Assembly: GCA_024998645.1 (NCBI GenBank)
Contig: JACOEJ010000009.1
Location: 1-60,393, forward strand
Source: Nitrospira sp.
GTDB lineage: Bacteria; Nitrospirota; Nitrospiria; Nitrospirales; Nitrospiraceae
Direction: 5' to 3'
Length of the DNA: 60,393 bases
Program-made: the position numbers and the translations under genes
Shown: positions 1-60,393 of the stretch, one piece after another
How positions within the stretch are numbered: the stretch's first letter is position 1
How the letters are laid out: each line of letters starts with the position of its first letter
The notes under the pieces: generated by a model
The model's input: only the letters and a program-made list of their open reading frames with translations
Told to the model about the DNA's origin: nothing
Databases searched by the model: none

Positions 1-415
1 CGGCGAGCACATTGGTGCCCAGCTCGGGATCCGTCTCAAAGACATGTCGATCGACGGCCCGCTGCCCTGTTCGAATGGTCTGCTCTAACTTTCCCCAGTT
101 CTCCCATTCCGCATCGTGCAGCAGGAGCAAGTGCCCGATATATTGAGGGGAATGCTTGACGAGATGAGTGGCCGCCGCCGCGGAATTGCCGTAGGATTCG
201 CTCTCTTTATTCAGCAACCGCATCGCAACCAAGGCGTTTAAAAGGAGCGTCAGAGTCGGCTCATGGGCGCCGAGACGGCTGGCGACCTCCTGAGCCGTTT
301 TCCGTTTTCCGTCGAGAGCGGAAAAGAGGTCCAGGCGCACGCCCGTAAGGAGAATTTTCGTCTCCCAGTAGTACCCGAGTTGAAAGATTTCGGCGAGCGA
401 GAGTTCTCGTGACAC
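1..415 (-). CDS. Partial O-methyltransferase family 2-like protein (N-terminal dimerisation/winged-helix part); C-terminus outside window
   Basis: Hand translation of minus strand from GTG at ~415: VSRELSLAEIFQLGYYWETKILLTGVRLDLFSALDGKRKTAQEVASRLGAHEPTLTLLLNALVAMRLLNKE..., typical of family 2 methyltransferase N-termini; open to window edge. Confidence 0.7.
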   Translation of the reverse strand, partial: MSRELSLAEIFQLGYYWETKILLTGVRLDLFSALDGKRKTAQEVASRLGAHEPTLTLLLNALVAMRLLNKESESYGNSAAAATHLVKHSPQYIGHLLLLHDAEWENWGKLEQTIRTGQRAVDRHVFETDPELGTNVLA

Positions 416-515
416 ACCAATCCCCTTGACGCATTCTGATTCAGAAAATTGGCATCTTACCCAGTTCAGAAAGTGAAAGGCAAGGCGACTCAGCCGGGGG
501 AAAACTCAGCAGAAA

Positions 516-551
516 CACAAAGGGCAGCGGATTGCTCCGCTGCCCTTTGTG
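516..551 (-). terminator. Intrinsic-terminator-like hairpin downstream of the 584-1381 gene
   Basis: Perfect 16-bp inverted repeat CACAAAGGGCAGCGGA-TTGC-TCCGCTGCCCTTTGTG just 3' of the minus-strand stop. Confidence 0.7.
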
Positions 552-583
552 GCGGGGTGATCCCGCTAAAGCTGGAAACCGGC

Positions 584-1381
584 TTACTTGATTTCAGCCT
601 TGAGGTCAGCCTTCCCGCCTTCGGGAACATCCACCTCGAACTCCACCTTCTTACCCTTGGCGGCAAACGGGTGCCAGGCCACCACTTTGTGCTTGCCGGC
701 CGGGACATCCTTGAGCTCGAACGACCCATCGTCCTTCACCACGGCGAAATGTGCATTCGTCACCGGGAGGAAGAACGACTGCATGAACTCATGCTGGTCG
801 CACTGTAAACGATAGAAGCCATCCTTCTCAGCACCGCCGCGGAAGGTCACTGGCTTCTCGAGCTTGTCGCCCTTCTTGGCCAAACCGATATTGAAACCGG
901 TTGCGGAGCTCGAACCCTTCACCACGAAGCTATGGGGATTGTGAAGCACACCCTGGACCGACTTGGGATCGTCCGGATCGGCATCGGTGTTTTCAACCTT
1001 GAAGTTCTTGTTATTCACAACCACGCCCGCGAAGGGAAGAAACTCGCAGAACGCCGCGACAACTTCGGTGCCCGCGTACCCATCCATGAACGCCTTGTCT
1101 TCGATATCGACCACGGCAACGACCGCACCCTTCAGACCGCCATCCTTACCCACTTCGATGGTCTTCAAGAAGCGCTTATCGCCATCCATCAAGCTCTTGT
1201 TCGGGTTCTTCGGGCAGAACTTGGGGTTCGGGAACTTGGCGAAGGAGAATTCCTTCTGCTCAGCTTTCCCGGCATAGGTCACTTTCCCGGCAACGGTTCC
1301 GCCGGCATTGGCCAAGAGCGGGGCTGCCACCAACGCCACCGCGGCCGCACCAAACACAACTGATAACGCACCCTTCTTCAT
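584..1381 (-). CDS. Secreted cupredoxin-like protein with C-terminal carboxypeptidase-regulatory-like domain
   Basis: Signal peptide MKKGALSVVFGAAAVALVAAPLLANA; HNPHSF and LQCDQHEFM (C-x2-H-x2-M type-1 Cu pattern) followed by DGSFELKDVPAGKHKVVAWHP. Confidence 0.75.
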   Translation of the reverse strand: MKKGALSVVFGAAAVALVAAPLLANAGGTVAGKVTYAGKAEQKEFSFAKFPNPKFCPKNPNKSLMDGDKRFLKTIEVGKDGGLKGAVVAVVDIEDKAFMDGYAGTEVVAAFCEFLPFAGVVVNNKNFKVENTDADPDDPKSVQGVLHNPHSFVVKGSSSATGFNIGLAKKGDKLEKPVTFRGGAEKDGFYRLQCDQHEFMQSFFLPVTNAHFAVVKDDGSFELKDVPAGKHKVVAWHPFAAKGKKVEFEVDVPEGGKADLKAEIK

Positions 1382-1539
1382 GAGACTGCCTCCTTGTGAT
1401 GAACTAACTACCCTGATTTGTCACTTGTGGTTCCCTTCCGTCAAACCACCGGCCTGGTGAGAGGAATGGAAGGGACAACTTCCTCTCTGGTGTACTCGAT
1501 CGCTATCACGCTGGCGAGGCTGATCGTGGACCGAGTATA

Positions 1540-1567
1540 TATATAAAAGTCTACCGTACCCTGTCAA
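1540..1567 (-). promoter_or_regulatory. Putative sigma70-type promoter for the 584-1381 gene
   Basis: Minus strand TTGACA - 16 nt - TATATA, upstream of the start at 1381. Confidence 0.5.
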
Positions 1568-1600
1568 TCTGAAACAAGAGGGCCAACTCATCTGCCCCCA

Positions 1601-2968
1601 CTATGGTTTCGATTGGAGCAGATGCAAAAGCCCTCCTGCCGCCGTCGCCCGAACTGCTTCATTGGAATCGTGCATCCCCTCCATCATCAAGGGAATTACC
1701 TCACGATCTCCAATGTGGCCCAGGGACCGAAGAGCAACAATCTTGGGACCGGGCAGTGAATCCGCCGTGAGACCACTCAAAAATACGACTGCGTCCTTGG
1801 CATTCGCCTTGGTCGCCTTTCCGAGCGCAAACGCAATCGAGGCGCGAGAAGCCGTATCGCTTTGCTGCGCCAGCGCTCGGGCCGTCTCAGCCACCAGCTC
1901 AAACGATTGGCCGAGCTGGAGCAGGGATGCTACCGCCGCCGCCCGTACCGTCACCTGTCCATCCCCTAGCAATTGCTTGATAGCTGGTACAGATTCAACG
2001 GTGCCCAACTCGGCCAGGCTCGATACCGCCGACTCTCGTACGGCCGGGATAGGATCTTTTAATAACAGCTCGATCTTCTCGCGAGCCTCTTTCCGTCCGA
2101 GTTGCCCCAACCCTCTCGCCGCAGTCCCTCGCACGGAAGGCTGTGCATAGGTCAAGAGCTCCATCATGAGAGGCGCGCCCCGCTGATCCTTCAGATCGGC
2201 GATCGCCCGCAGGGCATCGGTCCGATCATCCGGATTGGCTGCATCGGCGATCTTCCGCAATTCATCCCAGGCCTCTTTCTTCCCCAGCCGGATGAGCGCC
2301 GCATACGCGGCAATCCGTACTGGCGAGAGTTCGTCTTTCGTCGCAGCCTCGATAAGGGGCAGCAAAGAAGAATCCCCGGAACGTCCAAGCACTTTGACCA
2401 CACGTGCCTTCACCAGCCCCGCCTGATCCTCAATCGCCCCGCGTAACTTCTTCGACTTCCGGCCGGCTTCCGAGCGACCCAGCCCTTCGACCGCTAATAC
2501 GCGCACCGGCCCGGACCCATCGCTCAATCCATCCTCGAACAGGGGCACCGCCTCATGGGAGTCGATTTCCTTCAATGCCGTGTAGGCGGCCCCACGCATT
2601 TGCTCGCGCATATCCTTCACGAGCACCACAATCAAACCCAGCGCCACCTCACGAAGCACCGGTTCATCGTCGCGTTTCAGTGACTGGGCCAGCAGATCGT
2701 ACTCATCCAACGCTTCTTTCGGCTTGCCCAGATTGATCAGGGACCGGATCTTGAGCCGCCTGACATCGGGAGCAGCAGTTTTGTCCTTATCGAGCTTCGC
2801 CAGTTCATCGAGCACCTGCTGATAGGCTTTCTTCTCAAAAGCCGTCTGGGCTTCTTTGGGAACGGCCGACGCCCCGGCCGTCAGCACAGACGGATCGAGC
2901 CATGCAAGCGCGCACAACAATCCTGCGACTGCCACAACACCCTGTTTGCGAACCATTTGCGTCATCAA
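1601..2968 (-). CDS. Secreted HEAT-repeat protein
   Basis: N-terminal signal peptide, then repeated AAxALGxLG/VRxAAxxxLxxLG HEAT units through the C-terminus. Confidence 0.8.
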   Translation of the reverse strand: MMTQMVRKQGVVAVAGLLCALAWLDPSVLTAGASAVPKEAQTAFEKKAYQQVLDELAKLDKDKTAAPDVRRLKIRSLINLGKPKEALDEYDLLAQSLKRDDEPVLREVALGLIVVLVKDMREQMRGAAYTALKEIDSHEAVPLFEDGLSDGSGPVRVLAVEGLGRSEAGRKSKKLRGAIEDQAGLVKARVVKVLGRSGDSSLLPLIEAATKDELSPVRIAAYAALIRLGKKEAWDELRKIADAANPDDRTDALRAIADLKDQRGAPLMMELLTYAQPSVRGTAARGLGQLGRKEAREKIELLLKDPIPAVRESAVSSLAELGTVESVPAIKQLLGDGQVTVRAAAVASLLQLGQSFELVAETARALAQQSDTASRASIAFALGKATKANAKDAVVFLSGLTADSLPGPKIVALRSLGHIGDREVIPLMMEGMHDSNEAVRATAAGGLLHLLQSKP

Positions 2969-2985
2969 AGTTCCTTGTCGACCCG

Positions 2986-3630
2986 CTACCCCTGCACTCT
3001 TGGACCTGCGGGACCTGCCCGTCTTTTATACCCGGGGGGCTCATCAAAATAGTAGTCCGGCTGGGGAGAGAGCCGGATCCGTTCGTACTCCACGGACCAG
3101 TCTCGATCGCGGCTCACCAGTTTCAACACGATCCCGGCTTCCACATCAACCCATTCAAAGAACCGTTCAACCCGGCCATGGCGATCCGTCTGCACCTCGA
3201 ACAACTGCGCGGGCCGGCCGACCGCCGTCGCATCGCCGATCAAGACCCGTTCTTTTTCGCCGGGCAATGCGGGTCGAACCGGCAACACATCGTCCACATC
3301 CACCGGCGTCACCAGAAGCTCCTTCCGCTGTGCGAGAAGATACCAGGTTTCAGCTTTATCCAAGCGAATAATCTCAATCGCGGCATACCCGTAGTCGGTC
3401 TTCAGCGCATACTTATACTCCAAACGAATCCGGTCACCTTTCGCAAACACCTGGGCCTGATGTTGCCGGCCTTCAACCTGCTTGATGAGTGTCCCGGAAA
3501 ATTCGACGACCGGTGCCGCCGACTCACTGCCTCGGGCTGAGTCGACGGCAATGCCTGACAGGACCGAGAGCACGAGACATACCGACCCGACTCGCGCCCT
3601 CATACGAGGAGAGACTGAAGATCCCATCAA
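2986..3630 (-). CDS. Secreted protein, LolA/outer-membrane-lipoprotein-sorting-like fold (tentative)
   Basis: Signal peptide; beta-rich pattern VEFSGTLIKQVEG...DRIRLEYKY...IIRLDKAETWYLL... Confidence 0.5.
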   Translation of the reverse strand: MMGSSVSPRMRARVGSVCLVLSVLSGIAVDSARGSESAAPVVEFSGTLIKQVEGRQHQAQVFAKGDRIRLEYKYALKTDYGYAAIEIIRLDKAETWYLLAQRKELLVTPVDVDDVLPVRPALPGEKERVLIGDATAVGRPAQLFEVQTDRHGRVERFFEWVDVEAGIVLKLVSRDRDWSVEYERIRLSPQPDYYFDEPPGYKRRAGPAGPRVQG

Positions 3631-4619
3631 TGCTGATGTTCCACAAACGGCTGGATGTCAATCGAGTAACCCAGAGACTCCGGGCCAAAACGGGGATTGT
3701 CCATCACCTTGTAGGCGGACCGATTTCCTTTGGGAGCCTGCAGCGAGAGCTGTTCCTTCAACGTGCCGTCTGCCTGAACCGTGACCATCTTCGTCAGGCC
3801 GGGACCGGTCTGTGGGTGCCACACTACCAACTGATAGGTTCCCGGTGGAATATTGTCGATCTTGAAAGCCCCCGTACCATCGGTCAGCGCATAGTAGGGG
3901 TTGTTGACCGCCATCGCCCAACTTTCCATGTACGCATGGAAGCCGCACTGCATATAAAAGGTCCGGCGGCCCTTGTTCAGATAAACCGGTCCGACCAGCG
4001 ACTTGCCCGGCGCGTGATTGTGGATGGCATGGATGTCGCCGCGGTGGTGCTGATGATTCATGACCAGCGGAGTGTTGAATAATGTCCTGGCGCCGGCTTC
4101 CGGAGACGTTTCATATCCCTGAATATCATGCATCACCGGATCCATGTTGATGACTTCCACGGCGTGACCGTTCCGCACGATCGTCATGAACGGTTGAAAC
4201 ATACAATCCCGCGCTTCGATCAAAGGAACCGACGTTTCAAACGGCTTACCCGCCTCCACACCTTCGAGCAGCACAATCGCGTCCTTCAGTCCGGCGTCCG
4301 GGCTCACAACAAAATCGCGCAACAACCTCCAACCCCGGCCGTTTGAAATTCGTCCGCAGTAAGCCGGGTCCGGGAACGTAATGAGATTGAATCCCTTAGG
4401 CTCCGGGATACCGCCATCTAGACGCACGACACCTTCAATCGACCCGCCATGTGGCACATCAATCACATCATAGGCAGAGGCTGCCCCTGCACCCATCGCC
4501 ATGACCAGCAACGAGATCGCCGCCATCGCCCTAGCACCCGCCCGCTTCAGTCCTGCATGACTATTCACAGTAGATCCCTCCATGCCGAAGCCTATAGTCC
4601 AGATGCGCCATCGTATCAA
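3627..4619 (-). CDS. Secreted cupredoxin-like protein with carboxypeptidase-regulatory-like domain, paralogous in architecture to 584-1381
   Basis: MDPVMHDIQGYE, then YMQCGFHAYMESW (C-x2-H-x2-M), then DGTGAFKIDNIPPGTYQLVVWHPQTG. Confidence 0.75.
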   Translation of the reverse strand: MIRWRIWTIGFGMEGSTVNSHAGLKRAGARAMAAISLLVMAMGAGAASAYDVIDVPHGGSIEGVVRLDGGIPEPKGFNLITFPDPAYCGRISNGRGWRLLRDFVVSPDAGLKDAIVLLEGVEAGKPFETSVPLIEARDCMFQPFMTIVRNGHAVEVINMDPVMHDIQGYETSPEAGARTLFNTPLVMNHQHHRGDIHAIHNHAPGKSLVGPVYLNKGRRTFYMQCGFHAYMESWAMAVNNPYYALTDGTGAFKIDNIPPGTYQLVVWHPQTGPGLTKMVTVQADGTLKEQLSLQAPKGNRSAYKVMDNPRFGPESLGYSIDIQPFVEHQH

Positions 4620-4637
4620 ATGGCCGCTAGAAAGAAA

Positions 4638-4665
4638 AAGGGGGAAGCCTCGTGGCTTCCCCCTT
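4638..4665 (-). terminator. Intrinsic terminator for the multicopper oxidase gene
   Basis: Perfect 12-bp stem AAGGGGGAAGCC/GGCTTCCCCCTT with 4-nt loop, followed on the minus strand by TTTCTTTC. Confidence 0.8.
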
Positions 4666-4708
4666 CCATCTCATCCCTCATTCCTACTGGGCCGTAGGAG
4701 AAAAGATG

Positions 4709-7700
4709 TTACTTCGCTGCAACCGGGATCACCTGCATCGGCTGTCCAACCGATGCACTCTTCATCCCGGCGCCAGTCCCGTGCAGCGGCAACAACCGCT
4801 GATCACCGGACGGCAACACCCGCACATAGCCCCACTGGCCTGACTGTGAGTACGGCAACCGCTGGTTGCTGTACACATAGTCGCCTGGCTGACGGTACGG
4901 ACCGCCCGCCGAGGGGATAAAGGCGTCAATCGTCTCGGAACCGGAGAACTCAACGACACTGATCTGGTCAGCGCCGCGCATGAACGGCTCGATCGGCCAT
5001 TCGTGCTTCTCCACGCTGAACATCCCGTTCTGTTCGTTGCTCACACCCAGGATGTGAATCCGGACAGGATCGCCCGCATGCGCCTCGATCAGAGGCGTTG
5101 CCGGATCCTCAGGCTTGTCGGCCTTGCAAGGCTGGAACACCTTGCCCAACGAACAACCCTGCTCTTCCCGGAACTTGTAGGGTTCAGACCGATAGTTCAC
5201 ACCGGTCAAACCGGCCACATTTTGCACATAGGGCATGAAACTCGTGCCGATGATGTTGTCTTCGTCCTGGAAGAACAACGCCACGTCACGATAGTTCGGC
5301 CGATTCTCCATCCCGGGCATCGAGTGATCCAGGATCACGTCGGCCGCCCAGGCATTCTTGTTCGTAAGATCGGCACCGGTCTTCGGATCACGATACTTCG
5401 CACCCTTCGGGCCCACTACAATGGCGCCGAACAGCCCGTTGCGCGGATTGGTCATCACATTGCCCCAATCCCAGACCAACGAGGTCGTCTCTCCATTGAA
5501 AGGATCCGCATAGTACGTATAGGTCCGCTCGGCGCCCGGAGCGATCGTCTGATCGCCGGGGTTATTGCCGACGTTGGCGCCCATCGATTCCTTGGGGTCA
5601 AACGCCAACCCGATGGCCGAGAAGGACGCCTTGCTCTCCTTCATCTTGTTCTTCAGATTGACTTTTACACAATCCCCCATGTTGACACGAAGAGTCAGCG
5701 GCATCGGCTGCGCGCCGCTCGCCACCTTGGCGGTATCTTCCTCCAGGGCATAGATCTTCGCTTCGGGATTGGTCATGAGGATCTTCCGCTCGAAGTCCAC
5801 TTCGATAGTCTCGGGGGCCTTCGCGTTGAACTTCATGGACGGGAAATCCAAAGCCACCACGTTGAACGACTTCACCGGAGCATCGGCCGGACAGACCGGC
5901 AATGACTTCGGGATTTCGCCCTTGCTGGAGAAGCCCGACGTGAGCTTCTTCAGGTCGGCCTGTTCCTTGTCGTAGACACGAATGATACCCCAGCCGCCTT
6001 CGGAGAACTTTGAAGACCGGCCGTTGAAGTGAATGTAGTCGCCAGCCTGGAAACGCGATCCACCGGCTTGCGGTACTACGAGGTCGTAGCGCTCGGCAAT
6101 CCCGATATGAATCGAATTCTTCCGGTTGGCATCACCCGCATAGCGCTCCGTCAAGAACGTATGGCCGGACAAGGTCCAAACCATCGACTCGTTCATGAGG
6201 GTATGGAGGAGACGGAACACCATGGTGTCTCCCACATAAGCACGCAGAGTCGGCGTATAGGGATCGCCGTGGATGCTGCTGTTGAAAATCTGCGACGAAT
6301 CCGGATTGGTCGCCAACCGCTGGGCGATGGGACCGGCCCGGAAGTTCAGACCGCTGCCGGTCGTATGTGTGCCGCCGTTCAAGAACGGCATCGGCGTCAT
6401 GTACAACTTGTCCGGCATCATGAACGACACGGTCTTCCCCGCTTCGAGCGCCACTTCGATCGGCTGCCCGGGAGGATTGCCAGCGGTCACAATGTTGACG
6501 GTATGCGGCACGGTGTCGTGCACTTGCACCATCAACTCGCGGAAGCTGTTGTTCACGCCATGACCCACCGGCTCAACGGTCCGGATGTCGGCGATGGGGC
6601 CGCTCCGGATGTCCTTACCGGTCTTCGGATCATGATAGGTTGAACCGACCGGCTCGGCGATGAAGGTGCCGAACCCGCCGTGCGGCCAGGTGGTCGCACC
6701 GAACGCATGGTCGTGCCAGAACACGGTCCCCACGTCCGCATCAACCCAGAACCGCTGCCGAACGAATTCCACCGTAATGATGTCGTTCGCCGGATGGTCG
6801 TTCTTCAAACCCCTCGCTAAGACAATCGTATTCCCGTTGATCGCCTTGATGCGGGAGATTTCGTTACCCTTCACGTTGTCGGCACCGACGAGGAGCAAGG
6901 TGCCCACGTGGTACTGCTTCGCGTTCTTCACCGTGATACTGCTGGCGCCCTTCTTGGCTGCCGCCGTCAACGCGGTGTTCATCGGGGCCGGGAGGCCCTT
7001 CTTGGTCTTTTTATCCAGCATCGTGAACGGGCGAACCGACTGCTCATACGAGAAGCCGGTGATCACACCGTCCGAAGCCTGGTTGTCGAACTGCAGGAAA
7101 TGCCAGTGCGTGTTGATCTTCGACGACTGGAAGTTCGTGTAGTCGTCGTCGTCCCACTCGCTGGTCAGCGTCCAGTCGATGCAATCATAGATATTGCCGC
7201 GAACCACCAACGGGTACTTCAGATCGTCGTTGGCGCGGATCGCCGCTTCCTCTTCATGGAGCACATAGATCAAGCCGTTCGGATCGATCACCGGCGGCTC
7301 TTTCCCCTGTGCCTTCGCGATCTTGATCGGCATCTTCACGAAGTGGACGTTGTAGCTCTTCCGTCCGGCATTCTCCGGGCAGAGGCTCCAGACACCGTTC
7401 TCACCGGGAAGTGCCTGATCGACGCTCTCTTCGCCATTGGCATCCCGGCGGATCATCTCCAGCCAGGGTGCGCCGACGTGGTTCGGCGAGAACATCACGC
7501 GCCGGCCGAAGTGCGGCGTGAGATGCGGCCAAGCGACCTTACCGGTCAGCGGCTCGAACATGATCGGGTGCCGCTTGCCAGGATGCGTGGACTTGTACTT
7601 GGGATTATCGACTTCGCTTTCCTTTTCGCTCATCGCCACGTTGCCGTTCCAGGTCCAATCCAGGACGGTGGCATCGTATGACTGGGTCTGGCCCTTTTCG

Positions 7701-9550
7701 TCATCCTTGTGGCCAGGCTTGCCCATCGTGGGCATCTGCATGGCGACCCAATCCTTAATGTTGATGACGGCCGGGTTGCCTTTCCAGTTGCTCTTGCCCT
7801 TATCGGTAATCGTGAACTGCTTACCGAACCAGTCTACGGTCTGACCGACCAGCTTGTCGGACGCGATCGGGGTCTTGATGCGGCCCTTGCGATCCGGCAA
7901 CTCACGAAGGTCCGGCATCACGTCGTTCCGCAGATCACCCTGTTGAATCGTGTTGTACACGCGCCAGTAGCCCCACATGCCTGCGACATAGTGGTGCGCC
8001 ACATGGCAATGGAAGAGGAAGTCGCCGGCCAGCTGCTGGCAGAGACCGGAACCGCACTCGGTTTCCAGATCGAGGGCTTCAGACGGCCCGATAACTTCCA
8101 CGTCGACACGGTCGGTCTTGGCCCGGATGACCGGATACTTGACCGGACCGTTGGTGCTGGTCGCCCAGAGGTTCATGTCATCGATCGCCCGCGGGCTGCG
8201 CGGCCACCGGATGGTGCCTCCGTGCGGATGGTGACTGTGGAACACTTCCGATCCACCGTGCACCAAGCGGAACTTCGCCGGATCACCGATGTAGGAACGG
8301 GGAATCGTCGGCGACGGATCGCCGAACGTATAGGAGCTGTAGCCCATCGACTCGTCTTCAAAACCGAAATACTCGTGCTGCACATGCATGTTGTTGATAC
8401 CGAACGGCTCGCTGCGATAGTTGATCGCGCGGCCACCCGGACGATACGCGTCCGTCAACGGATCGCGCTGCGGCAGGAAGTCGCCCTTCTTATTCAACGG
8501 GCGGAAGGCTTCGTCGCCGACTTCATGGTAGTAGAGCACGAACTCACGGAAGTCCGGACCCGTGCCATTCTTGATCATGACCTGCCAGCCGCTGCTGGCC
8601 GGAGTCGCGTCACCGCTGCCGAGCGCTTCCCAATAGGAAGATCCGCGGGGCTCCACGACGAAGGAGCCGAACATGCCCATCACAGTCAGCTCACGATCGT
8701 TGCTGAACGTATGGAACTGGCGGACACCTTCCTGGGTGTTCGGGTGGATATACCACTCGTAATCACCGCTCTTATCCTTGGCAACAATCGTATCCGAGTT
8801 GGTCGTGGTGGCCGCGGCGCCCGTTGCGCTCACCACCATGGAGGATCCATGGATGTGGAGGCTGACTTCTTCGCCGCCTTCCAGCTTGTTGCTCAACTTG
8901 ACCTTGACGCAATCGCCCTGGTTGGCGCGGATGGTCAACGGTTGAATCCACTGGGCCTGCACGCCGGGAATGATCGCTCCGGGATCGAAGCCTTCCTTGT
9001 CGCGCGCGGCTTTATTCGTCGCTTCTTCTGCGCGGACCTTGTCGAGATTCTCATCCAGCACGTACATGTAGCCGGGATAAAAATCGAGCCACTGATTCAG
9101 CGTAATCTCGACGTTGATCGCGGACACGTTGTACTGCTTCACCGGGGCTGTCGCGGGGCACTTGCCGCCGCCCACCATCGCCACCGGCTCAATGCGGGGA
9201 TCGGACACCAACAACATGTCCTGCCCCCCCGCACCGTATTGGTGCATCATGGACTGGGTGTTGTACATCCCGGTGTTGACGCCCTGGACCTGCGGATCAT
9301 GGGTCATATGCTCCATGATGCGCTGATGCTGCTGCTCGACCATCGCCGACCGCTCGCCCCTTCCGGACATGGCGTCTTCGACGATCGTCTGACCTTTGAG
9401 CTGCTCCGCCCAGGCGGGGAGCTGGTGATTCATCGCCACATGGGACGATGCGCTCTCAGCGGATGCGAGCGGAGCCCATAAGAGAGCGACCGCCGCCATC
9501 GCACCGAGCATGCGGGTAGGCACACAAACCCGTGAAGTGTGAAAGAACAT
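4709..9550 (-). CDS. Giant secreted multicopper oxidase with multiple cupredoxin domains (~1,613 aa)
   Basis: Motifs HSHHPH, HCHVAHHYVAGM, THWHF and WHDHAFG; start placed at ATG 9550 (MFFHTSRVCVPTRMLGAMAAVALLWAPLASA) with GGAGG upstream rather than the longer ORF from 9790. Confidence 0.9.
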   Translation of the reverse strand: MFFHTSRVCVPTRMLGAMAAVALLWAPLASAESASSHVAMNHQLPAWAEQLKGQTIVEDAMSGRGERSAMVEQQHQRIMEHMTHDPQVQGVNTGMYNTQSMMHQYGAGGQDMLLVSDPRIEPVAMVGGGKCPATAPVKQYNVSAINVEITLNQWLDFYPGYMYVLDENLDKVRAEEATNKAARDKEGFDPGAIIPGVQAQWIQPLTIRANQGDCVKVKLSNKLEGGEEVSLHIHGSSMVVSATGAAATTTNSDTIVAKDKSGDYEWYIHPNTQEGVRQFHTFSNDRELTVMGMFGSFVVEPRGSSYWEALGSGDATPASSGWQVMIKNGTGPDFREFVLYYHEVGDEAFRPLNKKGDFLPQRDPLTDAYRPGGRAINYRSEPFGINNMHVQHEYFGFEDESMGYSSYTFGDPSPTIPRSYIGDPAKFRLVHGGSEVFHSHHPHGGTIRWPRSPRAIDDMNLWATSTNGPVKYPVIRAKTDRVDVEVIGPSEALDLETECGSGLCQQLAGDFLFHCHVAHHYVAGMWGYWRVYNTIQQGDLRNDVMPDLRELPDRKGRIKTPIASDKLVGQTVDWFGKQFTITDKGKSNWKGNPAVINIKDWVAMQMPTMGKPGHKDDEKGQTQSYDATVLDWTWNGNVAMSEKESEVDNPKYKSTHPGKRHPIMFEPLTGKVAWPHLTPHFGRRVMFSPNHVGAPWLEMIRRDANGEESVDQALPGENGVWSLCPENAGRKSYNVHFVKMPIKIAKAQGKEPPVIDPNGLIYVLHEEEAAIRANDDLKYPLVVRGNIYDCIDWTLTSEWDDDDYTNFQSSKINTHWHFLQFDNQASDGVITGFSYEQSVRPFTMLDKKTKKGLPAPMNTALTAAAKKGASSITVKNAKQYHVGTLLLVGADNVKGNEISRIKAINGNTIVLARGLKNDHPANDIITVEFVRQRFWVDADVGTVFWHDHAFGATTWPHGGFGTFIAEPVGSTYHDPKTGKDIRSGPIADIRTVEPVGHGVNNSFRELMVQVHDTVPHTVNIVTAGNPPGQPIEVALEAGKTVSFMMPDKLYMTPMPFLNGGTHTTGSGLNFRAGPIAQRLATNPDSSQIFNSSIHGDPYTPTLRAYVGDTMVFRLLHTLMNESMVWTLSGHTFLTERYAGDANRKNSIHIGIAERYDLVVPQAGGSRFQAGDYIHFNGRSSKFSEGGWGIIRVYDKEQADLKKLTSGFSSKGEIPKSLPVCPADAPVKSFNVVALDFPSMKFNAKAPETIEVDFERKILMTNPEAKIYALEEDTAKVASGAQPMPLTLRVNMGDCVKVNLKNKMKESKASFSAIGLAFDPKESMGANVGNNPGDQTIAPGAERTYTYYADPFNGETTSLVWDWGNVMTNPRNGLFGAIVVGPKGAKYRDPKTGADLTNKNAWAADVILDHSMPGMENRPNYRDVALFFQDEDNIIGTSFMPYVQNVAGLTGVNYRSEPYKFREEQGCSLGKVFQPCKADKPEDPATPLIEAHAGDPVRIHILGVSNEQNGMFSVEKHEWPIEPFMRGADQISVVEFSGSETIDAFIPSAGGPYRQPGDYVYSNQRLPYSQSGQWGYVRVLPSGDQRLLPLHGTGAGMKSASVGQPMQVIPVAAK

Positions 9551-9629
9551 GGACCGGCCTCCTTGGTATGATGAACGACACAAACCCGAAAACATGAAAC
9601 GAAATGCAAATGACGCTGTGTATATAATC

Positions 9630-9656
9630 CCTTCGTGACCTGGAACGACACGAAGG
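9630..9656. promoter_or_regulatory. Inverted repeat in the leader of the multicopper oxidase gene (operator or RNA hairpin candidate)
   Basis: CCTTCGTG-11 nt-CACGAAGG, perfect 8-bp arms, between the predicted promoter and the start codon. Confidence 0.4.
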
Positions 9657-9682
9657 CATCGGAGCCTTTCAAAAGAGGCAGA

Positions 9683-9711
9683 ACGATACTGAACTCCCGA
9701 TTCTCTGTCAA
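9683..9711 (-). promoter_or_regulatory. Putative sigma70-type promoter of the multicopper oxidase gene
   Basis: Minus strand TTGACA - 17 nt - TATCGT. Confidence 0.5.
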
Positions 9712-9943
9712 CCCCCTTGGACAGTTCAGCGATCAAAGTGGGGCTGATTGCCTCACCCTTTAGCCGCCTGCCATTTCCACTTCCCCACACCGGTCAGAAT
9801 CTGCCCTAATTTTTGCCACTTCCACCGTTCTCTGCGATCGATCCACCTCAGACCTACTTGCCGCGCCGCCCGTCCCCCTCACATAATGCGCTAGGTCCGC
9901 ATGCGTCCGCACTCCCTGGCCCTGACAAAACCGACAGGATGTC

Positions 9944-11023
9944 ATGACCCCTCAGCCGCAGATGCTTCACATTCTTATCATTGGGGTCAGCCTTGCGCTC
10001 TTTGGCCTCGATCTTCTACTGCCGTTGGGCGTCGCGAACGCCGTGCTCTACGCAGGCGTGGTATTTCTTGCCGCACTCAGTCCATCACTCCGGCTTCCCG
10101 TACTGACCGCCGCAGGATGCTCGCTTCTCACCATTATCGGCGCCTGGTTCGGCCCATCAATTCCCGGCGTTCCCCTCTGGGTGGCCCTGTCGAACCGGAC
10201 ACTCAGCCTGGTCACGATCTGGGCGCCGATCCTGTTCCTTGCCCAACGCCGACAGACGGAAACGCTGCTCCGGCGCGTCAATGAATCATTGGAAACCCGG
10301 GTGCAGATCCGTACGGCTGAAATTGCGGCGAAAGAACTGGCGCTGCGCCAGACTCAGGAGGAACTGCGCGCCCTGACCAGCCGCCTGCTGACCGTGCAGG
10401 ACGAAGAGCGGCGGCGTATTGCGCACGACTTACATGACGACATCAATCAGCGGTTAGCGATGCTGGCTCTCGGTCTTCGGACGCTGGAACAGCCCGAACA
10501 GGCTCTGCCTGAATCGGTTCGGGCCACCCTGGCTCAAAGCCAGCAGGACATCCTCCTTCTCTCAGAAGACGTCCGACGCATGGCCTATCGCTTTCATCCC
10601 TCGATCCTTGATGACCTTGGTCTGGACGCCGCGCTCAAGCGCTTGCTCGATGATTTTACCCATCGAACAAGAATCAAAACATTGCTCGTCAATCCTCCAT
10701 GCAGCACATCGCCGTCCAAAGCGATTGCCACAACCGTCTACCGAATCGTCCAGGAATGCCTCTCGAACATCACCCGTCACGCCAAGGCGACGCGCGTGGA
10801 AGTGGAACTGTTCAGCAGCGAGCGTGAATTGGACCTCACTGTCCGAGACAACGGCGTCGGGTTCGAGATCGATGCCGCCCAACACGAACGACAGGGCCTC
10901 GGCCTCTTCAACTTACGTGAGCGGGCACTGGCCTTTTGCGGAACGTCTCGCGTACAGTCTCAGCCAGGGCACGGCACGGAGATCCACGTGCAACTCCCGT
11001 TGTCCGAGCCCCCCTCCCCATGA
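9944..11023 (+). CDS. NarX/DesK-type membrane sensor histidine kinase (HisKA_3 + HATPase_c)
   Basis: Several N-terminal TM segments; DEERRRIAHDLHDDINQRLAML and DNGVGF...GLGLFNLRERA. Confidence 0.9.
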   Translation: MTPQPQMLHILIIGVSLALFGLDLLLPLGVANAVLYAGVVFLAALSPSLRLPVLTAAGCSLLTIIGAWFGPSIPGVPLWVALSNRTLSLVTIWAPILFLAQRRQTETLLRRVNESLETRVQIRTAEIAAKELALRQTQEELRALTSRLLTVQDEERRRIAHDLHDDINQRLAMLALGLRTLEQPEQALPESVRATLAQSQQDILLLSEDVRRMAYRFHPSILDDLGLDAALKRLLDDFTHRTRIKTLLVNPPCSTSPSKAIATTVYRIVQECLSNITRHAKATRVEVELFSSERELDLTVRDNGVGFEIDAAQHERQGLGLFNLRERALAFCGTSRVQSQPGHGTEIHVQLPLSEPPSP

Positions 11024-11655
11024 AGAAACCGACTGTCATTCTCGCCGACGACCACACCCTGGTACTCGAAGGCTTTCGTCGCCTGCTCGAAACTCACTGC
11101 GAACTCCTGGCGACTGTCGGAGATGGACAAGCGCTCCTGCAGGCGGTGGCCCAGCATCGTCCCGATATCGTCATCCTGGACATTTCTATGCCCGTGATGA
11201 ACGGCATTGAAGCGGCGCGCGCGCTGAAATCCAAGTACCCTGCACTGAAGCTGGTGTTTGTGACGATGCATGCGGATCCCGCGTACATTCGCGCGGCCTT
11301 TCAGGCCGGGGCGTCCGGCTATATCCTCAAGCAGTCTCTGGGCGACGAGTTACCCCAGGCCCTTCACACCGTCCTGCAGGGACAGATCTACGTGACCCCG
11401 CTGATCGCCAAAGATGTGGTCGATGGGATGCTGCACAGCGACACACGGCCGCTCGTTGAACTCACCGCTCGACAACAGGAAGTCCTCCAGCTCATTGTTG
11501 ATGGGCTTTCAGCGAAAGATATCGCCGCGAAACTGAGCATCTCGCATCGAACCGTCGAGTTTCACAAAGCCCAGCTGATGCAACAACTGGATCTCCATAG
11601 CACCGTTGAACTGATTAAATTTGCCCTGACGAACGGGCTGGTTCGCCTGACGTAG
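11020..11655 (+). CDS. NarL/LuxR-family response regulator
   Basis: MKKPTVILADDHTLVLEGF...DIVILDISMP...LTARQQEVLQLIVDGLSAKDIAAKLSISHRTVEFHKAQ; ATGA overlap with kinase stop. Confidence 0.92.
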   Translation: MKKPTVILADDHTLVLEGFRRLLETHCELLATVGDGQALLQAVAQHRPDIVILDISMPVMNGIEAARALKSKYPALKLVFVTMHADPAYIRAAFQAGASGYILKQSLGDELPQALHTVLQGQIYVTPLIAKDVVDGMLHSDTRPLVELTARQQEVLQLIVDGLSAKDIAAKLSISHRTVEFHKAQLMQQLDLHSTVELIKFALTNGLVRLT

Positions 11656-11781
11656 CCGATATCGCTACACCAGCCTCGGGTAATTCCCCCCGATCCCCTC
11701 GTAGTCTTACTGGTGCCTTTCCCCTATTTCCCCTCTATAGTTCGTTCCCTATTTCAGATCGAAACCGAGGGAGCCGGGATC

Positions 11782-12198
11782 GTGACACCAACCACTCGCC
11801 CCGCCATTATCATCGGGGACTCATCACGCGCCATGTTGGCGCTCACGGAAACCATGGTGGATAGCGACTTCGACGTGGTGGCCAGTGTGATGGACGGCGA
11901 ATCACTTGTGCTGGCTGCACAACACTACCAGCCGGCCCTGGCCCTCCTGGACTTCACACCCTCATTCGGAGACGCCTTAGCCACGAGCCGGCAGCTCTCC
12001 CAGGAACTCCCGACAACCAAGATCGTCTTCTTTTCAACCCACGACGACGCCGCCTATGCAGCGGCGGCTTTTGAGGCGGGGGCCTCCGGCTTTCTCGTCA
12101 AACAACGGACCAGTGACCTGACAAGCCTTCTGACACGAATCCTGCGCGGCGAACGGATTCAGCACCCTGCAACACTCCCAACCCTTTCACGTCAGTAG
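11782..12198 (+). CDS. Stand-alone, divergent response-regulator receiver domain
   Basis: PAIIIGDSSRAML...LALLDFTP...KIVFFSTHDDAAY...AGASGFLVK; no output domain; GTG start with GAGGGAG upstream (longer ORF starts at 11713). Confidence 0.7.
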   Translation: MTPTTRPAIIIGDSSRAMLALTETMVDSDFDVVASVMDGESLVLAAQHYQPALALLDFTPSFGDALATSRQLSQELPTTKIVFFSTHDDAAYAAAAFEAGASGFLVKQRTSDLTSLLTRILRGERIQHPATLPTLSRQ

Positions 12199-12233
12199 TG
12201 GCCACGATCCCGGAGAGAGCGAGCAAACCCATC

Positions 12234-12449
12234 ATGCCTGAGACCACCACTCGAATTATCCCCATGTGCGAACTCTGCCGACGAGTCTATGACCACAGTA
12301 CGGACTCTGACCACACGAGCGTCTGGACCCAGCTCCAGGCCTACGTGACTCGACACCGCCTCCACGCCAAACAGGTGGTGTTTTCTCCGTCCTATTGCAC
12401 CGACTGCCAAAACGGCTACGCTCTCGCGACAACCTACGGACGACACTAG
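12234..12449 (+). CDS. Small zinc-ribbon-like protein
   Basis: MPETTTRIIPMCELCRRVYD...YCTDCQNGY; two CxxC motifs. Confidence 0.5.
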   Translation: MPETTTRIIPMCELCRRVYDHSTDSDHTSVWTQLQAYVTRHRLHAKQVVFSPSYCTDCQNGYALATTYGRH

Positions 12450-12522
12450 ATCTCAATCTCGGCGTCCAGCACGATCCCCCGCGTTTTTTCCTTCCTCCTA
12501 CCGGTTGTGCGATAATGCGGGC

Positions 12523-14346
12523 ATGCTTTGGAAACGTTGGCTGGTCGGCGATCCGCTGAAGACTGCACAAGCAGCGCACGAACGGCTCTCGAAAACTCTC
12601 GCACTGGCCGTCTTTTCATCGGACGCCCTCTCGTCCGTAGCTTATGCGACCGAAGAGATTCTCCTCGTCTTAGTGCCGGCGAGCATCGCCCTGGCCCATC
12701 TTTCCATCCCCATCAGTTTCATGATCGTGCTCCTGCTCGCCATCCTGACGCTGTCGTACTCACAGATCATCTTCGAGTATCCCGGAGGCGGAGGGGCCTA
12801 TATCGTCTCAAAATCCAATCTGGGCGAGTGGCCCGGATTGACTGCAGCCGCTTCGCTCATGATCGATTACGTCCTGACCGTCGCCGTCAGCGTGGCGGCA
12901 GGCATCGCGGCTATCACCTCGGCATTCCCCAGTCTGTTCCCCCATCGTACAGCGCTAGGCATCTTTGCCATTGCGGTTGTCCTGCTGGTGAATCTTCGCG
13001 GTGTGCGGGAGTCTGGAAAGTTCTTTGCAGTTCCCACGTATCTGTTTATTGGAACACTCCTGCTCATGCTGGGCATGGGCGGGGCCCGACTCCTTTCTGG
13101 GCACCTCGCACCGGTGACACCTCCGGACCTTGCCGGCCAAGCAGCCATGGAATCGTTGTCGATTTTCCTGCTTCTTCGCGCCTTCTCTTCCGGATGTACA
13201 GCGCTCACCGGAGTCGAAGTGATTTCCAACGGCGTCTCAGCCTTCCGTGCTCCAGAGCCGAAGAATGCCGCCATCACAATGGTCACAATGGCCGTCGTAC
13301 TAGGTACGCTGTTCATGGGAATCAGCACATTGGCCTATCACCTCGGCGTCATCCCGAAAGAAGACGAGACCGTGATCTCGCAGGTGGCTCGCGCCATCTT
13401 CGGCGAAGGCGGCTTCTACTATTTAGTTCAAGCCACCACGATGATGATTTTAATTCTGGCCGCAAACAGCGCCTTTGCAGGATTTCCCCGTCTCGCCTCG
13501 TTGCTCGCACGCGACAGCTTCATGCCACACCAAATGGCCGTGATGGGCGACCGCCTGGTCTTTTCAAATGGGGTCATCATCCTCGGCGTCCTCTCCTGCC
13601 TTTTAATTGCCCTGTTTCAAGGCGACACCCACGCCTTGATTCCGCTATACGCCGTCGGCGTGTTCCTCTCCTTTACTCTGTCACAAGCCGGGATGGTCCG
13701 ACGCTGGCTCATCAAGCGGGGGCCCCATTGGAAAATGAAGCTCACCATCAATGGCGTCGGCGCCGTCACCACCGCCATCGCCACGCTCATCATTGCCAGC
13801 ACCAAGTTCTCGCATGGCGCCTGGATCGTGATCGTGCTGATCCCACTCTTCATCTTGATGTTCCGCGGCATTCGCTCGCACTACAAAGCCGTGTCCGAAC
13901 AGATCACCCTAGACCGCCGGGGAGCCCGGCCACCCATGCCGCGGCGCAATATCGTGGTCCTGCCAATTAGCGGCGTGAACCGTGCCGTCGTACGCGCCGT
14001 CGACTATGCGCGCAGCCGTCCAGGAGAAGTACGTGCCGTGCTCGTCGACCTCGACCCCGAAGAAACCGCCAAGATCGAAATCCAGTGGGCCCAATGGGGC
14101 TGCGGCGTGCATCTCATTGCCCTCCCCTCACCGTACCGCTCCGTTCTTGGATCTCTGCTCGACTACATTGAGGAAATACTGCAAAAGGAACCGGATACCT
14201 GGGTTACTGTCGTGATCCCTGAAATTCTTCCGGCTCGCTGGTGGCAGAACATCCTGCACAATCAGCGTGCCTTGATGCTCAAGGCGGCGCTGCTGTTTAA
14301 GGATCGCGTCGTCCTGACGGATGTACCCTTCCACCTCACGAGGTAA
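12523..14346 (+). CDS. APC-family amino acid permease
   Basis: MLWKRWLVGDPLKTAQAAHERLSKTLALAVFSSDALSSVAYATEEIL, ~12 TM segments, C-terminal cytosolic domain. Confidence 0.9.
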   Translation: MLWKRWLVGDPLKTAQAAHERLSKTLALAVFSSDALSSVAYATEEILLVLVPASIALAHLSIPISFMIVLLLAILTLSYSQIIFEYPGGGGAYIVSKSNLGEWPGLTAAASLMIDYVLTVAVSVAAGIAAITSAFPSLFPHRTALGIFAIAVVLLVNLRGVRESGKFFAVPTYLFIGTLLLMLGMGGARLLSGHLAPVTPPDLAGQAAMESLSIFLLLRAFSSGCTALTGVEVISNGVSAFRAPEPKNAAITMVTMAVVLGTLFMGISTLAYHLGVIPKEDETVISQVARAIFGEGGFYYLVQATTMMILILAANSAFAGFPRLASLLARDSFMPHQMAVMGDRLVFSNGVIILGVLSCLLIALFQGDTHALIPLYAVGVFLSFTLSQAGMVRRWLIKRGPHWKMKLTINGVGAVTTAIATLIIASTKFSHGAWIVIVLIPLFILMFRGIRSHYKAVSEQITLDRRGARPPMPRRNIVVLPISGVNRAVVRAVDYARSRPGEVRAVLVDLDPEETAKIEIQWAQWGCGVHLIALPSPYRSVLGSLLDYIEEILQKEPDTWVTVVIPEILPARWWQNILHNQRALMLKAALLFKDRVVLTDVPFHLTR

Positions 14347-14348
14347 CT

Positions 14349-15473
14349 GTGCGGCATGAGACGTTAGACGTGAAACGTGAAACGTGGTTTCGGAGCGCGT
14401 GCCTCTGTACACTGGCTATTGCCAGCCTGTTTTCAGCAGAACCAACCTTTGCATTTAAGATTGTGACTCCAGCAGACGGCTCCACGCTGAAATCCGGGCA
14501 GACTGTCACAGCCCGTGTCGATCTCGGCGCGGATAGCGGCATCGTCAAGGTACGCTACTACTGGTACGGAGAACTGGCCGAGACTCTTGTGCAGCAAGAC
14601 GACTCTGACGCGTCGATCATGCCCCAGCAAGACAAGCTGAGCAACGATCGCTTTTCCCAAAAGGACAGTATCTCCGGCGCCCCGGTGGTCGCAGTCGCCG
14701 CCCTCTCTTCCAGTTCGGACCAAACACCGCCATTCGGCGGCACCCTGAAGATCCCGAAAGAAGCGATCGGACCGATGCGCCTCTTAGCCGTTGCCGAAAT
14801 TTCACGCGGACGCTTGGGCACCCGCACAGTGTTCGACGAAGTCATTGTGAAGGTCGAGCCGGATACGGCTCTGCAGACGATCGATTTCGAGACGGACAAG
14901 CCGCTGCAACTGGGACGCACGGGGCAGTCATCGGCGTTCGGCCATGTCGATTCGATGGGCAAGGTGTTCGAGCTCCCCGTCGTCGGCGAGTTCGTCGACG
15001 GGGTCGTACGGCCGCTCGCCTCACCGGCCAGCGGCACAAGCTACCAGAGTTCCAACCCCGCCGTTATCAAGGTCCTGAGCGGTGGGATGCTGCAAATCGT
15101 CGGCAACGGCAAGACAATTCTGACCGTATCCAATCGTGGCAGGCAGGCGTCGCTCGACATCCATGTGACCGTGAATGATGAGCCCAACGAACCACCGGTC
15201 GCTGATGCAGGCAAGAACAAAACAGTGAAGGCTGGAACGAAGGTGAAGCTGAGCGGGTTGAACAGCCGCGATGCGGAGGGGGAAGCACTCTACTATTCGT
15301 GGAGCCAGGTCCGCGGCAGCAAAGTGCCTCTCCTGGATGTGAACGGCCCCGAAGCCTCCTTCCAAGCCCCGCACGTCTCCGAGCCGCGAACCTATCGGTT
15401 CAAACTACGCGTGACAGATAAGAAAGGCGCAGACAGCCTGCCGGCGTTTGTCGATGTGACTGTGGAACCGTAG
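14349..15473 (+). CDS. Secreted PKD/Ig-like domain protein
   Basis: Signal peptide; PPVADAGKNKTVKAGTKVKLSGLNSRDAEGEALYYSWSQVRG (PKD-like) at the C-terminus. Confidence 0.75.
   Translation: MRHETLDVKRETWFRSACLCTLAIASLFSAEPTFAFKIVTPADGSTLKSGQTVTARVDLGADSGIVKVRYYWYGELAETLVQQDDSDASIMPQQDKLSNDRFSQKDSISGAPVVAVAALSSSSDQTPPFGGTLKIPKEAIGPMRLLAVAEISRGRLGTRTVFDEVIVKVEPDTALQTIDFETDKPLQLGRTGQSSAFGHVDSMGKVFELPVVGEFVDGVVRPLASPASGTSYQSSNPAVIKVLSGGMLQIVGNGKTILTVSNRGRQASLDIHVTVNDEPNEPPVADAGKNKTVKAGTKVKLSGLNSRDAEGEALYYSWSQVRGSKVPLLDVNGPEASFQAPHVSEPRTYRFKLRVTDKKGADSLPAFVDVTVEP
14358..14385. repeat. Degenerate 7-bp tandem repeat (GAGACGT TAGACGT GAAACGT GAAACGT)
   Basis: Four consecutive heptamers at the permease/PKD gene junction. 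Confidence 0.7.
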
Positions 15474-15495
15474 CGACGCCCGTACTTTCTCCCAC

Positions 15496-17061
15496 CTAGA
15501 CCCTGCTCAATTGTACCGGTCCGAAGGCTTGGCGGGCCTGCTGAAGCTCCTTGATGTGGCGTCGGAGGGCGGGGCCGAACGTGGAACGCAGGACGGCTTC
15601 CCTGTGGCGGATGATGCGCGCTTCGGCATTCCCGATCCGTTCTTCCAGTTGCCTCACTAAACGTGCGCCGGAGCCGGTCAACCACTTCAGATGCCCGCCG
15701 GCATATTCCAGATCCTGAATCGAGTAGCGGACGGATTCGATCTCTTCAAGACAGCGGAAGCGCGCCCGCATGAGATCGCGCCGCGTCAACCCGGAGGCTT
15801 TCCACTGCTTCATTCCCTGCTTCGTCTCGGCCCATGACGACAACCGCTCGAACAGCAGCGCCCCCATCGTGAAGGTAAAGGTCGCATGCAGAATCCCGCG
15901 CAACGGGCGCAGGCTCCGGCGCCAGGGCGAATAAAAGATCTGCTGATTATGATCGCCGTGATACATGACGTGCTTGCGCAGTAGCAGATTCAAGTGATGG
16001 TGGCTGTTCTCGTGAATCAGATCGTCGATAAGATCGAGATTGTCCCGGTCGAAACAATTGATGAAGGAGAGGCCGGGACGATGGCGGTAGCTGAAACTGA
16101 CGACGCCCTTGGCGTTAAGCGGAATAAGTCGAGAGGTCAACAGCGCCAGGACCTCATGCCCTTCAGGCCATGCCGTATGAATCGTTTCCCAGGCCCGCCG
16201 GATACGGGCTGCCTGCTTCGGGTCTGTCGGAACCACCTTCTTCGGCTGACGGTCTTTGCCATACGCTAGGGTGGATCCGACGGTCACTGCGCCATAAGAA
16301 GTACACAGGACTTCGGCGGTCGGACGCACCGCCCAATGCCATTGAGCCTGCCCGCCGACAACGGACCAGACTGGGGCAAGCCGTCGTCCGACTTTCAACG
16401 CAATCCCTGTCTCATCGACACGAAAGACCGCACGGCCCTTTGCGCGCGTCAGGACACGCTTCAAAGAAGGCGGCGCTTCGCATTGATCCCCCGCGACTCC
16501 GAGAGGCACGGCACCGGCCTCTTCCGCCTTTTCAAAGTTCTGTGCCAGACTGCCCGGCACGTTCCACTGCAGCACCTTACGCGTGCGACACCAGGCGGTC
16601 GCGGCGGCTGGATCGAGCCACAGTGCCTCTTGCGCAATATCTTGAGCCAATCGTTTGCAGAGACGCGCGAGCCGACCTTCCAGACCGCTGACCTGCGGCT
16701 TCCCCTTGGGAAACAGCTCGTCGAGATAACTGTTTTCGAAAAACTTTTCCTGACACTCGGCAAACAGTTGCTCGGCAAACTCCCGGCGGTCTGACTCTGT
16801 CCGCCACTGCTGCCAAATGTCCAGAAAGTACACAAAGTCGTTCAGCAACTCGATCCATCCGACGACTTTCCAATTGGACAAGTCCTCGGCTTTCAAGCTG
16901 CGACTGAGGAATTGCACAGAGTCTGTCGGAAACGCGAGCTGTGATGCCAACTCAGCGTAATCATCCTGCAATTCCCGGCAGAGATCCTGGAGCAGCCGCC
17001 GCATGGACAATCGAAGCTCAAGATTCAGGGCGATCAGCGATGGAGAATCGAATAGCAGCAC
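15496..17061 (-). CDS. HEXXH-motif putative peptide modification (alpha-KG-HExxH type) protein
   Basis: DDLIHENSHHHLNLLL...IFYSPWRRSLRPLRGILHATFTF matches the family signature as remembered; GTG start at 17061 with GGGAGG upstream preferred over the longer ORF to 17202. Confidence 0.65.
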   Translation of the reverse strand: MLLFDSPSLIALNLELRLSMRRLLQDLCRELQDDYAELASQLAFPTDSVQFLSRSLKAEDLSNWKVVGWIELLNDFVYFLDIWQQWRTESDRREFAEQLFAECQEKFFENSYLDELFPKGKPQVSGLEGRLARLCKRLAQDIAQEALWLDPAAATAWCRTRKVLQWNVPGSLAQNFEKAEEAGAVPLGVAGDQCEAPPSLKRVLTRAKGRAVFRVDETGIALKVGRRLAPVWSVVGGQAQWHWAVRPTAEVLCTSYGAVTVGSTLAYGKDRQPKKVVPTDPKQAARIRRAWETIHTAWPEGHEVLALLTSRLIPLNAKGVVSFSYRHRPGLSFINCFDRDNLDLIDDLIHENSHHHLNLLLRKHVMYHGDHNQQIFYSPWRRSLRPLRGILHATFTFTMGALLFERLSSWAETKQGMKQWKASGLTRRDLMRARFRCLEEIESVRYSIQDLEYAGGHLKWLTGSGARLVRQLEERIGNAEARIIRHREAVLRSTFGPALRRHIKELQQARQAFGPVQLSRV

Positions 17062-17236
17062 CTGCGCCTCCCTTACCAGCCATTTTAAAATGAGGGAGAC
17101 TGTAACGTAGGAAGGACAGGGCTGCAAGGAGGAACCGAGGCAAGAAGCGTCAGAAACGGCAGGGAGAAAATCCCATGAGGGCGTTCGAACAGCGATCAAC
17201 ACAACCAGACTGCAGTGAAAACCCTACGCCACCCGA

Positions 17237-17464
17237 TCAGGCCGTGGCTTTCAGCTGTCCGGCAAACTCCGGCACCAGCACGCCCGGCTTCAGTAGCCGC
17301 AGGGCTCCGGATTTCTGAATCATGCGATGACGCAGAATCAACGGATCCACAATATTGCCGCAAGACACACAGCGCATGCCGCGCATCCACATGGGTACGC
17401 AGCTTTCCTGCAAATCGACCAGATTGTCGACCACCATGAGACCTTCGCATCTTGTGCACTTCAT
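17237..17464 (-). CDS. Small double-CxxC zinc-ribbon protein
   Basis: MKCTRCEGLMVVDNLVDLQE...MRCVSCGNIV; GGAGG five nt before ATG 17464. Confidence 0.65.
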   Translation of the reverse strand: MKCTRCEGLMVVDNLVDLQESCVPMWMRGMRCVSCGNIVDPLILRHRMIQKSGALRLLKPGVLVPEFAGQLKATA

Positions 17465-17750
17465 AGCATCCTCCACATCACAGATGACGTATGCTGTTTC
17501 GCAGATCCCGCACAGCCGCTATACAGAGCCTAGCAGCTTGCTGAAATTCTGCCTGCCCGTGAATAAAGCAAGCAGGATGCCAGCCAGTGCATTTCCCTAC
17601 CCTTGCGGGTTTTTGCGTCGAATCGTAGAGTGTGCGCAGTCGAAAAACGGCTGCCTTGGAGGAAATGTGACCGAATTGGCCCCATGCGACATAAATGGAG
17701 AAAGACCGGTGCCGCCCCTCAACTCTACGGCAGAGTGACTCAGACAAACA

Positions 17751-19196
17751 ATGGCACTGACAGCGACAGAAATTACCCAGGTGGTTGCGGAAGTGGCTCC
17801 GGCTCTGATAGGAGGCTGGATCCAAAAAGCCTATCAACCAAGATCACGAACGGTGGTGTTGGAAATTCGAACGCCCGGACACACCCATCGCCTGCTGCTC
17901 TCAGCCTATCCCGCATCGACTCGTATTCATCTGATCACCCGTGCGTTGCAGAATCCGCCGAGCCCGCCGGCTTTTTGCCAATACCTCCGGGCGCATCTCC
18001 ACGGCGCACGGGTTGATGACCTTCGTCAAGAAGGTCGGGACCGTATCGTGGCCCTGTCGCTCACGACCAAAGCCGGTCCCCACCGCCTCATTGCAGAACT
18101 GACCGGCAACCGCGCCAATCTTCTGGTGCTTGATGCTGAACAACGGCTGTTGAGAGATCTGAATCGTTCGACCGACATGTATGGCAAACCCTACCAACCG
18201 CCGGTTCTTTCAGCCGGCACCGGACCACGGGAGCGGAACGCCCGTTTCGCAGCCGATGCGCGCGAGCCTTTCGGTTTGTCCGCCGCAATTGAATCCTACT
18301 ATGACGAGAAAGAATCGACGGACAGCACGGCCGCCCTCCGGGACGCCCGCGCACACCAAGTCAGGAAAACGATTAAGAAACAGGGGCGGCGTGTGGAGGC
18401 CTGGCGGAGCGATCTCGCTAAAGCGGAGAAGTATCGCAACTATGCCCGTTACGGGGAATTATTGAAGGCCAACCTGGGCACGATCAAGAAAGGGCTGGAG
18501 TCGATCGTCGTCGTTGACTATTTTGACGAGACCTTACCGGAAATCACGATTCCGCTCGATCCGACGAAATCTGCGCAGGGCAATATGGACGACTATTTTC
18601 GGAAACAGCGGAAACACGCTACGGCTGAGCGCGAACTGGCCCCTCGAATTGCACAGGGAGAAGCCGAAATCGACGCGCTACGCCGGGAATTGCAGTCCAT
18701 TGAACAAGGAATCTGGCAGCCGGTCCCGGTTCGGCCGTCAGCCAATGCGCCCACCCGGCGACAGGATCGATCGACATCGAACGAACGACCGGACGAACGA
18801 CGCGGCCCGTTCCGCCGCTTCACATCCTCGGACGGACTCCCGATCTTCGTGGGACGGAATGCACGTGAGAATGACGAACTGACATTTGGGCTCGCCAAGA
18901 GCGACGACCTCTGGCTCCATGCCCGCGGCACACCGGGCTCACATGTCGTGGTGCGCCTGGAAAAAGGCAGCGACCCGCCACCGGAAACCATCCGGGACGC
19001 CGCTACACTGGCGTTACTCTATAGCGATCTCAAGAAAAGCGGCAAAGGCGAGGTGATCTATACGCGGCGCAAGTGGGTCAAGAAAGCAAAGGGTCAGGCG
19101 CCCGGCGCCGTGACGGTGACCCAAGATAAGTCCCTCCATGTCAGTCTGGATAAGAAACGACTGGATGCCCTCAAGGCCCGCTCAGCCCAGGAGTAA
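17751..19196 (+). CDS. rqcH: NFACT-family ribosome quality control protein (RqcH-like; formerly fibronectin-binding)
   Basis: N-terminal NFACT-N pattern and C-terminal FVGRNARENDELTFGLAKSDDLWLHARGTPGSHVVVR. Confidence 0.88.
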   Translation: MALTATEITQVVAEVAPALIGGWIQKAYQPRSRTVVLEIRTPGHTHRLLLSAYPASTRIHLITRALQNPPSPPAFCQYLRAHLHGARVDDLRQEGRDRIVALSLTTKAGPHRLIAELTGNRANLLVLDAEQRLLRDLNRSTDMYGKPYQPPVLSAGTGPRERNARFAADAREPFGLSAAIESYYDEKESTDSTAALRDARAHQVRKTIKKQGRRVEAWRSDLAKAEKYRNYARYGELLKANLGTIKKGLESIVVVDYFDETLPEITIPLDPTKSAQGNMDDYFRKQRKHATAERELAPRIAQGEAEIDALRRELQSIEQGIWQPVPVRPSANAPTRRQDRSTSNERPDERRGPFRRFTSSDGLPIFVGRNARENDELTFGLAKSDDLWLHARGTPGSHVVVRLEKGSDPPPETIRDAATLALLYSDLKKSGKGEVIYTRRKWVKKAKGQAPGAVTVTQDKSLHVSLDKKRLDALKARSAQE

Positions 19197-19366
19197 TCGC
19201 TCTTACCTCGCCGTGGCTTTCCTAATATTCTCCCCCCATTGAATCCCCTTCTGCTTCATCAGTGCTTTCCCCCTATATCACTCCGTTCTGTCCACATCAA
19301 AAGCACATTTTTACTGGCGCTCTTCGAGGGTCAAGAATAGGCTGAAGTCATCCGATATAGTAGCTG

Positions 19367-19879
19367 ATGCCTATGGATCAGACCGCCTCTAATAATCCGT
19401 TGCCCCAAACTTCAGCGACGATCCTCGTCGTGGACGACGAGCCGTCGATCGTCAAGCTGTGCCGAGCGCTGCTCCAACCGGAAGGATTCACGATCCTTGA
19501 GGCCGACGGTAGTTCGGACGCGCTGAAGATCTGCGCCAAGCACGAGGGGCCGATCGATGTCTTATTGACCGACTTGGTACTGCCTCCCCCCGGATTCCAG
19601 CTCGCGTCCGGTTCGAACGAGTTTCCTCATGTCCATGGGCATGAGCTGGCCATGCGCGCCGCCACGATGCGGCAAGGGCTCAGAATCATCCTGATGTCGG
19701 GGAATCCTGACAAGGAGCTCACCAGCCACGGAATCAAGCGAGGCGCACTGCCATTCCTGCAAAAGCCGTTTGAAAAATCCGCCTTGATTCAGCTGATCCG
19801 CGATGTCCTCCAGAGCCCCCCTCCGACGCTCAATCTGCAGCAGGGGAAAGCGGCGAACGACGTCGACTGGTTCGGGTAA
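19367..19879 (+). CDS. Stand-alone response-regulator receiver protein
   Basis: TILVVDDEPSIVKLCRALL...DVLLTDLVLP...LPFLQKPF. Confidence 0.9.
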   Translation: MPMDQTASNNPLPQTSATILVVDDEPSIVKLCRALLQPEGFTILEADGSSDALKICAKHEGPIDVLLTDLVLPPPGFQLASGSNEFPHVHGHELAMRAATMRQGLRIILMSGNPDKELTSHGIKRGALPFLQKPFEKSALIQLIRDVLQSPPPTLNLQQGKAANDVDWFG

Positions 19880-19944
19880 TCCCTCACTCAGACGTCAGCC
19901 ACATACACGAGAACTGCTGTGCGTCTGCAAACCAGGCGGGATAC

Positions 19945-20619
19945 CTACGCATGCTCCGTCATGAACCAGCCGGCGATAGAGAGTCGTCGGTGTTGACCGG
20001 CCGTTTGATCGACCCGGCACACGCGGTGAAACCGCGGCACGGTGAACATGACCAAAGACCCCGGACGCGGCTCGATGCAGTGCGTGACGGACAACGCCGG
20101 CTTCTCTGCCGTGTGAGTCGAACGGGTCGCATACACGATCAATTCCCCGCCCCAATCCGACTGCCACTCTTCATGAAAATAGGTCACCACTGCAATGCGA
20201 CGAAGCGGCGCCCGGCGTCCTCCGACCGGCTGGCCCTGGTCGGTATCGTCGTGCGTAAGCAGGCAGTCTCCAGCCGAATAAGAATAGTAGCTGAACCCCA
20301 TGTGGCGACCGATAATATTCGGAAACGACTCCATGTATTCCTGGATGCAGGGCAACTGCAGCCTGGATAGGAATCGATTCCCCTGCGCCGGTCCGATCTC
20401 CGCTTTCGCCCAATTGCCTGAATCCGGGAAATCTTCCCGCACCTTGGGAAGGTCCGATAAACTCTTCCACGCCGCCTGATTCATCGCGTCACGAAAATAC
20501 TGCCGCTCATCGGCTGACCAGAAATTTTCCACGACCAGCACCGGGCTCTGGCGGAATGAAAATGACTGCAGATCCGAGAGCGCCACCGGCGACGAACGCA
20601 CCTCTCCCTGACTCTCCAC
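19945..20619 (-). CDS. 2OG-Fe(II) oxygenase (prolyl-4-hydroxylase-like)
   Basis: LLTHDDTDQG ... FHEEWQSDWGGELIVY ... PGSLVMFTVPRFHRVCRV...RLSIAGWF; GTG 20619 with GGAGGAAG upstream preferred over the 20895 extension. Confidence 0.8.
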   Translation of the reverse strand: MESQGEVRSSPVALSDLQSFSFRQSPVLVVENFWSADERQYFRDAMNQAAWKSLSDLPKVREDFPDSGNWAKAEIGPAQGNRFLSRLQLPCIQEYMESFPNIIGRHMGFSYYSYSAGDCLLTHDDTDQGQPVGGRRAPLRRIAVVTYFHEEWQSDWGGELIVYATRSTHTAEKPALSVTHCIEPRPGSLVMFTVPRFHRVCRVDQTAGQHRRLSIAGWFMTEHA

Positions 20620-20715
20620 GGTCTTCCTCCTTGGGACAACGGACCGGCCGTCCAACCAAGCTCTCTTATCACCCTCATCTTTGGAATGACAAGGCCGCCG
20701 GTCACAGAAACGCCG

Positions 20716-20747
20716 AAGGGGCTGCCACCTTGCGGTGGCAGCCCCTT
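20716..20747 (-). terminator. Strong intrinsic-terminator-like hairpin downstream of the RRM gene
   Basis: Perfect 14-bp stem AAGGGGCTGCCACC/GGTGGCAGCCCCTT with 4-nt loop. Confidence 0.7.
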
Positions 20748-20770
20748 CATGACTCATGGCACAGAATGTA

Positions 20771-21124
20771 TTACCAGCGGTCGCGCTTGCCGCCGCCGCC
20801 ACCACCGTTACCACCACGGCCGCCGCCGCCGCCAAATCCACCGCGTCCGCCACCACCGCCGCCGCCCGTGCGAGGCTCCTGTGGGCGCGCTTCATTGACG
20901 GTCAAGGTACGGCCGCCGAAATCGGCACCGTTCAAGGCCGTAATAGCCGCTTGAGCTTCAGAATCAGACGCCATCTCCACGAAGCCGAAGCCCCGGGACT
21001 GGCCGGTGAACTTGTCCGTGATCACGCGCGCAGACTCCACGGCCCCATGCGCGGCAAACAGTTCACTGAGTTGCTGTTCGGTCGCCGCATACGGCAACCC
21101 ACCGACGTAGATCTTCGAACCCAT
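20771..21124 (-). CDS. Glycine-rich RRM RNA-binding protein
   Basis: MGSKIYVGGLPYAATEQQLSELF...GQSRGFGFVEM (RNP2/RNP1) + GGGGGGGRGGFGGGGGRGGNGGGGGG tail. Confidence 0.95.
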   Translation of the reverse strand: MGSKIYVGGLPYAATEQQLSELFAAHGAVESARVITDKFTGQSRGFGFVEMASDSEAQAAITALNGADFGGRTLTVNEARPQEPRTGGGGGGGRGGFGGGGGRGGNGGGGGGKRDRW

Positions 21125-21344
21125 GTGGGTTCCTCCTTTGAAAATGATGATATTGTCTTGGACTCGAGTGACGGAGGAAGGAGCGGGCCGAAGACGCGAT
21201 CAGTGCGGCGACTCAGGTCTGACTTCCGACGAAATTCCCGGGCAAGGCAACATCGTTGCGGGCCTGCTTTATTTTGACGATTCATCGCGAGGCCCTGGCG
21301 ATGAGGTGATCGTAGCCTACCACAGGGGTATGTTGAATTCAACG

Positions 21345-22136
21345 TCACTCCCCGACCCGAACCAGCAGGCCCTGGTTCCGACAATAGGCAAATGTCCGGT
21401 GAAACCAGGCAATCATCGCGGCCAGAAACAGGAGGTTCAGCCCAACGGCCCAACCGAGATGCTCAAGCGGCTGGCCGGACTGACTGAGTACGCCCCGCAT
21501 GCCTTCAAATACATGCGCAGCCGGATTGGCCCAGGCCACCGGCTTCAGCCAGACCGGCAAAACATCCATCGGGTAGAACACGCAGGAGATCGGTTGAAAG
21601 AGGAACACCATGCTCCAGGCCAACACTTCAGCCTCCTGCCCGAACCGCATGATCAGCGAGGTGGTAAACACACCGATGACCCACCCGGTCACCACCAAAT
21701 TCAGGACGAAGGGGAGCAGCCAGAGTCCGATAATCAGAATACTGTAATCGTAAAACAGCCAGGCACAGAGCCCCATCACCAGCGACACGCAGACGACCTT
21801 GAAGATGCTCATGATCATCGTCGCAGCAAGAAACTCGCTCGGCTTCAGCGGGCTCGCAAACAGATTCATCAGGTTGCGGGACCAGAGCTCTTCGAGGAAC
21901 GAAATGGTGATCCCCTGCTGCGACCGAAACAGGACGTCCCAGAGAATCAGCGCCCCGAGAAAAAACGTCACGAAACCGGGAACCTGCGTCTGATACCGCG
22001 CCAGATAGAGAGTGATGAAACCCCAGATGACCAGATCAAGAAATGGCCAGTAGAAGATCTCCATAATCCGGGGCAGGCTCCGGCGATAGAGATAGAGGTG
22101 ACGGAACACGATGGCAGTAATCCGGTGGAGTTTCAT
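21345..22136 (-). CDS. ABC-2 type transporter permease
   Basis: Six hydrophobic segments; ITISFLEELWSRNLMNLFASPLKPSEFL... Confidence 0.88.
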   Translation of the reverse strand: MKLHRITAIVFRHLYLYRRSLPRIMEIFYWPFLDLVIWGFITLYLARYQTQVPGFVTFFLGALILWDVLFRSQQGITISFLEELWSRNLMNLFASPLKPSEFLAATMIMSIFKVVCVSLVMGLCAWLFYDYSILIIGLWLLPFVLNLVVTGWVIGVFTTSLIMRFGQEAEVLAWSMVFLFQPISCVFYPMDVLPVWLKPVAWANPAAHVFEGMRGVLSQSGQPLEHLGWAVGLNLLFLAAMIAWFHRTFAYCRNQGLLVRVGE

Positions 22137-22142
22137 TGGGCC

Positions 22143-22541
22143 TTAGTGGTGATGTTCCTCACCGCACCCCCCACACTCATGGTGCCGCCCCAACATGGTA
22201 TCCATCATCGTCTGGGCTCCACCCACGAGCCGCTCGCCGACACGCGTGCCGTCCGGCAATTTTCTCAGGCCCAATCCGAGCAGGGTCACCGGAACTCCCA
22301 CCACGCCCAACAGAAATGGCCAGGTGCCTACGCGCGCGCTATCCATCATCCACACCACCGCCACCACCATCAGAAGAGGGACCAACCCCGCGGTGAGGCT
22401 GGCCCGCACCACTTGCCACTTACTGGTGCCGCGAAGCACGCCCACGAGAGCAAATACCGACCAGAAGAGCCCCCAACAGGCACTCACTCCAAATCCTCCC
22501 AGCACCAGCCCCAGTACAAACGAGATGGCTATCTCTACCAT
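22143..22541 (-). CDS. Small membrane protein with His/Cys-rich C-terminal tail
   Basis: Four hydrophobic segments; tail GRHHECGGCGEEHHH; lies between ABC permease and ATPase genes. Confidence 0.65.
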   Translation of the reverse strand: MVEIAISFVLGLVLGGFGVSACWGLFWSVFALVGVLRGTSKWQVVRASLTAGLVPLLMVVAVVWMMDSARVGTWPFLLGVVGVPVTLLGLGLRKLPDGTRVGERLVGGAQTMMDTMLGRHHECGGCGEEHHH

Positions 22542-22580
22542 GATATGAGCGCTCCATTCCTTCCCCGATTTGCGAGGCCG

Positions 22581-23309
22581 CTATGATTCTCTAGCCAACT
22601 TTAAAAACACATCTTCGAGATCCGTCTGCCCAAAGCGGGAGACAATTTGAGCAGCCGTACCCTCTGCCACAAGATTTCCCTTTTGGAGGAAGATAATGCG
22701 GTCGGACATTTCTTCCATCTCTCGCATATTATGGGAGGTATAGAGGACACTCAGCCCGGAGGCCCGCTGCTCATCCTTCAGCAAGGCCCGGATCTTGTGC
22801 GCGATATCAGGATCCAGGCTGGCCGTCGGTTCGTCCAGGAACAGAATCTTCGGTTCAGTCAAAAAGGCCTTTGCCAGCGTCAGCCTGGTCATCTGTCCCG
22901 ACGAAAGCTTGCGCGTAACCTTATGCCGAAACTCCCCCATCTCTAATTTCTTTACGATGTCATCGATCTTTCGCTGCACATCAGGCAGGCCATAGAGCCG
23001 GGCCACAACCCACAGATTTTCTTCGACCGTCAGCGATTGCGGCATCGACATATAGGTGGATGAAAAGTTGACCTGCTGCAGAATGGCTTCCCGATGGGTC
23101 TCCAGATCCATTCCGAACATCGAGATCGTCCCTGAAGTGGGTGTAATGAGGCCCAGCAACATGTGCATGGTCGTCGTCTTGCCCGCGCCGTTCGGCCCCA
23201 AGACACCGAGAATCTCTCCGGGCTGCAGGACAAACGAAATGCCGTTGACGGCCGTAAAATCGCCGAACGTTTTGGTCAGATTACGGACTTCAAGAACGGG
23301 TGACGCCAT
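22581..23309 (-). CDS. ABC transporter ATP-binding protein
   Basis: Walker A GPNGAGKTTT, LSSGQMTRLTLAKAF, Walker B ILFLDEPTASLDPD. Confidence 0.95.
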   Translation of the reverse strand: MASPVLEVRNLTKTFGDFTAVNGISFVLQPGEILGVLGPNGAGKTTTMHMLLGLITPTSGTISMFGMDLETHREAILQQVNFSSTYMSMPQSLTVEENLWVVARLYGLPDVQRKIDDIVKKLEMGEFRHKVTRKLSSGQMTRLTLAKAFLTEPKILFLDEPTASLDPDIAHKIRALLKDEQRASGLSVLYTSHNMREMEEMSDRIIFLQKGNLVAEGTAAQIVSRFGQTDLEDVFLKLARES

Positions 23310-23327
23310 CGCAAGAACCCCGGGGTA

Positions 23328-24038
23328 TCAATTGAACAGTAAGGCCGCACCGATTTTGTCAGGGAGATGACAGGTCTCGCACTTCCGGCTGATCGGCTTT
23401 CCCTTGTACTCCTGTTTGCCGTCATGGCAACGGAAACAGTCGGACAACGCCCGGGTGCGGAGAACTGAGCCCTCGGGATGATCGGGATACCAGGGCTGGC
23501 TATCAGCCGACACATGGCCACGAGGAATCACGATCGGATAGCCCTTGATCGGTTTTTCGTGGACCACAGCTGAATGGCATGTGGTGCATCCCTCGCCCTG
23601 CCCCCTCACACCAAAGGCCTCCATATGCGCCCGGTGACTCATCACCAGCCCTACGTCCTTCACAGGCGGAGGCAGATCCCGCGTGGCGATTTCAGAAACC
23701 CGCAGAATGTTCCGGTGACAGCCCAAACAGACATCCGACTCCACCTTCGCCTGGAGGTTATGGGAATCGGTCGGCGTGCCGAACAGATGAATCATCGAGT
23801 CCTTCGTCCCGTTCCACGCCTTGTCATGGATCCATCCTTCAAGGCCGGGACGGACATGGCAGGCCACACAGGTTACTTCTTTGTGCGACGACGTCACCCA
23901 GCTGTCATATGAGGGCGCAATCGTATGGCAACTGGCACAGAACTTCGGGTGATTGGTCAGGGGAATTGCGATCCCGCCGAAGGCGAATGCTCCGGCGATC
24001 AGGGCCAGAACCAGTGTCGCTTTACGGTTCCAATTCAT
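23328..24038 (-). CDS. NapC/NirT-like membrane-anchored multihaem cytochrome c with six CxxCH motifs
   Basis: MNWNRKATLVLALIAGAFAFGGIA TM anchor; CASCH, CVACH, CLGCH, CTTCH, CFRCH, CETCH. Confidence 0.88.
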   Translation of the reverse strand: MNWNRKATLVLALIAGAFAFGGIAIPLTNHPKFCASCHTIAPSYDSWVTSSHKEVTCVACHVRPGLEGWIHDKAWNGTKDSMIHLFGTPTDSHNLQAKVESDVCLGCHRNILRVSEIATRDLPPPVKDVGLVMSHRAHMEAFGVRGQGEGCTTCHSAVVHEKPIKGYPIVIPRGHVSADSQPWYPDHPEGSVLRTRALSDCFRCHDGKQEYKGKPISRKCETCHLPDKIGAALLFN

Positions 24039-24534
24039 GCGTGACGCGCGGGAAGTGCTTGATGATGAGGGCCGCGACACCCGTGACATCGTTCAAATCG
24101 AGCACCGGCACCGGAAGATCGACCGGCTTATCGGAGACAACCGCCAGCAGCCCATCGGGAGAGACCGGCACTTCGCCGACCTGCTCGCGAATCACGACAA
24201 TCTTGAGATAGCCTTCGCTTTTCCAGCCCTCCGCGATAATGAGATCGTAGGAGGCATCGAGAAACCGGTCCCGAATTTCCTCAACCTTCATTTCCTCCGG
24301 CACATCGGCAAACATCGCCAGACTGCCACGAGACATCACGATGACGCTGCTGGCTCCCGCACGCTTGTGGCGCCAGCTGTCTTTCCCCTCGGTATCGAGA
24401 TCGAATCCGTGGCCGGCGTGCTTTACCGTCGCCACACGATAGCCCGCCCGCACCAGCTCGGGAATCACGCGCTCGATCAACGTGGTCTTGCCGCTGTTCG
24501 ACCTGCCAACAAATGATACGATGGGCACGGCCAT
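24022..24534 (-). CDS. mobB: Molybdopterin-guanine dinucleotide biosynthesis protein MobB
   Basis: MAVPIVSFVGRSNSGKTTLIERVIPELVRAGYRVATVKHAGHGFDLDTEGKDSWRHKRAGA. Confidence 0.93.
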   Translation of the reverse strand: MAVPIVSFVGRSNSGKTTLIERVIPELVRAGYRVATVKHAGHGFDLDTEGKDSWRHKRAGASSVIVMSRGSLAMFADVPEEMKVEEIRDRFLDASYDLIIAEGWKSEGYLKIVVIREQVGEVPVSPDGLLAVVSDKPVDLPVPVLDLNDVTGVAALIIKHFPRVTHELEP

Positions 24535-24555
24535 GGGCTCAGTCCCTTTCCACGA

Positions 24556-25881
24556 TCAACAACAGGACGTCTTATGCCCGGTGCTGTAGGTATGCTCCGC
24601 CTGCGTTTTCCAGGCTTCTCCGCTCAACAATTGCACGGTCACCAGATCGCCGGGATTCACCCGTTCCACTTCGACCGGAATGTCGATCAGGCAATTCGCC
24701 TTCACCATCGAGGTGAGAATCCCGGACCCCTGTGCGCCGGTCGTCCGGACCTTGAAGACACCGTCTTCCCGCGTCAGCACGCCGCGGAGAAAATGCCGGC
24801 GGTCCGTCCGCTTCGAAAACTTCTCCTGGATAACCGCCTGCACGAGCGGTCGGCCATAGGTCCGATGTCCGTTCATCTTTAAGATAGCCGGCCTCACCAA
24901 TTGTTCGAACGTCACCATCGATGAGACCGGATTTCCCGGGAGGCCGAAGGCCAACTTGCCCTGAATCTTGCCGAAAGCCAGCGGCTGCCCCGGCCGGATC
25001 GCAAGCTTCCAGAAATTCATCTCGGCGCCCAATTCGCGGAACACGGCTTTTGTGAAATCGTAATCTCCCATCGAGACACCGCCGGACAACACCAGGACAT
25101 CGGCCGTCAGCCCATGGGATATCTTTTCCTTCAACGCCTCCGGAGTGTCGCGCGCAATCCCGAGCAGAAAAGGAATGCCGCCGGCTTCTTGCACCGCCGC
25201 CGCAATCCCGTAGCTGTTCGAATTGATGATCTTTTCTTCACTGAATCGTTCATCCAGATCGGCCAATTCATCGCCCGTCGAAAGAATGGCTACGCGCGGA
25301 CGCTGATACACAAAGACAAAGGACTTCGCGAGGATCGCCAGCATGCCCGCATCACCCGGACGAATCTGCGTCCCCTTGGCGATGATGCATTCACCCTTTT
25401 TCACATCTTCGCCTTGCGGCCGGATGTTGGAGCCGCGCGATTCAGGTTTGAAGACGCGAACGGAATCAGGAGTGTGTTCCGTATCTTCTACCTTCAGCAC
25501 CGTATCCGCTCCTTGCGGGATCGGCGCGCCGGTCATGATACGAATTGCCTGCCCGGGACCGACGGACTTCGTCGGCATTTTTCCGGCCGGCACATCTTCG
25601 ATCACCTTGAGAGTGACCGGCTTTTCGATCGCATGCTCCTGCTTGATGTCATCCCAGCGAACGGCGAACCCGTCCATGGCGCTGTTATTCCACGGCGGAT
25701 TATCCCGCTCCGCCACGATATCCTCGCCCAGCACACGACCAAGGGCGTCGAGGATCGATACTTTCTCCAGGCCCAGTGTCGGAGTGGCTTCCAACACAAT
25801 CCGCTGCGCCTCTTCAAGCCGCGTGAGTCCTTCTGTCGCGTCGTTCGCCTTCACAATCGCTCCCATCTCAATGTGGTGCAT
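24556..25881 (-). CDS. moeA: Molybdopterin molybdotransferase MoeA
   Basis: DNPPWNNSAMDGFAV, GAPIPQGADTVLKVEDT, LSGGVSMGDYDF, GLPGNPVSSMVTFE. Confidence 0.95.
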   Translation of the reverse strand: MHHIEMGAIVKANDATEGLTRLEEAQRIVLEATPTLGLEKVSILDALGRVLGEDIVAERDNPPWNNSAMDGFAVRWDDIKQEHAIEKPVTLKVIEDVPAGKMPTKSVGPGQAIRIMTGAPIPQGADTVLKVEDTEHTPDSVRVFKPESRGSNIRPQGEDVKKGECIIAKGTQIRPGDAGMLAILAKSFVFVYQRPRVAILSTGDELADLDERFSEEKIINSNSYGIAAAVQEAGGIPFLLGIARDTPEALKEKISHGLTADVLVLSGGVSMGDYDFTKAVFRELGAEMNFWKLAIRPGQPLAFGKIQGKLAFGLPGNPVSSMVTFEQLVRPAILKMNGHRTYGRPLVQAVIQEKFSKRTDRRHFLRGVLTREDGVFKVRTTGAQGSGILTSMVKANCLIDIPVEVERVNPGDLVTVQLLSGEAWKTQAEHTYSTGHKTSCC

Positions 25882-26824
25882 GCCGCGGCGCCACTTTCAC
25901 GAGCGACCCGCTCTTCTTACAAAAGGCTTCGATCTGATTGGCAATGTTGTGATAGCACTCAGCCGTCGCCGTATCGGAATTGAACATGGCGAAGGGTTCT
26001 CCCGCATCCGACTGCATCACCACATCGGGATCGAGCGGAATCCGTCCCAGGAAGGGCACGCCCATGTCGTTGGCGGAGGCTTCCCCCCCGCCCTTGCGGA
26101 ATACTTCGATGTTCTGATGGCAATGCGGGCACTCCAGGCCGCTCATGTTCTCGACAATGCCGATGATCGGCACTTCGCTATCCTTGCAGAATGTCACCGA
26201 CTTGCGTGAATCCAGCAATGCGACTTCCTGCGGCGTCGTGATAATCACCGCGCCGCTGACATTGCCGAGCAGATCGATCGTCGTCACCGACTCATTGCCG
26301 GTTCCCGGCGGCAAATCGATAAACAGGAAGTTCAGATCCTGCCATTCCACACCACCCAGCAACTGATTGATGAATTCATACTTGTACGCGTCGCGCCAGA
26401 TAATGGGGTCATCGGGATTCTGGAGCAGGAACGACATGGAAGCGATTTTCAGATTGTAGGCCTGGAAGGGAATGATGCCGCCCGAGGTACTGATCTTGAG
26501 CTTCTGCCCTTCCGCCCCGACCATCTTCGGAATGTTCGGCCCGTGAATGTCCATGTCGCAGATGCCTACGTGCCAGCCCTTGAGCGCCAGGCTGACCGCC
26601 AGGTTTGTCGTGCAGGTACTCTTCCCGACGCCGCCCTTGTTGCTCATGATCAGCACTTTGTATTCAATGCGCTCCATCCGCTTGGCGACGAGCCATCGGC
26701 TGTGTCCTTCTTTATCTTTCTGGCAGGATTCATTCTCGTCACAGATGGCGCAGGCCCACATGTAGGTGCAGGCGTCGCTTCCACCGGACGAGGACGGTTG
26801 AATGACATTCAGTTCGCGGGCCAT
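25868..26824 (-). CDS. Mrp/Nbp35-family iron-sulfur carrier P-loop ATPase
   Basis: SNKGGVGKSTCTTNLA; N-terminal CTYMWACAICDENESC cluster; ECPHCHQN. Confidence 0.92.
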   Translation of the reverse strand: MARELNVIQPSSSGGSDACTYMWACAICDENESCQKDKEGHSRWLVAKRMERIEYKVLIMSNKGGVGKSTCTTNLAVSLALKGWHVGICDMDIHGPNIPKMVGAEGQKLKISTSGGIIPFQAYNLKIASMSFLLQNPDDPIIWRDAYKYEFINQLLGGVEWQDLNFLFIDLPPGTGNESVTTIDLLGNVSGAVIITTPQEVALLDSRKSVTFCKDSEVPIIGIVENMSGLECPHCHQNIEVFRKGGGEASANDMGVPFLGRIPLDPDVVMQSDAGEPFAMFNSDTATAECYHNIANQIEAFCKKSGSLVKVAPRHAPH

Positions 26825-26863
26825 AGTGTGTCCTTTTATATCGTGTGAAGCCTGAGGCTTCGG

Positions 26864-27841
26864 TTATCGACGAGGGTTTCCGGTCGGCACCCCAACATAC
26901 TCGCTATCGCCGGACTTCGACATGCGCGCAGCACCGGCCGGCACAGTCGCCGGCGTCAGCGGCGGCACATCCGCAGCGTCGGCTTCTTCCGGCGCCGGCT
27001 TCTTCTTATTGAAGAACCCGGCGCTGATGATGCCGACTTCATAAAACACATACATGGGCAAGGCCATGAGGCACTGGTTGAACGGATCGGGCGTCGGCGT
27101 GAGAATGGCGGCAATGATGAAGGCCCCCAGCAACGCCCATTTCCGATAGCGCCGCAGAAACGGCGCATCGACCCAGCCCAGCTTGGCCATCAGCGTGATC
27201 GCCAGCGGCACTTCGAAAATCAGCCCGAAGACGAGCAAAAACCACAAGGCAAAGCCGACGTATTGCGCAATCGAGAGTTGAGGAATAAAGCCGGCATTCA
27301 CGCCGTATGAAATGAGAAAATTTAAAGCAAAGGGCAGCACAAAGAAAAATGAAAAGGTCACCCCGGCCAGAAATGCCAGCGTGCTCAACATGACAAAGGG
27401 GCCGACAAAGCGACGCTCCTGCACGTGCAGCCCCGGCACGACAAACTGCCAGAACTCCAACAGAATATAGGGCGTCGCCAGCACCACGGCGAACAAACCG
27501 GCCACTTTGACGTTCTGCCACAGAGCTTCGCCCGGGGCCAGAAAAACAAACGGCACCGTCGGGAGATCCGTCGGCTCCCAAGACAGCGTGCTCGGCACAA
27601 ACATATTTTGGAGGGGAATGCGAAGCCACTTCACGAGGGCGTCGGCATAGAAAAACGTGACGACAAAGACGATCGCCGTCACGATGACGGCGCGTGTGAG
27701 CCGGACCTGGAGCTCCACCAGGTGCTCCATGACCGGCATTTTTTTGTCTTCCAGTGGCTTGAAGACCGAGTCCTGCAACCACCGGTTGAAATCGTTCAGC
27801 ACCGCGCCCTCATCGTACAGAACGATGCGGCGCCGGATCAC
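26864..27841 (-). CDS. tatC: Twin-arginine translocase subunit TatC
   Basis: MPVMEHLVELQVRLTRAVIV and six TM segments with FEVPLAITLMAKLGWV; exact start uncertain. Confidence 0.9.
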   Translation of the reverse strand: MIRRRIVLYDEGAVLNDFNRWLQDSVFKPLEDKKMPVMEHLVELQVRLTRAVIVTAIVFVVTFFYADALVKWLRIPLQNMFVPSTLSWEPTDLPTVPFVFLAPGEALWQNVKVAGLFAVVLATPYILLEFWQFVVPGLHVQERRFVGPFVMLSTLAFLAGVTFSFFFVLPFALNFLISYGVNAGFIPQLSIAQYVGFALWFLLVFGLIFEVPLAITLMAKLGWVDAPFLRRYRKWALLGAFIIAAILTPTPDPFNQCLMALPMYVFYEVGIISAGFFNKKKPAPEEADAADVPPLTPATVPAGAARMSKSGDSEYVGVPTGNPRR

Positions 27842-27869
27842 ACCTGATCACCGGCGCCGCACACTCGAT

Positions 27870-29390
27870 CTACTTGGGATTGACTGCCACGAACAGGCTG
27901 TTGCCCTGCCGGCTCACCAGCAACACGGCCAATTCATCTTTCTTGATCTTGTTCGCAGCCTTCAGAAAGTCCTCCACGGTCTTGACGGTTTCGTGGTTGA
28001 CCTCCTGAATGATGTCCCCACGCTGTAATCCCGCCGCCTCAGCCTGACCGCCCGGCTCCACGCTGGTGACGACCACGCCGGTCGTCTTGGCCGGGATGTT
28101 CAGCTGGCTCATGATCGCATTGTCCAATGCTTGAATCTTGAGTGACGCCAGCACATTGTCCGGCAACTTGATCGTCTCACCCTGTTCCTTGGGCGGAGCC
28201 GCATCCTTCTTGGCCAGCAACTCGTCGGACGGCCGCTCGGCGACCTTCACCGAGATGGTTTGCTCTTTCCCGTCGCGCAGGACTTTCACCTGGGCATCTT
28301 TGCCCACCATGGTCCGCGCCACCAGATTGCGCAACTGGCTCACGCTCTGGACTTCCTTGCCGTTGAACGCAATGACCACATCGCCGCGCTTCATTCCGGC
28401 GGCCGCCGACGGTCCATTCTCATTCACGTCGCTGATGAGCACGCCCTTGCGCTGCTCCGGCAACTTAAACGACTTTGCCAAGGCCGGTGTAATCTCCTGA
28501 ATCGCCACGCCCATCCAGCCGCGGACGACTTTGCCGGTTTTCTGAAGGCTGTCGACAATATCCACCGCGATGCTGCTGGGAATGGCAAAACCGATTCCCT
28601 CTGAACCACCGGTGCGGGAGAAAATGGCGGTATTGATACCCATCAATTCACCGTTCATGTTCACCAGCGCTCCACCGGAGTTACCCGGATTGATCGCCGC
28701 ATCGGTCTGAATAAAATCTTCGTAGTCGGCGATGCCCACGTTCCCGCGGCCCAAGGCACTGATGATGCCCAATGTCACTGTAGAACTCAGCCCGAACGGA
28801 CTGCCGACGGCCAACACCAAATCTCCCACCGCCAGCTTGTCGTAGTCGGCCCACTTCAACGAGGGCAAATCCTTCGCTTCAATCTTAATCACAGCCAAAT
28901 CGGTCTTGGGATCGGTTCCCACGGTTTTGGCCGTAAACTCACGACGATCACTCAGCGTCACCGTAATCTGTGTCGCACCTTCGACCACATGGTTATTCGT
29001 CACGATGTAGCCATTGGGATCCAGAATGACCCCCGATCCGGCACTTTGCTCAGGGCGTCCATGCCCCCCTGGAGGGCCCGGCGGCATCGGAGGCGGCGTC
29101 GGAAGATCTCCGCCACCCGGCTCTTCACCACCACCAGGAGGTCCGCCGAACGGTCCGGGCGGGAGCCCGCCACGGCGACGACCACCTTCCCCGCCACCGC
29201 CCGTCACGGCGATATTCACGACGGCAGGGGTCACTTTCTTTACGATCTCAGAAAAACCTTGGGTAAATGCCGGAGGAACTCCTGCCGCCCATGCAGCGGG
29301 GGTTCCGATCAACCCGCCTGCGACCGTGGCCGCAAGTACAAGCCCACAACCAATGACAAACTTGGTCGCCTGCTGACTCCGATAGACCAT
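27870..29390 (-). CDS. HtrA/DegP-family serine protease with two PDZ domains
   Basis: GYIVTNNHVVEGA, DLAVIKI, INPGNSGGALVNMNGELMGINTA; start ATG 29390 preceded by GGAGGAA. Confidence 0.95.
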   Translation of the reverse strand: MVYRSQQATKFVIGCGLVLAATVAGGLIGTPAAWAAGVPPAFTQGFSEIVKKVTPAVVNIAVTGGGGEGGRRRGGLPPGPFGGPPGGGEEPGGGDLPTPPPMPPGPPGGHGRPEQSAGSGVILDPNGYIVTNNHVVEGATQITVTLSDRREFTAKTVGTDPKTDLAVIKIEAKDLPSLKWADYDKLAVGDLVLAVGSPFGLSSTVTLGIISALGRGNVGIADYEDFIQTDAAINPGNSGGALVNMNGELMGINTAIFSRTGGSEGIGFAIPSSIAVDIVDSLQKTGKVVRGWMGVAIQEITPALAKSFKLPEQRKGVLISDVNENGPSAAAGMKRGDVVIAFNGKEVQSVSQLRNLVARTMVGKDAQVKVLRDGKEQTISVKVAERPSDELLAKKDAAPPKEQGETIKLPDNVLASLKIQALDNAIMSQLNIPAKTTGVVVTSVEPGGQAEAAGLQRGDIIQEVNHETVKTVEDFLKAANKIKKDELAVLLVSRQGNSLFVAVNPK

Positions 29391-29597
29391 GCTCAGTTCC
29401 TCCCGACGGTTGAACTCACAAGATACATCACTCTGATCGGCAACCAGCTGAGTAGCGACCGACCGAACGGTACATCTTACACTAATCATTCCTTGGGCTT
29501 CAAAGAGGAAAAGTCCTCTTCCGGCCGCCCATTCTGTGACCTGGAAAGGACTTTTCGAAAGACAGGAACGCCATGCTTGACGAGCCAGTCGTGAGAC

Positions 29598-29960
29598 TCA
29601 GATGCTCCGGCTGGTCGCCGTATCGGCTTCCAGCTGACCCAGCCAGGAGTTTTGGAGCTTCAATACGAGCCGTTTCTTCGCTTGCTCAAACGACACCACA
29701 CCCAATGTATTAGGAGCTCCCTCATAAATAAGCGGGTAGGCTGATACGACGCTCCAGCTCCTGCGGCCTGAGATAGACGACCGGATCCCATTGATCGATC
29801 CCCAAACCCTTTGCTCTTCGCCCGCTCGACAAGGCGGGTGAGATCTCCACCGTGATCTTGAGGACGCACCCCTTCAGCCGAAAGCACCTCGGTCACGGGT
29901 AACACCCGCGCAACATCCTGCTTCTGTAACCGACCGTCACACAAATATACGTTCGCTCCC
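29598..29960 (-). pseudogene. Frameshifted remnant of a small ORF of unknown family
   Basis: Three consecutive minus-strand frames give a continuous-looking protein: CDGRLQKQDVARVLPVTEVLSAEGVRPQDHGGDLTRLVERAKSKG / LGIDQWDPVVYLRPQELERRISLPAYL / PLIYEGAPNTLGVVSFEQAKKRLVLKLQNSWLGQLEADTATSRSI*. Confidence 0.6.
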
Positions 29961-30081
29961 CATCGGCAGATCTGTCAAGTCCTCTAGAGTCGATAGGCCC
30001 CACTTGAAATCAGGCAGAAAGTCATTTACCGTGACGGCATTCTGAGGGTACTTCCACGCAGGACGCGAGGGGGAAGATCCG

Positions 30082-30891
30082 GTGACGCAGGAAGAATTCT
30101 ACAGGGTGCTGGACCTCTCCGTCATTATCCCCGCGCATAACGAAGCCACCCGCATTCTTCCTCATCTGCACTCGATTCGAGACTCCCTTTCACGGCAAGA
30201 CCGCTCCTACGAAATCATTGTCGTCGATGACGGCAGTCAGGACGACACGATCAAAGTCGTCCGCGGCTTTGCCAAAACCGAACCGGCTTTGCGAGTGATT
30301 CCACTCCCGACCTGCATGGGGAAAGGTGGAGCAGTGAGGCAAGGCATGCTCGTGGCACGCGGCCGGCTGCAGTTATTCACCGATGCCGATGGGGCCACAG
30401 CCATTACGGAACTCGACCGGCTCGAACAGGCCATCCGGAACGGGGCCGATATAGCCATCGGATCACGAAGCCTGGCCTCTCAACAGCCGGGGTTCACGGT
30501 CAATGCCCGGTGGCATCGGAGCATCCTGGGCGGCTGCTTTAATACGCTGGTCCGCTTGGGAGGAATTCGGGAAATCAGCGACACCCAGTGCGGGTTCAAG
30601 TTATTCGAACGATCCGTGGCTCGCGATCTTTTCTCCGTCTCGACCATCAATGGATACGGTTTTGACCTTGAACTGCTGTTCGTCGCCCAACAACGCGGCT
30701 ATCGGATCGCAGAAGTACCCGTGAACTGGACTGACCAGCCGGGCTCGAAAATGCGGCTCTTTCGGGATAGCATTGCTATTGTCCGCGAGTTCAGCGTCAT
30801 TCACCGTAATGCGGCCAAAGGGTATTACTCCCCTCTTGCGACACCGGACACTCTCGCACCACTCCGGTCGACTTCCCCGCTTCTCAAGTAG
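30082..30891 (+). CDS. Family 2 glycosyltransferase (dolichyl-phosphate glucose/mannose synthase-like)
   Basis: LSVIIPAHNEATRI, YEIIVVDDGSQDDT, LFTDADGA, DTQCGFKLF. Confidence 0.92.
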   Translation: MTQEEFYRVLDLSVIIPAHNEATRILPHLHSIRDSLSRQDRSYEIIVVDDGSQDDTIKVVRGFAKTEPALRVIPLPTCMGKGGAVRQGMLVARGRLQLFTDADGATAITELDRLEQAIRNGADIAIGSRSLASQQPGFTVNARWHRSILGGCFNTLVRLGGIREISDTQCGFKLFERSVARDLFSVSTINGYGFDLELLFVAQQRGYRIAEVPVNWTDQPGSKMRLFRDSIAIVREFSVIHRNAAKGYYSPLATPDTLAPLRSTSPLLK

Positions 30892-31317
30892 ACTCCTTTC
30901 CCACTGCGTCCCAGGGCATAGGTCACCACCGCCGCTTTCCCAGGTTCACTACGTCACTCCGGACTGATCGCGAGCGGCTCTCGTCTGAGCATCCCCCTTT
31001 TCAAGCAATCCCATGCATTAAGGGAAACGACCGCAATGCTGCAACCATTGTCGGCGCAGCCACATATACGATCCGGATACAGAACCTACTCTCCGCCGCG
31101 GGTTCGCTTCTTCTTTCATACGTGGGCATCGCCCCTGCCGTACAGCCGAGTCGTACTCCAGCGATGAGACCCGCCAAGCGCTTCTCAGGCCGCACAAGAA
31201 GAAGTTACCTCAGGTTGTTTTCATCTCATAAATCCGGTACGGTGGCGATCTCAAACACGCCATCCGACAAGCAAAAGCCCGCTGAGTCTTCTGTTAGCTA
31301 TCCACGTCCGACCGTCC

Positions 31318-33135
31318 ATGAATCCTATGAGAATCATACTGCCCACACTCTGCCTTATTTCCGTTATCGGGTGTGCCAGCCGCCTGGAGTTTCCTCCAAT
31401 GGGTGAACCGCTGCCCATCTCGGTCAAGCTGGAAATTCCTCCGGCGCTCAGAGAACTCCGGGTGGAATATACCAATGGATGCGGTCATCTCATGCGGGCT
31501 CCACTTGGAGTTCGGTTGGAAGAAGCCCTCGTTGAAGGTGCGCAGCAAACCTTCACCTCCGTCTCCTATGCGGGAAGAGGTAGCACGGATGCCGCGCCGG
31601 AAGCCGTCATCCGTGTAGAGCTGGCGAATTGGTCGTTCAACTTGCAGCAGGACAACGTCCAGAACCGCGTGCCGGCGAATCTTCAATTGAATGCCATTGC
31701 CCGGGTCTTTGATTTAAATGGGAACGTCCTCCGTGAATCTCCCGTGACCATCGTGCACCAAGAGTACGTGCACCGTGAGTCCATAGAACCTAACTGCAAT
31801 TACATTTTCGATCCGTTCATGCGGAATATATCCGTTGATTTTGCCACCAAGGTTTCGATGGACGTCCGGCAAGCTTTTAGTACGACCGTCTCTGCCCCGC
31901 AGACAACGGCCGCAACAGCACCTCATTCCGCCGCGACAATACCGACACGACAATCTCACACTCGTGCCACATCAGCACTTCGCTTCAAAACGATGGTGTT
32001 TGACGAGAACAGCAATCTCGTACTGGAAGGTGGCGAACGCGTCCTGGTGCGTGTGGACGTCGTGAATGCCGGACTGGCACCAATTCAACAGGCCGTCGTG
32101 TCCCTCTCAGGCAGCCCGGCGCTTATCGCCCATTTTCCATCGGCCAGGCTGTCTGTGCCGACGTTGCAGCCAGGGGAAACGAAGTCGATAGAATTTATTG
32201 CGACGCTGCCGCCATCGATACAGACTCAGAAGGCCGAGCTCAAGATCGCGGTCGAAGAAACCGCCTCGAATACGGCGCCCGCCACACAAACACTGACGGT
32301 CATGATGCAGGCGACAGGAATTAAAGCCGACGATGTGGACCAAATCCCCGTCTCCGCGACTGAGTTCCGCCAACCCAACACCTACCTGATCTCGATCGGA
32401 ATCGGATCATATCGGGATCAGCAGCTCCTCCCCCGCAAGTTCGCGTCACTCGATGCGGAAATGGTGTCCCACTACTTTCAGGCCCTCGGCGGCGTCCCGG
32501 CCGCCAATGTCCGCCTGCTACAAGATTGGAAAGCTTTACGCTCGGATATCGACGAAGTCCTCCTGGACTGGCTCCCACCGCATATGACCAAAGATGCTGT
32601 GGTCATTGTGTACTTCGCCGGCCAGGCGATGGTGACCCATACAGGAGAGGTGCTCCTGGTTCCCTACGAGGGCAGCCCAACCGCCACCTCGCGCCTCTAT
32701 CCGTTAAAAGACCTTGAGGCGGCGCTGGCACGACTCAAAGCAAGACAGACGATTCTGCTGTTCGATGGGATGGTGTCGAGACTTCATAGCGACCCCAAGA
32801 TTAAAAACCTTCCTCCTCGCTGGGACGCGGCGGGATCCTCTATCATCCGCATCGTCAGCAGCGACAGCCTCAGCAAGGGTCTTGAAGACGACAAGCACCG
32901 CCATGGACTGATGACGTACTACCTGCTCCGTGCGCTACGAGGAGAGAGTGACTCAAACCGCGATGGGGCCGTCACTCTCGCAGAAGTGGCCGGCTACGTG
33001 AGCCAGAAAGTCACGTGGGCATCGAAGACTCAATTTAATAGTGATCAGCACCCGCTCATCACTCCGCCACTCAAACAGGCAGACCCGTCCTCTGGTCTGG
33101 TACTGAGTAAACTCGCTGCGATTCGTGGCGAATAA
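31318..33135 (+). CDS. Lipoprotein with C-terminal caspase-like (peptidase C14) fold lacking the catalytic dyad
   Basis: Lipobox LISVIGCAS; YLISIGIGSYRD...VVIVYFAGQAM...TILLFDGMVSRL...GLMTYYLLRALRG layout. Confidence 0.75.
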   Translation: MNPMRIILPTLCLISVIGCASRLEFPPMGEPLPISVKLEIPPALRELRVEYTNGCGHLMRAPLGVRLEEALVEGAQQTFTSVSYAGRGSTDAAPEAVIRVELANWSFNLQQDNVQNRVPANLQLNAIARVFDLNGNVLRESPVTIVHQEYVHRESIEPNCNYIFDPFMRNISVDFATKVSMDVRQAFSTTVSAPQTTAATAPHSAATIPTRQSHTRATSALRFKTMVFDENSNLVLEGGERVLVRVDVVNAGLAPIQQAVVSLSGSPALIAHFPSARLSVPTLQPGETKSIEFIATLPPSIQTQKAELKIAVEETASNTAPATQTLTVMMQATGIKADDVDQIPVSATEFRQPNTYLISIGIGSYRDQQLLPRKFASLDAEMVSHYFQALGGVPAANVRLLQDWKALRSDIDEVLLDWLPPHMTKDAVVIVYFAGQAMVTHTGEVLLVPYEGSPTATSRLYPLKDLEAALARLKARQTILLFDGMVSRLHSDPKIKNLPPRWDAAGSSIIRIVSSDSLSKGLEDDKHRHGLMTYYLLRALRGESDSNRDGAVTLAEVAGYVSQKVTWASKTQFNSDQHPLITPPLKQADPSSGLVLSKLAAIRGE

Positions 33136-33361
33136 GCCCTTCCACCTTCCGCCGGCCTCACACAGAATATATTTTCTGCCAGTCCGGTGTGCCACACAAC
33201 TGCTGACCAGCCTCCATCTGCAGCAGCGGAGGTCTCCCCTGTCAGCTCATGACACCAGTGACGATCAAAGCGACGTGGTATCTCAAGACAGCGGCGCTGC
33301 CGGACATAAAGAAGCAGGTCTCGCTTACGCACTCAGCTCAAGGAAGATCTCAACAAAAAGC

Positions 33362-33395
33362 GAGAGGGGTGGGAGATTTCTCCCCCACCCCTCTC
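33362..33395 (-). terminator. Intrinsic terminator of the cytochrome c gene
   Basis: GAGAGGGGTGGG / CCCACCCCTCTC 12-bp stem followed on the minus strand by GCTTTTTG. Confidence 0.75.
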
Positions 33396-33419
33396 TTAAC
33401 ACTGCGATCTCTGCGGGAA

Positions 33420-33866
33420 TTACTCGCCCTTGCAGAAGCTCCGCTCGTAGTTGATGATCGTCCAGGCTTCTTCTTCGGTGATCGCGGCAGGGATCAAAGA
33501 CACCATGCCGGTTCCCGCGCTGCCGTTCTTGATGACCCAGAACAGCTCGCCATCTTTCCGCTTCTTGTGGAACTTGCAATTGGTAAAGTCCCGGGGGCTC
33601 GGATCCAGAATCGCGCCGGCCGGTCCATCGCCCTTGCCTTCTTTTCCATGGCAATTGAAGCAGGTCCCCTTGCCCTCGAACAACGCCTTACCCTTGGCAA
33701 TGCTCTCAGGAGTCGAGGCAACCGGATTCTTCATGGCCTTTGCATCGCTCATCTGATCGGCTGGAACACGGGCCTTCAGCGGATCTTTTTCCGCGGCTCC
33801 CGCCACCGTCACAGACATGAGCATCAGGGCTGCAGTGATTCCCAAGAACTTCGAGAAGTAACCCAT
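33420..33866 (-). CDS. Secreted monohaem cytochrome c
   Basis: Signal peptide MGYFSKFLGITAALMLMSVTVAGA; CFNCHGKEGKGDG; GGAGG upstream of ATG 33866. Confidence 0.92.
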   Translation of the reverse strand: MGYFSKFLGITAALMLMSVTVAGAAEKDPLKARVPADQMSDAKAMKNPVASTPESIAKGKALFEGKGTCFNCHGKEGKGDGPAGAILDPSPRDFTNCKFHKKRKDGELFWVIKNGSAGTGMVSLIPAAITEEEAWTIINYERSFCKGE

Positions 33867-34354
33867 CGCACGTCCTCCTTTGTGTTGAACCCACCACACG
33901 TGAACTCGGCCTCAGGCCGCTGGCATTATGATACCGGTACAAAAAATTCACTGAAACGGGCGGACTATAGCAACCACGCTCGATTCTTGTCAAGAAATCC
34001 GTCCTCTGACTGCTTCACCTTGGCAAGGGCACAATCCGCCCGCTTTCTTACCTCCGCCCGCTGTACCCTTCCCATGTATCAAGGGGCGTGCCACAATCGT
34101 CACATCTTGGAAGGCCTTATTTTAACCACTTACAGCGATCAATCCTGACGAGACCCTCAAGCAGGCTTCGTCGTGACACCTTTGCGCCACAAACTTTCAT
34201 TGTTGCCCCAGACCTGGAGCGATGAAAGTAGCGGCTGACCAATCTACCCTGGCCATCATCTCTGCCAGTGGCAGACGAATGCTTTGAGATGAGAGCGAGA
34301 GCTGATAAACCGGCCCCCGCTTGAGGAGAGATAGAAAGAAGCGAGACGGCAGCC

Positions 34355-35281
34355 TTAGCGCTTGATCACCACATCGCGAGCCACTTTTCCACTTGGGCCA
34401 AATGGCTTAAGCGGCTTTCCATTGAGTTCAGCTTTCACACCACCGGCATTGCCCAATGTTAAAACAAATTGGTCCTGCCCTTTCCAATGAGCCTTTTCAC
34501 CAGGACGCAGCAACGCCTCCTGCGGACTGCCGCTGTCGATCTGAACCACGACCCAACTCAGCTCATTGGCCTCAAGATCCAGGACCAATTGTCCATCCGA
34601 AGCCGGCCCGGCTCCTTCGATTGAAATGCCACCAAGCGGACCATCCGTGCCGGGCGACGCCGTCGAAACAAGATCAGGCTCGGGCTTCGCTGCAACCACC
34701 GGAGCATGGGCTCCTCCCGGTTCGGCTGCGCGACCCTCCACCGCAGACTTCGTAGGGGCTGGATGTACGACTTCACTGGACTTAGCTGGAATGGGAGTAG
34801 GCTCTGGATCCTGATGGGTACCGGGCTCACCGGCTTCTTTTGTCGCCTGAGTGCTTCGCTTATTCGACGTCAGCTCAGAGGTACTGCGTCGCAATACCGA
34901 TGATTGCTCACGGCTCAGAAGGAAAATGAGCGTCAACACCGCAATCCCGATCGCCACCGCCACCGCTTTCCGGTTGGCTTGGCGCTTGCGCTCTTCTTCA
35001 ACCTGCCGGACCTTCAGCCTCTCCCGCTCATCCTGCTTTTCATAAAAGGCCCCGGCTGACTGGACAAACCGGTGAATGGCATCTTCTTCGTCGAGCCCAA
35101 GAGATCGCGCGTAGGAGCGAACAAACCCTCTCGCAAAGACCTGATCGGGCAACTTGGCGAAATTCCCATCCTCCAACGCTTTGACAAAATCCGACCGGAT
35201 GCGCGTCTTCGCCGCGACTTCGTCGACGGTCAGTCCCTTGGTCTCACGAACCTGCCGAAAGAATTCACCAACCGATTCCAT
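34355..35281 (-). CDS. RodZ-like HTH/TM protein with C-terminal DUF4115-type domain
   Basis: GEFFRQVRETKGLTVDEVAAKTRIRSDFVKALEDGNFAKLP; single TM; DSGSPQEALLRPGEKAHWKGQDQFVLTLGNAGGVKAELNGKPL. Confidence 0.88.
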   Translation of the reverse strand: MESVGEFFRQVRETKGLTVDEVAAKTRIRSDFVKALEDGNFAKLPDQVFARGFVRSYARSLGLDEEDAIHRFVQSAGAFYEKQDERERLKVRQVEEERKRQANRKAVAVAIGIAVLTLIFLLSREQSSVLRRSTSELTSNKRSTQATKEAGEPGTHQDPEPTPIPAKSSEVVHPAPTKSAVEGRAAEPGGAHAPVVAAKPEPDLVSTASPGTDGPLGGISIEGAGPASDGQLVLDLEANELSWVVVQIDSGSPQEALLRPGEKAHWKGQDQFVLTLGNAGGVKAELNGKPLKPFGPSGKVARDVVIKR

Positions 35282-35291
35282 ACGCCCTCGA

Positions 35292-35984
35292 CTACTTTAA
35301 CCGAGCCAAAAGTTCTGTTGCTGCCGCTGCATACTCGCCGCCCTTATCCATCACCTTCACCTTGCTGAGAATCTCCCGCGCCTTGACGGAGTATCCCAAC
35401 TTGGAATACACCCGACCCAGTTCGAGATGGGTCAATGCCGGAGGCACACTGGCAGGATTCGCAGCCACGGCGTCCTCCAACGACTCCATCGCCTCCTGGA
35501 AATCTCCCCGTTGGATCAATGCCCGGCCTAAATGGAACCGCGCCAAATCCGGAGTGGCATAGAGAGGATTGGCCAGTGCGGCCCGGTAAGACCGGATCGC
35601 CTCATCCCACTTCTCCTGGCTTGCCAGCACTTGTCCCAGATAGGTATGCGCTTCTGAATAGGCGTCGTCAATCTGGATAGCGGTTCGAAACTCTTCTTCA
35701 GCCAGGGCTAATTTCCCCTGGAGGGCATAAACATGCCCCAAGCCATAGTGAGCCTCTTTATTCTTCGGATTCAACTGGACCGCTTTCTGAAACGACACAA
35801 ACGCTTTCTGCCGGTCCCCGCTGAGCGTCGCGATACCTTCCTGGTAATGGCCCTGAGATTTCTGAATCGACTCTTCCGTCGCAGCACAGGCGCTTACGAA
35901 CAGACTGACGGCCACAAGCAAGCTGCGCCCATACTGCGGCACTTGCCCCAGCCCGCGTCCACAAATCTGTTCACGATCAGGCAT
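35292..35984 (-). CDS. TPR lipoprotein
   Basis: Lipobox LFVSACAA; several TPR units (YGLGHVYALQGKLALAEEEF, AHTYLGQVLASQEKWDEAI). Confidence 0.85.
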   Translation of the reverse strand: MPDREQICGRGLGQVPQYGRSLLVAVSLFVSACAATEESIQKSQGHYQEGIATLSGDRQKAFVSFQKAVQLNPKNKEAHYGLGHVYALQGKLALAEEEFRTAIQIDDAYSEAHTYLGQVLASQEKWDEAIRSYRAALANPLYATPDLARFHLGRALIQRGDFQEAMESLEDAVAANPASVPPALTHLELGRVYSKLGYSVKAREILSKVKVMDKGGEYAAAATELLARLK

Positions 35985-36898
35985 TACGACACATCCTCAA
36001 AATGAGTCAATCGCTTGAATTCCTGGAACCGCGCCTGAATCTCTTTGTAATCCAGGATACGTAAACGGTCAAGACTAAAGGATTCTACGGTAAAGGACGC
36101 CATCACACTTCCGAAAATGATGGCTTGCTTCATCGCCTCAGGAGAACGATTTCCTGTCGCAGCTAGATAGCCTAAGAAGCCGCCCGCAAACGTGTCGCCG
36201 GCACCGGTGGGATCCCGCACATCCTCTAATGGGAACGCCGGCGCGCCAAACACCTGCGTCCCGTTGAACATCAACACACCGTACTCTCCCCGCTTGATGA
36301 TGAGATGCTTGGGCCCCCGCGCCAGAATCTGCTTGGCCACCTTCACCAGATTGGAATCTTGCCCCAACGCGCGGGCCTCACCGTCATTGATGATCAGGAT
36401 ATCGATTTTCTCTAAGACCTTCCACAAGGCATCGCGCTTCCCGTTGATCCAGAAATTCATCGTGTCGCAGGCCACCAGACCGGGGCGCTCGACCTTCTGC
36501 AAAACGTCGAGTTGCAGCTCGGGGTCGATGTTGCCAAGGAACAGCACATCGGGTGAACGGTACGCCTCAGGAATCTTGGGGCGGAATGTTTCAAACACAT
36601 TGAGCTTCGTGTCGAGCGTCTTCGCCTCATTCAGCTGATGCGAATATTCCCCCTTCCACCGAAACGTCGCCCCAGGTCGCTGTTCCAATCCCGTTAAATC
36701 AATTCCACGACTCTTGAGAAACGCAATGTGCTGGGCGGGGAAATCCTCTCCCACGACAGCAATCAGCGCGACCGATGTAAAAAAGCTGGCCGACGTCGAG
36801 AAATACGTCGCGGACCCTCCCAGAATATCGGTCCCCTCTCCAAACGGTGTCTTCACCGTATCGAGCGCAACCGATCCCACTACTAATAACTTCCCCAT
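35984..36898 (-). CDS. PfkB-family sugar/nucleoside kinase
   Basis: MGKLLVVGSVALDTVKTPFG...ILGGSATYFSTSA...DPTGAGDTFAGGFLGYLA. Confidence 0.93.
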   Translation of the reverse strand: MGKLLVVGSVALDTVKTPFGEGTDILGGSATYFSTSASFFTSVALIAVVGEDFPAQHIAFLKSRGIDLTGLEQRPGATFRWKGEYSHQLNEAKTLDTKLNVFETFRPKIPEAYRSPDVLFLGNIDPELQLDVLQKVERPGLVACDTMNFWINGKRDALWKVLEKIDILIINDGEARALGQDSNLVKVAKQILARGPKHLIIKRGEYGVLMFNGTQVFGAPAFPLEDVRDPTGAGDTFAGGFLGYLAATGNRSPEAMKQAIIFGSVMASFTVESFSLDRLRILDYKEIQARFQEFKRLTHFEDVS

Positions 36899-36901
36899 GG
36901 T

Positions 36902-37801
36902 TTACCGCGCTCCTTTCTTTGGCCCGAAGACACGCCGCGTGAGAATCCCGAACTTCTTCCGGACTGCCGATGAGATGCTCGTTGGAGCGGTCACGATCGC
37001 ATTATCCAGCGCCCGATGGCAGGGGCAGGTTGCAGCATCGGCCACAGACGGCACCACCGCCTTGAGAATCTGCTTTGCCAGGGCCACGTTATTGTGGAGC
37101 GTAGCCAGAATCGCCTCAACGGTCACAGCTTCCTGCGTCTCATGCCAACAATCATAGTCAGTGGCCAGCGCCATGGTCGCGTAACAGAGCTCTGCTTCAC
37201 GCGCCAACTTCGCCTCCGGCATATTGGTCATCCCGATCACATCCACACCCCATTGCCGATACAGCCGTGACTCCGCTTTGGTCGAAAACTGCGGCCCCTC
37301 CATACACAGATATGTGCCGCCGCGATGGAGAGTTGCGCCAACCCCTTCGCCCGCAACCGCCAGCGCTTGGGCCATCGAAGCACAAATCGGTTCTCCGAAG
37401 GCGACGTGCGCTACGATGCCCCCTTCAAAAAACGTGGAGGCGCGCCGCTTCGTGAGATCAATGAACTGATCAGGGATCACCACGTCGCCGGGCTCAATCC
37501 GCTCCTTCATGCTCCCGACCGCGCTGACCGAGATGATTCGCTGCACACCCAACGACTTCATGGCGTAGATGTTTGCGCGATAGTTGATTTCGCCGGGATT
37601 CAATCGATGGCCTCGACCATGCCGGGAGAGGAACGCGATGGATACCCCATCCAGCCTTCCCACGCGAATCGCATCCGACGGTGAACCGAATGGCGTACGG
37701 ATCCGCACGTCGCGCACACCTTTCAGACCCTCAATGTCGTACAACCCGCTCCCGCCGATAACCCCTACTGAGGCCTGTGACCCGTTGCTCTTACGTGCCA
37801 T
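36902..37801 (-). CDS. mtnP: S-methyl-5'-thioadenosine phosphorylase
   Basis: VGVIGGSGLYDIEGL...FLSRHGRGHRLNPGEINYRANIYAMKSLGV...GTYLCMEGPQFSTKAES...GMTNMPEAKLAREAELCYA. Confidence 0.93.
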   Translation of the reverse strand: MARKSNGSQASVGVIGGSGLYDIEGLKGVRDVRIRTPFGSPSDAIRVGRLDGVSIAFLSRHGRGHRLNPGEINYRANIYAMKSLGVQRIISVSAVGSMKERIEPGDVVIPDQFIDLTKRRASTFFEGGIVAHVAFGEPICASMAQALAVAGEGVGATLHRGGTYLCMEGPQFSTKAESRLYRQWGVDVIGMTNMPEAKLAREAELCYATMALATDYDCWHETQEAVTVEAILATLHNNVALAKQILKAVVPSVADAATCPCHRALDNAIVTAPTSISSAVRKKFGILTRRVFGPKKGAR

Positions 37802-37826
37802 GAACTCATGCTCCCGGTTACGTCAC

Positions 37827-38834
37827 TCACGAGACAGGCTGAGCACGCCGTGTGCCTAGCGATGCCATGAATTGCTCAATCAGCTCAACGACCCGATCGG
37901 CGGTTTGACTGGTAGACTCCTGCTCATCGATCATCAACCACGTAATTCCCGGCTCCTTTCGAAACCAGGTCATCTGACGTTTCGCAAACTGCCTGGTATC
38001 CTGCTTGAACCGTCGCACCATCTCGATCGCATCATACTCACCGGCAAATTGCGCGGCGAGGTGCCGATACCCCAGCCCCTTCATCGATCCAAGCGCCCGG
38101 CTATACCCGCGAACCAGTAGAGCCCGGGTCTCTTCTACCATGCCATGCGCCAGCTGCCAATCGATACGGGCTTCGATCCGACGATGGAGATGCTCTTTGG
38201 GACGCTGCAGCCCGATCAGCAACGTTGGAAACGCCGCAATTTGCGATTGATGATGGGCGTGCAAGGAGGCGAGTGAACAGCCCGCCAAGCGATAAACCTC
38301 CAGGGCCCGAATCACTTTTGACTCATCGTTGGGATGAAGCCGTGAGGCGGTGACAGGATCCACTCGCACGAGCTCGGCATAGAGGCCTTCGCGCCCCTGC
38401 GCGGCCACCAGCGCCATGAGTTCCCGCCGGATTTCCGCATCGGCCTCCGGCGCCTCACAGATTCCCCGAATCAACGTGCGGATATAGAGCCCGGTTCCAC
38501 CGACGACCAGAGGAAGCCGGCCATCCCGTATCACTCGATCGATTTCATCTAAGGCATCCCGCTGATAGCGCCCGGCGTTATAGGGCTCATCGGGATCCAC
38601 GAGATCGATTAACCGATGCACAATACCCTGCCGCTCTTGCAACGACGGCTTATCCGTACCGATGTCCATCCCGCGATAGACCTGGCGGGAATCGGCTGTC
38701 AGGATCTCGGTGTTGTAGCGCCGGGCCACCTGGACTCCGACCGCACTCTTCCCTGTGGCCGTAGGCCCCAGCAAGACGACGAGGGGGCGATGCCGGCGAA
38801 TCGTGTCGGCCATCATATCGGATTGAGTGGGCAT
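37827..38834 (-). CDS. miaA: tRNA dimethylallyltransferase
   Basis: LGPTATGKSAVGV, EILTADSRQVYRGMDIGTDKP, GTGLYIRTLIRG. Confidence 0.95.
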   Translation of the reverse strand: MPTQSDMMADTIRRHRPLVVLLGPTATGKSAVGVQVARRYNTEILTADSRQVYRGMDIGTDKPSLQERQGIVHRLIDLVDPDEPYNAGRYQRDALDEIDRVIRDGRLPLVVGGTGLYIRTLIRGICEAPEADAEIRRELMALVAAQGREGLYAELVRVDPVTASRLHPNDESKVIRALEVYRLAGCSLASLHAHHQSQIAAFPTLLIGLQRPKEHLHRRIEARIDWQLAHGMVEETRALLVRGYSRALGSMKGLGYRHLAAQFAGEYDAIEMVRRFKQDTRQFAKRQMTWFRKEPGITWLMIDEQESTSQTADRVVELIEQFMASLGTRRAQPVS

Positions 38835-38858
38835 GGTGAGGATCTCAATTCTGCTCGA

Positions 38859-40673
38859 CTACCACCCGACCCGACCAAACAGCTTCTCAAGCTCGTCCCC
38901 GGTCAGTTGAAAGACCGTCCGCCTTCCATGCGGACACGTTTGGATCTTCCCTTCAGCAAGCCAATCCTCGGTCAACTGCTGGATCTCCTGAAGCCCCATC
39001 GACCGACCGGCCCGCACCGCACTGTGGCAGGCCAACGAGGCCAGAACGGGACGCACACGCGCTTCAAGACTGGACGCTTGCCCCCAAAGGCTTAGATCCT
39101 CCAGCAAATCTTGCAGGAAGGCCGAGGCGTTGATCGGGCCGATCCCGAGCGGCACGCTCCGCACAAGGACTGCCGACTTGCCGAACGGCTCGAGTTCGAG
39201 ACCCAGTTTCTCCAGCTCGCCTTGGTAGCGCTGCAGAAGGGCAGCATGAGGGGCGGACAGTTCCACCGACTCCGGGATCAACAACGGTTGCGAGGCCATC
39301 CCACGAGCCCCCCACGCCCGGTATAACCGCTCAAATAAGACGCGCTCATGAGCCGTATGCTGATCCAGGATGGTCAACGCCCCACCCACCTGTACAACCA
39401 GATACGTGTGGTGAAGCTGTCCGAACACCACCACATCCGACGAAGGAACACGCACATACGGCTCAGCCGCTTCATTCACAAACGCGAGCTGATCGACTGA
39501 CGTTGGAAGGCTGCCGATTGCCTGAAGATCTGCCTGGCCTGTTCCCGCCGAAGGCGCCGTCGCCTGAGCGGGAAACCACGCCCGCGACAGTCCCTTGTTG
39601 ACAACCGACTCTCCAGGCTCTCGCGGGACAAAGGACTCGCCGGCTGCCGGCTCGTTTCGACTGAGCGCCTGTCGCACAGCACGTCGGACCAGCTGATGGA
39701 TCGCTTCCTGTTCCGCAAAGCGAACTTCACGCTTCGAGGGGTGCACATTCACATCCACACGATCCGGATCGACCTCAAGAAACAATACGAACTGAGGTTG
39801 CTGCCCCTTGGGGAGGAACGAACCATAGCCTTCGACAATCGCATGGGAAACAGCCGCATTCCGGACCGGCCGGCGATTGACGAAGAGTTCTTGCGGCGTT
39901 CGCGACGCCTTCGCATGGTTCGGATCGATGATGATTCCGCTGAGCCTCGCGCCCGGCTGTCCGGCCTCTACCGGAACGGGACGATCGAGCATGAACCGCG
40001 GATAGACCTGGCCGATACGGTCCCGGTCCGTCGCCACAGCGGGATAGTTCAACGTCTCCTGCCCGTTACAGATCAATTTGAAATGCACCCCGGGCCAGGC
40101 GAGCGCCGCCTGCTGCAAGACACGCGTGATATGGGACGATTCCGTCGGGACAGATTTGAGAAACTTTTTACGCGCCGGCTGATTGTGAAAAAGATCGGTG
40201 ACTTCAATGCGCGTCCCGACAATCGGGGGAGCATCAAGGACCTGCGGGGTCGCTCCGCTCCGCATCTGCAACTCGGTACCCGCAGGATCCGACTGCATAG
40301 CCGTGACGAGACGCACATTCGAGACCGAGGCAATACTGGGGAGGGCCTCCCCGCGGAATCCCATCGTGCGGATGGACCATAAATCCTGATCGGACCGCAG
40401 CTTGCTGGTGGCGTGACGTTCGAAGGCTTGCGGCGCGTCGGCCCGGCTCATACCCTCACCGTCGTCCGTCACACGAATGCTCGCGAGGCCCCCGTCCTTG
40501 ATCTCGACGGAAATGGTCTTGCTCTGCGCATCCAGACTGTTTTCGATGAGCTCTTTGACCACGGAGGCAGGACGTTCGACTACTTCGCCGGCGGCGATCC
40601 GGCTCACGACGTCTCCCGGCAGGATGCGAATTTTTCCGCTCGAACTGGTCGTCAGCACAACACTACACTCCAC
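38859..40673 (-). CDS. mutL: DNA mismatch repair protein MutL
   Basis: IAAGEVVERPASVVKELIENSLDA, GFRGEALPSIASVS, QHTAHERVLFERL; N-terminal start uncertain. Confidence 0.95.
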   Translation of the reverse strand: MECSVVLTTSSSGKIRILPGDVVSRIAAGEVVERPASVVKELIENSLDAQSKTISVEIKDGGLASIRVTDDGEGMSRADAPQAFERHATSKLRSDQDLWSIRTMGFRGEALPSIASVSNVRLVTAMQSDPAGTELQMRSGATPQVLDAPPIVGTRIEVTDLFHNQPARKKFLKSVPTESSHITRVLQQAALAWPGVHFKLICNGQETLNYPAVATDRDRIGQVYPRFMLDRPVPVEAGQPGARLSGIIIDPNHAKASRTPQELFVNRRPVRNAAVSHAIVEGYGSFLPKGQQPQFVLFLEVDPDRVDVNVHPSKREVRFAEQEAIHQLVRRAVRQALSRNEPAAGESFVPREPGESVVNKGLSRAWFPAQATAPSAGTGQADLQAIGSLPTSVDQLAFVNEAAEPYVRVPSSDVVVFGQLHHTYLVVQVGGALTILDQHTAHERVLFERLYRAWGARGMASQPLLIPESVELSAPHAALLQRYQGELEKLGLELEPFGKSAVLVRSVPLGIGPINASAFLQDLLEDLSLWGQASSLEARVRPVLASLACHSAVRAGRSMGLQEIQQLTEDWLAEGKIQTCPHGRRTVFQLTGDELEKLFGRVGW

Positions 40674-40727
40674 AGCATCTCGAAGAAGGCTGACTGCGTG
40701 AGGCAGGAGATCGCGCGCCCGCGACCG

Positions 40728-41501
40728 TCACCGAATATCGGCGAGTTTATTCTTTGCGAGCTTGGCTTCATCCGAGGCAGGGAACTCCTCGATGACCCGC
40801 TTGAGATATTTCCTGGACTTCACCAAATCACCGGTTTCCGCCGTCGCCAAACCCAGCTTATAGAGGGCAGCAGAGACTTTTTCGTTCCCGGGGTATTCCG
40901 CGACGAGATACTCGAACGTCGTTGTGGCGCGCGCGTAGTCCTTCTGATTATAGAGCGACTCTCCCAACCAGTAATGCGCGTTCGGCGTCAACGAAGTCCC
41001 GGGAAAATCTTTGGTGAATCGCTGAAATCCTGATACCGCCAGATCGTACTTTCCGTTCAGAAAATCGTTGTACGCGAGATTGAAGGCGGATGTCGGGGTG
41101 ATGCCGGGCATGCCGGACACAATAGAGGAACTCTCGCCTTGACCTGTAGACTTGCTCGGCTTCGCCGCTTTCGGCGCATCAGACACGGCAACGTCGGCCC
41201 GGGCGGATGCGAGTCCGCCGCCCTCTTCAAGCTTGGCCAGCTTCGACTCCAGCTTTTGAAGGCGCGCTGCCAACTCATCAACCCGCGGCTTGCCCGACTC
41301 AACATCCTTGACACGTTCGACCGATTCGAGACGCCGCAAGACCGCATCGACCCGCTGATGGTCCTGCTCCTGGGAGCGCGACACCGTCGAGAGTTGGTCC
41401 CGCAGCTCGACAAAATCTGCATGTTTGGCGCATCCCGGCAAGATCAGTAACGAACCCGCGACTCCGATCGCCGTCACATACGGGGTAATAAAGGCTCGCA
41501 T
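40728..41501 (-). CDS. Tol-Pal system protein CpoB/YbgF-like
   Basis: Lipobox LILPGCAK, coiled coil, then AYNDFLNGKYDLAVSGFQRFTKDFPGTSLTPNAHYWLGESLYNQKDY. Confidence 0.88.
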   Translation of the reverse strand: MRAFITPYVTAIGVAGSLLILPGCAKHADFVELRDQLSTVSRSQEQDHQRVDAVLRRLESVERVKDVESGKPRVDELAARLQKLESKLAKLEEGGGLASARADVAVSDAPKAAKPSKSTGQGESSSIVSGMPGITPTSAFNLAYNDFLNGKYDLAVSGFQRFTKDFPGTSLTPNAHYWLGESLYNQKDYARATTTFEYLVAEYPGNEKVSAALYKLGLATAETGDLVKSRKYLKRVIEEFPASDEAKLAKNKLADIR

Positions 41502-41506
41502 GGAAT

Positions 41507-43036
41507 CTATCGACCCTCCTTCAACTGAACCAGCTTGTCAGATGCTTTTCCAGCTTCGGGGCTCCTCGGATACAGCGTGACCACTTGTTTAAATGCAGAC
41601 GAGGCCCGCTTCTTATCCTTCAAGGCAAGATAGGCATAGCCCTTCTTCAAAATGGCGGCCGGCACTTTCTCACTTCGCGGATAATCCAGCTCGACCTTGT
41701 CATACGCATCGATGGCTCGCTTGAAATCCTTGGCCCCGTAGTAGGCCTCTCCAAGCCAATAGCGGGCATTCGGAGCAAGGTCCGAGTTCGGATAGTTGGC
41801 GATGAACGCTGAAAACCCCCGTCGCGCTCCCTCTAAATCACCGTCACGGAATAGAGCCAGCACCCGTTCATATTGTCCACGGTCTGCCGCGACATCGACT
41901 ACTGGAGCAGGGGTAGCGACAACCGGAGCTTCCACAGGAGCGGAGATCGACGCCACCGGGGCAACGGGACTCTCCCCCTCCTCCGGTGAGGCCTGCTGAG
42001 ACTGAGCCTGGTGCGAAGACGAAGCAGACTCAGCCTCCTGCACGTGCCGTTCAGGTGCGGGGGCTTCCATTGAAGGAGAAAGGGCAGATCGTTGCGCCTG
42101 CTTGAGATTCTGTGTACGCCCTCCGTTCTTTTGGCTCACTTGCTCCAAAGACCGGCCCAATGAATCGATCCGGCGATCCTGCTCATCAAATCGCGCTGAG
42201 AATTTCTGGCTGACTGATTCCAGCGTCTTGACCACCGACGCGACGCTCTTATTGACCCCATCAAGGTGACCGGCCATGGTCCGATTGGACTCATTTATAT
42301 GCGAAACTGCGGCCTTGTTGTCTGTATCAACTTTGTTTGATACCGCCCGCGCCTCCTGCTCATCCTGAGTGACACGATCATTCAAACTCGTGAACGCTGT
42401 TTTGAATCCGGTGAGCGACTGGTTAAACTGGGTCAGGTTCTGAGTCACTTTCTGATCCAGATTCTGTTGACTGGCCTCCAGATCTCTCCGCTGTCCATCA
42501 AGCCGTTCGGCTACTTTCCGATCCAACACCTCATTGCTCTGCTTCACGGCCATCAGCACGTCGCGTTTGAGGTCTTCCGTCGCCTTACTGACCGCCCGGG
42601 ATAACTCGTCGAGACGTGCATTTACTTTGGCATCTTGCGTTTCAAGACTTTTCTGCAACCAGACATAGCGAGTGTTGGTATCCGTCTCTAGCTTGGCTGC
42701 CAGCTGTTCCAGTTTCTTCGTTTGCTGTTCCAACTGCGCCGAGCGATGCTTAAGGTCTTCCTGCTTGGACTGAAGCTCCTCCGCCTGGTGCCGCGCTTTT
42801 TCCAGTTCCCCACGAAGTTGCGGCAGATCCTGCTCCCGCAGGTTGGAAATCTCTTGGCTCTGCCGCGCGCGCGTCTGAGAGAGCTGATCGTCCTGCTGCT
42901 TAAGCTTCTGCTGCAGGGCTCGCTCGGTTTGTTTGAGATCGGCTTGTTGCGCCACACATCCGGACAACAGCGTGAAGAGCATGACTAGAACCACAGCCAC
43001 TACACACCTCACTTGCTGGAGATGATCCTGATCCAT
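41507..43036 (-). CDS. Second, long coiled-coil CpoB/YbgF-like TPR protein
   Basis: Lipobox LFTLLSGCVA, ~300-aa coiled coil, YERVLALFRDGDLEGARRGFSAFIANYPNSDLAPNARYWLGEAYY. Confidence 0.85.
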   Translation of the reverse strand: MDQDHLQQVRCVVAVVLVMLFTLLSGCVAQQADLKQTERALQQKLKQQDDQLSQTRARQSQEISNLREQDLPQLRGELEKARHQAEELQSKQEDLKHRSAQLEQQTKKLEQLAAKLETDTNTRYVWLQKSLETQDAKVNARLDELSRAVSKATEDLKRDVLMAVKQSNEVLDRKVAERLDGQRRDLEASQQNLDQKVTQNLTQFNQSLTGFKTAFTSLNDRVTQDEQEARAVSNKVDTDNKAAVSHINESNRTMAGHLDGVNKSVASVVKTLESVSQKFSARFDEQDRRIDSLGRSLEQVSQKNGGRTQNLKQAQRSALSPSMEAPAPERHVQEAESASSSHQAQSQQASPEEGESPVAPVASISAPVEAPVVATPAPVVDVAADRGQYERVLALFRDGDLEGARRGFSAFIANYPNSDLAPNARYWLGEAYYGAKDFKRAIDAYDKVELDYPRSEKVPAAILKKGYAYLALKDKKRASSAFKQVVTLYPRSPEAGKASDKLVQLKEGR

Positions 43037-43072
43037 TCTCACCATCCGTGTGGCGCTCCCAAACATTCGATG

Positions 43073-43780
43073 CTACTTCCCGGACTTCACGACCACATGG
43101 CCGCGACGATTTTGTGCATAACAGGCTTCGCTATGGTCTTTGCAAAACGGCCGCTCTTTCCCGTACGACACCACGCCCAAGCGATTGGCACTCACACCGA
43201 GCTCGACCAAATAGTTCCGGGCCGCCTTCGCGCGCTTCTCACCCAGCACCAGGTTATAGGCTGAGGTTCCACGCTCATCGCAATGCCCTTCAATCTTCAA
43301 TTGAGCCCCCGGATTCCCCTTGATCCACTCGGCATCGCGGGAGAGCGCCTGGCGTCCCTCCTCTGAGATCGCAAAGCTATCATAGCCGAAGAACACATCT
43401 CGCAAACCGGCCGCATCAGCAGCGGCTTGCTCGGACCGGATTTCATCCATCTGACGACCGCTCTGGGAAGGATCCAGCTTCGCCATCATCGTCCCGCCGT
43501 TCACGCGCTCCTCGCCGGGATTCTTATCGAGCCCGCGCAACCCGCCTGATCCGTCGCGACCGGCCAACGAGGTATCAGGGAAATTGGAGCTGACTCCGCC
43601 ACCAGTAGATCCAGTTGGTCCGCCTATTCCACCGGCACCGGGAGCTCCTTTGGCCATGCCAGCCTGTGAGGACTGGGTGTCCCCGCCTGACTGCACGGAC
43701 TTCTTCGAACAGCCCGGCATCGTGACCAGCAACAGACCGGCCAGCATCGGAATCGACCATTGTGATAACGTCGCGCTCAT
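43073..43780 (-). CDS. pal: Peptidoglycan-associated lipoprotein Pal (OmpA-like)
   Basis: Lipobox VTMPGCSK; FFGYDSFAIS...LKIEGHCDERGTSAYNLVLGEKRAKAARNYLVELG; ATG 43780 with GAAGGAG upstream. Confidence 0.93.
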   Translation of the reverse strand: MSATLSQWSIPMLAGLLLVTMPGCSKKSVQSGGDTQSSQAGMAKGAPGAGGIGGPTGSTGGGVSSNFPDTSLAGRDGSGGLRGLDKNPGEERVNGGTMMAKLDPSQSGRQMDEIRSEQAAADAAGLRDVFFGYDSFAISEEGRQALSRDAEWIKGNPGAQLKIEGHCDERGTSAYNLVLGEKRAKAARNYLVELGVSANRLGVVSYGKERPFCKDHSEACYAQNRRGHVVVKSGK

Positions 43781-43865
43781 AGATTCGCTCCTTCTTCTAG
43801 AGATATCTCCCGGCCTATCCGGCGAGACATCTTCAATGTGTGATCGTGTGTATCGACCAGGTGAA

Positions 43866-45188
43866 TTACGACGCCGGCGACCAGGCCGGCGCACTGTTGT
43901 GCGTGCCAGTAAATGTGACCCGCTCCAAATCTTTTCCGTCTGCGTTAATCATATAAATCTGGCTCTTCCCATCCACGGTCGAACTAAAGACCAGATGCCT
44001 TCCGTCCGGAGACCAGGATGGTGAATCCTCAACCCCGGGCCCTGCCGTGAGTTGCACCCGCTTCTGCCCGTCCGGCGTGATGAGACACAACTTATACTCT
44101 TTCTTGGGCGTCCGGCACACATACGCAATCCAGTTTCCCCGAGGCGACCAAGCCGGCGCCGCATTGTAGTCCCCCTCAAATGTCAGGCGACGAACATTCG
44201 TGCCGTCGGCGCTCATGAGAAACACCTGGGGGCCGCCACTCCGATCCGACGCAAACGCCAGTTCCCGCCCTGAGGGAGCCCAGGACGGTGAGAGATCTCC
44301 CGATGCGTGTGTCGTCATGCGCTGCATGGCCTTCGTTCTGGTATCGAGTTTATAGAGTTCTGAATTGCCCTCATGGCTCGACGCGAATGCCAGAAAATTA
44401 CCATCGGGCGACAATGCCGGCGTGATGTTCAATCCAGCCAGCGACACAATCGTCCACCGTTTTCCGGTGGCTAATTCGATCATATCGATATCCTGCGTAT
44501 TGCGATTGCGATACGCCGTAAACACCAGAAAACGGCGGTCGGGCGACCAGCGCGGCATCAGGTTCAAGAAGCCATCCGATGTCAGCTGGCGTGGCTCATA
44601 CCCGTCATAGTCCATCACAAACAGCTCCCGCGCCGTTCCCTGCTCGGACACGTAAGCAATTTTCGTGCGGGCAATACCCGGTTCGCCGGTATACCGAAAC
44701 ACTAATTCATCCGCAAAGCGATGGGCCATCAGGCGTACGACTGAAGAAGACCCGACGTAGCGTTTTCCGCCGACAATCTCATCCGATTCGCCATCATAGA
44801 CGAATCCGTCCATGCTCACATCGGCTTCCTTGTCCCCGTCCTTCGCACCGGCCTTTCCCCAGACCAGCACCGAAACACCGTTTTCTTTTGCCTGCTTGAA
44901 CACCGGATGTGGGCCGGTGCCTACATCCCGCACTTTGATACCGAGACTCGGAAGATCCACGAGTGAAAACACGAGCGATCGCCGGATGTCGGCCTTCAGC
45001 ACCTCTTCAAGCCGTCCTCCCAGCCACTCCGGACCACCCGCATTCTGGATCCCGATCACGCCCAGAGGAATTTTTTGAAAGTCCGGCCTGGTCGCCTCAA
45101 GAAATACATCGGCCGCACCGGACTCGATGATCCCGATGAGCCCGACCGACACCAAGCAACCCAACATGCACCACGTTCGGAATGTCAT
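43866..45188 (-). CDS. tolB: Tol-Pal beta-propeller protein TolB
   Basis: Repeated WSPDGRxLVFxS blades; AYVSEQGTARELFVMDYDGYEPRQLT. Confidence 0.95.
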   Translation of the reverse strand: MTFRTWCMLGCLVSVGLIGIIESGAADVFLEATRPDFQKIPLGVIGIQNAGGPEWLGGRLEEVLKADIRRSLVFSLVDLPSLGIKVRDVGTGPHPVFKQAKENGVSVLVWGKAGAKDGDKEADVSMDGFVYDGESDEIVGGKRYVGSSSVVRLMAHRFADELVFRYTGEPGIARTKIAYVSEQGTARELFVMDYDGYEPRQLTSDGFLNLMPRWSPDRRFLVFTAYRNRNTQDIDMIELATGKRWTIVSLAGLNITPALSPDGNFLAFASSHEGNSELYKLDTRTKAMQRMTTHASGDLSPSWAPSGRELAFASDRSGGPQVFLMSADGTNVRRLTFEGDYNAAPAWSPRGNWIAYVCRTPKKEYKLCLITPDGQKRVQLTAGPGVEDSPSWSPDGRHLVFSSTVDGKSQIYMINADGKDLERVTFTGTHNSAPAWSPAS

Positions 45189-45191
45189 GGG

Positions 45192-46235
45192 TTATCCGTT
45201 TTGTTCTCCCACCGTAAACGTGAAATGAGCATCGAAGTAAGATTCAGTGAGATCCGCGGGAAACATCGGCAACGGATTGGCCGTCACGACCGCCCGCTTC
45301 CCTGCTAAATCGAAATACTCATTTCCCGACGACTGCTCGACCGCCACACCACTCACGCTCCCATCCCGATGCAATCGGAACTTCACCACGACGCGGTACG
45401 CCTGCGCCGTCACATCAACCGGAGGCGCAGCCCACATGCTGCTGATCTTGCGGCGCACTTGCGCCAAATAGGCATTGGAGCCCGGAGCCATCCCGGGAAC
45501 TTTCAATGTCGTATCCACCGCTTTCACGCTCGGCGCTTTCGCCTCGAGTTGAGGCGCCGGCGTCGGCTGGGACTCCGCATGAGCCACCCTGGACTCTTGG
45601 GGCAGCTCCGGTCTCTTAATCTTGCTAAGCTCTTCGTCCAGCTCCCGATTGAGTTCGTCGGTCAGAGACGGCCGCGGCTTCGTTTCCGCCGGCCTTTTTG
45701 TCACGATCTTCGCTTCGGACACCACCGGAACATCCGGCAATTTCAGCTTGGGGACATTCGCAACCGCCGGCTCCTGAACTTTTTTCGGCTTGTCAGCCGG
45801 ACTGTAATCGCCAAACTTTGGAGCGTCCGGAGGTAACTCAATGCCCTTCAACAAATCACGCATCGGATTTTGCGCAGCCTTGGTGGGAGCAGCCACCTCT
45901 CGCTGAACTACGGGCGGCATCACTGGAGCAGCTTTCACCGGAGGCGTCGGGACCGGAGTCTCCACCTGCTTCACCGGTACTTTGACCGGCTCAACCGCTT
46001 TAACGGGCTCAACCGCCTTGACCGGAGGGGTCGGCAGGCTGGCCAGGGAAATTTCGATGGACGCTAACGGCCGCTCACCATGCTGCGGTAACCGCACCCA
46101 GGTGACGAGAATAAAGACACCCAGGTGAAGCGCTATGGACCACACCACCGCCCGCTTCAAGCGGCGGGTCAACTGGCCCTGCAGTCCCTCATCCAGCCAA
46201 GCCCGGGAGTGCGCTGCAACCTGTACCATGGCCAA
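45192..46235 (-). CDS. TonB/TolA-like energy-transducing protein
   Basis: N-terminal TM, proline/valine-rich linker, C-terminal YLAQVRRKISSMWAAPP...VVKFRLHRDGSVSGVAVEQSSG. Confidence 0.88.
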   Translation of the reverse strand: MAMVQVAAHSRAWLDEGLQGQLTRRLKRAVVWSIALHLGVFILVTWVRLPQHGERPLASIEISLASLPTPPVKAVEPVKAVEPVKVPVKQVETPVPTPPVKAAPVMPPVVQREVAAPTKAAQNPMRDLLKGIELPPDAPKFGDYSPADKPKKVQEPAVANVPKLKLPDVPVVSEAKIVTKRPAETKPRPSLTDELNRELDEELSKIKRPELPQESRVAHAESQPTPAPQLEAKAPSVKAVDTTLKVPGMAPGSNAYLAQVRRKISSMWAAPPVDVTAQAYRVVVKFRLHRDGSVSGVAVEQSSGNEYFDLAGKRAVVTANPLPMFPADLTESYFDAHFTFTVGEQNG

Positions 46236-46243
46236 CCGATGTC

Positions 46244-46687
46244 CTATTTATTTCGACGCGGGATCGCCACGTCTGTCACCCGTTCAGGGCCGGCAGGATC
46301 GGTCACCATCCCCAATTTCTCAATCCCGGCCTTCTTCACTCCGTCCATCACCTGGATCACTACGCCATAAGGCACGTCGCGATCGGCCCGGAGATAGACC
46401 GACACATCGGCATGCTCTTCCTTCAGGAGTTTCAACTTGCGTTCCAATTGGACGGCACTCACCTGGTCCTTATCGAGATACAAGCGCTGATCCTTCTCGA
46501 TTGTCAGAACCGCTCGAATCTCCGGCTTGATCGTGTTCGACGCAGACGTCGGTAACTTGATATCCATGCCCCGATAGAGCATCGGTGCCGTCACCATAAA
46601 AATGACCAGCAGCACCAGCACGACATCGACCAGGGGAATAATATTGATCTCCGCCATGAAGCGGCGTTGGCGTGTTTCGAGGATCAT
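46244..46687 (-). CDS. tolR: TolR/ExbD biopolymer transport protein
   Basis: AEINIIPLVDVVLVLLVIFMVTAPML. Confidence 0.93.
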   Translation of the reverse strand: MILETRQRRFMAEINIIPLVDVVLVLLVIFMVTAPMLYRGMDIKLPTSASNTIKPEIRAVLTIEKDQRLYLDKDQVSAVQLERKLKLLKEEHADVSVYLRADRDVPYGVVIQVMDGVKKAGIEKLGMVTDPAGPERVTDVAIPRRNK

Positions 46688-47376
46688 CCCTTCGTCCCTA
46701 TGGAAGCCGGCTTAGCCTTCGGTGCCATCAACGTCAGAAGCTCCACCGTCACCGTATCCATGCGGAACGCGGTGCCGCGGATACGGGACAGGAAGTAGTT
46801 GTAGGCAATCACCGCGGGAATCGCCGTGAACAATCCGGCCGCCGTCGCCACCAGCGCTTCGGACACGCCGGGCGCTACTGCAGCAATACTGGCAGTTCCC
46901 TGCGAACCGATTTCCCTGAACGAATCGATGATCCCCATCACAGTCCCCAGCAATCCGACGAACGGGCTGATATTTCCCGTCGTGGCGAGAAAGGGAAGAT
47001 ACGACTCAAGGTGAGAGAGCTGTCCCTGCGCAATATGCTGAGCCGTGCGCTCCATCACGTGGCGGTCTACAGGAAGAGCGCTTCCACCATCCTGAAACTC
47101 GCGTCCAGTCCCAAGCCGATCAACCACGCCATGGAAGATTTTGGCGCAAGGGCTCCCGGTCGAACGCTGGGCATGGCGCACTACTTCATCGACATCCTTG
47201 GCCTTCAATAGCACGGTCATAAACCGCCGGTCTTCTCTGTCGGCGGACTTGAAGACTTTCAACTTGAGGAGAATCACGGCCCAGGATACGACTGACAGCA
47301 GGAGGAGAAGAAAGAGGACGACTTTCGACACCACGCCCAGTGATCCAATGAGAGCCATGGGACCTGACTGGAACAT
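46684..47376 (-). CDS. tolQ: TolQ/ExbB MotA-type proton channel protein
   Basis: LPFLATTGNISPFVGLLGTVMGIIDSFREIG...GVSEALVATAAGLFTAIPAVIAYNYF. Confidence 0.93.
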   Translation of the reverse strand: MFQSGPMALIGSLGVVSKVVLFLLLLLSVVSWAVILLKLKVFKSADREDRRFMTVLLKAKDVDEVVRHAQRSTGSPCAKIFHGVVDRLGTGREFQDGGSALPVDRHVMERTAQHIAQGQLSHLESYLPFLATTGNISPFVGLLGTVMGIIDSFREIGSQGTASIAAVAPGVSEALVATAAGLFTAIPAVIAYNYFLSRIRGTAFRMDTVTVELLTLMAPKAKPASIGTKG

Positions 47377-47450
47377 AGGACGCTAGCGTCTCCCTCCTCT
47401 ATTCATGACACACCGTAGTGTGATGGAGTGTACTCAACCCTGAAGAAAAA

Positions 47451-47527
47451 TGGCGGGGCCGACGGGATTTGAACCCGCGACCTCCAGATTGACAATCTGG
47501 CGTCCTAACCAGCTGAACGACGGCCCC
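47451..47527 (-). tRNA. tRNA-Asp (anticodon GTC), CCA encoded
   Basis: GGGGCCGTCGTTCAGCTGGTTAGGACGCCAGATTGTCAATCTGGAGGTCGCGGGTTCAAATCCCGTCGGCCCCGCCA; all stems pair. Confidence 0.97.
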
Positions 47528-47654
47528 GCGCGATTCTTCTATATGGCGGATGGTCGGAACGACAAGACGATTGACTATGCAGCCGTTCAAGTCCCGAAAT
47601 CAGAAATGATAATATCTTCCTTTTTCGATCTGCCCCTACACACCGGCTTACCTC

Positions 47655-47730
47655 TGGTAGGCGGAACAGGGATCGAACCTGCGACATCCACCGTGTAAAG
47701 GTGGCGCTCTACCAACTGAGCTATCCGCCC
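47655..47730 (-). tRNA. tRNA-Val (anticodon TAC), CCA encoded
   Basis: GGGCGGATAGCTCAGTTGGTAGAGCGCCACCTTTACACGGTGGATGTCGCAGGTTCGATCCCTGTTCCGCCTACCA; all stems pair. Confidence 0.97.
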
Positions 47731-47862
47731 GTTTTTCTTAGCAACGTTGGCGGATGCTACCAAGTCCATCCGGCCTTGTCAACCGATTCTCGCACTCTTC
47801 TTGCAGTTTTCTTGTGCTCCTGCAGCATTTTCATTCGTCACGGCTCGAGGACGGCAAGAATC

Positions 47863-48792
47863 TTATTTCTTGAGAGTCCTGGCCTGCCGGGGGAAGAATC
47901 GCCGATGAACCTGTTTCAGCCGGCCCCGTTCAACATGGGTGTAGATCTGCGTCGTGGCAATATCTGCATGGCCCAACATCGCCTGCACCGCGCGCAAATC
48001 GGCACCCCCTTCAAGTAAATGCGTGGCAAATGAATGTCGCAGCATGTGTGGCGAGATCGGCTTGGCAATGCCCGCGCGCCGAGCGCGCCGACTCACGATC
48101 TTCCAAAAAGCCTGCCTGGTCAACGGTCCCCCGCGTCGAGAAACAAAGAGCGCCCGCGATGTCCGCCGATTCAAAATGGCGGAACGAACGTGATCGACAT
48201 ACTGCGCCAGTGCCTCTCTCGCAGTTTCACCGATCGGAACAAGGCGCTCCTTTGCCCCCTTCCCTAAAATCCGCAGACAACCCACGCCCAGATCAAGGCG
48301 CACCAGTTCCACCGACACCAACTCAGAGACGCGCAATCCCGACGCATACATCACCTCCAGCATCGTGCGATCACGCTGATCTTCCAATGCGGGCAACGGC
48401 GGCAAATCTAATAGAGCCGTGACCTCCGCCATCGTCAGCGTTTTGGGTAACCGCACTGCCCGCCGGGCCACCGACAGATCCTGCATCGGACTGACCGGCA
48501 ACAACCCTTCGCGCACGAGAAATCGAAACCAGCCGCGCAACGTCGACATCGTGCGCGCCATCGACGCCGAGGACAGGCGATGCTCTTTCAGGGACGCGAG
48601 AAACCCGGTGAGCTGCGGCGGCGCGACCGCCTCGCCCATTCCGATCCGGTGCTGAGCAAGAAAGGACTGCAACTTGATCAGATCGCGCCGATAGGCTTCC
48701 AGCGTGTTGACCGCCAATCCGCCTTCAACTCGAAGTTGCCCAAGATACCGTTCAACCAGCGGATCGAGAATCTGATCGATCGATGTAGCCAT
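47863..48792 (-). CDS. XerC/XerD-family tyrosine recombinase
   Basis: SAM-like N-domain; LEVMYASGLRVSELV, ISPHMLRHSFATHLLEGGADLRAVQAMLGHADIATTQIYTHV. Confidence 0.93.
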   Translation of the reverse strand: MATSIDQILDPLVERYLGQLRVEGGLAVNTLEAYRRDLIKLQSFLAQHRIGMGEAVAPPQLTGFLASLKEHRLSSASMARTMSTLRGWFRFLVREGLLPVSPMQDLSVARRAVRLPKTLTMAEVTALLDLPPLPALEDQRDRTMLEVMYASGLRVSELVSVELVRLDLGVGCLRILGKGAKERLVPIGETAREALAQYVDHVRSAILNRRTSRALFVSRRGGPLTRQAFWKIVSRRARRAGIAKPISPHMLRHSFATHLLEGGADLRAVQAMLGHADIATTQIYTHVERGRLKQVHRRFFPRQARTLKK

Positions 48793-48986
48793 AAGAAGAA
48801 ATGCACGAGGAGTAGGCGAATCAGGAATACTGCGGCACCGCGACCTGCCTAGCGGCAGACTATAGCCAACTCGCCAGGTGAACTCAACGAACCAACCGCG
48901 GTTCTCCTTGACACTTCCGCACCCTTTCCGATACTAGTCACAGCGTGTCATCTAACAACCACCCGCATGCTCTTTGCTGCCTCTAA

Positions 48987-50945
48987 ATGGGTTCTCAGCG
49001 CACATACTCACGACTGCTTGCCTGCCGCCGCTTGATCCTCGTCCTTGCCTTGAGCCTGGCAGGAGTTACGATCCAGCCCCAACCGGTTCCTGCTGCGGAA
49101 CTCAAAGCGCCCCTGCCTGACCCCCCGGTGCTGTCTCAAGCCAAACGATTGATCGACAAGGGCGAGGCAGAGTCCGCCGCTACCGTCCTGCGGCGGTTTC
49201 TCGCGACCTCCCCGCGTCCGGAACATTTGGATGACACCTACCTGCTGCTCGGAGCCGCTCTGTACAGCATGAAGGAATACTCCGAGGCCATCAAATACTT
49301 GAACCAGCTGCAGACCGAATTCCCGACGTCCGACGTGAGCGAGCGAGGGAAGATCATGCTGGCCCGCACCCACGCGGCCATGGGCAATATCGATCTGGCG
49401 CTGCCCCTGCTCACCCAACTGCGCACGGGCACGACCGACGATGATACGAAGCACGAAGCGCTCCGACTCACCGCCGAATTTCTGGTGCAGAAAAAAGAGT
49501 ATGTCCGCGCCATCGAAGCCCTGCTCCAGGAAAGCGCCGCAGGCACCGAAGAACACGTGACGGAAACGCGTGCGCAGATTCGCGAGTTCATCAACGAGAA
49601 GCTGGACAAGAAAGCGCTCACGCGGCTGCACGACCTCTACCCGAAATCGTTCCCCGGCGATCTGGCCGCCATCCGTCTGATCGAGCTCTATACCGGCCGT
49701 GGAGAGGACCATCTGGCTGAACGCCAGATTCAACAATTTCTCGCGCACTTCCCCGAACACCCCTACGGTCCGAAGGCAACTGAGACGCTGGCGCTACTCA
49801 AGACCAGACTGAAGGCCAACCAATTCTTCATCGCCACGGTCCTGCCGCTGTCCGGACGCCTCGCGCCGTTCGCCAATGAGGTACTTGAAGGCATTCAGCT
49901 GGCCGTCGAGCGCGCGCGCGAACAGTCGGGGATGCCGCCGGTCGGACTGATCGTGAAAGACAACGAATCGGACAAGCCCTCGTTTCTCGAAGACCACGCC
50001 GCCCTGCTGAACGAAGACCGGCCATTGGCCGTCATCGGGCCGATGCTCTCGAAGAATCTCCCCGTCATGGCCGAGATGGCCGAGCGCGCAAAAGTCCCGC
50101 TGATTACCCCGGCAGCCACATTTCCCAACGTCCGACGACTGGGCAACTTTGTCTTCAGCACCACCCTGACCCACGCCCTGCAAGCCAAGCGAATCGCAGG
50201 CTATGCCACCGGCGAACAAGGCTACCGCCGATTTTGCATTCTGTATCCCGATACCACGTATGGCCGTGAACAGGCGCGACTTTTTGCGCAAGAAGTCCGG
50301 CAGCATGAGGGCGAAGTCATCGCCATGGAATCGTTCAAAGAGGGCGATTCAGACTTCTCGCCACAGATCAAGAGACTCAAGGCCGAAGACCTCAAGAAAT
50401 ACGGCCTCGCGGTTCCCTACGATCCCTCGCGCCCGGCGGGAAAACCGGTCGGCAAGACCGATAAACGGATTCTCTACACGCCGGGATTCGATGCGATCTT
50501 CATCCCCAGCCGCGCCAGTGAAATTGGTTTGCTCGCGGCACAACTCGCCTTTCACGACGTCAAAGTCCCGCTCTTGGGCACAAACGGATGGAACTCGCCG
50601 GACTTCCTCCGCACGGCTGACCGCACGGTGGACGGCGCCGTATTTGTGGACGGGTTCTTCGCGGAGAGTGCCAATGCCGGCGTCCAGGATTTCGTCCAAC
50701 GCTTTCAGAAACGGTTTCAGGGCAGTCCCACCCTGTTCACCATGCAAGGGTACGATGCGGCCAAGCTGGTCCTGGAAGCGATTCGCCGGGGAGCGACGTC
50801 GGGCGACGCCGTTCGAGAGTTCCTGACCACGCAGCGCGATCTCCCCACACTGATGGGGCCGGCCGGCTTCGGGGCTGAAGGCACCCTCCAACGCCCTCTC
50901 GCACTGCTCCAAGTTAAACACGGGAAATTCGTCCAACTCGACTAG
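48987..50945 (+). CDS. TPR + periplasmic-binding-protein (Leu/Ile/Val-BP/LpoA-like) protein
   Basis: N-terminal TPRs; FIATVLPLSGRLAPFANEVLEGIQLAVERARE...AVIGPMLSKNLPVMAEMAERAKVPLITPAAT. Confidence 0.9.
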   Translation: MGSQRTYSRLLACRRLILVLALSLAGVTIQPQPVPAAELKAPLPDPPVLSQAKRLIDKGEAESAATVLRRFLATSPRPEHLDDTYLLLGAALYSMKEYSEAIKYLNQLQTEFPTSDVSERGKIMLARTHAAMGNIDLALPLLTQLRTGTTDDDTKHEALRLTAEFLVQKKEYVRAIEALLQESAAGTEEHVTETRAQIREFINEKLDKKALTRLHDLYPKSFPGDLAAIRLIELYTGRGEDHLAERQIQQFLAHFPEHPYGPKATETLALLKTRLKANQFFIATVLPLSGRLAPFANEVLEGIQLAVERAREQSGMPPVGLIVKDNESDKPSFLEDHAALLNEDRPLAVIGPMLSKNLPVMAEMAERAKVPLITPAATFPNVRRLGNFVFSTTLTHALQAKRIAGYATGEQGYRRFCILYPDTTYGREQARLFAQEVRQHEGEVIAMESFKEGDSDFSPQIKRLKAEDLKKYGLAVPYDPSRPAGKPVGKTDKRILYTPGFDAIFIPSRASEIGLLAAQLAFHDVKVPLLGTNGWNSPDFLRTADRTVDGAVFVDGFFAESANAGVQDFVQRFQKRFQGSPTLFTMQGYDAAKLVLEAIRRGATSGDAVREFLTTQRDLPTLMGPAGFGAEGTLQRPLALLQVKHGKFVQLD

Positions 50946-50957
50946 CCAGGCCACTCT

Positions 50958-51698
50958 ATGGACACACTCGCTCCCATTCTCCACAAGATTTCATACATGG
51001 GACTCCCGCTCCTCTTCGCGATGGTGCTGCATGAGTATGCCCACGGATGGGCCGCCGACAAATGCGGCGATCCGACCGCGAAGCTGCAAGGACGCCTGAC
51101 GCTGAATCCCCTGGCGCATATCGACCCGCTCGGCACCATCATTCTGCCGTTGCTCTGCCTCGCTCTGCCGGGAAGCTTTCTCCTCGGTTGGGCCAAGCCG
51201 GTACCGGTCGATCCGCACAACATGCGCCAGCCCCGGCGCGACATGGCGCTCGTCGCCGCCGCAGGGCCCGGGATGAATCTTGCCTTAGCGATCATCGGTG
51301 CGCTGGTCGTCGCGGCGCTCTTTGCCTTCGATCCATCCCTGCTAGCCAAACGTCCCGGCAATGCCGATGCCGACCCATCGAACCTGGCCACGATGATTTT
51401 GCTGCCCATCAGCGTCATGGCCCTCTACTCGGTGATGATCAACGTCTTTCTGGCGCTCTTCAATTTGATTCCGATCCCGCCGCTCGACGGCGGGCGCATC
51501 CTGACTTGTCTATTGCCTCCGACCCCGGCGCTCGCGCTCGCGCGGTTGGAGCCCTACGGCATGATGATTCTCATGGGATTGATCGTGTTCGATAAAGAAC
51601 TCCGCGTCATTCACACCATTACCAGCACATTCGCCAATGCCCTGTCCGGCACGATCTTGTCCACGGCACTGGGCCTCGGCGCAGGAGCATCGCAATGA
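50958..51698 (+). CDS. Site-2 protease-like M50 family metalloprotease
   Basis: MVLHEYAHGWAADKCGD (HExxH), AAGPGMNLALA, NLIPIPPLDGGRI. Confidence 0.93.
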   Translation: MDTLAPILHKISYMGLPLLFAMVLHEYAHGWAADKCGDPTAKLQGRLTLNPLAHIDPLGTIILPLLCLALPGSFLLGWAKPVPVDPHNMRQPRRDMALVAAAGPGMNLALAIIGALVVAALFAFDPSLLAKRPGNADADPSNLATMILLPISVMALYSVMINVFLALFNLIPIPPLDGGRILTCLLPPTPALALARLEPYGMMILMGLIVFDKELRVIHTITSTFANALSGTILSTALGLGAGASQ

Positions 51699-52690
51699 CC
51701 ACTGCACCCCGTAAGCGCGTTCTCAGCGGCATGCAACCCAGCGGCTTAATGCACTTAGGCAACTATCTCGGCGCCCTGGAGAACTGGAAGGCTCTGCAGG
51801 AAGACTATGAGTGTTTCTTCTTCGTCGCCGACTGGCACGCCCTCTCAACAAACTATGCCGACACCAGCCGCATCCGCGAATTCGTGCGCGAACTCTTGAT
51901 CGATTGGCTGGCCGCCGGTATCGACCCGAAACGCTCGACCGTCTTCATCCAATCGCATATCCCCGAACATGCCGTACTGCATCTCCTGCTCTCGATGATG
52001 GTCCCTGTCTCCTGGCTGGAGCGCAATCCGACCTACAAAGAAAAGAAGGACGAGATCAAAGAAAAAGACTTGAGCACCTATGGATTCCTCGGCTATCCCG
52101 TGCTCCAGGCCGCCGATATCTTGTTGTACAAGCCGGACTTTGTCCCCGTAGGCAAAGACCAGCTACCTCACCTTGAATTGACGAGAGAACTCGCCCGGCG
52201 CTTTAACGACATCTATAAGAAACCAGTATTCCCGGAACCCAAAGAACACCTCACCAAATTTCCCAAGGTTCTGGGTACCGACGGACGGAAGATGAGCAAG
52301 AGCTACGGCAACACCATCAACCTGTCAGATACAGAACCGGTGGTCCGGCAAAAACTGAAGACGATGGTGACCGACCCGGCGCGCGTGCGGCGCACCGACC
52401 CGGGCAACCCCGACGTCTGCCCCGTCTATGAGTTCCACAAGATTTACTCGCCGCAAGCAGTGCAGGCGCAGATCAATCAGGACTGCCGCACTGCCGCCAT
52501 CGGCTGTATCGACTGCAAAAAACTGGTGGCGGATAAGATGGTCGAGCGCATGGCGCCCATGTGGGAAGCCCGCGCATCCCTCATCAGCCATCCCTCGCGC
52601 ATCGACGAGATCGTGCAAGACGGCAGCCAGCGCGCCGCGAAAGTCGCAAAAGCGACGCTCGCCGAAGTGAACGAGGCGATGAAGATCTAA
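51695..52690 (+). CDS. trpS: Tryptophan-tRNA ligase
   Basis: RVLSGMQPSGLMHLGNYLGAL, GRKMSKSYGNTI; ATGA overlap with upstream gene. Confidence 0.96.
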   Translation: MTTAPRKRVLSGMQPSGLMHLGNYLGALENWKALQEDYECFFFVADWHALSTNYADTSRIREFVRELLIDWLAAGIDPKRSTVFIQSHIPEHAVLHLLLSMMVPVSWLERNPTYKEKKDEIKEKDLSTYGFLGYPVLQAADILLYKPDFVPVGKDQLPHLELTRELARRFNDIYKKPVFPEPKEHLTKFPKVLGTDGRKMSKSYGNTINLSDTEPVVRQKLKTMVTDPARVRRTDPGNPDVCPVYEFHKIYSPQAVQAQINQDCRTAAIGCIDCKKLVADKMVERMAPMWEARASLISHPSRIDEIVQDGSQRAAKVAKATLAEVNEAMKI

Positions 52691-52827
52691 CAGACGCTTC
52701 CTACCCTCAGTCGAATTCGTGAAAACGCTAGAAGAACGGCTGGCGGCATGGAAAAATGCCGACAGCTGTTCACCATCAGACCGCGCTGGATGATTCTTCC
52801 CACACCAGCGAGCGAGAGGTTCCTATT

Positions 52828-53241
52828 ATGAAGCAGACACGATGTTGGTTCGGTGCGGCAGTTATTCTATGGGCCTGGGCCCTGACCGGCTGCGGCACCT
52901 GGATGCACGGAGACCATCAATCCGTCACACTCTTTACCACTCCGGCAGATACCAACGTCGTTGTCGACGACCTCGTGCACATGCTCGCACCGGGTACCGT
53001 CAACCTCAGCCGCAAAGCCGACCACCGCGCGACCTTCGCCAAAGACGGCTACGACCCCGCTACCTATACGATTAAGCGAACCTGGTCCTGGTGGGTCGTG
53101 GCCGATGTGTTCGGCTGCGCGATTATCTTCTCGCCTTTCTGCATCATGCACGACATCGACGAAGGCGGGTACTACACGTTCGACGACAAGATCTACTTCA
53201 CGCTCGACCGGAAAACGTCCGAGCCAGTGCCGACAAAGTAA
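52828..53241 (+). CDS. PEGA-like lipoprotein
   Basis: MKQTRCWFGAAVILWAWALTGCGTW; VTLFTTPADTNVVVDDLVHMLAPGTVNLSRKADHRATFAKDGYDP. Confidence 0.7.
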   Translation: MKQTRCWFGAAVILWAWALTGCGTWMHGDHQSVTLFTTPADTNVVVDDLVHMLAPGTVNLSRKADHRATFAKDGYDPATYTIKRTWSWWVVADVFGCAIIFSPFCIMHDIDEGGYYTFDDKIYFTLDRKTSEPVPTK

Positions 53242-53266
53242 CGCACCCTTCGTTCAGACTCTCCCG

Positions 53267-53938
53267 TCATCCATCGCGTCTCGCGATGAGATTCAGCCAT
53301 CGGCCTTTGCGCTCTTGGTTCGAGACGACTCGTAACAAGTCAATCTTCCAGCCGCTTTGTTCCACCACCCGAGCCAGTTCTGCTTTCTGCCATCTGGCAA
53401 AGTAACGGCCGGGCATCCACCCATCCGTCAGGATGCAGCTCTGGGTGCCGTACGTGACCGTGGCCGCCAGCAGCCCGCCGGAACGAACGATGCGGCTCAG
53501 CCTCTTGAGCACAAGCGCGGCTTCAGGCTTGGGCAGGTGCATCAAGCAGGCAGCCGCCCAGACCGCATCAAACGATTCGTCTCGAAAAGGCACGTCACGC
53601 ATATCGGCAAGCACCAGCGGTACAGATGGAGCCGTGCCCTGCGCCGCCCGCAGAAACGCCGTCGTCAGATCCATCCCGATGACACGAAAGCCTTTTCCAT
53701 GAATAAAGCGCGCGTCTTGCCCGCCGCCACAACCAAGATCGAGAATGCTCGATTGCTTCGGCAGCCGGGCCAGCGAATCGAGTAACAGGGCCGGAGGTCG
53801 CTTGCGACGGCTACCCCAGCGCTTCAGAAACGTTGCCGCCCCTTGCTCATAGATCTGGATAGTCGGCGCAACAATCTGACTTGTGGTATGGTGCCGCTCA
53901 CGATGAGTAGTTATGGATAAGAAGGACCGGCTGGACAT
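53267..53938 (-). CDS. SAM-dependent class I methyltransferase
   Basis: SILDLGCGGGQDARFIHGKGFRVIGMDLT...FDAVWAAACLMHL; start uncertain, overlaps the divergent gene. Confidence 0.85.
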   Translation of the reverse strand: MSSRSFLSITTHRERHHTTSQIVAPTIQIYEQGAATFLKRWGSRRKRPPALLLDSLARLPKQSSILDLGCGGGQDARFIHGKGFRVIGMDLTTAFLRAAQGTAPSVPLVLADMRDVPFRDESFDAVWAAACLMHLPKPEAALVLKRLSRIVRSGGLLAATVTYGTQSCILTDGWMPGRYFARWQKAELARVVEQSGWKIDLLRVVSNQERKGRWLNLIARRDG

Positions 53939-54239
53939 GAAACTTTTGACAATTGCGTTCGCTGGATTGATGTCATTACCGGCCATCGCCAACGCAGCGA
54001 CGATCGATCCTCCTTGCGACGCCTACCCGCAGGCGAAACAGGCACGTTGTGTCGTCATCTGGAAAGAACTCAATAAGGAGGACGGCGCAGCGATCTCCCA
54101 GTTCGGACTCGATCAATTAAAGCGTCGCGAGGAAGGGAAGATTAACGCGCAGCAGCATCTTTCCGAGAACATGGCCTTCATCAAGCAATCGACCGAGAAG
54201 CGTCTCGCCCGCCTCAAAGAACGGATGGCAAAAGAATAG
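53937..54239 (+). CDS. Small secreted protein of unknown function
   Basis: Signal peptide MKLLTIAFAGLMSLPAIANA; charged helical C-terminus. Confidence 0.6.
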   Translation: MKLLTIAFAGLMSLPAIANAATIDPPCDAYPQAKQARCVVIWKELNKEDGAAISQFGLDQLKRREEGKINAQQHLSENMAFIKQSTEKRLARLKERMAKE

Positions 54240-54246
54240 CCGCCCG

Positions 54247-54888
54247 TCACTCCACGCGAAAAAACTGGTTCGATTCCTTCTCGACTCCGATTTCCGTTTC
54301 CGGTCCATGTCCCGTCACCACCGTCGTCTCATCGGCGAGCGTATAGAGCCGTTCGCGGATCGACCGCTCAATCGCATCGAAATCCCCGCCCCAGAGATCC
54401 GTCCGGCCGATACTGCCCCGGAACAACGTATCTCCGGCCAACACTACACTCTCATCGGGAATATGAAAGCTCATCGAACCGGGGGTGTGCCCCGGTGTGT
54501 GGAGGCCCACGACGGTCACACCGCCGACCATGATCCGTTCTTCATCTTTAATCCAATACTCCGGGAGCGGCACGGCCACATAGGGCACACCGAACATCCG
54601 GCACTGCGCTTCCAGATTCGTCCAGAGATCAAGATCATCCTGGTGCAGGCACAGCGTTGCGCCGGTCAACCGCTGCATTTCGCCGGATGCAAGAAAGTGA
54701 TCGAAGTGAGCGTGCGTGTGCAGAATATGGCGAACGGTCAAACCCAACTGTTCCACTTCGCGCAGAATCCGTTCAGGCGCGCCGCCTGGATCGACGACGA
54801 TGGCCTGCTTCGTCACCGGATCGCCGATGATGGAGCAATTGCACCCGAGCGGGGGAACTGAAAAGGTTTTGCGGATGAGATTCGTCAT
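54247..54888 (-). CDS. MBL-fold metallohydrolase (GloB-like)
   Basis: ILHTHAHFDHFLASG, GLHTPGHTPGSMSFHI, LAGDTLFRGSIGRTDL. Confidence 0.95.
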   Translation of the reverse strand: MTNLIRKTFSVPPLGCNCSIIGDPVTKQAIVVDPGGAPERILREVEQLGLTVRHILHTHAHFDHFLASGEMQRLTGATLCLHQDDLDLWTNLEAQCRMFGVPYVAVPLPEYWIKDEERIMVGGVTVVGLHTPGHTPGSMSFHIPDESVVLAGDTLFRGSIGRTDLWGGDFDAIERSIRERLYTLADETTVVTGHGPETEIGVEKESNQFFRVE

Positions 54889-54916
54889 GGCGCGCGCATG
54901 CTACCGCTGAGACGGC

Positions 54917-55576
54917 TCACGGTGCAAGCAGCGGCCCGCCGTCGGACTCCGGCTCGACACGAACCGTCCACACCACATCTGTGTCCCAGATCGACCAGGC
55001 GGTCTCCTGCCGGCGTAACCAGACAAGAAAGCCGGCACCCGAACCATCGGGACGCGGATTGCCGACATAGACCAAGGCTTGAGTTTGGCGGAGGTTGTAC
55101 CCGATGCGCGAAAGCACCAGCCGGTCCAGCACCGGCATCGCCTGCACAGACCTGAGCCAGGCGGTCAGGACCGGTTGTACCAGCGACACTTCCGGCTCTT
55201 CGACGGCGTTGCCTGACACAAACCGATACCTGGTTCCGAATTGAAACCGGCCTTCCAGTTTTGCCGGCTCCTGATTCGCCGCGACGAAATCACGGACTAG
55301 TTCGACGGGAAGCGCTCCATCGAAATACCCTTGCTTGTGAAACCATGAGCTCGTCAGCGGCCCTTCCTGTTCCGGCGAGATTTGAGTCGTGGTCTTCCGT
55401 TCGAGCAACACGAGTTGGGTTTCTGAGTGGAGAAACTTGCTGGTGATGATCTGATCGTAGCGGGCGTAGTCTTCGACTGGAATCGAGACGACCGTCCCCT
55501 CCCCGGCCAACCCGACAGCCGGCAGCGTCATCACGAGGCTCAACAGAATCAGGAGTAGAAAAATCCTAGAGCGCAT
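54917..55576 (-). CDS. Secreted protein of unknown function
   Basis: Signal peptide MRSRIFLLLILLSLVMTLPAVGLA; start at internal ATG 55576. Confidence 0.65.
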   Translation of the reverse strand: MRSRIFLLLILLSLVMTLPAVGLAGEGTVVSIPVEDYARYDQIITSKFLHSETQLVLLERKTTTQISPEQEGPLTSSWFHKQGYFDGALPVELVRDFVAANQEPAKLEGRFQFGTRYRFVSGNAVEEPEVSLVQPVLTAWLRSVQAMPVLDRLVLSRIGYNLRQTQALVYVGNPRPDGSGAGFLVWLRRQETAWSIWDTDVVWTVRVEPESDGGPLLAP

Positions 55577-55686
55577 AACTTCAGCATAGCCGCCAGGCCG
55601 GAGACCGGTCAATTCGGGAAATACTGCGTGGACAAGCCCGAGCGAACCGTAGATAATCGACTGATCAACTTTATCGGGAGCGTAGC

Positions 55687-56412
55687 GTGACAAGACTTTG
55701 TTTCCACATGGCGGGCATCGGACTTCTGGCCTGCTGCCTGCTGACCGCCGGGTGTAAGCCTGATGAGTCGCCTTTCAAGGCCGAGAACGAAACCTTAAAA
55801 AAACAGGTGACGAAGCAGGAATCCTTGCTGTCTTCACTGCAAGACGGGAACAAGGTTATGCAGCAGCAGATCGACCTGCTGAACCAGGAACTGCGTGATG
55901 CGAAGAAGGCCACGGAATCGGCCAAGGCGGAGATGGGCCAACTGACCGATCAATTGAATGCGCAGCTCGCCCAGGCGAAACGTGCGAACGCCGAAGCCGT
56001 CAAAACCGCCGCCGCTCAGGCGGCTCAGCAGCTGCGCATCGAGGAGAAAGGCACACAAGTCGAGACGCTGCCGCGGCCGCTGGCGGCCGTCGCCAAAATC
56101 GTAGAAGAATCGCTGGCCAAGAACGGCTATCCCATTAAGGTTAGTTTCAAGGGCGAACAAAAAGCGGTCTACGTGACCGAGCGAAAGATTTCGAACCCTG
56201 CATCACTGGAAGTCGCCGGCTTTCGCAATCAATATCTCATCACCCTGCAGGCCCTTCCCGCGAATACCACGAGACTCGGAGTCCGCGCCGAATTTGAAAA
56301 AGTCGCGCAAGGCGGCCGGATCTTGAGCGTGAGCCAGGAAGAGACGGCAGAGATCGAACGGCGCCTGATCGGTGAAATCCACAAGGCGCTGGAATCTCCG
56401 AGCAAGACCTGA
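55687..56412 (+). CDS. Coiled-coil lipoprotein of unknown function
   Basis: Lipobox LLTAGCKP; long heptad region; start of operon with 56412-57317. Confidence 0.75.
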   Translation: MTRLCFHMAGIGLLACCLLTAGCKPDESPFKAENETLKKQVTKQESLLSSLQDGNKVMQQQIDLLNQELRDAKKATESAKAEMGQLTDQLNAQLAQAKRANAEAVKTAAAQAAQQLRIEEKGTQVETLPRPLAAVAKIVEESLAKNGYPIKVSFKGEQKAVYVTERKISNPASLEVAGFRNQYLITLQALPANTTRLGVRAEFEKVAQGGRILSVSQEETAEIERRLIGEIHKALESPSKT

Positions 56413-57317
56413 TGCCATTCCTTCGTTGTCTCCCCTCGCTATTCCTTCTGCTTGCCCTCTCGACGCCGGCATCGGGAACCACCGTTGCAACCAAACCGTC
56501 GCAAGAATTAGCGCGTCACCTCACCGCCATTGCGGCTCTGGCGAAACCGGCGCCTATGGTCACCATACCTGCAGGCACCTTTCTCCTCGGAAGCAAACGC
56601 ATCGATACCGATCCGTACGGCATCGGCACACAATTCGACGACACGGAACTCCCGCAGAATCGTGTCTGGCTCGATGCCTTCGAAATGGATCGCGACGAAG
56701 TGAGTCTGGGCGAGTATCTCGCCTTCCTGCAACAGCGGAAGACCCCGCCCTCCGACGAGCTCCAAAAATTGATCTGGCACGTCATCACGATCCACTCCGT
56801 CACCGACGACACACTGTCACGCTGGCCGGCGCTCTACGTCACCTGGAAAGAAGCCCGGGATCTCTGCCTGTCCACACAAAAACGGCTCCCCACCGAAGCC
56901 GAATGGGAGAAAGCCGCGCGCGGAACGGAGGGAGGTCTGTTCCCCTGGGGCGATGCGATCCCAGACCCGAAGCGGGCAATGTTCGGACAGTATCATGTGC
57001 ATGAGATTCCGATCCTCGCCCCGGTCGATTCACTGGAGGATGGACGCAGTCCCTACGGATTGCACCACATGGCCGGGAACGTCGCCGAGTGGGTACAGGA
57101 CTGGTTCGGCTTCGACTACTACGCCTACATGACGGAGAAGAATCCGCCGGGACCGACGAGCGGTCGTTACCGAAGCGTGCGCGGCGGATCGTGGAAGAGC
57201 AAAATCATCATGCTGCGAACAGCCACCCGTAGCGGCTCGCCCCCGATGCAACGCTCGGCCACGATCGGCTTTCGCTGTGCAAAGTCAATATCGGTACCGG
57301 CGCCTGAGCCCAAGTAA
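56412..57317 (+). CDS. SUMF1/formylglycine-generating-enzyme-like protein
   Basis: MVTIPAGTFLLGS, RLPTEAEWEKAARG, HHMAGNVAEWVQDWF, RSVRGGSWKS, GFRCAKS. Confidence 0.93.
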   Translation: MPFLRCLPSLFLLLALSTPASGTTVATKPSQELARHLTAIAALAKPAPMVTIPAGTFLLGSKRIDTDPYGIGTQFDDTELPQNRVWLDAFEMDRDEVSLGEYLAFLQQRKTPPSDELQKLIWHVITIHSVTDDTLSRWPALYVTWKEARDLCLSTQKRLPTEAEWEKAARGTEGGLFPWGDAIPDPKRAMFGQYHVHEIPILAPVDSLEDGRSPYGLHHMAGNVAEWVQDWFGFDYYAYMTEKNPPGPTSGRYRSVRGGSWKSKIIMLRTATRSGSPPMQRSATIGFRCAKSISVPAPEPK

Positions 57318-57370
57318 CAAACATCCGTTCTCTTGGTGACCCGCACCTCACATGCTAGCATGGCATTCGT

Positions 57371-58933
57371 ATGGCCTTAGCAACCAGCGTTCACGACCTC
57401 CGCACCCTGATCCGCTCCTGCCATCCACTGATCGTGATTGAGACGGTGGAGGAAGAGCGCGTGCTGGCCTTGCTGCAATCCGTGGCCGCACAAGAGCGCA
57501 TGCCGCTGTTCGAATGGTCCATCACAAAGGGCCTCACCCGCGCCGACGACGGTCCCACGCTCAGCAAGATGACGGCGACTCCCCTGGCGCTGCTTCAACA
57601 CCTGAACGGGCTGACGGTCGAAGCGGTCTTCTGGCTCAAGGATCTTGCGCCGCATCTACAGGACGCCGCCGTTGCCCGACAACTGCGGGAGGTATCGGCG
57701 GTCTATAATCGCACCAGAGCCACCTGCATCCTCACCGGACATCCTATCGTCCTGCCGCCTGACCTCGAGACCGTTGCCGTCCGCCTTGACCTCCAATTGC
57801 CGGATCGCACCGAACTGCAGTCCATGCTTCACAGCGTCCTTTCCTCGCTCGGGACCAGAACAGCACCTCGTCGTCCACGTGCCACAACCATGGCGCAGAG
57901 CATCCTCGGCTCTCTCACGGAAACCACGCCGGCCGATGCAGGCCTTTCGACTCAGGAACGCGACGCCATCCTTCGCGCGCTGCAGGGACTGACGCTGCAT
58001 CAAGCCAGACAGGTCGTCACGCAATGCGTCGTCGAAGACGGCACGCTGTCCGCCGATGATGTGCAGAAGATTTTGAAACGCAAAGTCCAGGCGATCAAAG
58101 ACGGCGGGCTGCTGGAATACTATCCGCTGGAAGACAACCGGTTTGAGCTGGGCGGATTTACGAATTTGAAGTCCTGGCTGGAGCGCGCGAAGGTCGGATT
58201 CACCGCCGAGGCCAAAGCGCTCAACCTGACACCGCCGCGCGGCATCATGCTGGTCGGTGTGCCGGGCTGCGGAAAATCGCTCGCGGCCAAGGCCATCGCG
58301 CGGGAGTGGCAACTCCCGCTGCTCAAGCTGGATGCCGGCCGGCTGTTCGACAAGTTCGTCGGGGAATCGGAAAAGAATTTCCGCAAGGCGATCGAGACGG
58401 CCGAATCACTCTCGCCCATCGTACTCTGGATCGATGAAATCGAGAAGGCCATGGCAGCAGGCGGCGGGAGCGGCGATGCCGACGCGGGCTTGAGTCGCCG
58501 GCTCTTCGGCGCGTTCCTCACCTGGTTGCAGGAAAAGAAGCAGGAAGTGTTCGTCATCGCGACCGCCAATAATCTCTCGCTGCTGCCGCCGGAACTCCTC
58601 CGCAAAGGCCGGTTCGATGAAATCTTCTTCGTCGATCTGCCGGATGACGGTGAACGAGAGGCCATCTGGAACATTCACCTGGGACTCCGCAAACAGGACA
58701 GCCAGCGGTTCGATCTGGTAAAAATCGTCAGCGCCAGCGACGGCTTCAGCGGCTCGGAGATCGAACAGGCCGTCGTCGCGGCTCTCTATCGCGCGCTTCA
58801 CCAAAGGACGCCGCTCACGACCGATTTACTGATCGAGGAATTGACGCATACCATCCCGCTATCGGTGACACGCCGGGAAGATATCGACCAACTCAGGGAG
58901 ACGGCACAGGGCCGGTTCGTCAATGTCCGCTAA
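57371..58933 (+). CDS. AAA+ ATPase (Ycf46-like)
   Basis: GIMLVGVPGCGKSLAAKAIAREWQLPLLKLDAGRLFDKFVGESEKNFRKAIETAESLSPIVLWIDEIEK. Confidence 0.92.
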   Translation: MALATSVHDLRTLIRSCHPLIVIETVEEERVLALLQSVAAQERMPLFEWSITKGLTRADDGPTLSKMTATPLALLQHLNGLTVEAVFWLKDLAPHLQDAAVARQLREVSAVYNRTRATCILTGHPIVLPPDLETVAVRLDLQLPDRTELQSMLHSVLSSLGTRTAPRRPRATTMAQSILGSLTETTPADAGLSTQERDAILRALQGLTLHQARQVVTQCVVEDGTLSADDVQKILKRKVQAIKDGGLLEYYPLEDNRFELGGFTNLKSWLERAKVGFTAEAKALNLTPPRGIMLVGVPGCGKSLAAKAIAREWQLPLLKLDAGRLFDKFVGESEKNFRKAIETAESLSPIVLWIDEIEKAMAAGGGSGDADAGLSRRLFGAFLTWLQEKKQEVFVIATANNLSLLPPELLRKGRFDEIFFVDLPDDGEREAIWNIHLGLRKQDSQRFDLVKIVSASDGFSGSEIEQAVVAALYRALHQRTPLTTDLLIEELTHTIPLSVTRREDIDQLRETAQGRFVNVR

Positions 58934-59606
58934 GCCGCAACGCCTCGCGCTGATTGGCACCACGGTGGTCATCCTGACTCTCGTCGGCTGCGCCGGCACA
59001 CCGGTGGCACGCGTACCCGCGTCCCGCTTCGAAGTCACGCCGGTCCAGAAATCGCCCTCCGCCACCGCCACCAGAACCGGAATCGTCCACACCGCCACCA
59101 AGCTCCTCGGCGCCAGACTGATCGAGAGCAACGGAAGACGCGTCGCCTATGACTGCGCCGGTGTCACCCGTGCCATCTACCTCGAACATGGCATCGATCT
59201 GTATAACAGCAGCACCACGGATCGACGGGCAAACGGAGTTCGGCTGATTTATAACCACATGCGTCAGCACGGACGGCTCCACCAGGGGCCGATGGTGCAG
59301 CCCGGTGATCTCGTCTTCTTCGACAACACCTGGGACTTCAACGGCGACGGCAGGTTGAATGATCCGCTGACCCACGTCGGCGTGGTCGAGCGGATCGAAT
59401 CAGACGGCACCGTGGTGTTTATCAGCCGCGTCGCGGAAGCCGTCGAACGCTACCGCATGAATCTGGCCCTCCCCCACGTGCACAAGACGGCAGACGGACG
59501 CATCCTGAACGACTACATCCGCCGCAAGCGGCAGACAGATCCGGAAGAGATGGGGCATCTGGCCGGAGAACTGTTTACGTTTTACGGGACCCGCATTTCT
59601 GATTAA
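58923..59606 (+). CDS. NlpC/P60-like or CHAP-like lipoprotein peptidase
   Basis: Lipobox TLVGCAG; AYDCAGVTRAIYLEHGIDLY...PGDLVFFDNTWDFNGDG...LTHVGVVERI. Confidence 0.8.
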   Translation: MSAKPQRLALIGTTVVILTLVGCAGTPVARVPASRFEVTPVQKSPSATATRTGIVHTATKLLGARLIESNGRRVAYDCAGVTRAIYLEHGIDLYNSSTTDRRANGVRLIYNHMRQHGRLHQGPMVQPGDLVFFDNTWDFNGDGRLNDPLTHVGVVERIESDGTVVFISRVAEAVERYRMNLALPHVHKTADGRILNDYIRRKRQTDPEEMGHLAGELFTFYGTRISD

Positions 59607-59690
59607 CTCACCCCCTCTGCTCGGGTAAGAACCAGGAAAAATACTCGGCCGGAGAGTAGAGTAACTCGTAGTGAGGGATGCGCGAAGGCA

Positions 59691-60074
59691 ATGAAGCTGC
59701 TACTCAGATCGCTCTCAATCACAATGACATGCCTGGCATTGTCTGCCGTGACCGGCTTGGCCGAGAGTCGCATTATTCAGAATCATGACGGCACCAGCGG
59801 TCGTCTCTCCCACCTCGGCGACAACATCGGCATCTATTCCGATCCGCATGGTAATCAGACCATCGTCACCAAACCAGGGACTGAAAGCCCGATAGGCTTA
59901 CGACCGCACGGCGAGACTGAGAGCGGAAACCGCTCCTCGTTCGGCACTCCCCTGCCGCCGAATAACCTGACACCGGCTCCGGTGCTCCCGTTTAATCCGA
60001 ATCGTGCCTTATCACCTGCCCCTTCTCCAAACGGCCACACCCCGTCCAATGGAGGCGGTCGATTCGGCCGATAA
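59691..60074 (+). CDS. Secreted protein of unknown function, proline/asparagine-rich C-terminus
   Basis: Signal peptide MKLLLRSLSITMTCLALSAVTGLA; low-complexity tail. Confidence 0.6.
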   Translation: MKLLLRSLSITMTCLALSAVTGLAESRIIQNHDGTSGRLSHLGDNIGIYSDPHGNQTIVTKPGTESPIGLRPHGETESGNRSSFGTPLPPNNLTPAPVLPFNPNRALSPAPSPNGHTPSNGGGRFGR

Positions 60075-60192
60075 CAAGATTCTGGAACGCTACAGTGTAG
60101 AAAGCGACCTGCCGATAATGTAGCCAGGCCAAGAAAGACATCACGGGGATCGACGGCCTGCAAAATTTAAAAACCCTGGTAGAATTCTCCTA

Positions 60193-60393
60193 TGGCTACT
60201 TCATCGCAGCAGTCCACTATCCAAAAAACCAATCCACTCCGCCAAACCCTGACCGATGTTCGGCATGGGCTGTTGGGGCTCCACAAGGCCCTGATCGTGG
60301 CGGAACAGCTCACGTTCGAGCGGATCTATGGCCGTGTGGATTCGACCGGCCAGTTGCTGCAACTGGTCATGAACGATCCCTGGTTCACCTGGC
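60193..60393 (+). CDS. Partial CDS of unknown function, truncated by window end
   Basis: ATG at 60193: MATSSQQSTIQKTNPLRQTLTDVRHGLLGLHKALIVAEQLTFERIYGRVDSTGQLLQLVMNDPWFTW; open to window edge. Confidence 0.65.

Follow-up and report, generated by a model that had tools for sequence, protein, structure and literature searches.

Two neighbouring candidate copper modules in Nitrospira, one with an MnxG-like multicopper oxidase and one with bd-like oxidases

Genes and transcription signals at the locus

The window analyzed here is a whole stretch of 60,393 nucleotides from a 3.2 Mb Nitrospira assembly. The original prediction pointed to five minus-strand genes for exported proteins close to its start. 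An ORF check of the window found all five on that strand, and all five proteins have signal-peptide-like N-termini as judged by eye. They are a giant multicopper oxidase (MCO), a cupredoxin-like protein (CupB), a LolA-like protein, a HEAT-repeat protein, and a CupB homologue (CupA). The features of the locus are as follows, in the order of transcription:

9683–9711, minus strand: site resembling a sigma-70 promoter (TTGACA-17-TATCGT) before the MCO gene; sites of this kind are no more numerous in the region than expected by chance
4709–9550, minus strand: giant MnxG-like MCO, 1613 aa; ATG at 9550, ORF open to 9790
4636–4667, minus strand: intrinsic terminator after the MCO gene; 82 of 91 distinct relatives have a counterpart (shuffled sequences: 1)
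3627–4583, minus strand: CupB, putative secreted type-1 cupredoxin plus carboxypeptidase-regulatory-like domain with conserved WH; ORF open to 4619
2986–3630, minus strand: LolA/RseB-fold periplasmic protein; overlaps the 3′ end of the CupB gene
1601–2968, minus strand: secreted HEAT-repeat protein; Pfam HEAT match
584–1381, minus strand: CupA, CupB homologue with CDQHEFM; first gene of the bd-like oxidase/alt-NxrC module
516–551, minus strand: intrinsic terminator after the CupA gene; 32 of 32 distinct relatives have a counterpart (shuffled sequences: 2)
1–415, minus strand: start of an O-methyltransferase gene, the first in the next part of the bd-like module; truncated by the contig end

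The MCO is likely to start at the ATG at 9550; the resulting 1613-aa protein has a signal peptide that looks typical by eye. The O-methyltransferase fragment was also read by eye, against positions 14696–15679 of a related contig (L250).

The outer boundaries originally proposed for the region, 516 and 9711, coincide with the strong terminator and the promoter-like site. Terminator-like hairpins are few after the genes for CupB (8 of 39 relatives, 4 in shuffles), LolA (8 of 43, 3 in shuffles), and HEAT (3 of 54, 2 in shuffles), and these three genes overlap or almost touch. Together, the hairpin distribution and the near-contact of the genes suggest one transcription unit for the MCO and another for CupB-LolA-HEAT, with the terminator of CupA preceding the bd-like cassette. 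CupA, which ends in a terminator, may be transcribed separately from the bd-like genes, and the CupB-LolA-HEAT unit possibly reads on into CupA.

Copper sites and predicted folds

Pfam detected Cu-oxidase domains in the giant protein, and a full set of type-1 (T1) and trinuclear copper ligands, kept in nearly all of 128 homologues, bears out its identification as an MCO. In the numbering of the 1693-aa ORF, the T1 ligands are H518, C595, H600, and M605, and the trinuclear ligands are H521, H523, H594, H596, H895, H897, H1026, and H1028. They lie in the motifs HxxHxH (518, 521, 523), HCHxxxHxxxxM (594, 595, 596, 600, 605), and two HxH (895, 897; 1026, 1028). All ten catalytic copper ligands are retained at 99% or more in the 128 homologues. 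The ligand residues also align in Streptomyces, Priestia, haloarchaeal, and other distant homologues, where the sole exception seen was a change of the axial Met to Phe in a Rubrobacter relative.

The only strong solved relative of the MCO is MnxG (9bxa, E 1e-80). MnxG is also its top NCBIfam match, yet its score of 134 bits is far below the cut-off of 3100 (NF041487), which rules out membership in the curated MnxG family. By sequence comparison, the MCO is a distant MnxG relative and, because its ligand set is conserved, it should be an active oxidase that reduces O2. Nearly all sampled genomes of class Nitrospiria carry the MCO, including those of lineages that have no clear NxrB match, and it is rare elsewhere. 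Actinobacterial relatives of the MCO adjoin CopC/YcnI-type genes.

The type-1 copper pattern predicted for both small proteins proved to be complete and far beyond chance (139 CupB and 33 CupA homologues). In CupB, the ligand set H164 plus C225-x2-H228-x2-M231 has amicyanin spacing, and H164, C225, H228, and M231 are invariant in 139 homologues. A pair of Cys residues (88, 139) is also invariant in these sequences, and a Trp-His pair is nearly so. The AlphaFold model of CupB (pLDDT 92) matches purple cupredoxin, plastocyanin, and amicyanin; ligand alignment and model thus place a His and a Cys-x(n)-His-x(n)-Met pattern in a cupredoxin fold. All 50 aligned CupB members matched the carboxypeptidase-regulatory-like domain. 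A cupredoxin inserted in a split carboxypeptidase-regulatory domain was considered and discarded, as a spliced N plus C construct failed to extend the Pfam match.

CupA is homologous to CupB by profile comparison (hhalign E 8e-44), and through this homology it probably carries a type-1 ligand set as well. Its C194 and M200 are invariant and H197 is present in 97% of 33 homologues, and LQCDQHEFMQ is invariant in 18 aligned sequences. The two-domain architecture had been called unusual. However, CupB-type relatives of about 30% identity occur on rhizobial plasmids, where they are annotated "carboxypeptidase regulatory-like" and adjoin genes for an Sco protein and cbb3-type oxidase subunits.

The identities proposed for the other two proteins also held. 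The product of the fourth gene contains strong Pfam HEAT repeats. The AlphaFold model of the LolA-like protein (pLDDT 91) matches LolA, RseB/MucB, and ependymin in Foldseek, and a Pfam search gave no convincing match of its own and no recognizable LolA profile.

Conserved linkage and the two modules

Among 80 related contigs, most Nitrospira contigs that are long enough carry the MCO and then, in this order, one or two CupB-type genes, LolA-like, HEAT, and CupA, and the sister family shows the same order. Linkage was counted from the best match per genome, tabulated by hand, in 54 order-level genomes. Of the 43 genomes with both MCO and CupB, 42 have the two genes no more than 7.6 kb apart, and the remaining one has them on different contigs; wherever CupB and HEAT are both present (46 genomes), they are at most 2.3 kb apart. 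Of 108 MCOs, 84 have a same-strand Cup gene no farther than 2.5 kb downstream, and 7 have one upstream. Divergence of the MCO correlates with that of the adjacent Cup protein (Mantel r 0.76, null maximum 0.20), a correlation that includes paralogous MCOs and is inflated by species relatedness. Orthologues of the module-1 MCO, CupB, LolA, and HEAT are absent together from seven genomes, all of which keep CupA. Three further genomes have CupB and HEAT near a different MCO paralogue, and two of these have the LolA orthologue also. Collectively, these results show that MCO, CupB, LolA-like, and HEAT are one module (module 1), and they support co-inheritance of the MCO and its adjacent Cup protein. 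Several genomes have MCO, CupB, and HEAT with no LolA orthologue, and one reduced genome keeps MCO, LolA, and HEAT with no CupB adjoining the MCO; therefore, neither the LolA-like protein nor an adjacent CupB is indispensable to the MCO.

CupA follows a different neighbour. In 52 of the 54 order-level genomes, CupA shares a contig with a bd-like oxidase gene, and there the two are always about 4–8 kb (maximum 8.1 kb) apart; in the other two, the genes are on different contigs. In two complete single-contig genomes, MCO, CupB, LolA, and HEAT are together and CupA is found 1.2–1.4 Mb away with the bd-like genes. CupA is within 10 kb of CupB in 34 of the 54 genomes, and some MCOs of the 54% type also adjoin CupA (contigs L265 and L266).

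Because the contig of the window ends in the O-methyltransferase gene, the order beyond CupA was read from the contigs of relatives. CupA is followed there by the O-methyltransferase, a DUF420 protein, a PCP_red-domain protein, an unassigned membrane-type protein, and a bd-like oxidase. Beyond this first oxidase lie a DUF3047 protein, two FGE-sulfatase-like proteins, a second bd-like oxidase, diheme and monoheme cytochromes, and an alt-NxrC with an ethylbenzene-dehydrogenase-type domain and two hemes. In relatives, CupA is thus linked to bd-like oxidase, to mono- and diheme cytochromes, and to alt-NxrC. In N. moscoviensis, the CupA cluster corresponds, by gene content and approximate position, to the alt_nxrC_2 (NITMOv2_3640) cluster. 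The bd-like_3, alt_NxrC_2, and cytochrome genes of that cluster rank in the top 40 transcribed, according to Mundinger 2019 (PMC6606698). A literature search of article text found no expression data for MCO, CupA, or CupB.

The original prediction of a copper redox module around the MCO is therefore retained in part. The linkage of MCO, CupB, LolA-like, and HEAT is conserved in Nitrospirales; CupA travels with the bd-like/alt-NxrC cluster, and its grouping with the MCO was rejected on linkage in the 54 order-level genomes. CupA belongs to the bd-like oxidase/alt-NxrC module (module 2), separate from the MCO module.

Possible functions and comparison with known systems

The most economical reading is that of two copper electron-carrier pairs. 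In this reading, to which we give about even chances, two periplasmic copper modules are neighbours, with CupB as the carrier for the MCO and CupA as the carrier for the bd-like/alt-NxrC complex. It draws on directly computed results, namely which genes are present, how well the ligands are conserved, the predicted folds, the linkage and joint absence of genes, and the conserved terminators; from these we infer copper loading, electron transfer and its direction, the physiological substrate, and the helper roles. In module 1, in which the MCO is followed by CupB-LolA-HEAT, the MCO would be an O2-reducing oxidase of the MnxG superfamily whose T1 copper exchanges electrons with CupB, a dedicated blue-copper carrier. 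Most likely, CupB would donate electrons to the MCO, and the LolA-fold and HEAT proteins may aid assembly or placement. In module 2, comprising CupA, the O-methyltransferase, DUF420, the PCP_red protein, the bd-like oxidases, c-type cytochromes, and alt-NxrC, CupA would be the copper electron carrier of the respiratory complex. The two modules are adjacent in most Nitrospira, and cross-talk is therefore possible.

PMC3578206 describes bd-like oxidases without quinol-binding residues and suggests copper carriers for them. More tentatively, CupA might shuttle in the periplasm between nitrite oxidoreductase/alt-NxrC and these quinol-site-lacking oxidases, with CupB-MCO as a parallel, O2-reducing, copper-only periplasmic branch, so that the respiratory chain of Nitrospiria would be partly copper-based.

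The main rival, which we consider rather unlikely, holds that the MCO is a periplasmic oxidase of Mn(II) or another metal like MnxG, that Mn(III) serves against reactive oxygen species (ROS) or arises in a side reaction, and that CupB carries electrons away or is incidental. The matches to the solved MnxG structure and in NCBIfam speak for this rival, which would also agree with the Mn(III)-based ROS defence suggested for the Nitrospina/Nitrospira MCO in PMC3578206, and with the two novel MCOs of each Manganitrophaceae member (PMC9040806). However, Mn oxidation in Bacillus requires MnxEFG all together (PMC5622069), and no match to the Priestia ORFs in MnxE/F position was found within the window, although this test is short and weak. 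The NCBIfam score far below the cut-off also argues against a Mn oxidase, as does the presence of the MCO in nearly every Nitrospiria genome sampled, NxrB match or not.

MnxG oxidizes Mn without any cupredoxin, and CupB might therefore be a copper donor. Under the second rival, CupB and CupA would be copper chaperones or storage proteins loading the MCO and the oxidase, with LolA and HEAT as assembly factors. The Cup genes do adjoin copper enzymes, the rhizobial relatives adjoin the gene for Sco, itself an assembly factor, and the CopC/YcnI-type neighbours of actinobacterial MCOs point the same way. We nevertheless regard this role as improbable, as the T1 set of CupB is complete, with amicyanin spacing, and invariant in 139 sequences, and a mononuclear T1 site with all of His, Cys, His, and Met is what one would expect in electron carriers rather than in chaperones. 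A single functional system made up of all five genes, in which CupA serves the MCO too, is very unlikely despite their adjacency in the window and in 34 genomes and the 54%-type MCOs beside CupA, as seven genomes keep CupA without the module-1 MCO and CupA stays with the bd-like cassette wherever the contigs allow a view.

Nitrospira are the main nitrite oxidizers in many settings, and their bd-like terminal oxidases are unusual. Under the two-pair reading, the locus offers two small secreted candidate copper proteins, each linked to a different candidate complex for O2 reduction or electron transfer. As each Cup protein is tied by conserved linkage to its own complex, the route by which electrons reach the bd-like oxidases becomes directly testable by biochemistry, with defined candidates for copper electron carriers in the poorly understood respiratory chain of nitrite-oxidizing Nitrospira. 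Furthermore, the MnxG-like oxidase is found throughout the Nitrospiria, together with a set of partners of its own, and is no isolated curiosity.

The system is not as undescribed as first proposed. The alt-NxrC/bd-like cluster is described in Lücker 2013 (PMC3578206) and Mundinger 2019 (PMC6606698), and PMC3578206 already places in it an MnxG-like MCO and two cupredoxin-like proteins along with a bd-like oxidase. CupA and its downstream genes match this NXR-associated cluster of Nitrospina, Nitrospira, and Kuenenia (PMC3578206 Fig. 6; PMC6606698), sharing two bd-like oxidases, di- and monoheme cytochromes, and alt-NxrC, and the published descriptions also mention an MCO and cupredoxin-like genes. 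The CupB-LolA-HEAT operon and the split between MCO and CupA modules are absent from the passages of these papers that were consulted.

Compared to the LolA/RseB fold family, the LolA-like protein is similar in predicted fold (TM-score about 0.55–0.61) but differs in having identity below 20% and no Pfam LolA match. Compared to type-1 cupredoxins such as amicyanin and plastocyanin, CupB shares the predicted fold and the set of His and Cys-x2-His-x2-Met, with only 8–18% identity to the solved matches, and adds the C-terminal carboxypeptidase-regulatory-like domain, the conserved Trp-His, and the conserved Cys pair. Compared to MnxG, the Bacillus Mn oxidase, and related six-domain-type MCOs, the MCO has the same permuted order of copper motifs and all ten ligands, with homology to MnxG detectable across most of its length. 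However, it is longer than MnxG (1613 aa versus about 1230), no MnxE/F was found in the window by the same short, weak test, and it is paired with a cupredoxin.

Neighbours and paralogues of the giant multicopper oxidase

The histidine kinase and LuxR-type response regulator encoded at 9944-11655 lie divergent to the MnxG-like multicopper oxidase (MCO) in close relatives only; outside these, the conserved divergent neighbour of the MCO is an amino-acid permease (12505-14346). The gene order MCO-LolA-Cup belongs to a separate MCO paralogue of 54% identity (loci L202-L205 and L236), which provides a second case of a LolA-fold protein and a cupredoxin-type Cup protein grouped with an MCO. In N. 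moscoviensis and genome G191, a second MCO paralogue lies ~10 kb or less from nxrB genes (G198:C1, ~4.26-4.28 Mb, locus L113; locus L230), and MCO paralogues are therefore tied to NXR genes independently of the MCO in the window.

The CupA cluster in a genome with a weak NarH/NxrB-type match

The order CupA, FGE-like pair, bd-like, diheme, monoheme and alt-NxrC is also found in the class-level genome G131 (L273), whose sole NarH/NxrB-type match is weak. Because this genome combines the cluster order with only such a match, nitrite oxidation may not be the sole setting of the CupA/bd-like/alt-NxrC cluster.

Distant relatives and the solved MnxG

Rhizobial CupB-type proteins (L254, L255), annotated as "carboxypeptidase regulatory-like", are adjoined by Sco, a metallophosphoesterase and a cbb3-type oxidase. 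Plasmid-borne actinobacterial relatives of the giant MCO (L256, L257), annotated as hypothetical, have CopC/YcnI-type copper genes close by. At the second T1 His position, the deposited MnxG sequence (PDB 9bxa_A) carries Ala (HCHLYPAF), whereas the other aligned relatives carry His (HCHLYPHF in Priestia); the MnxG of 9bxa_A is perhaps an engineered mutant at this position.
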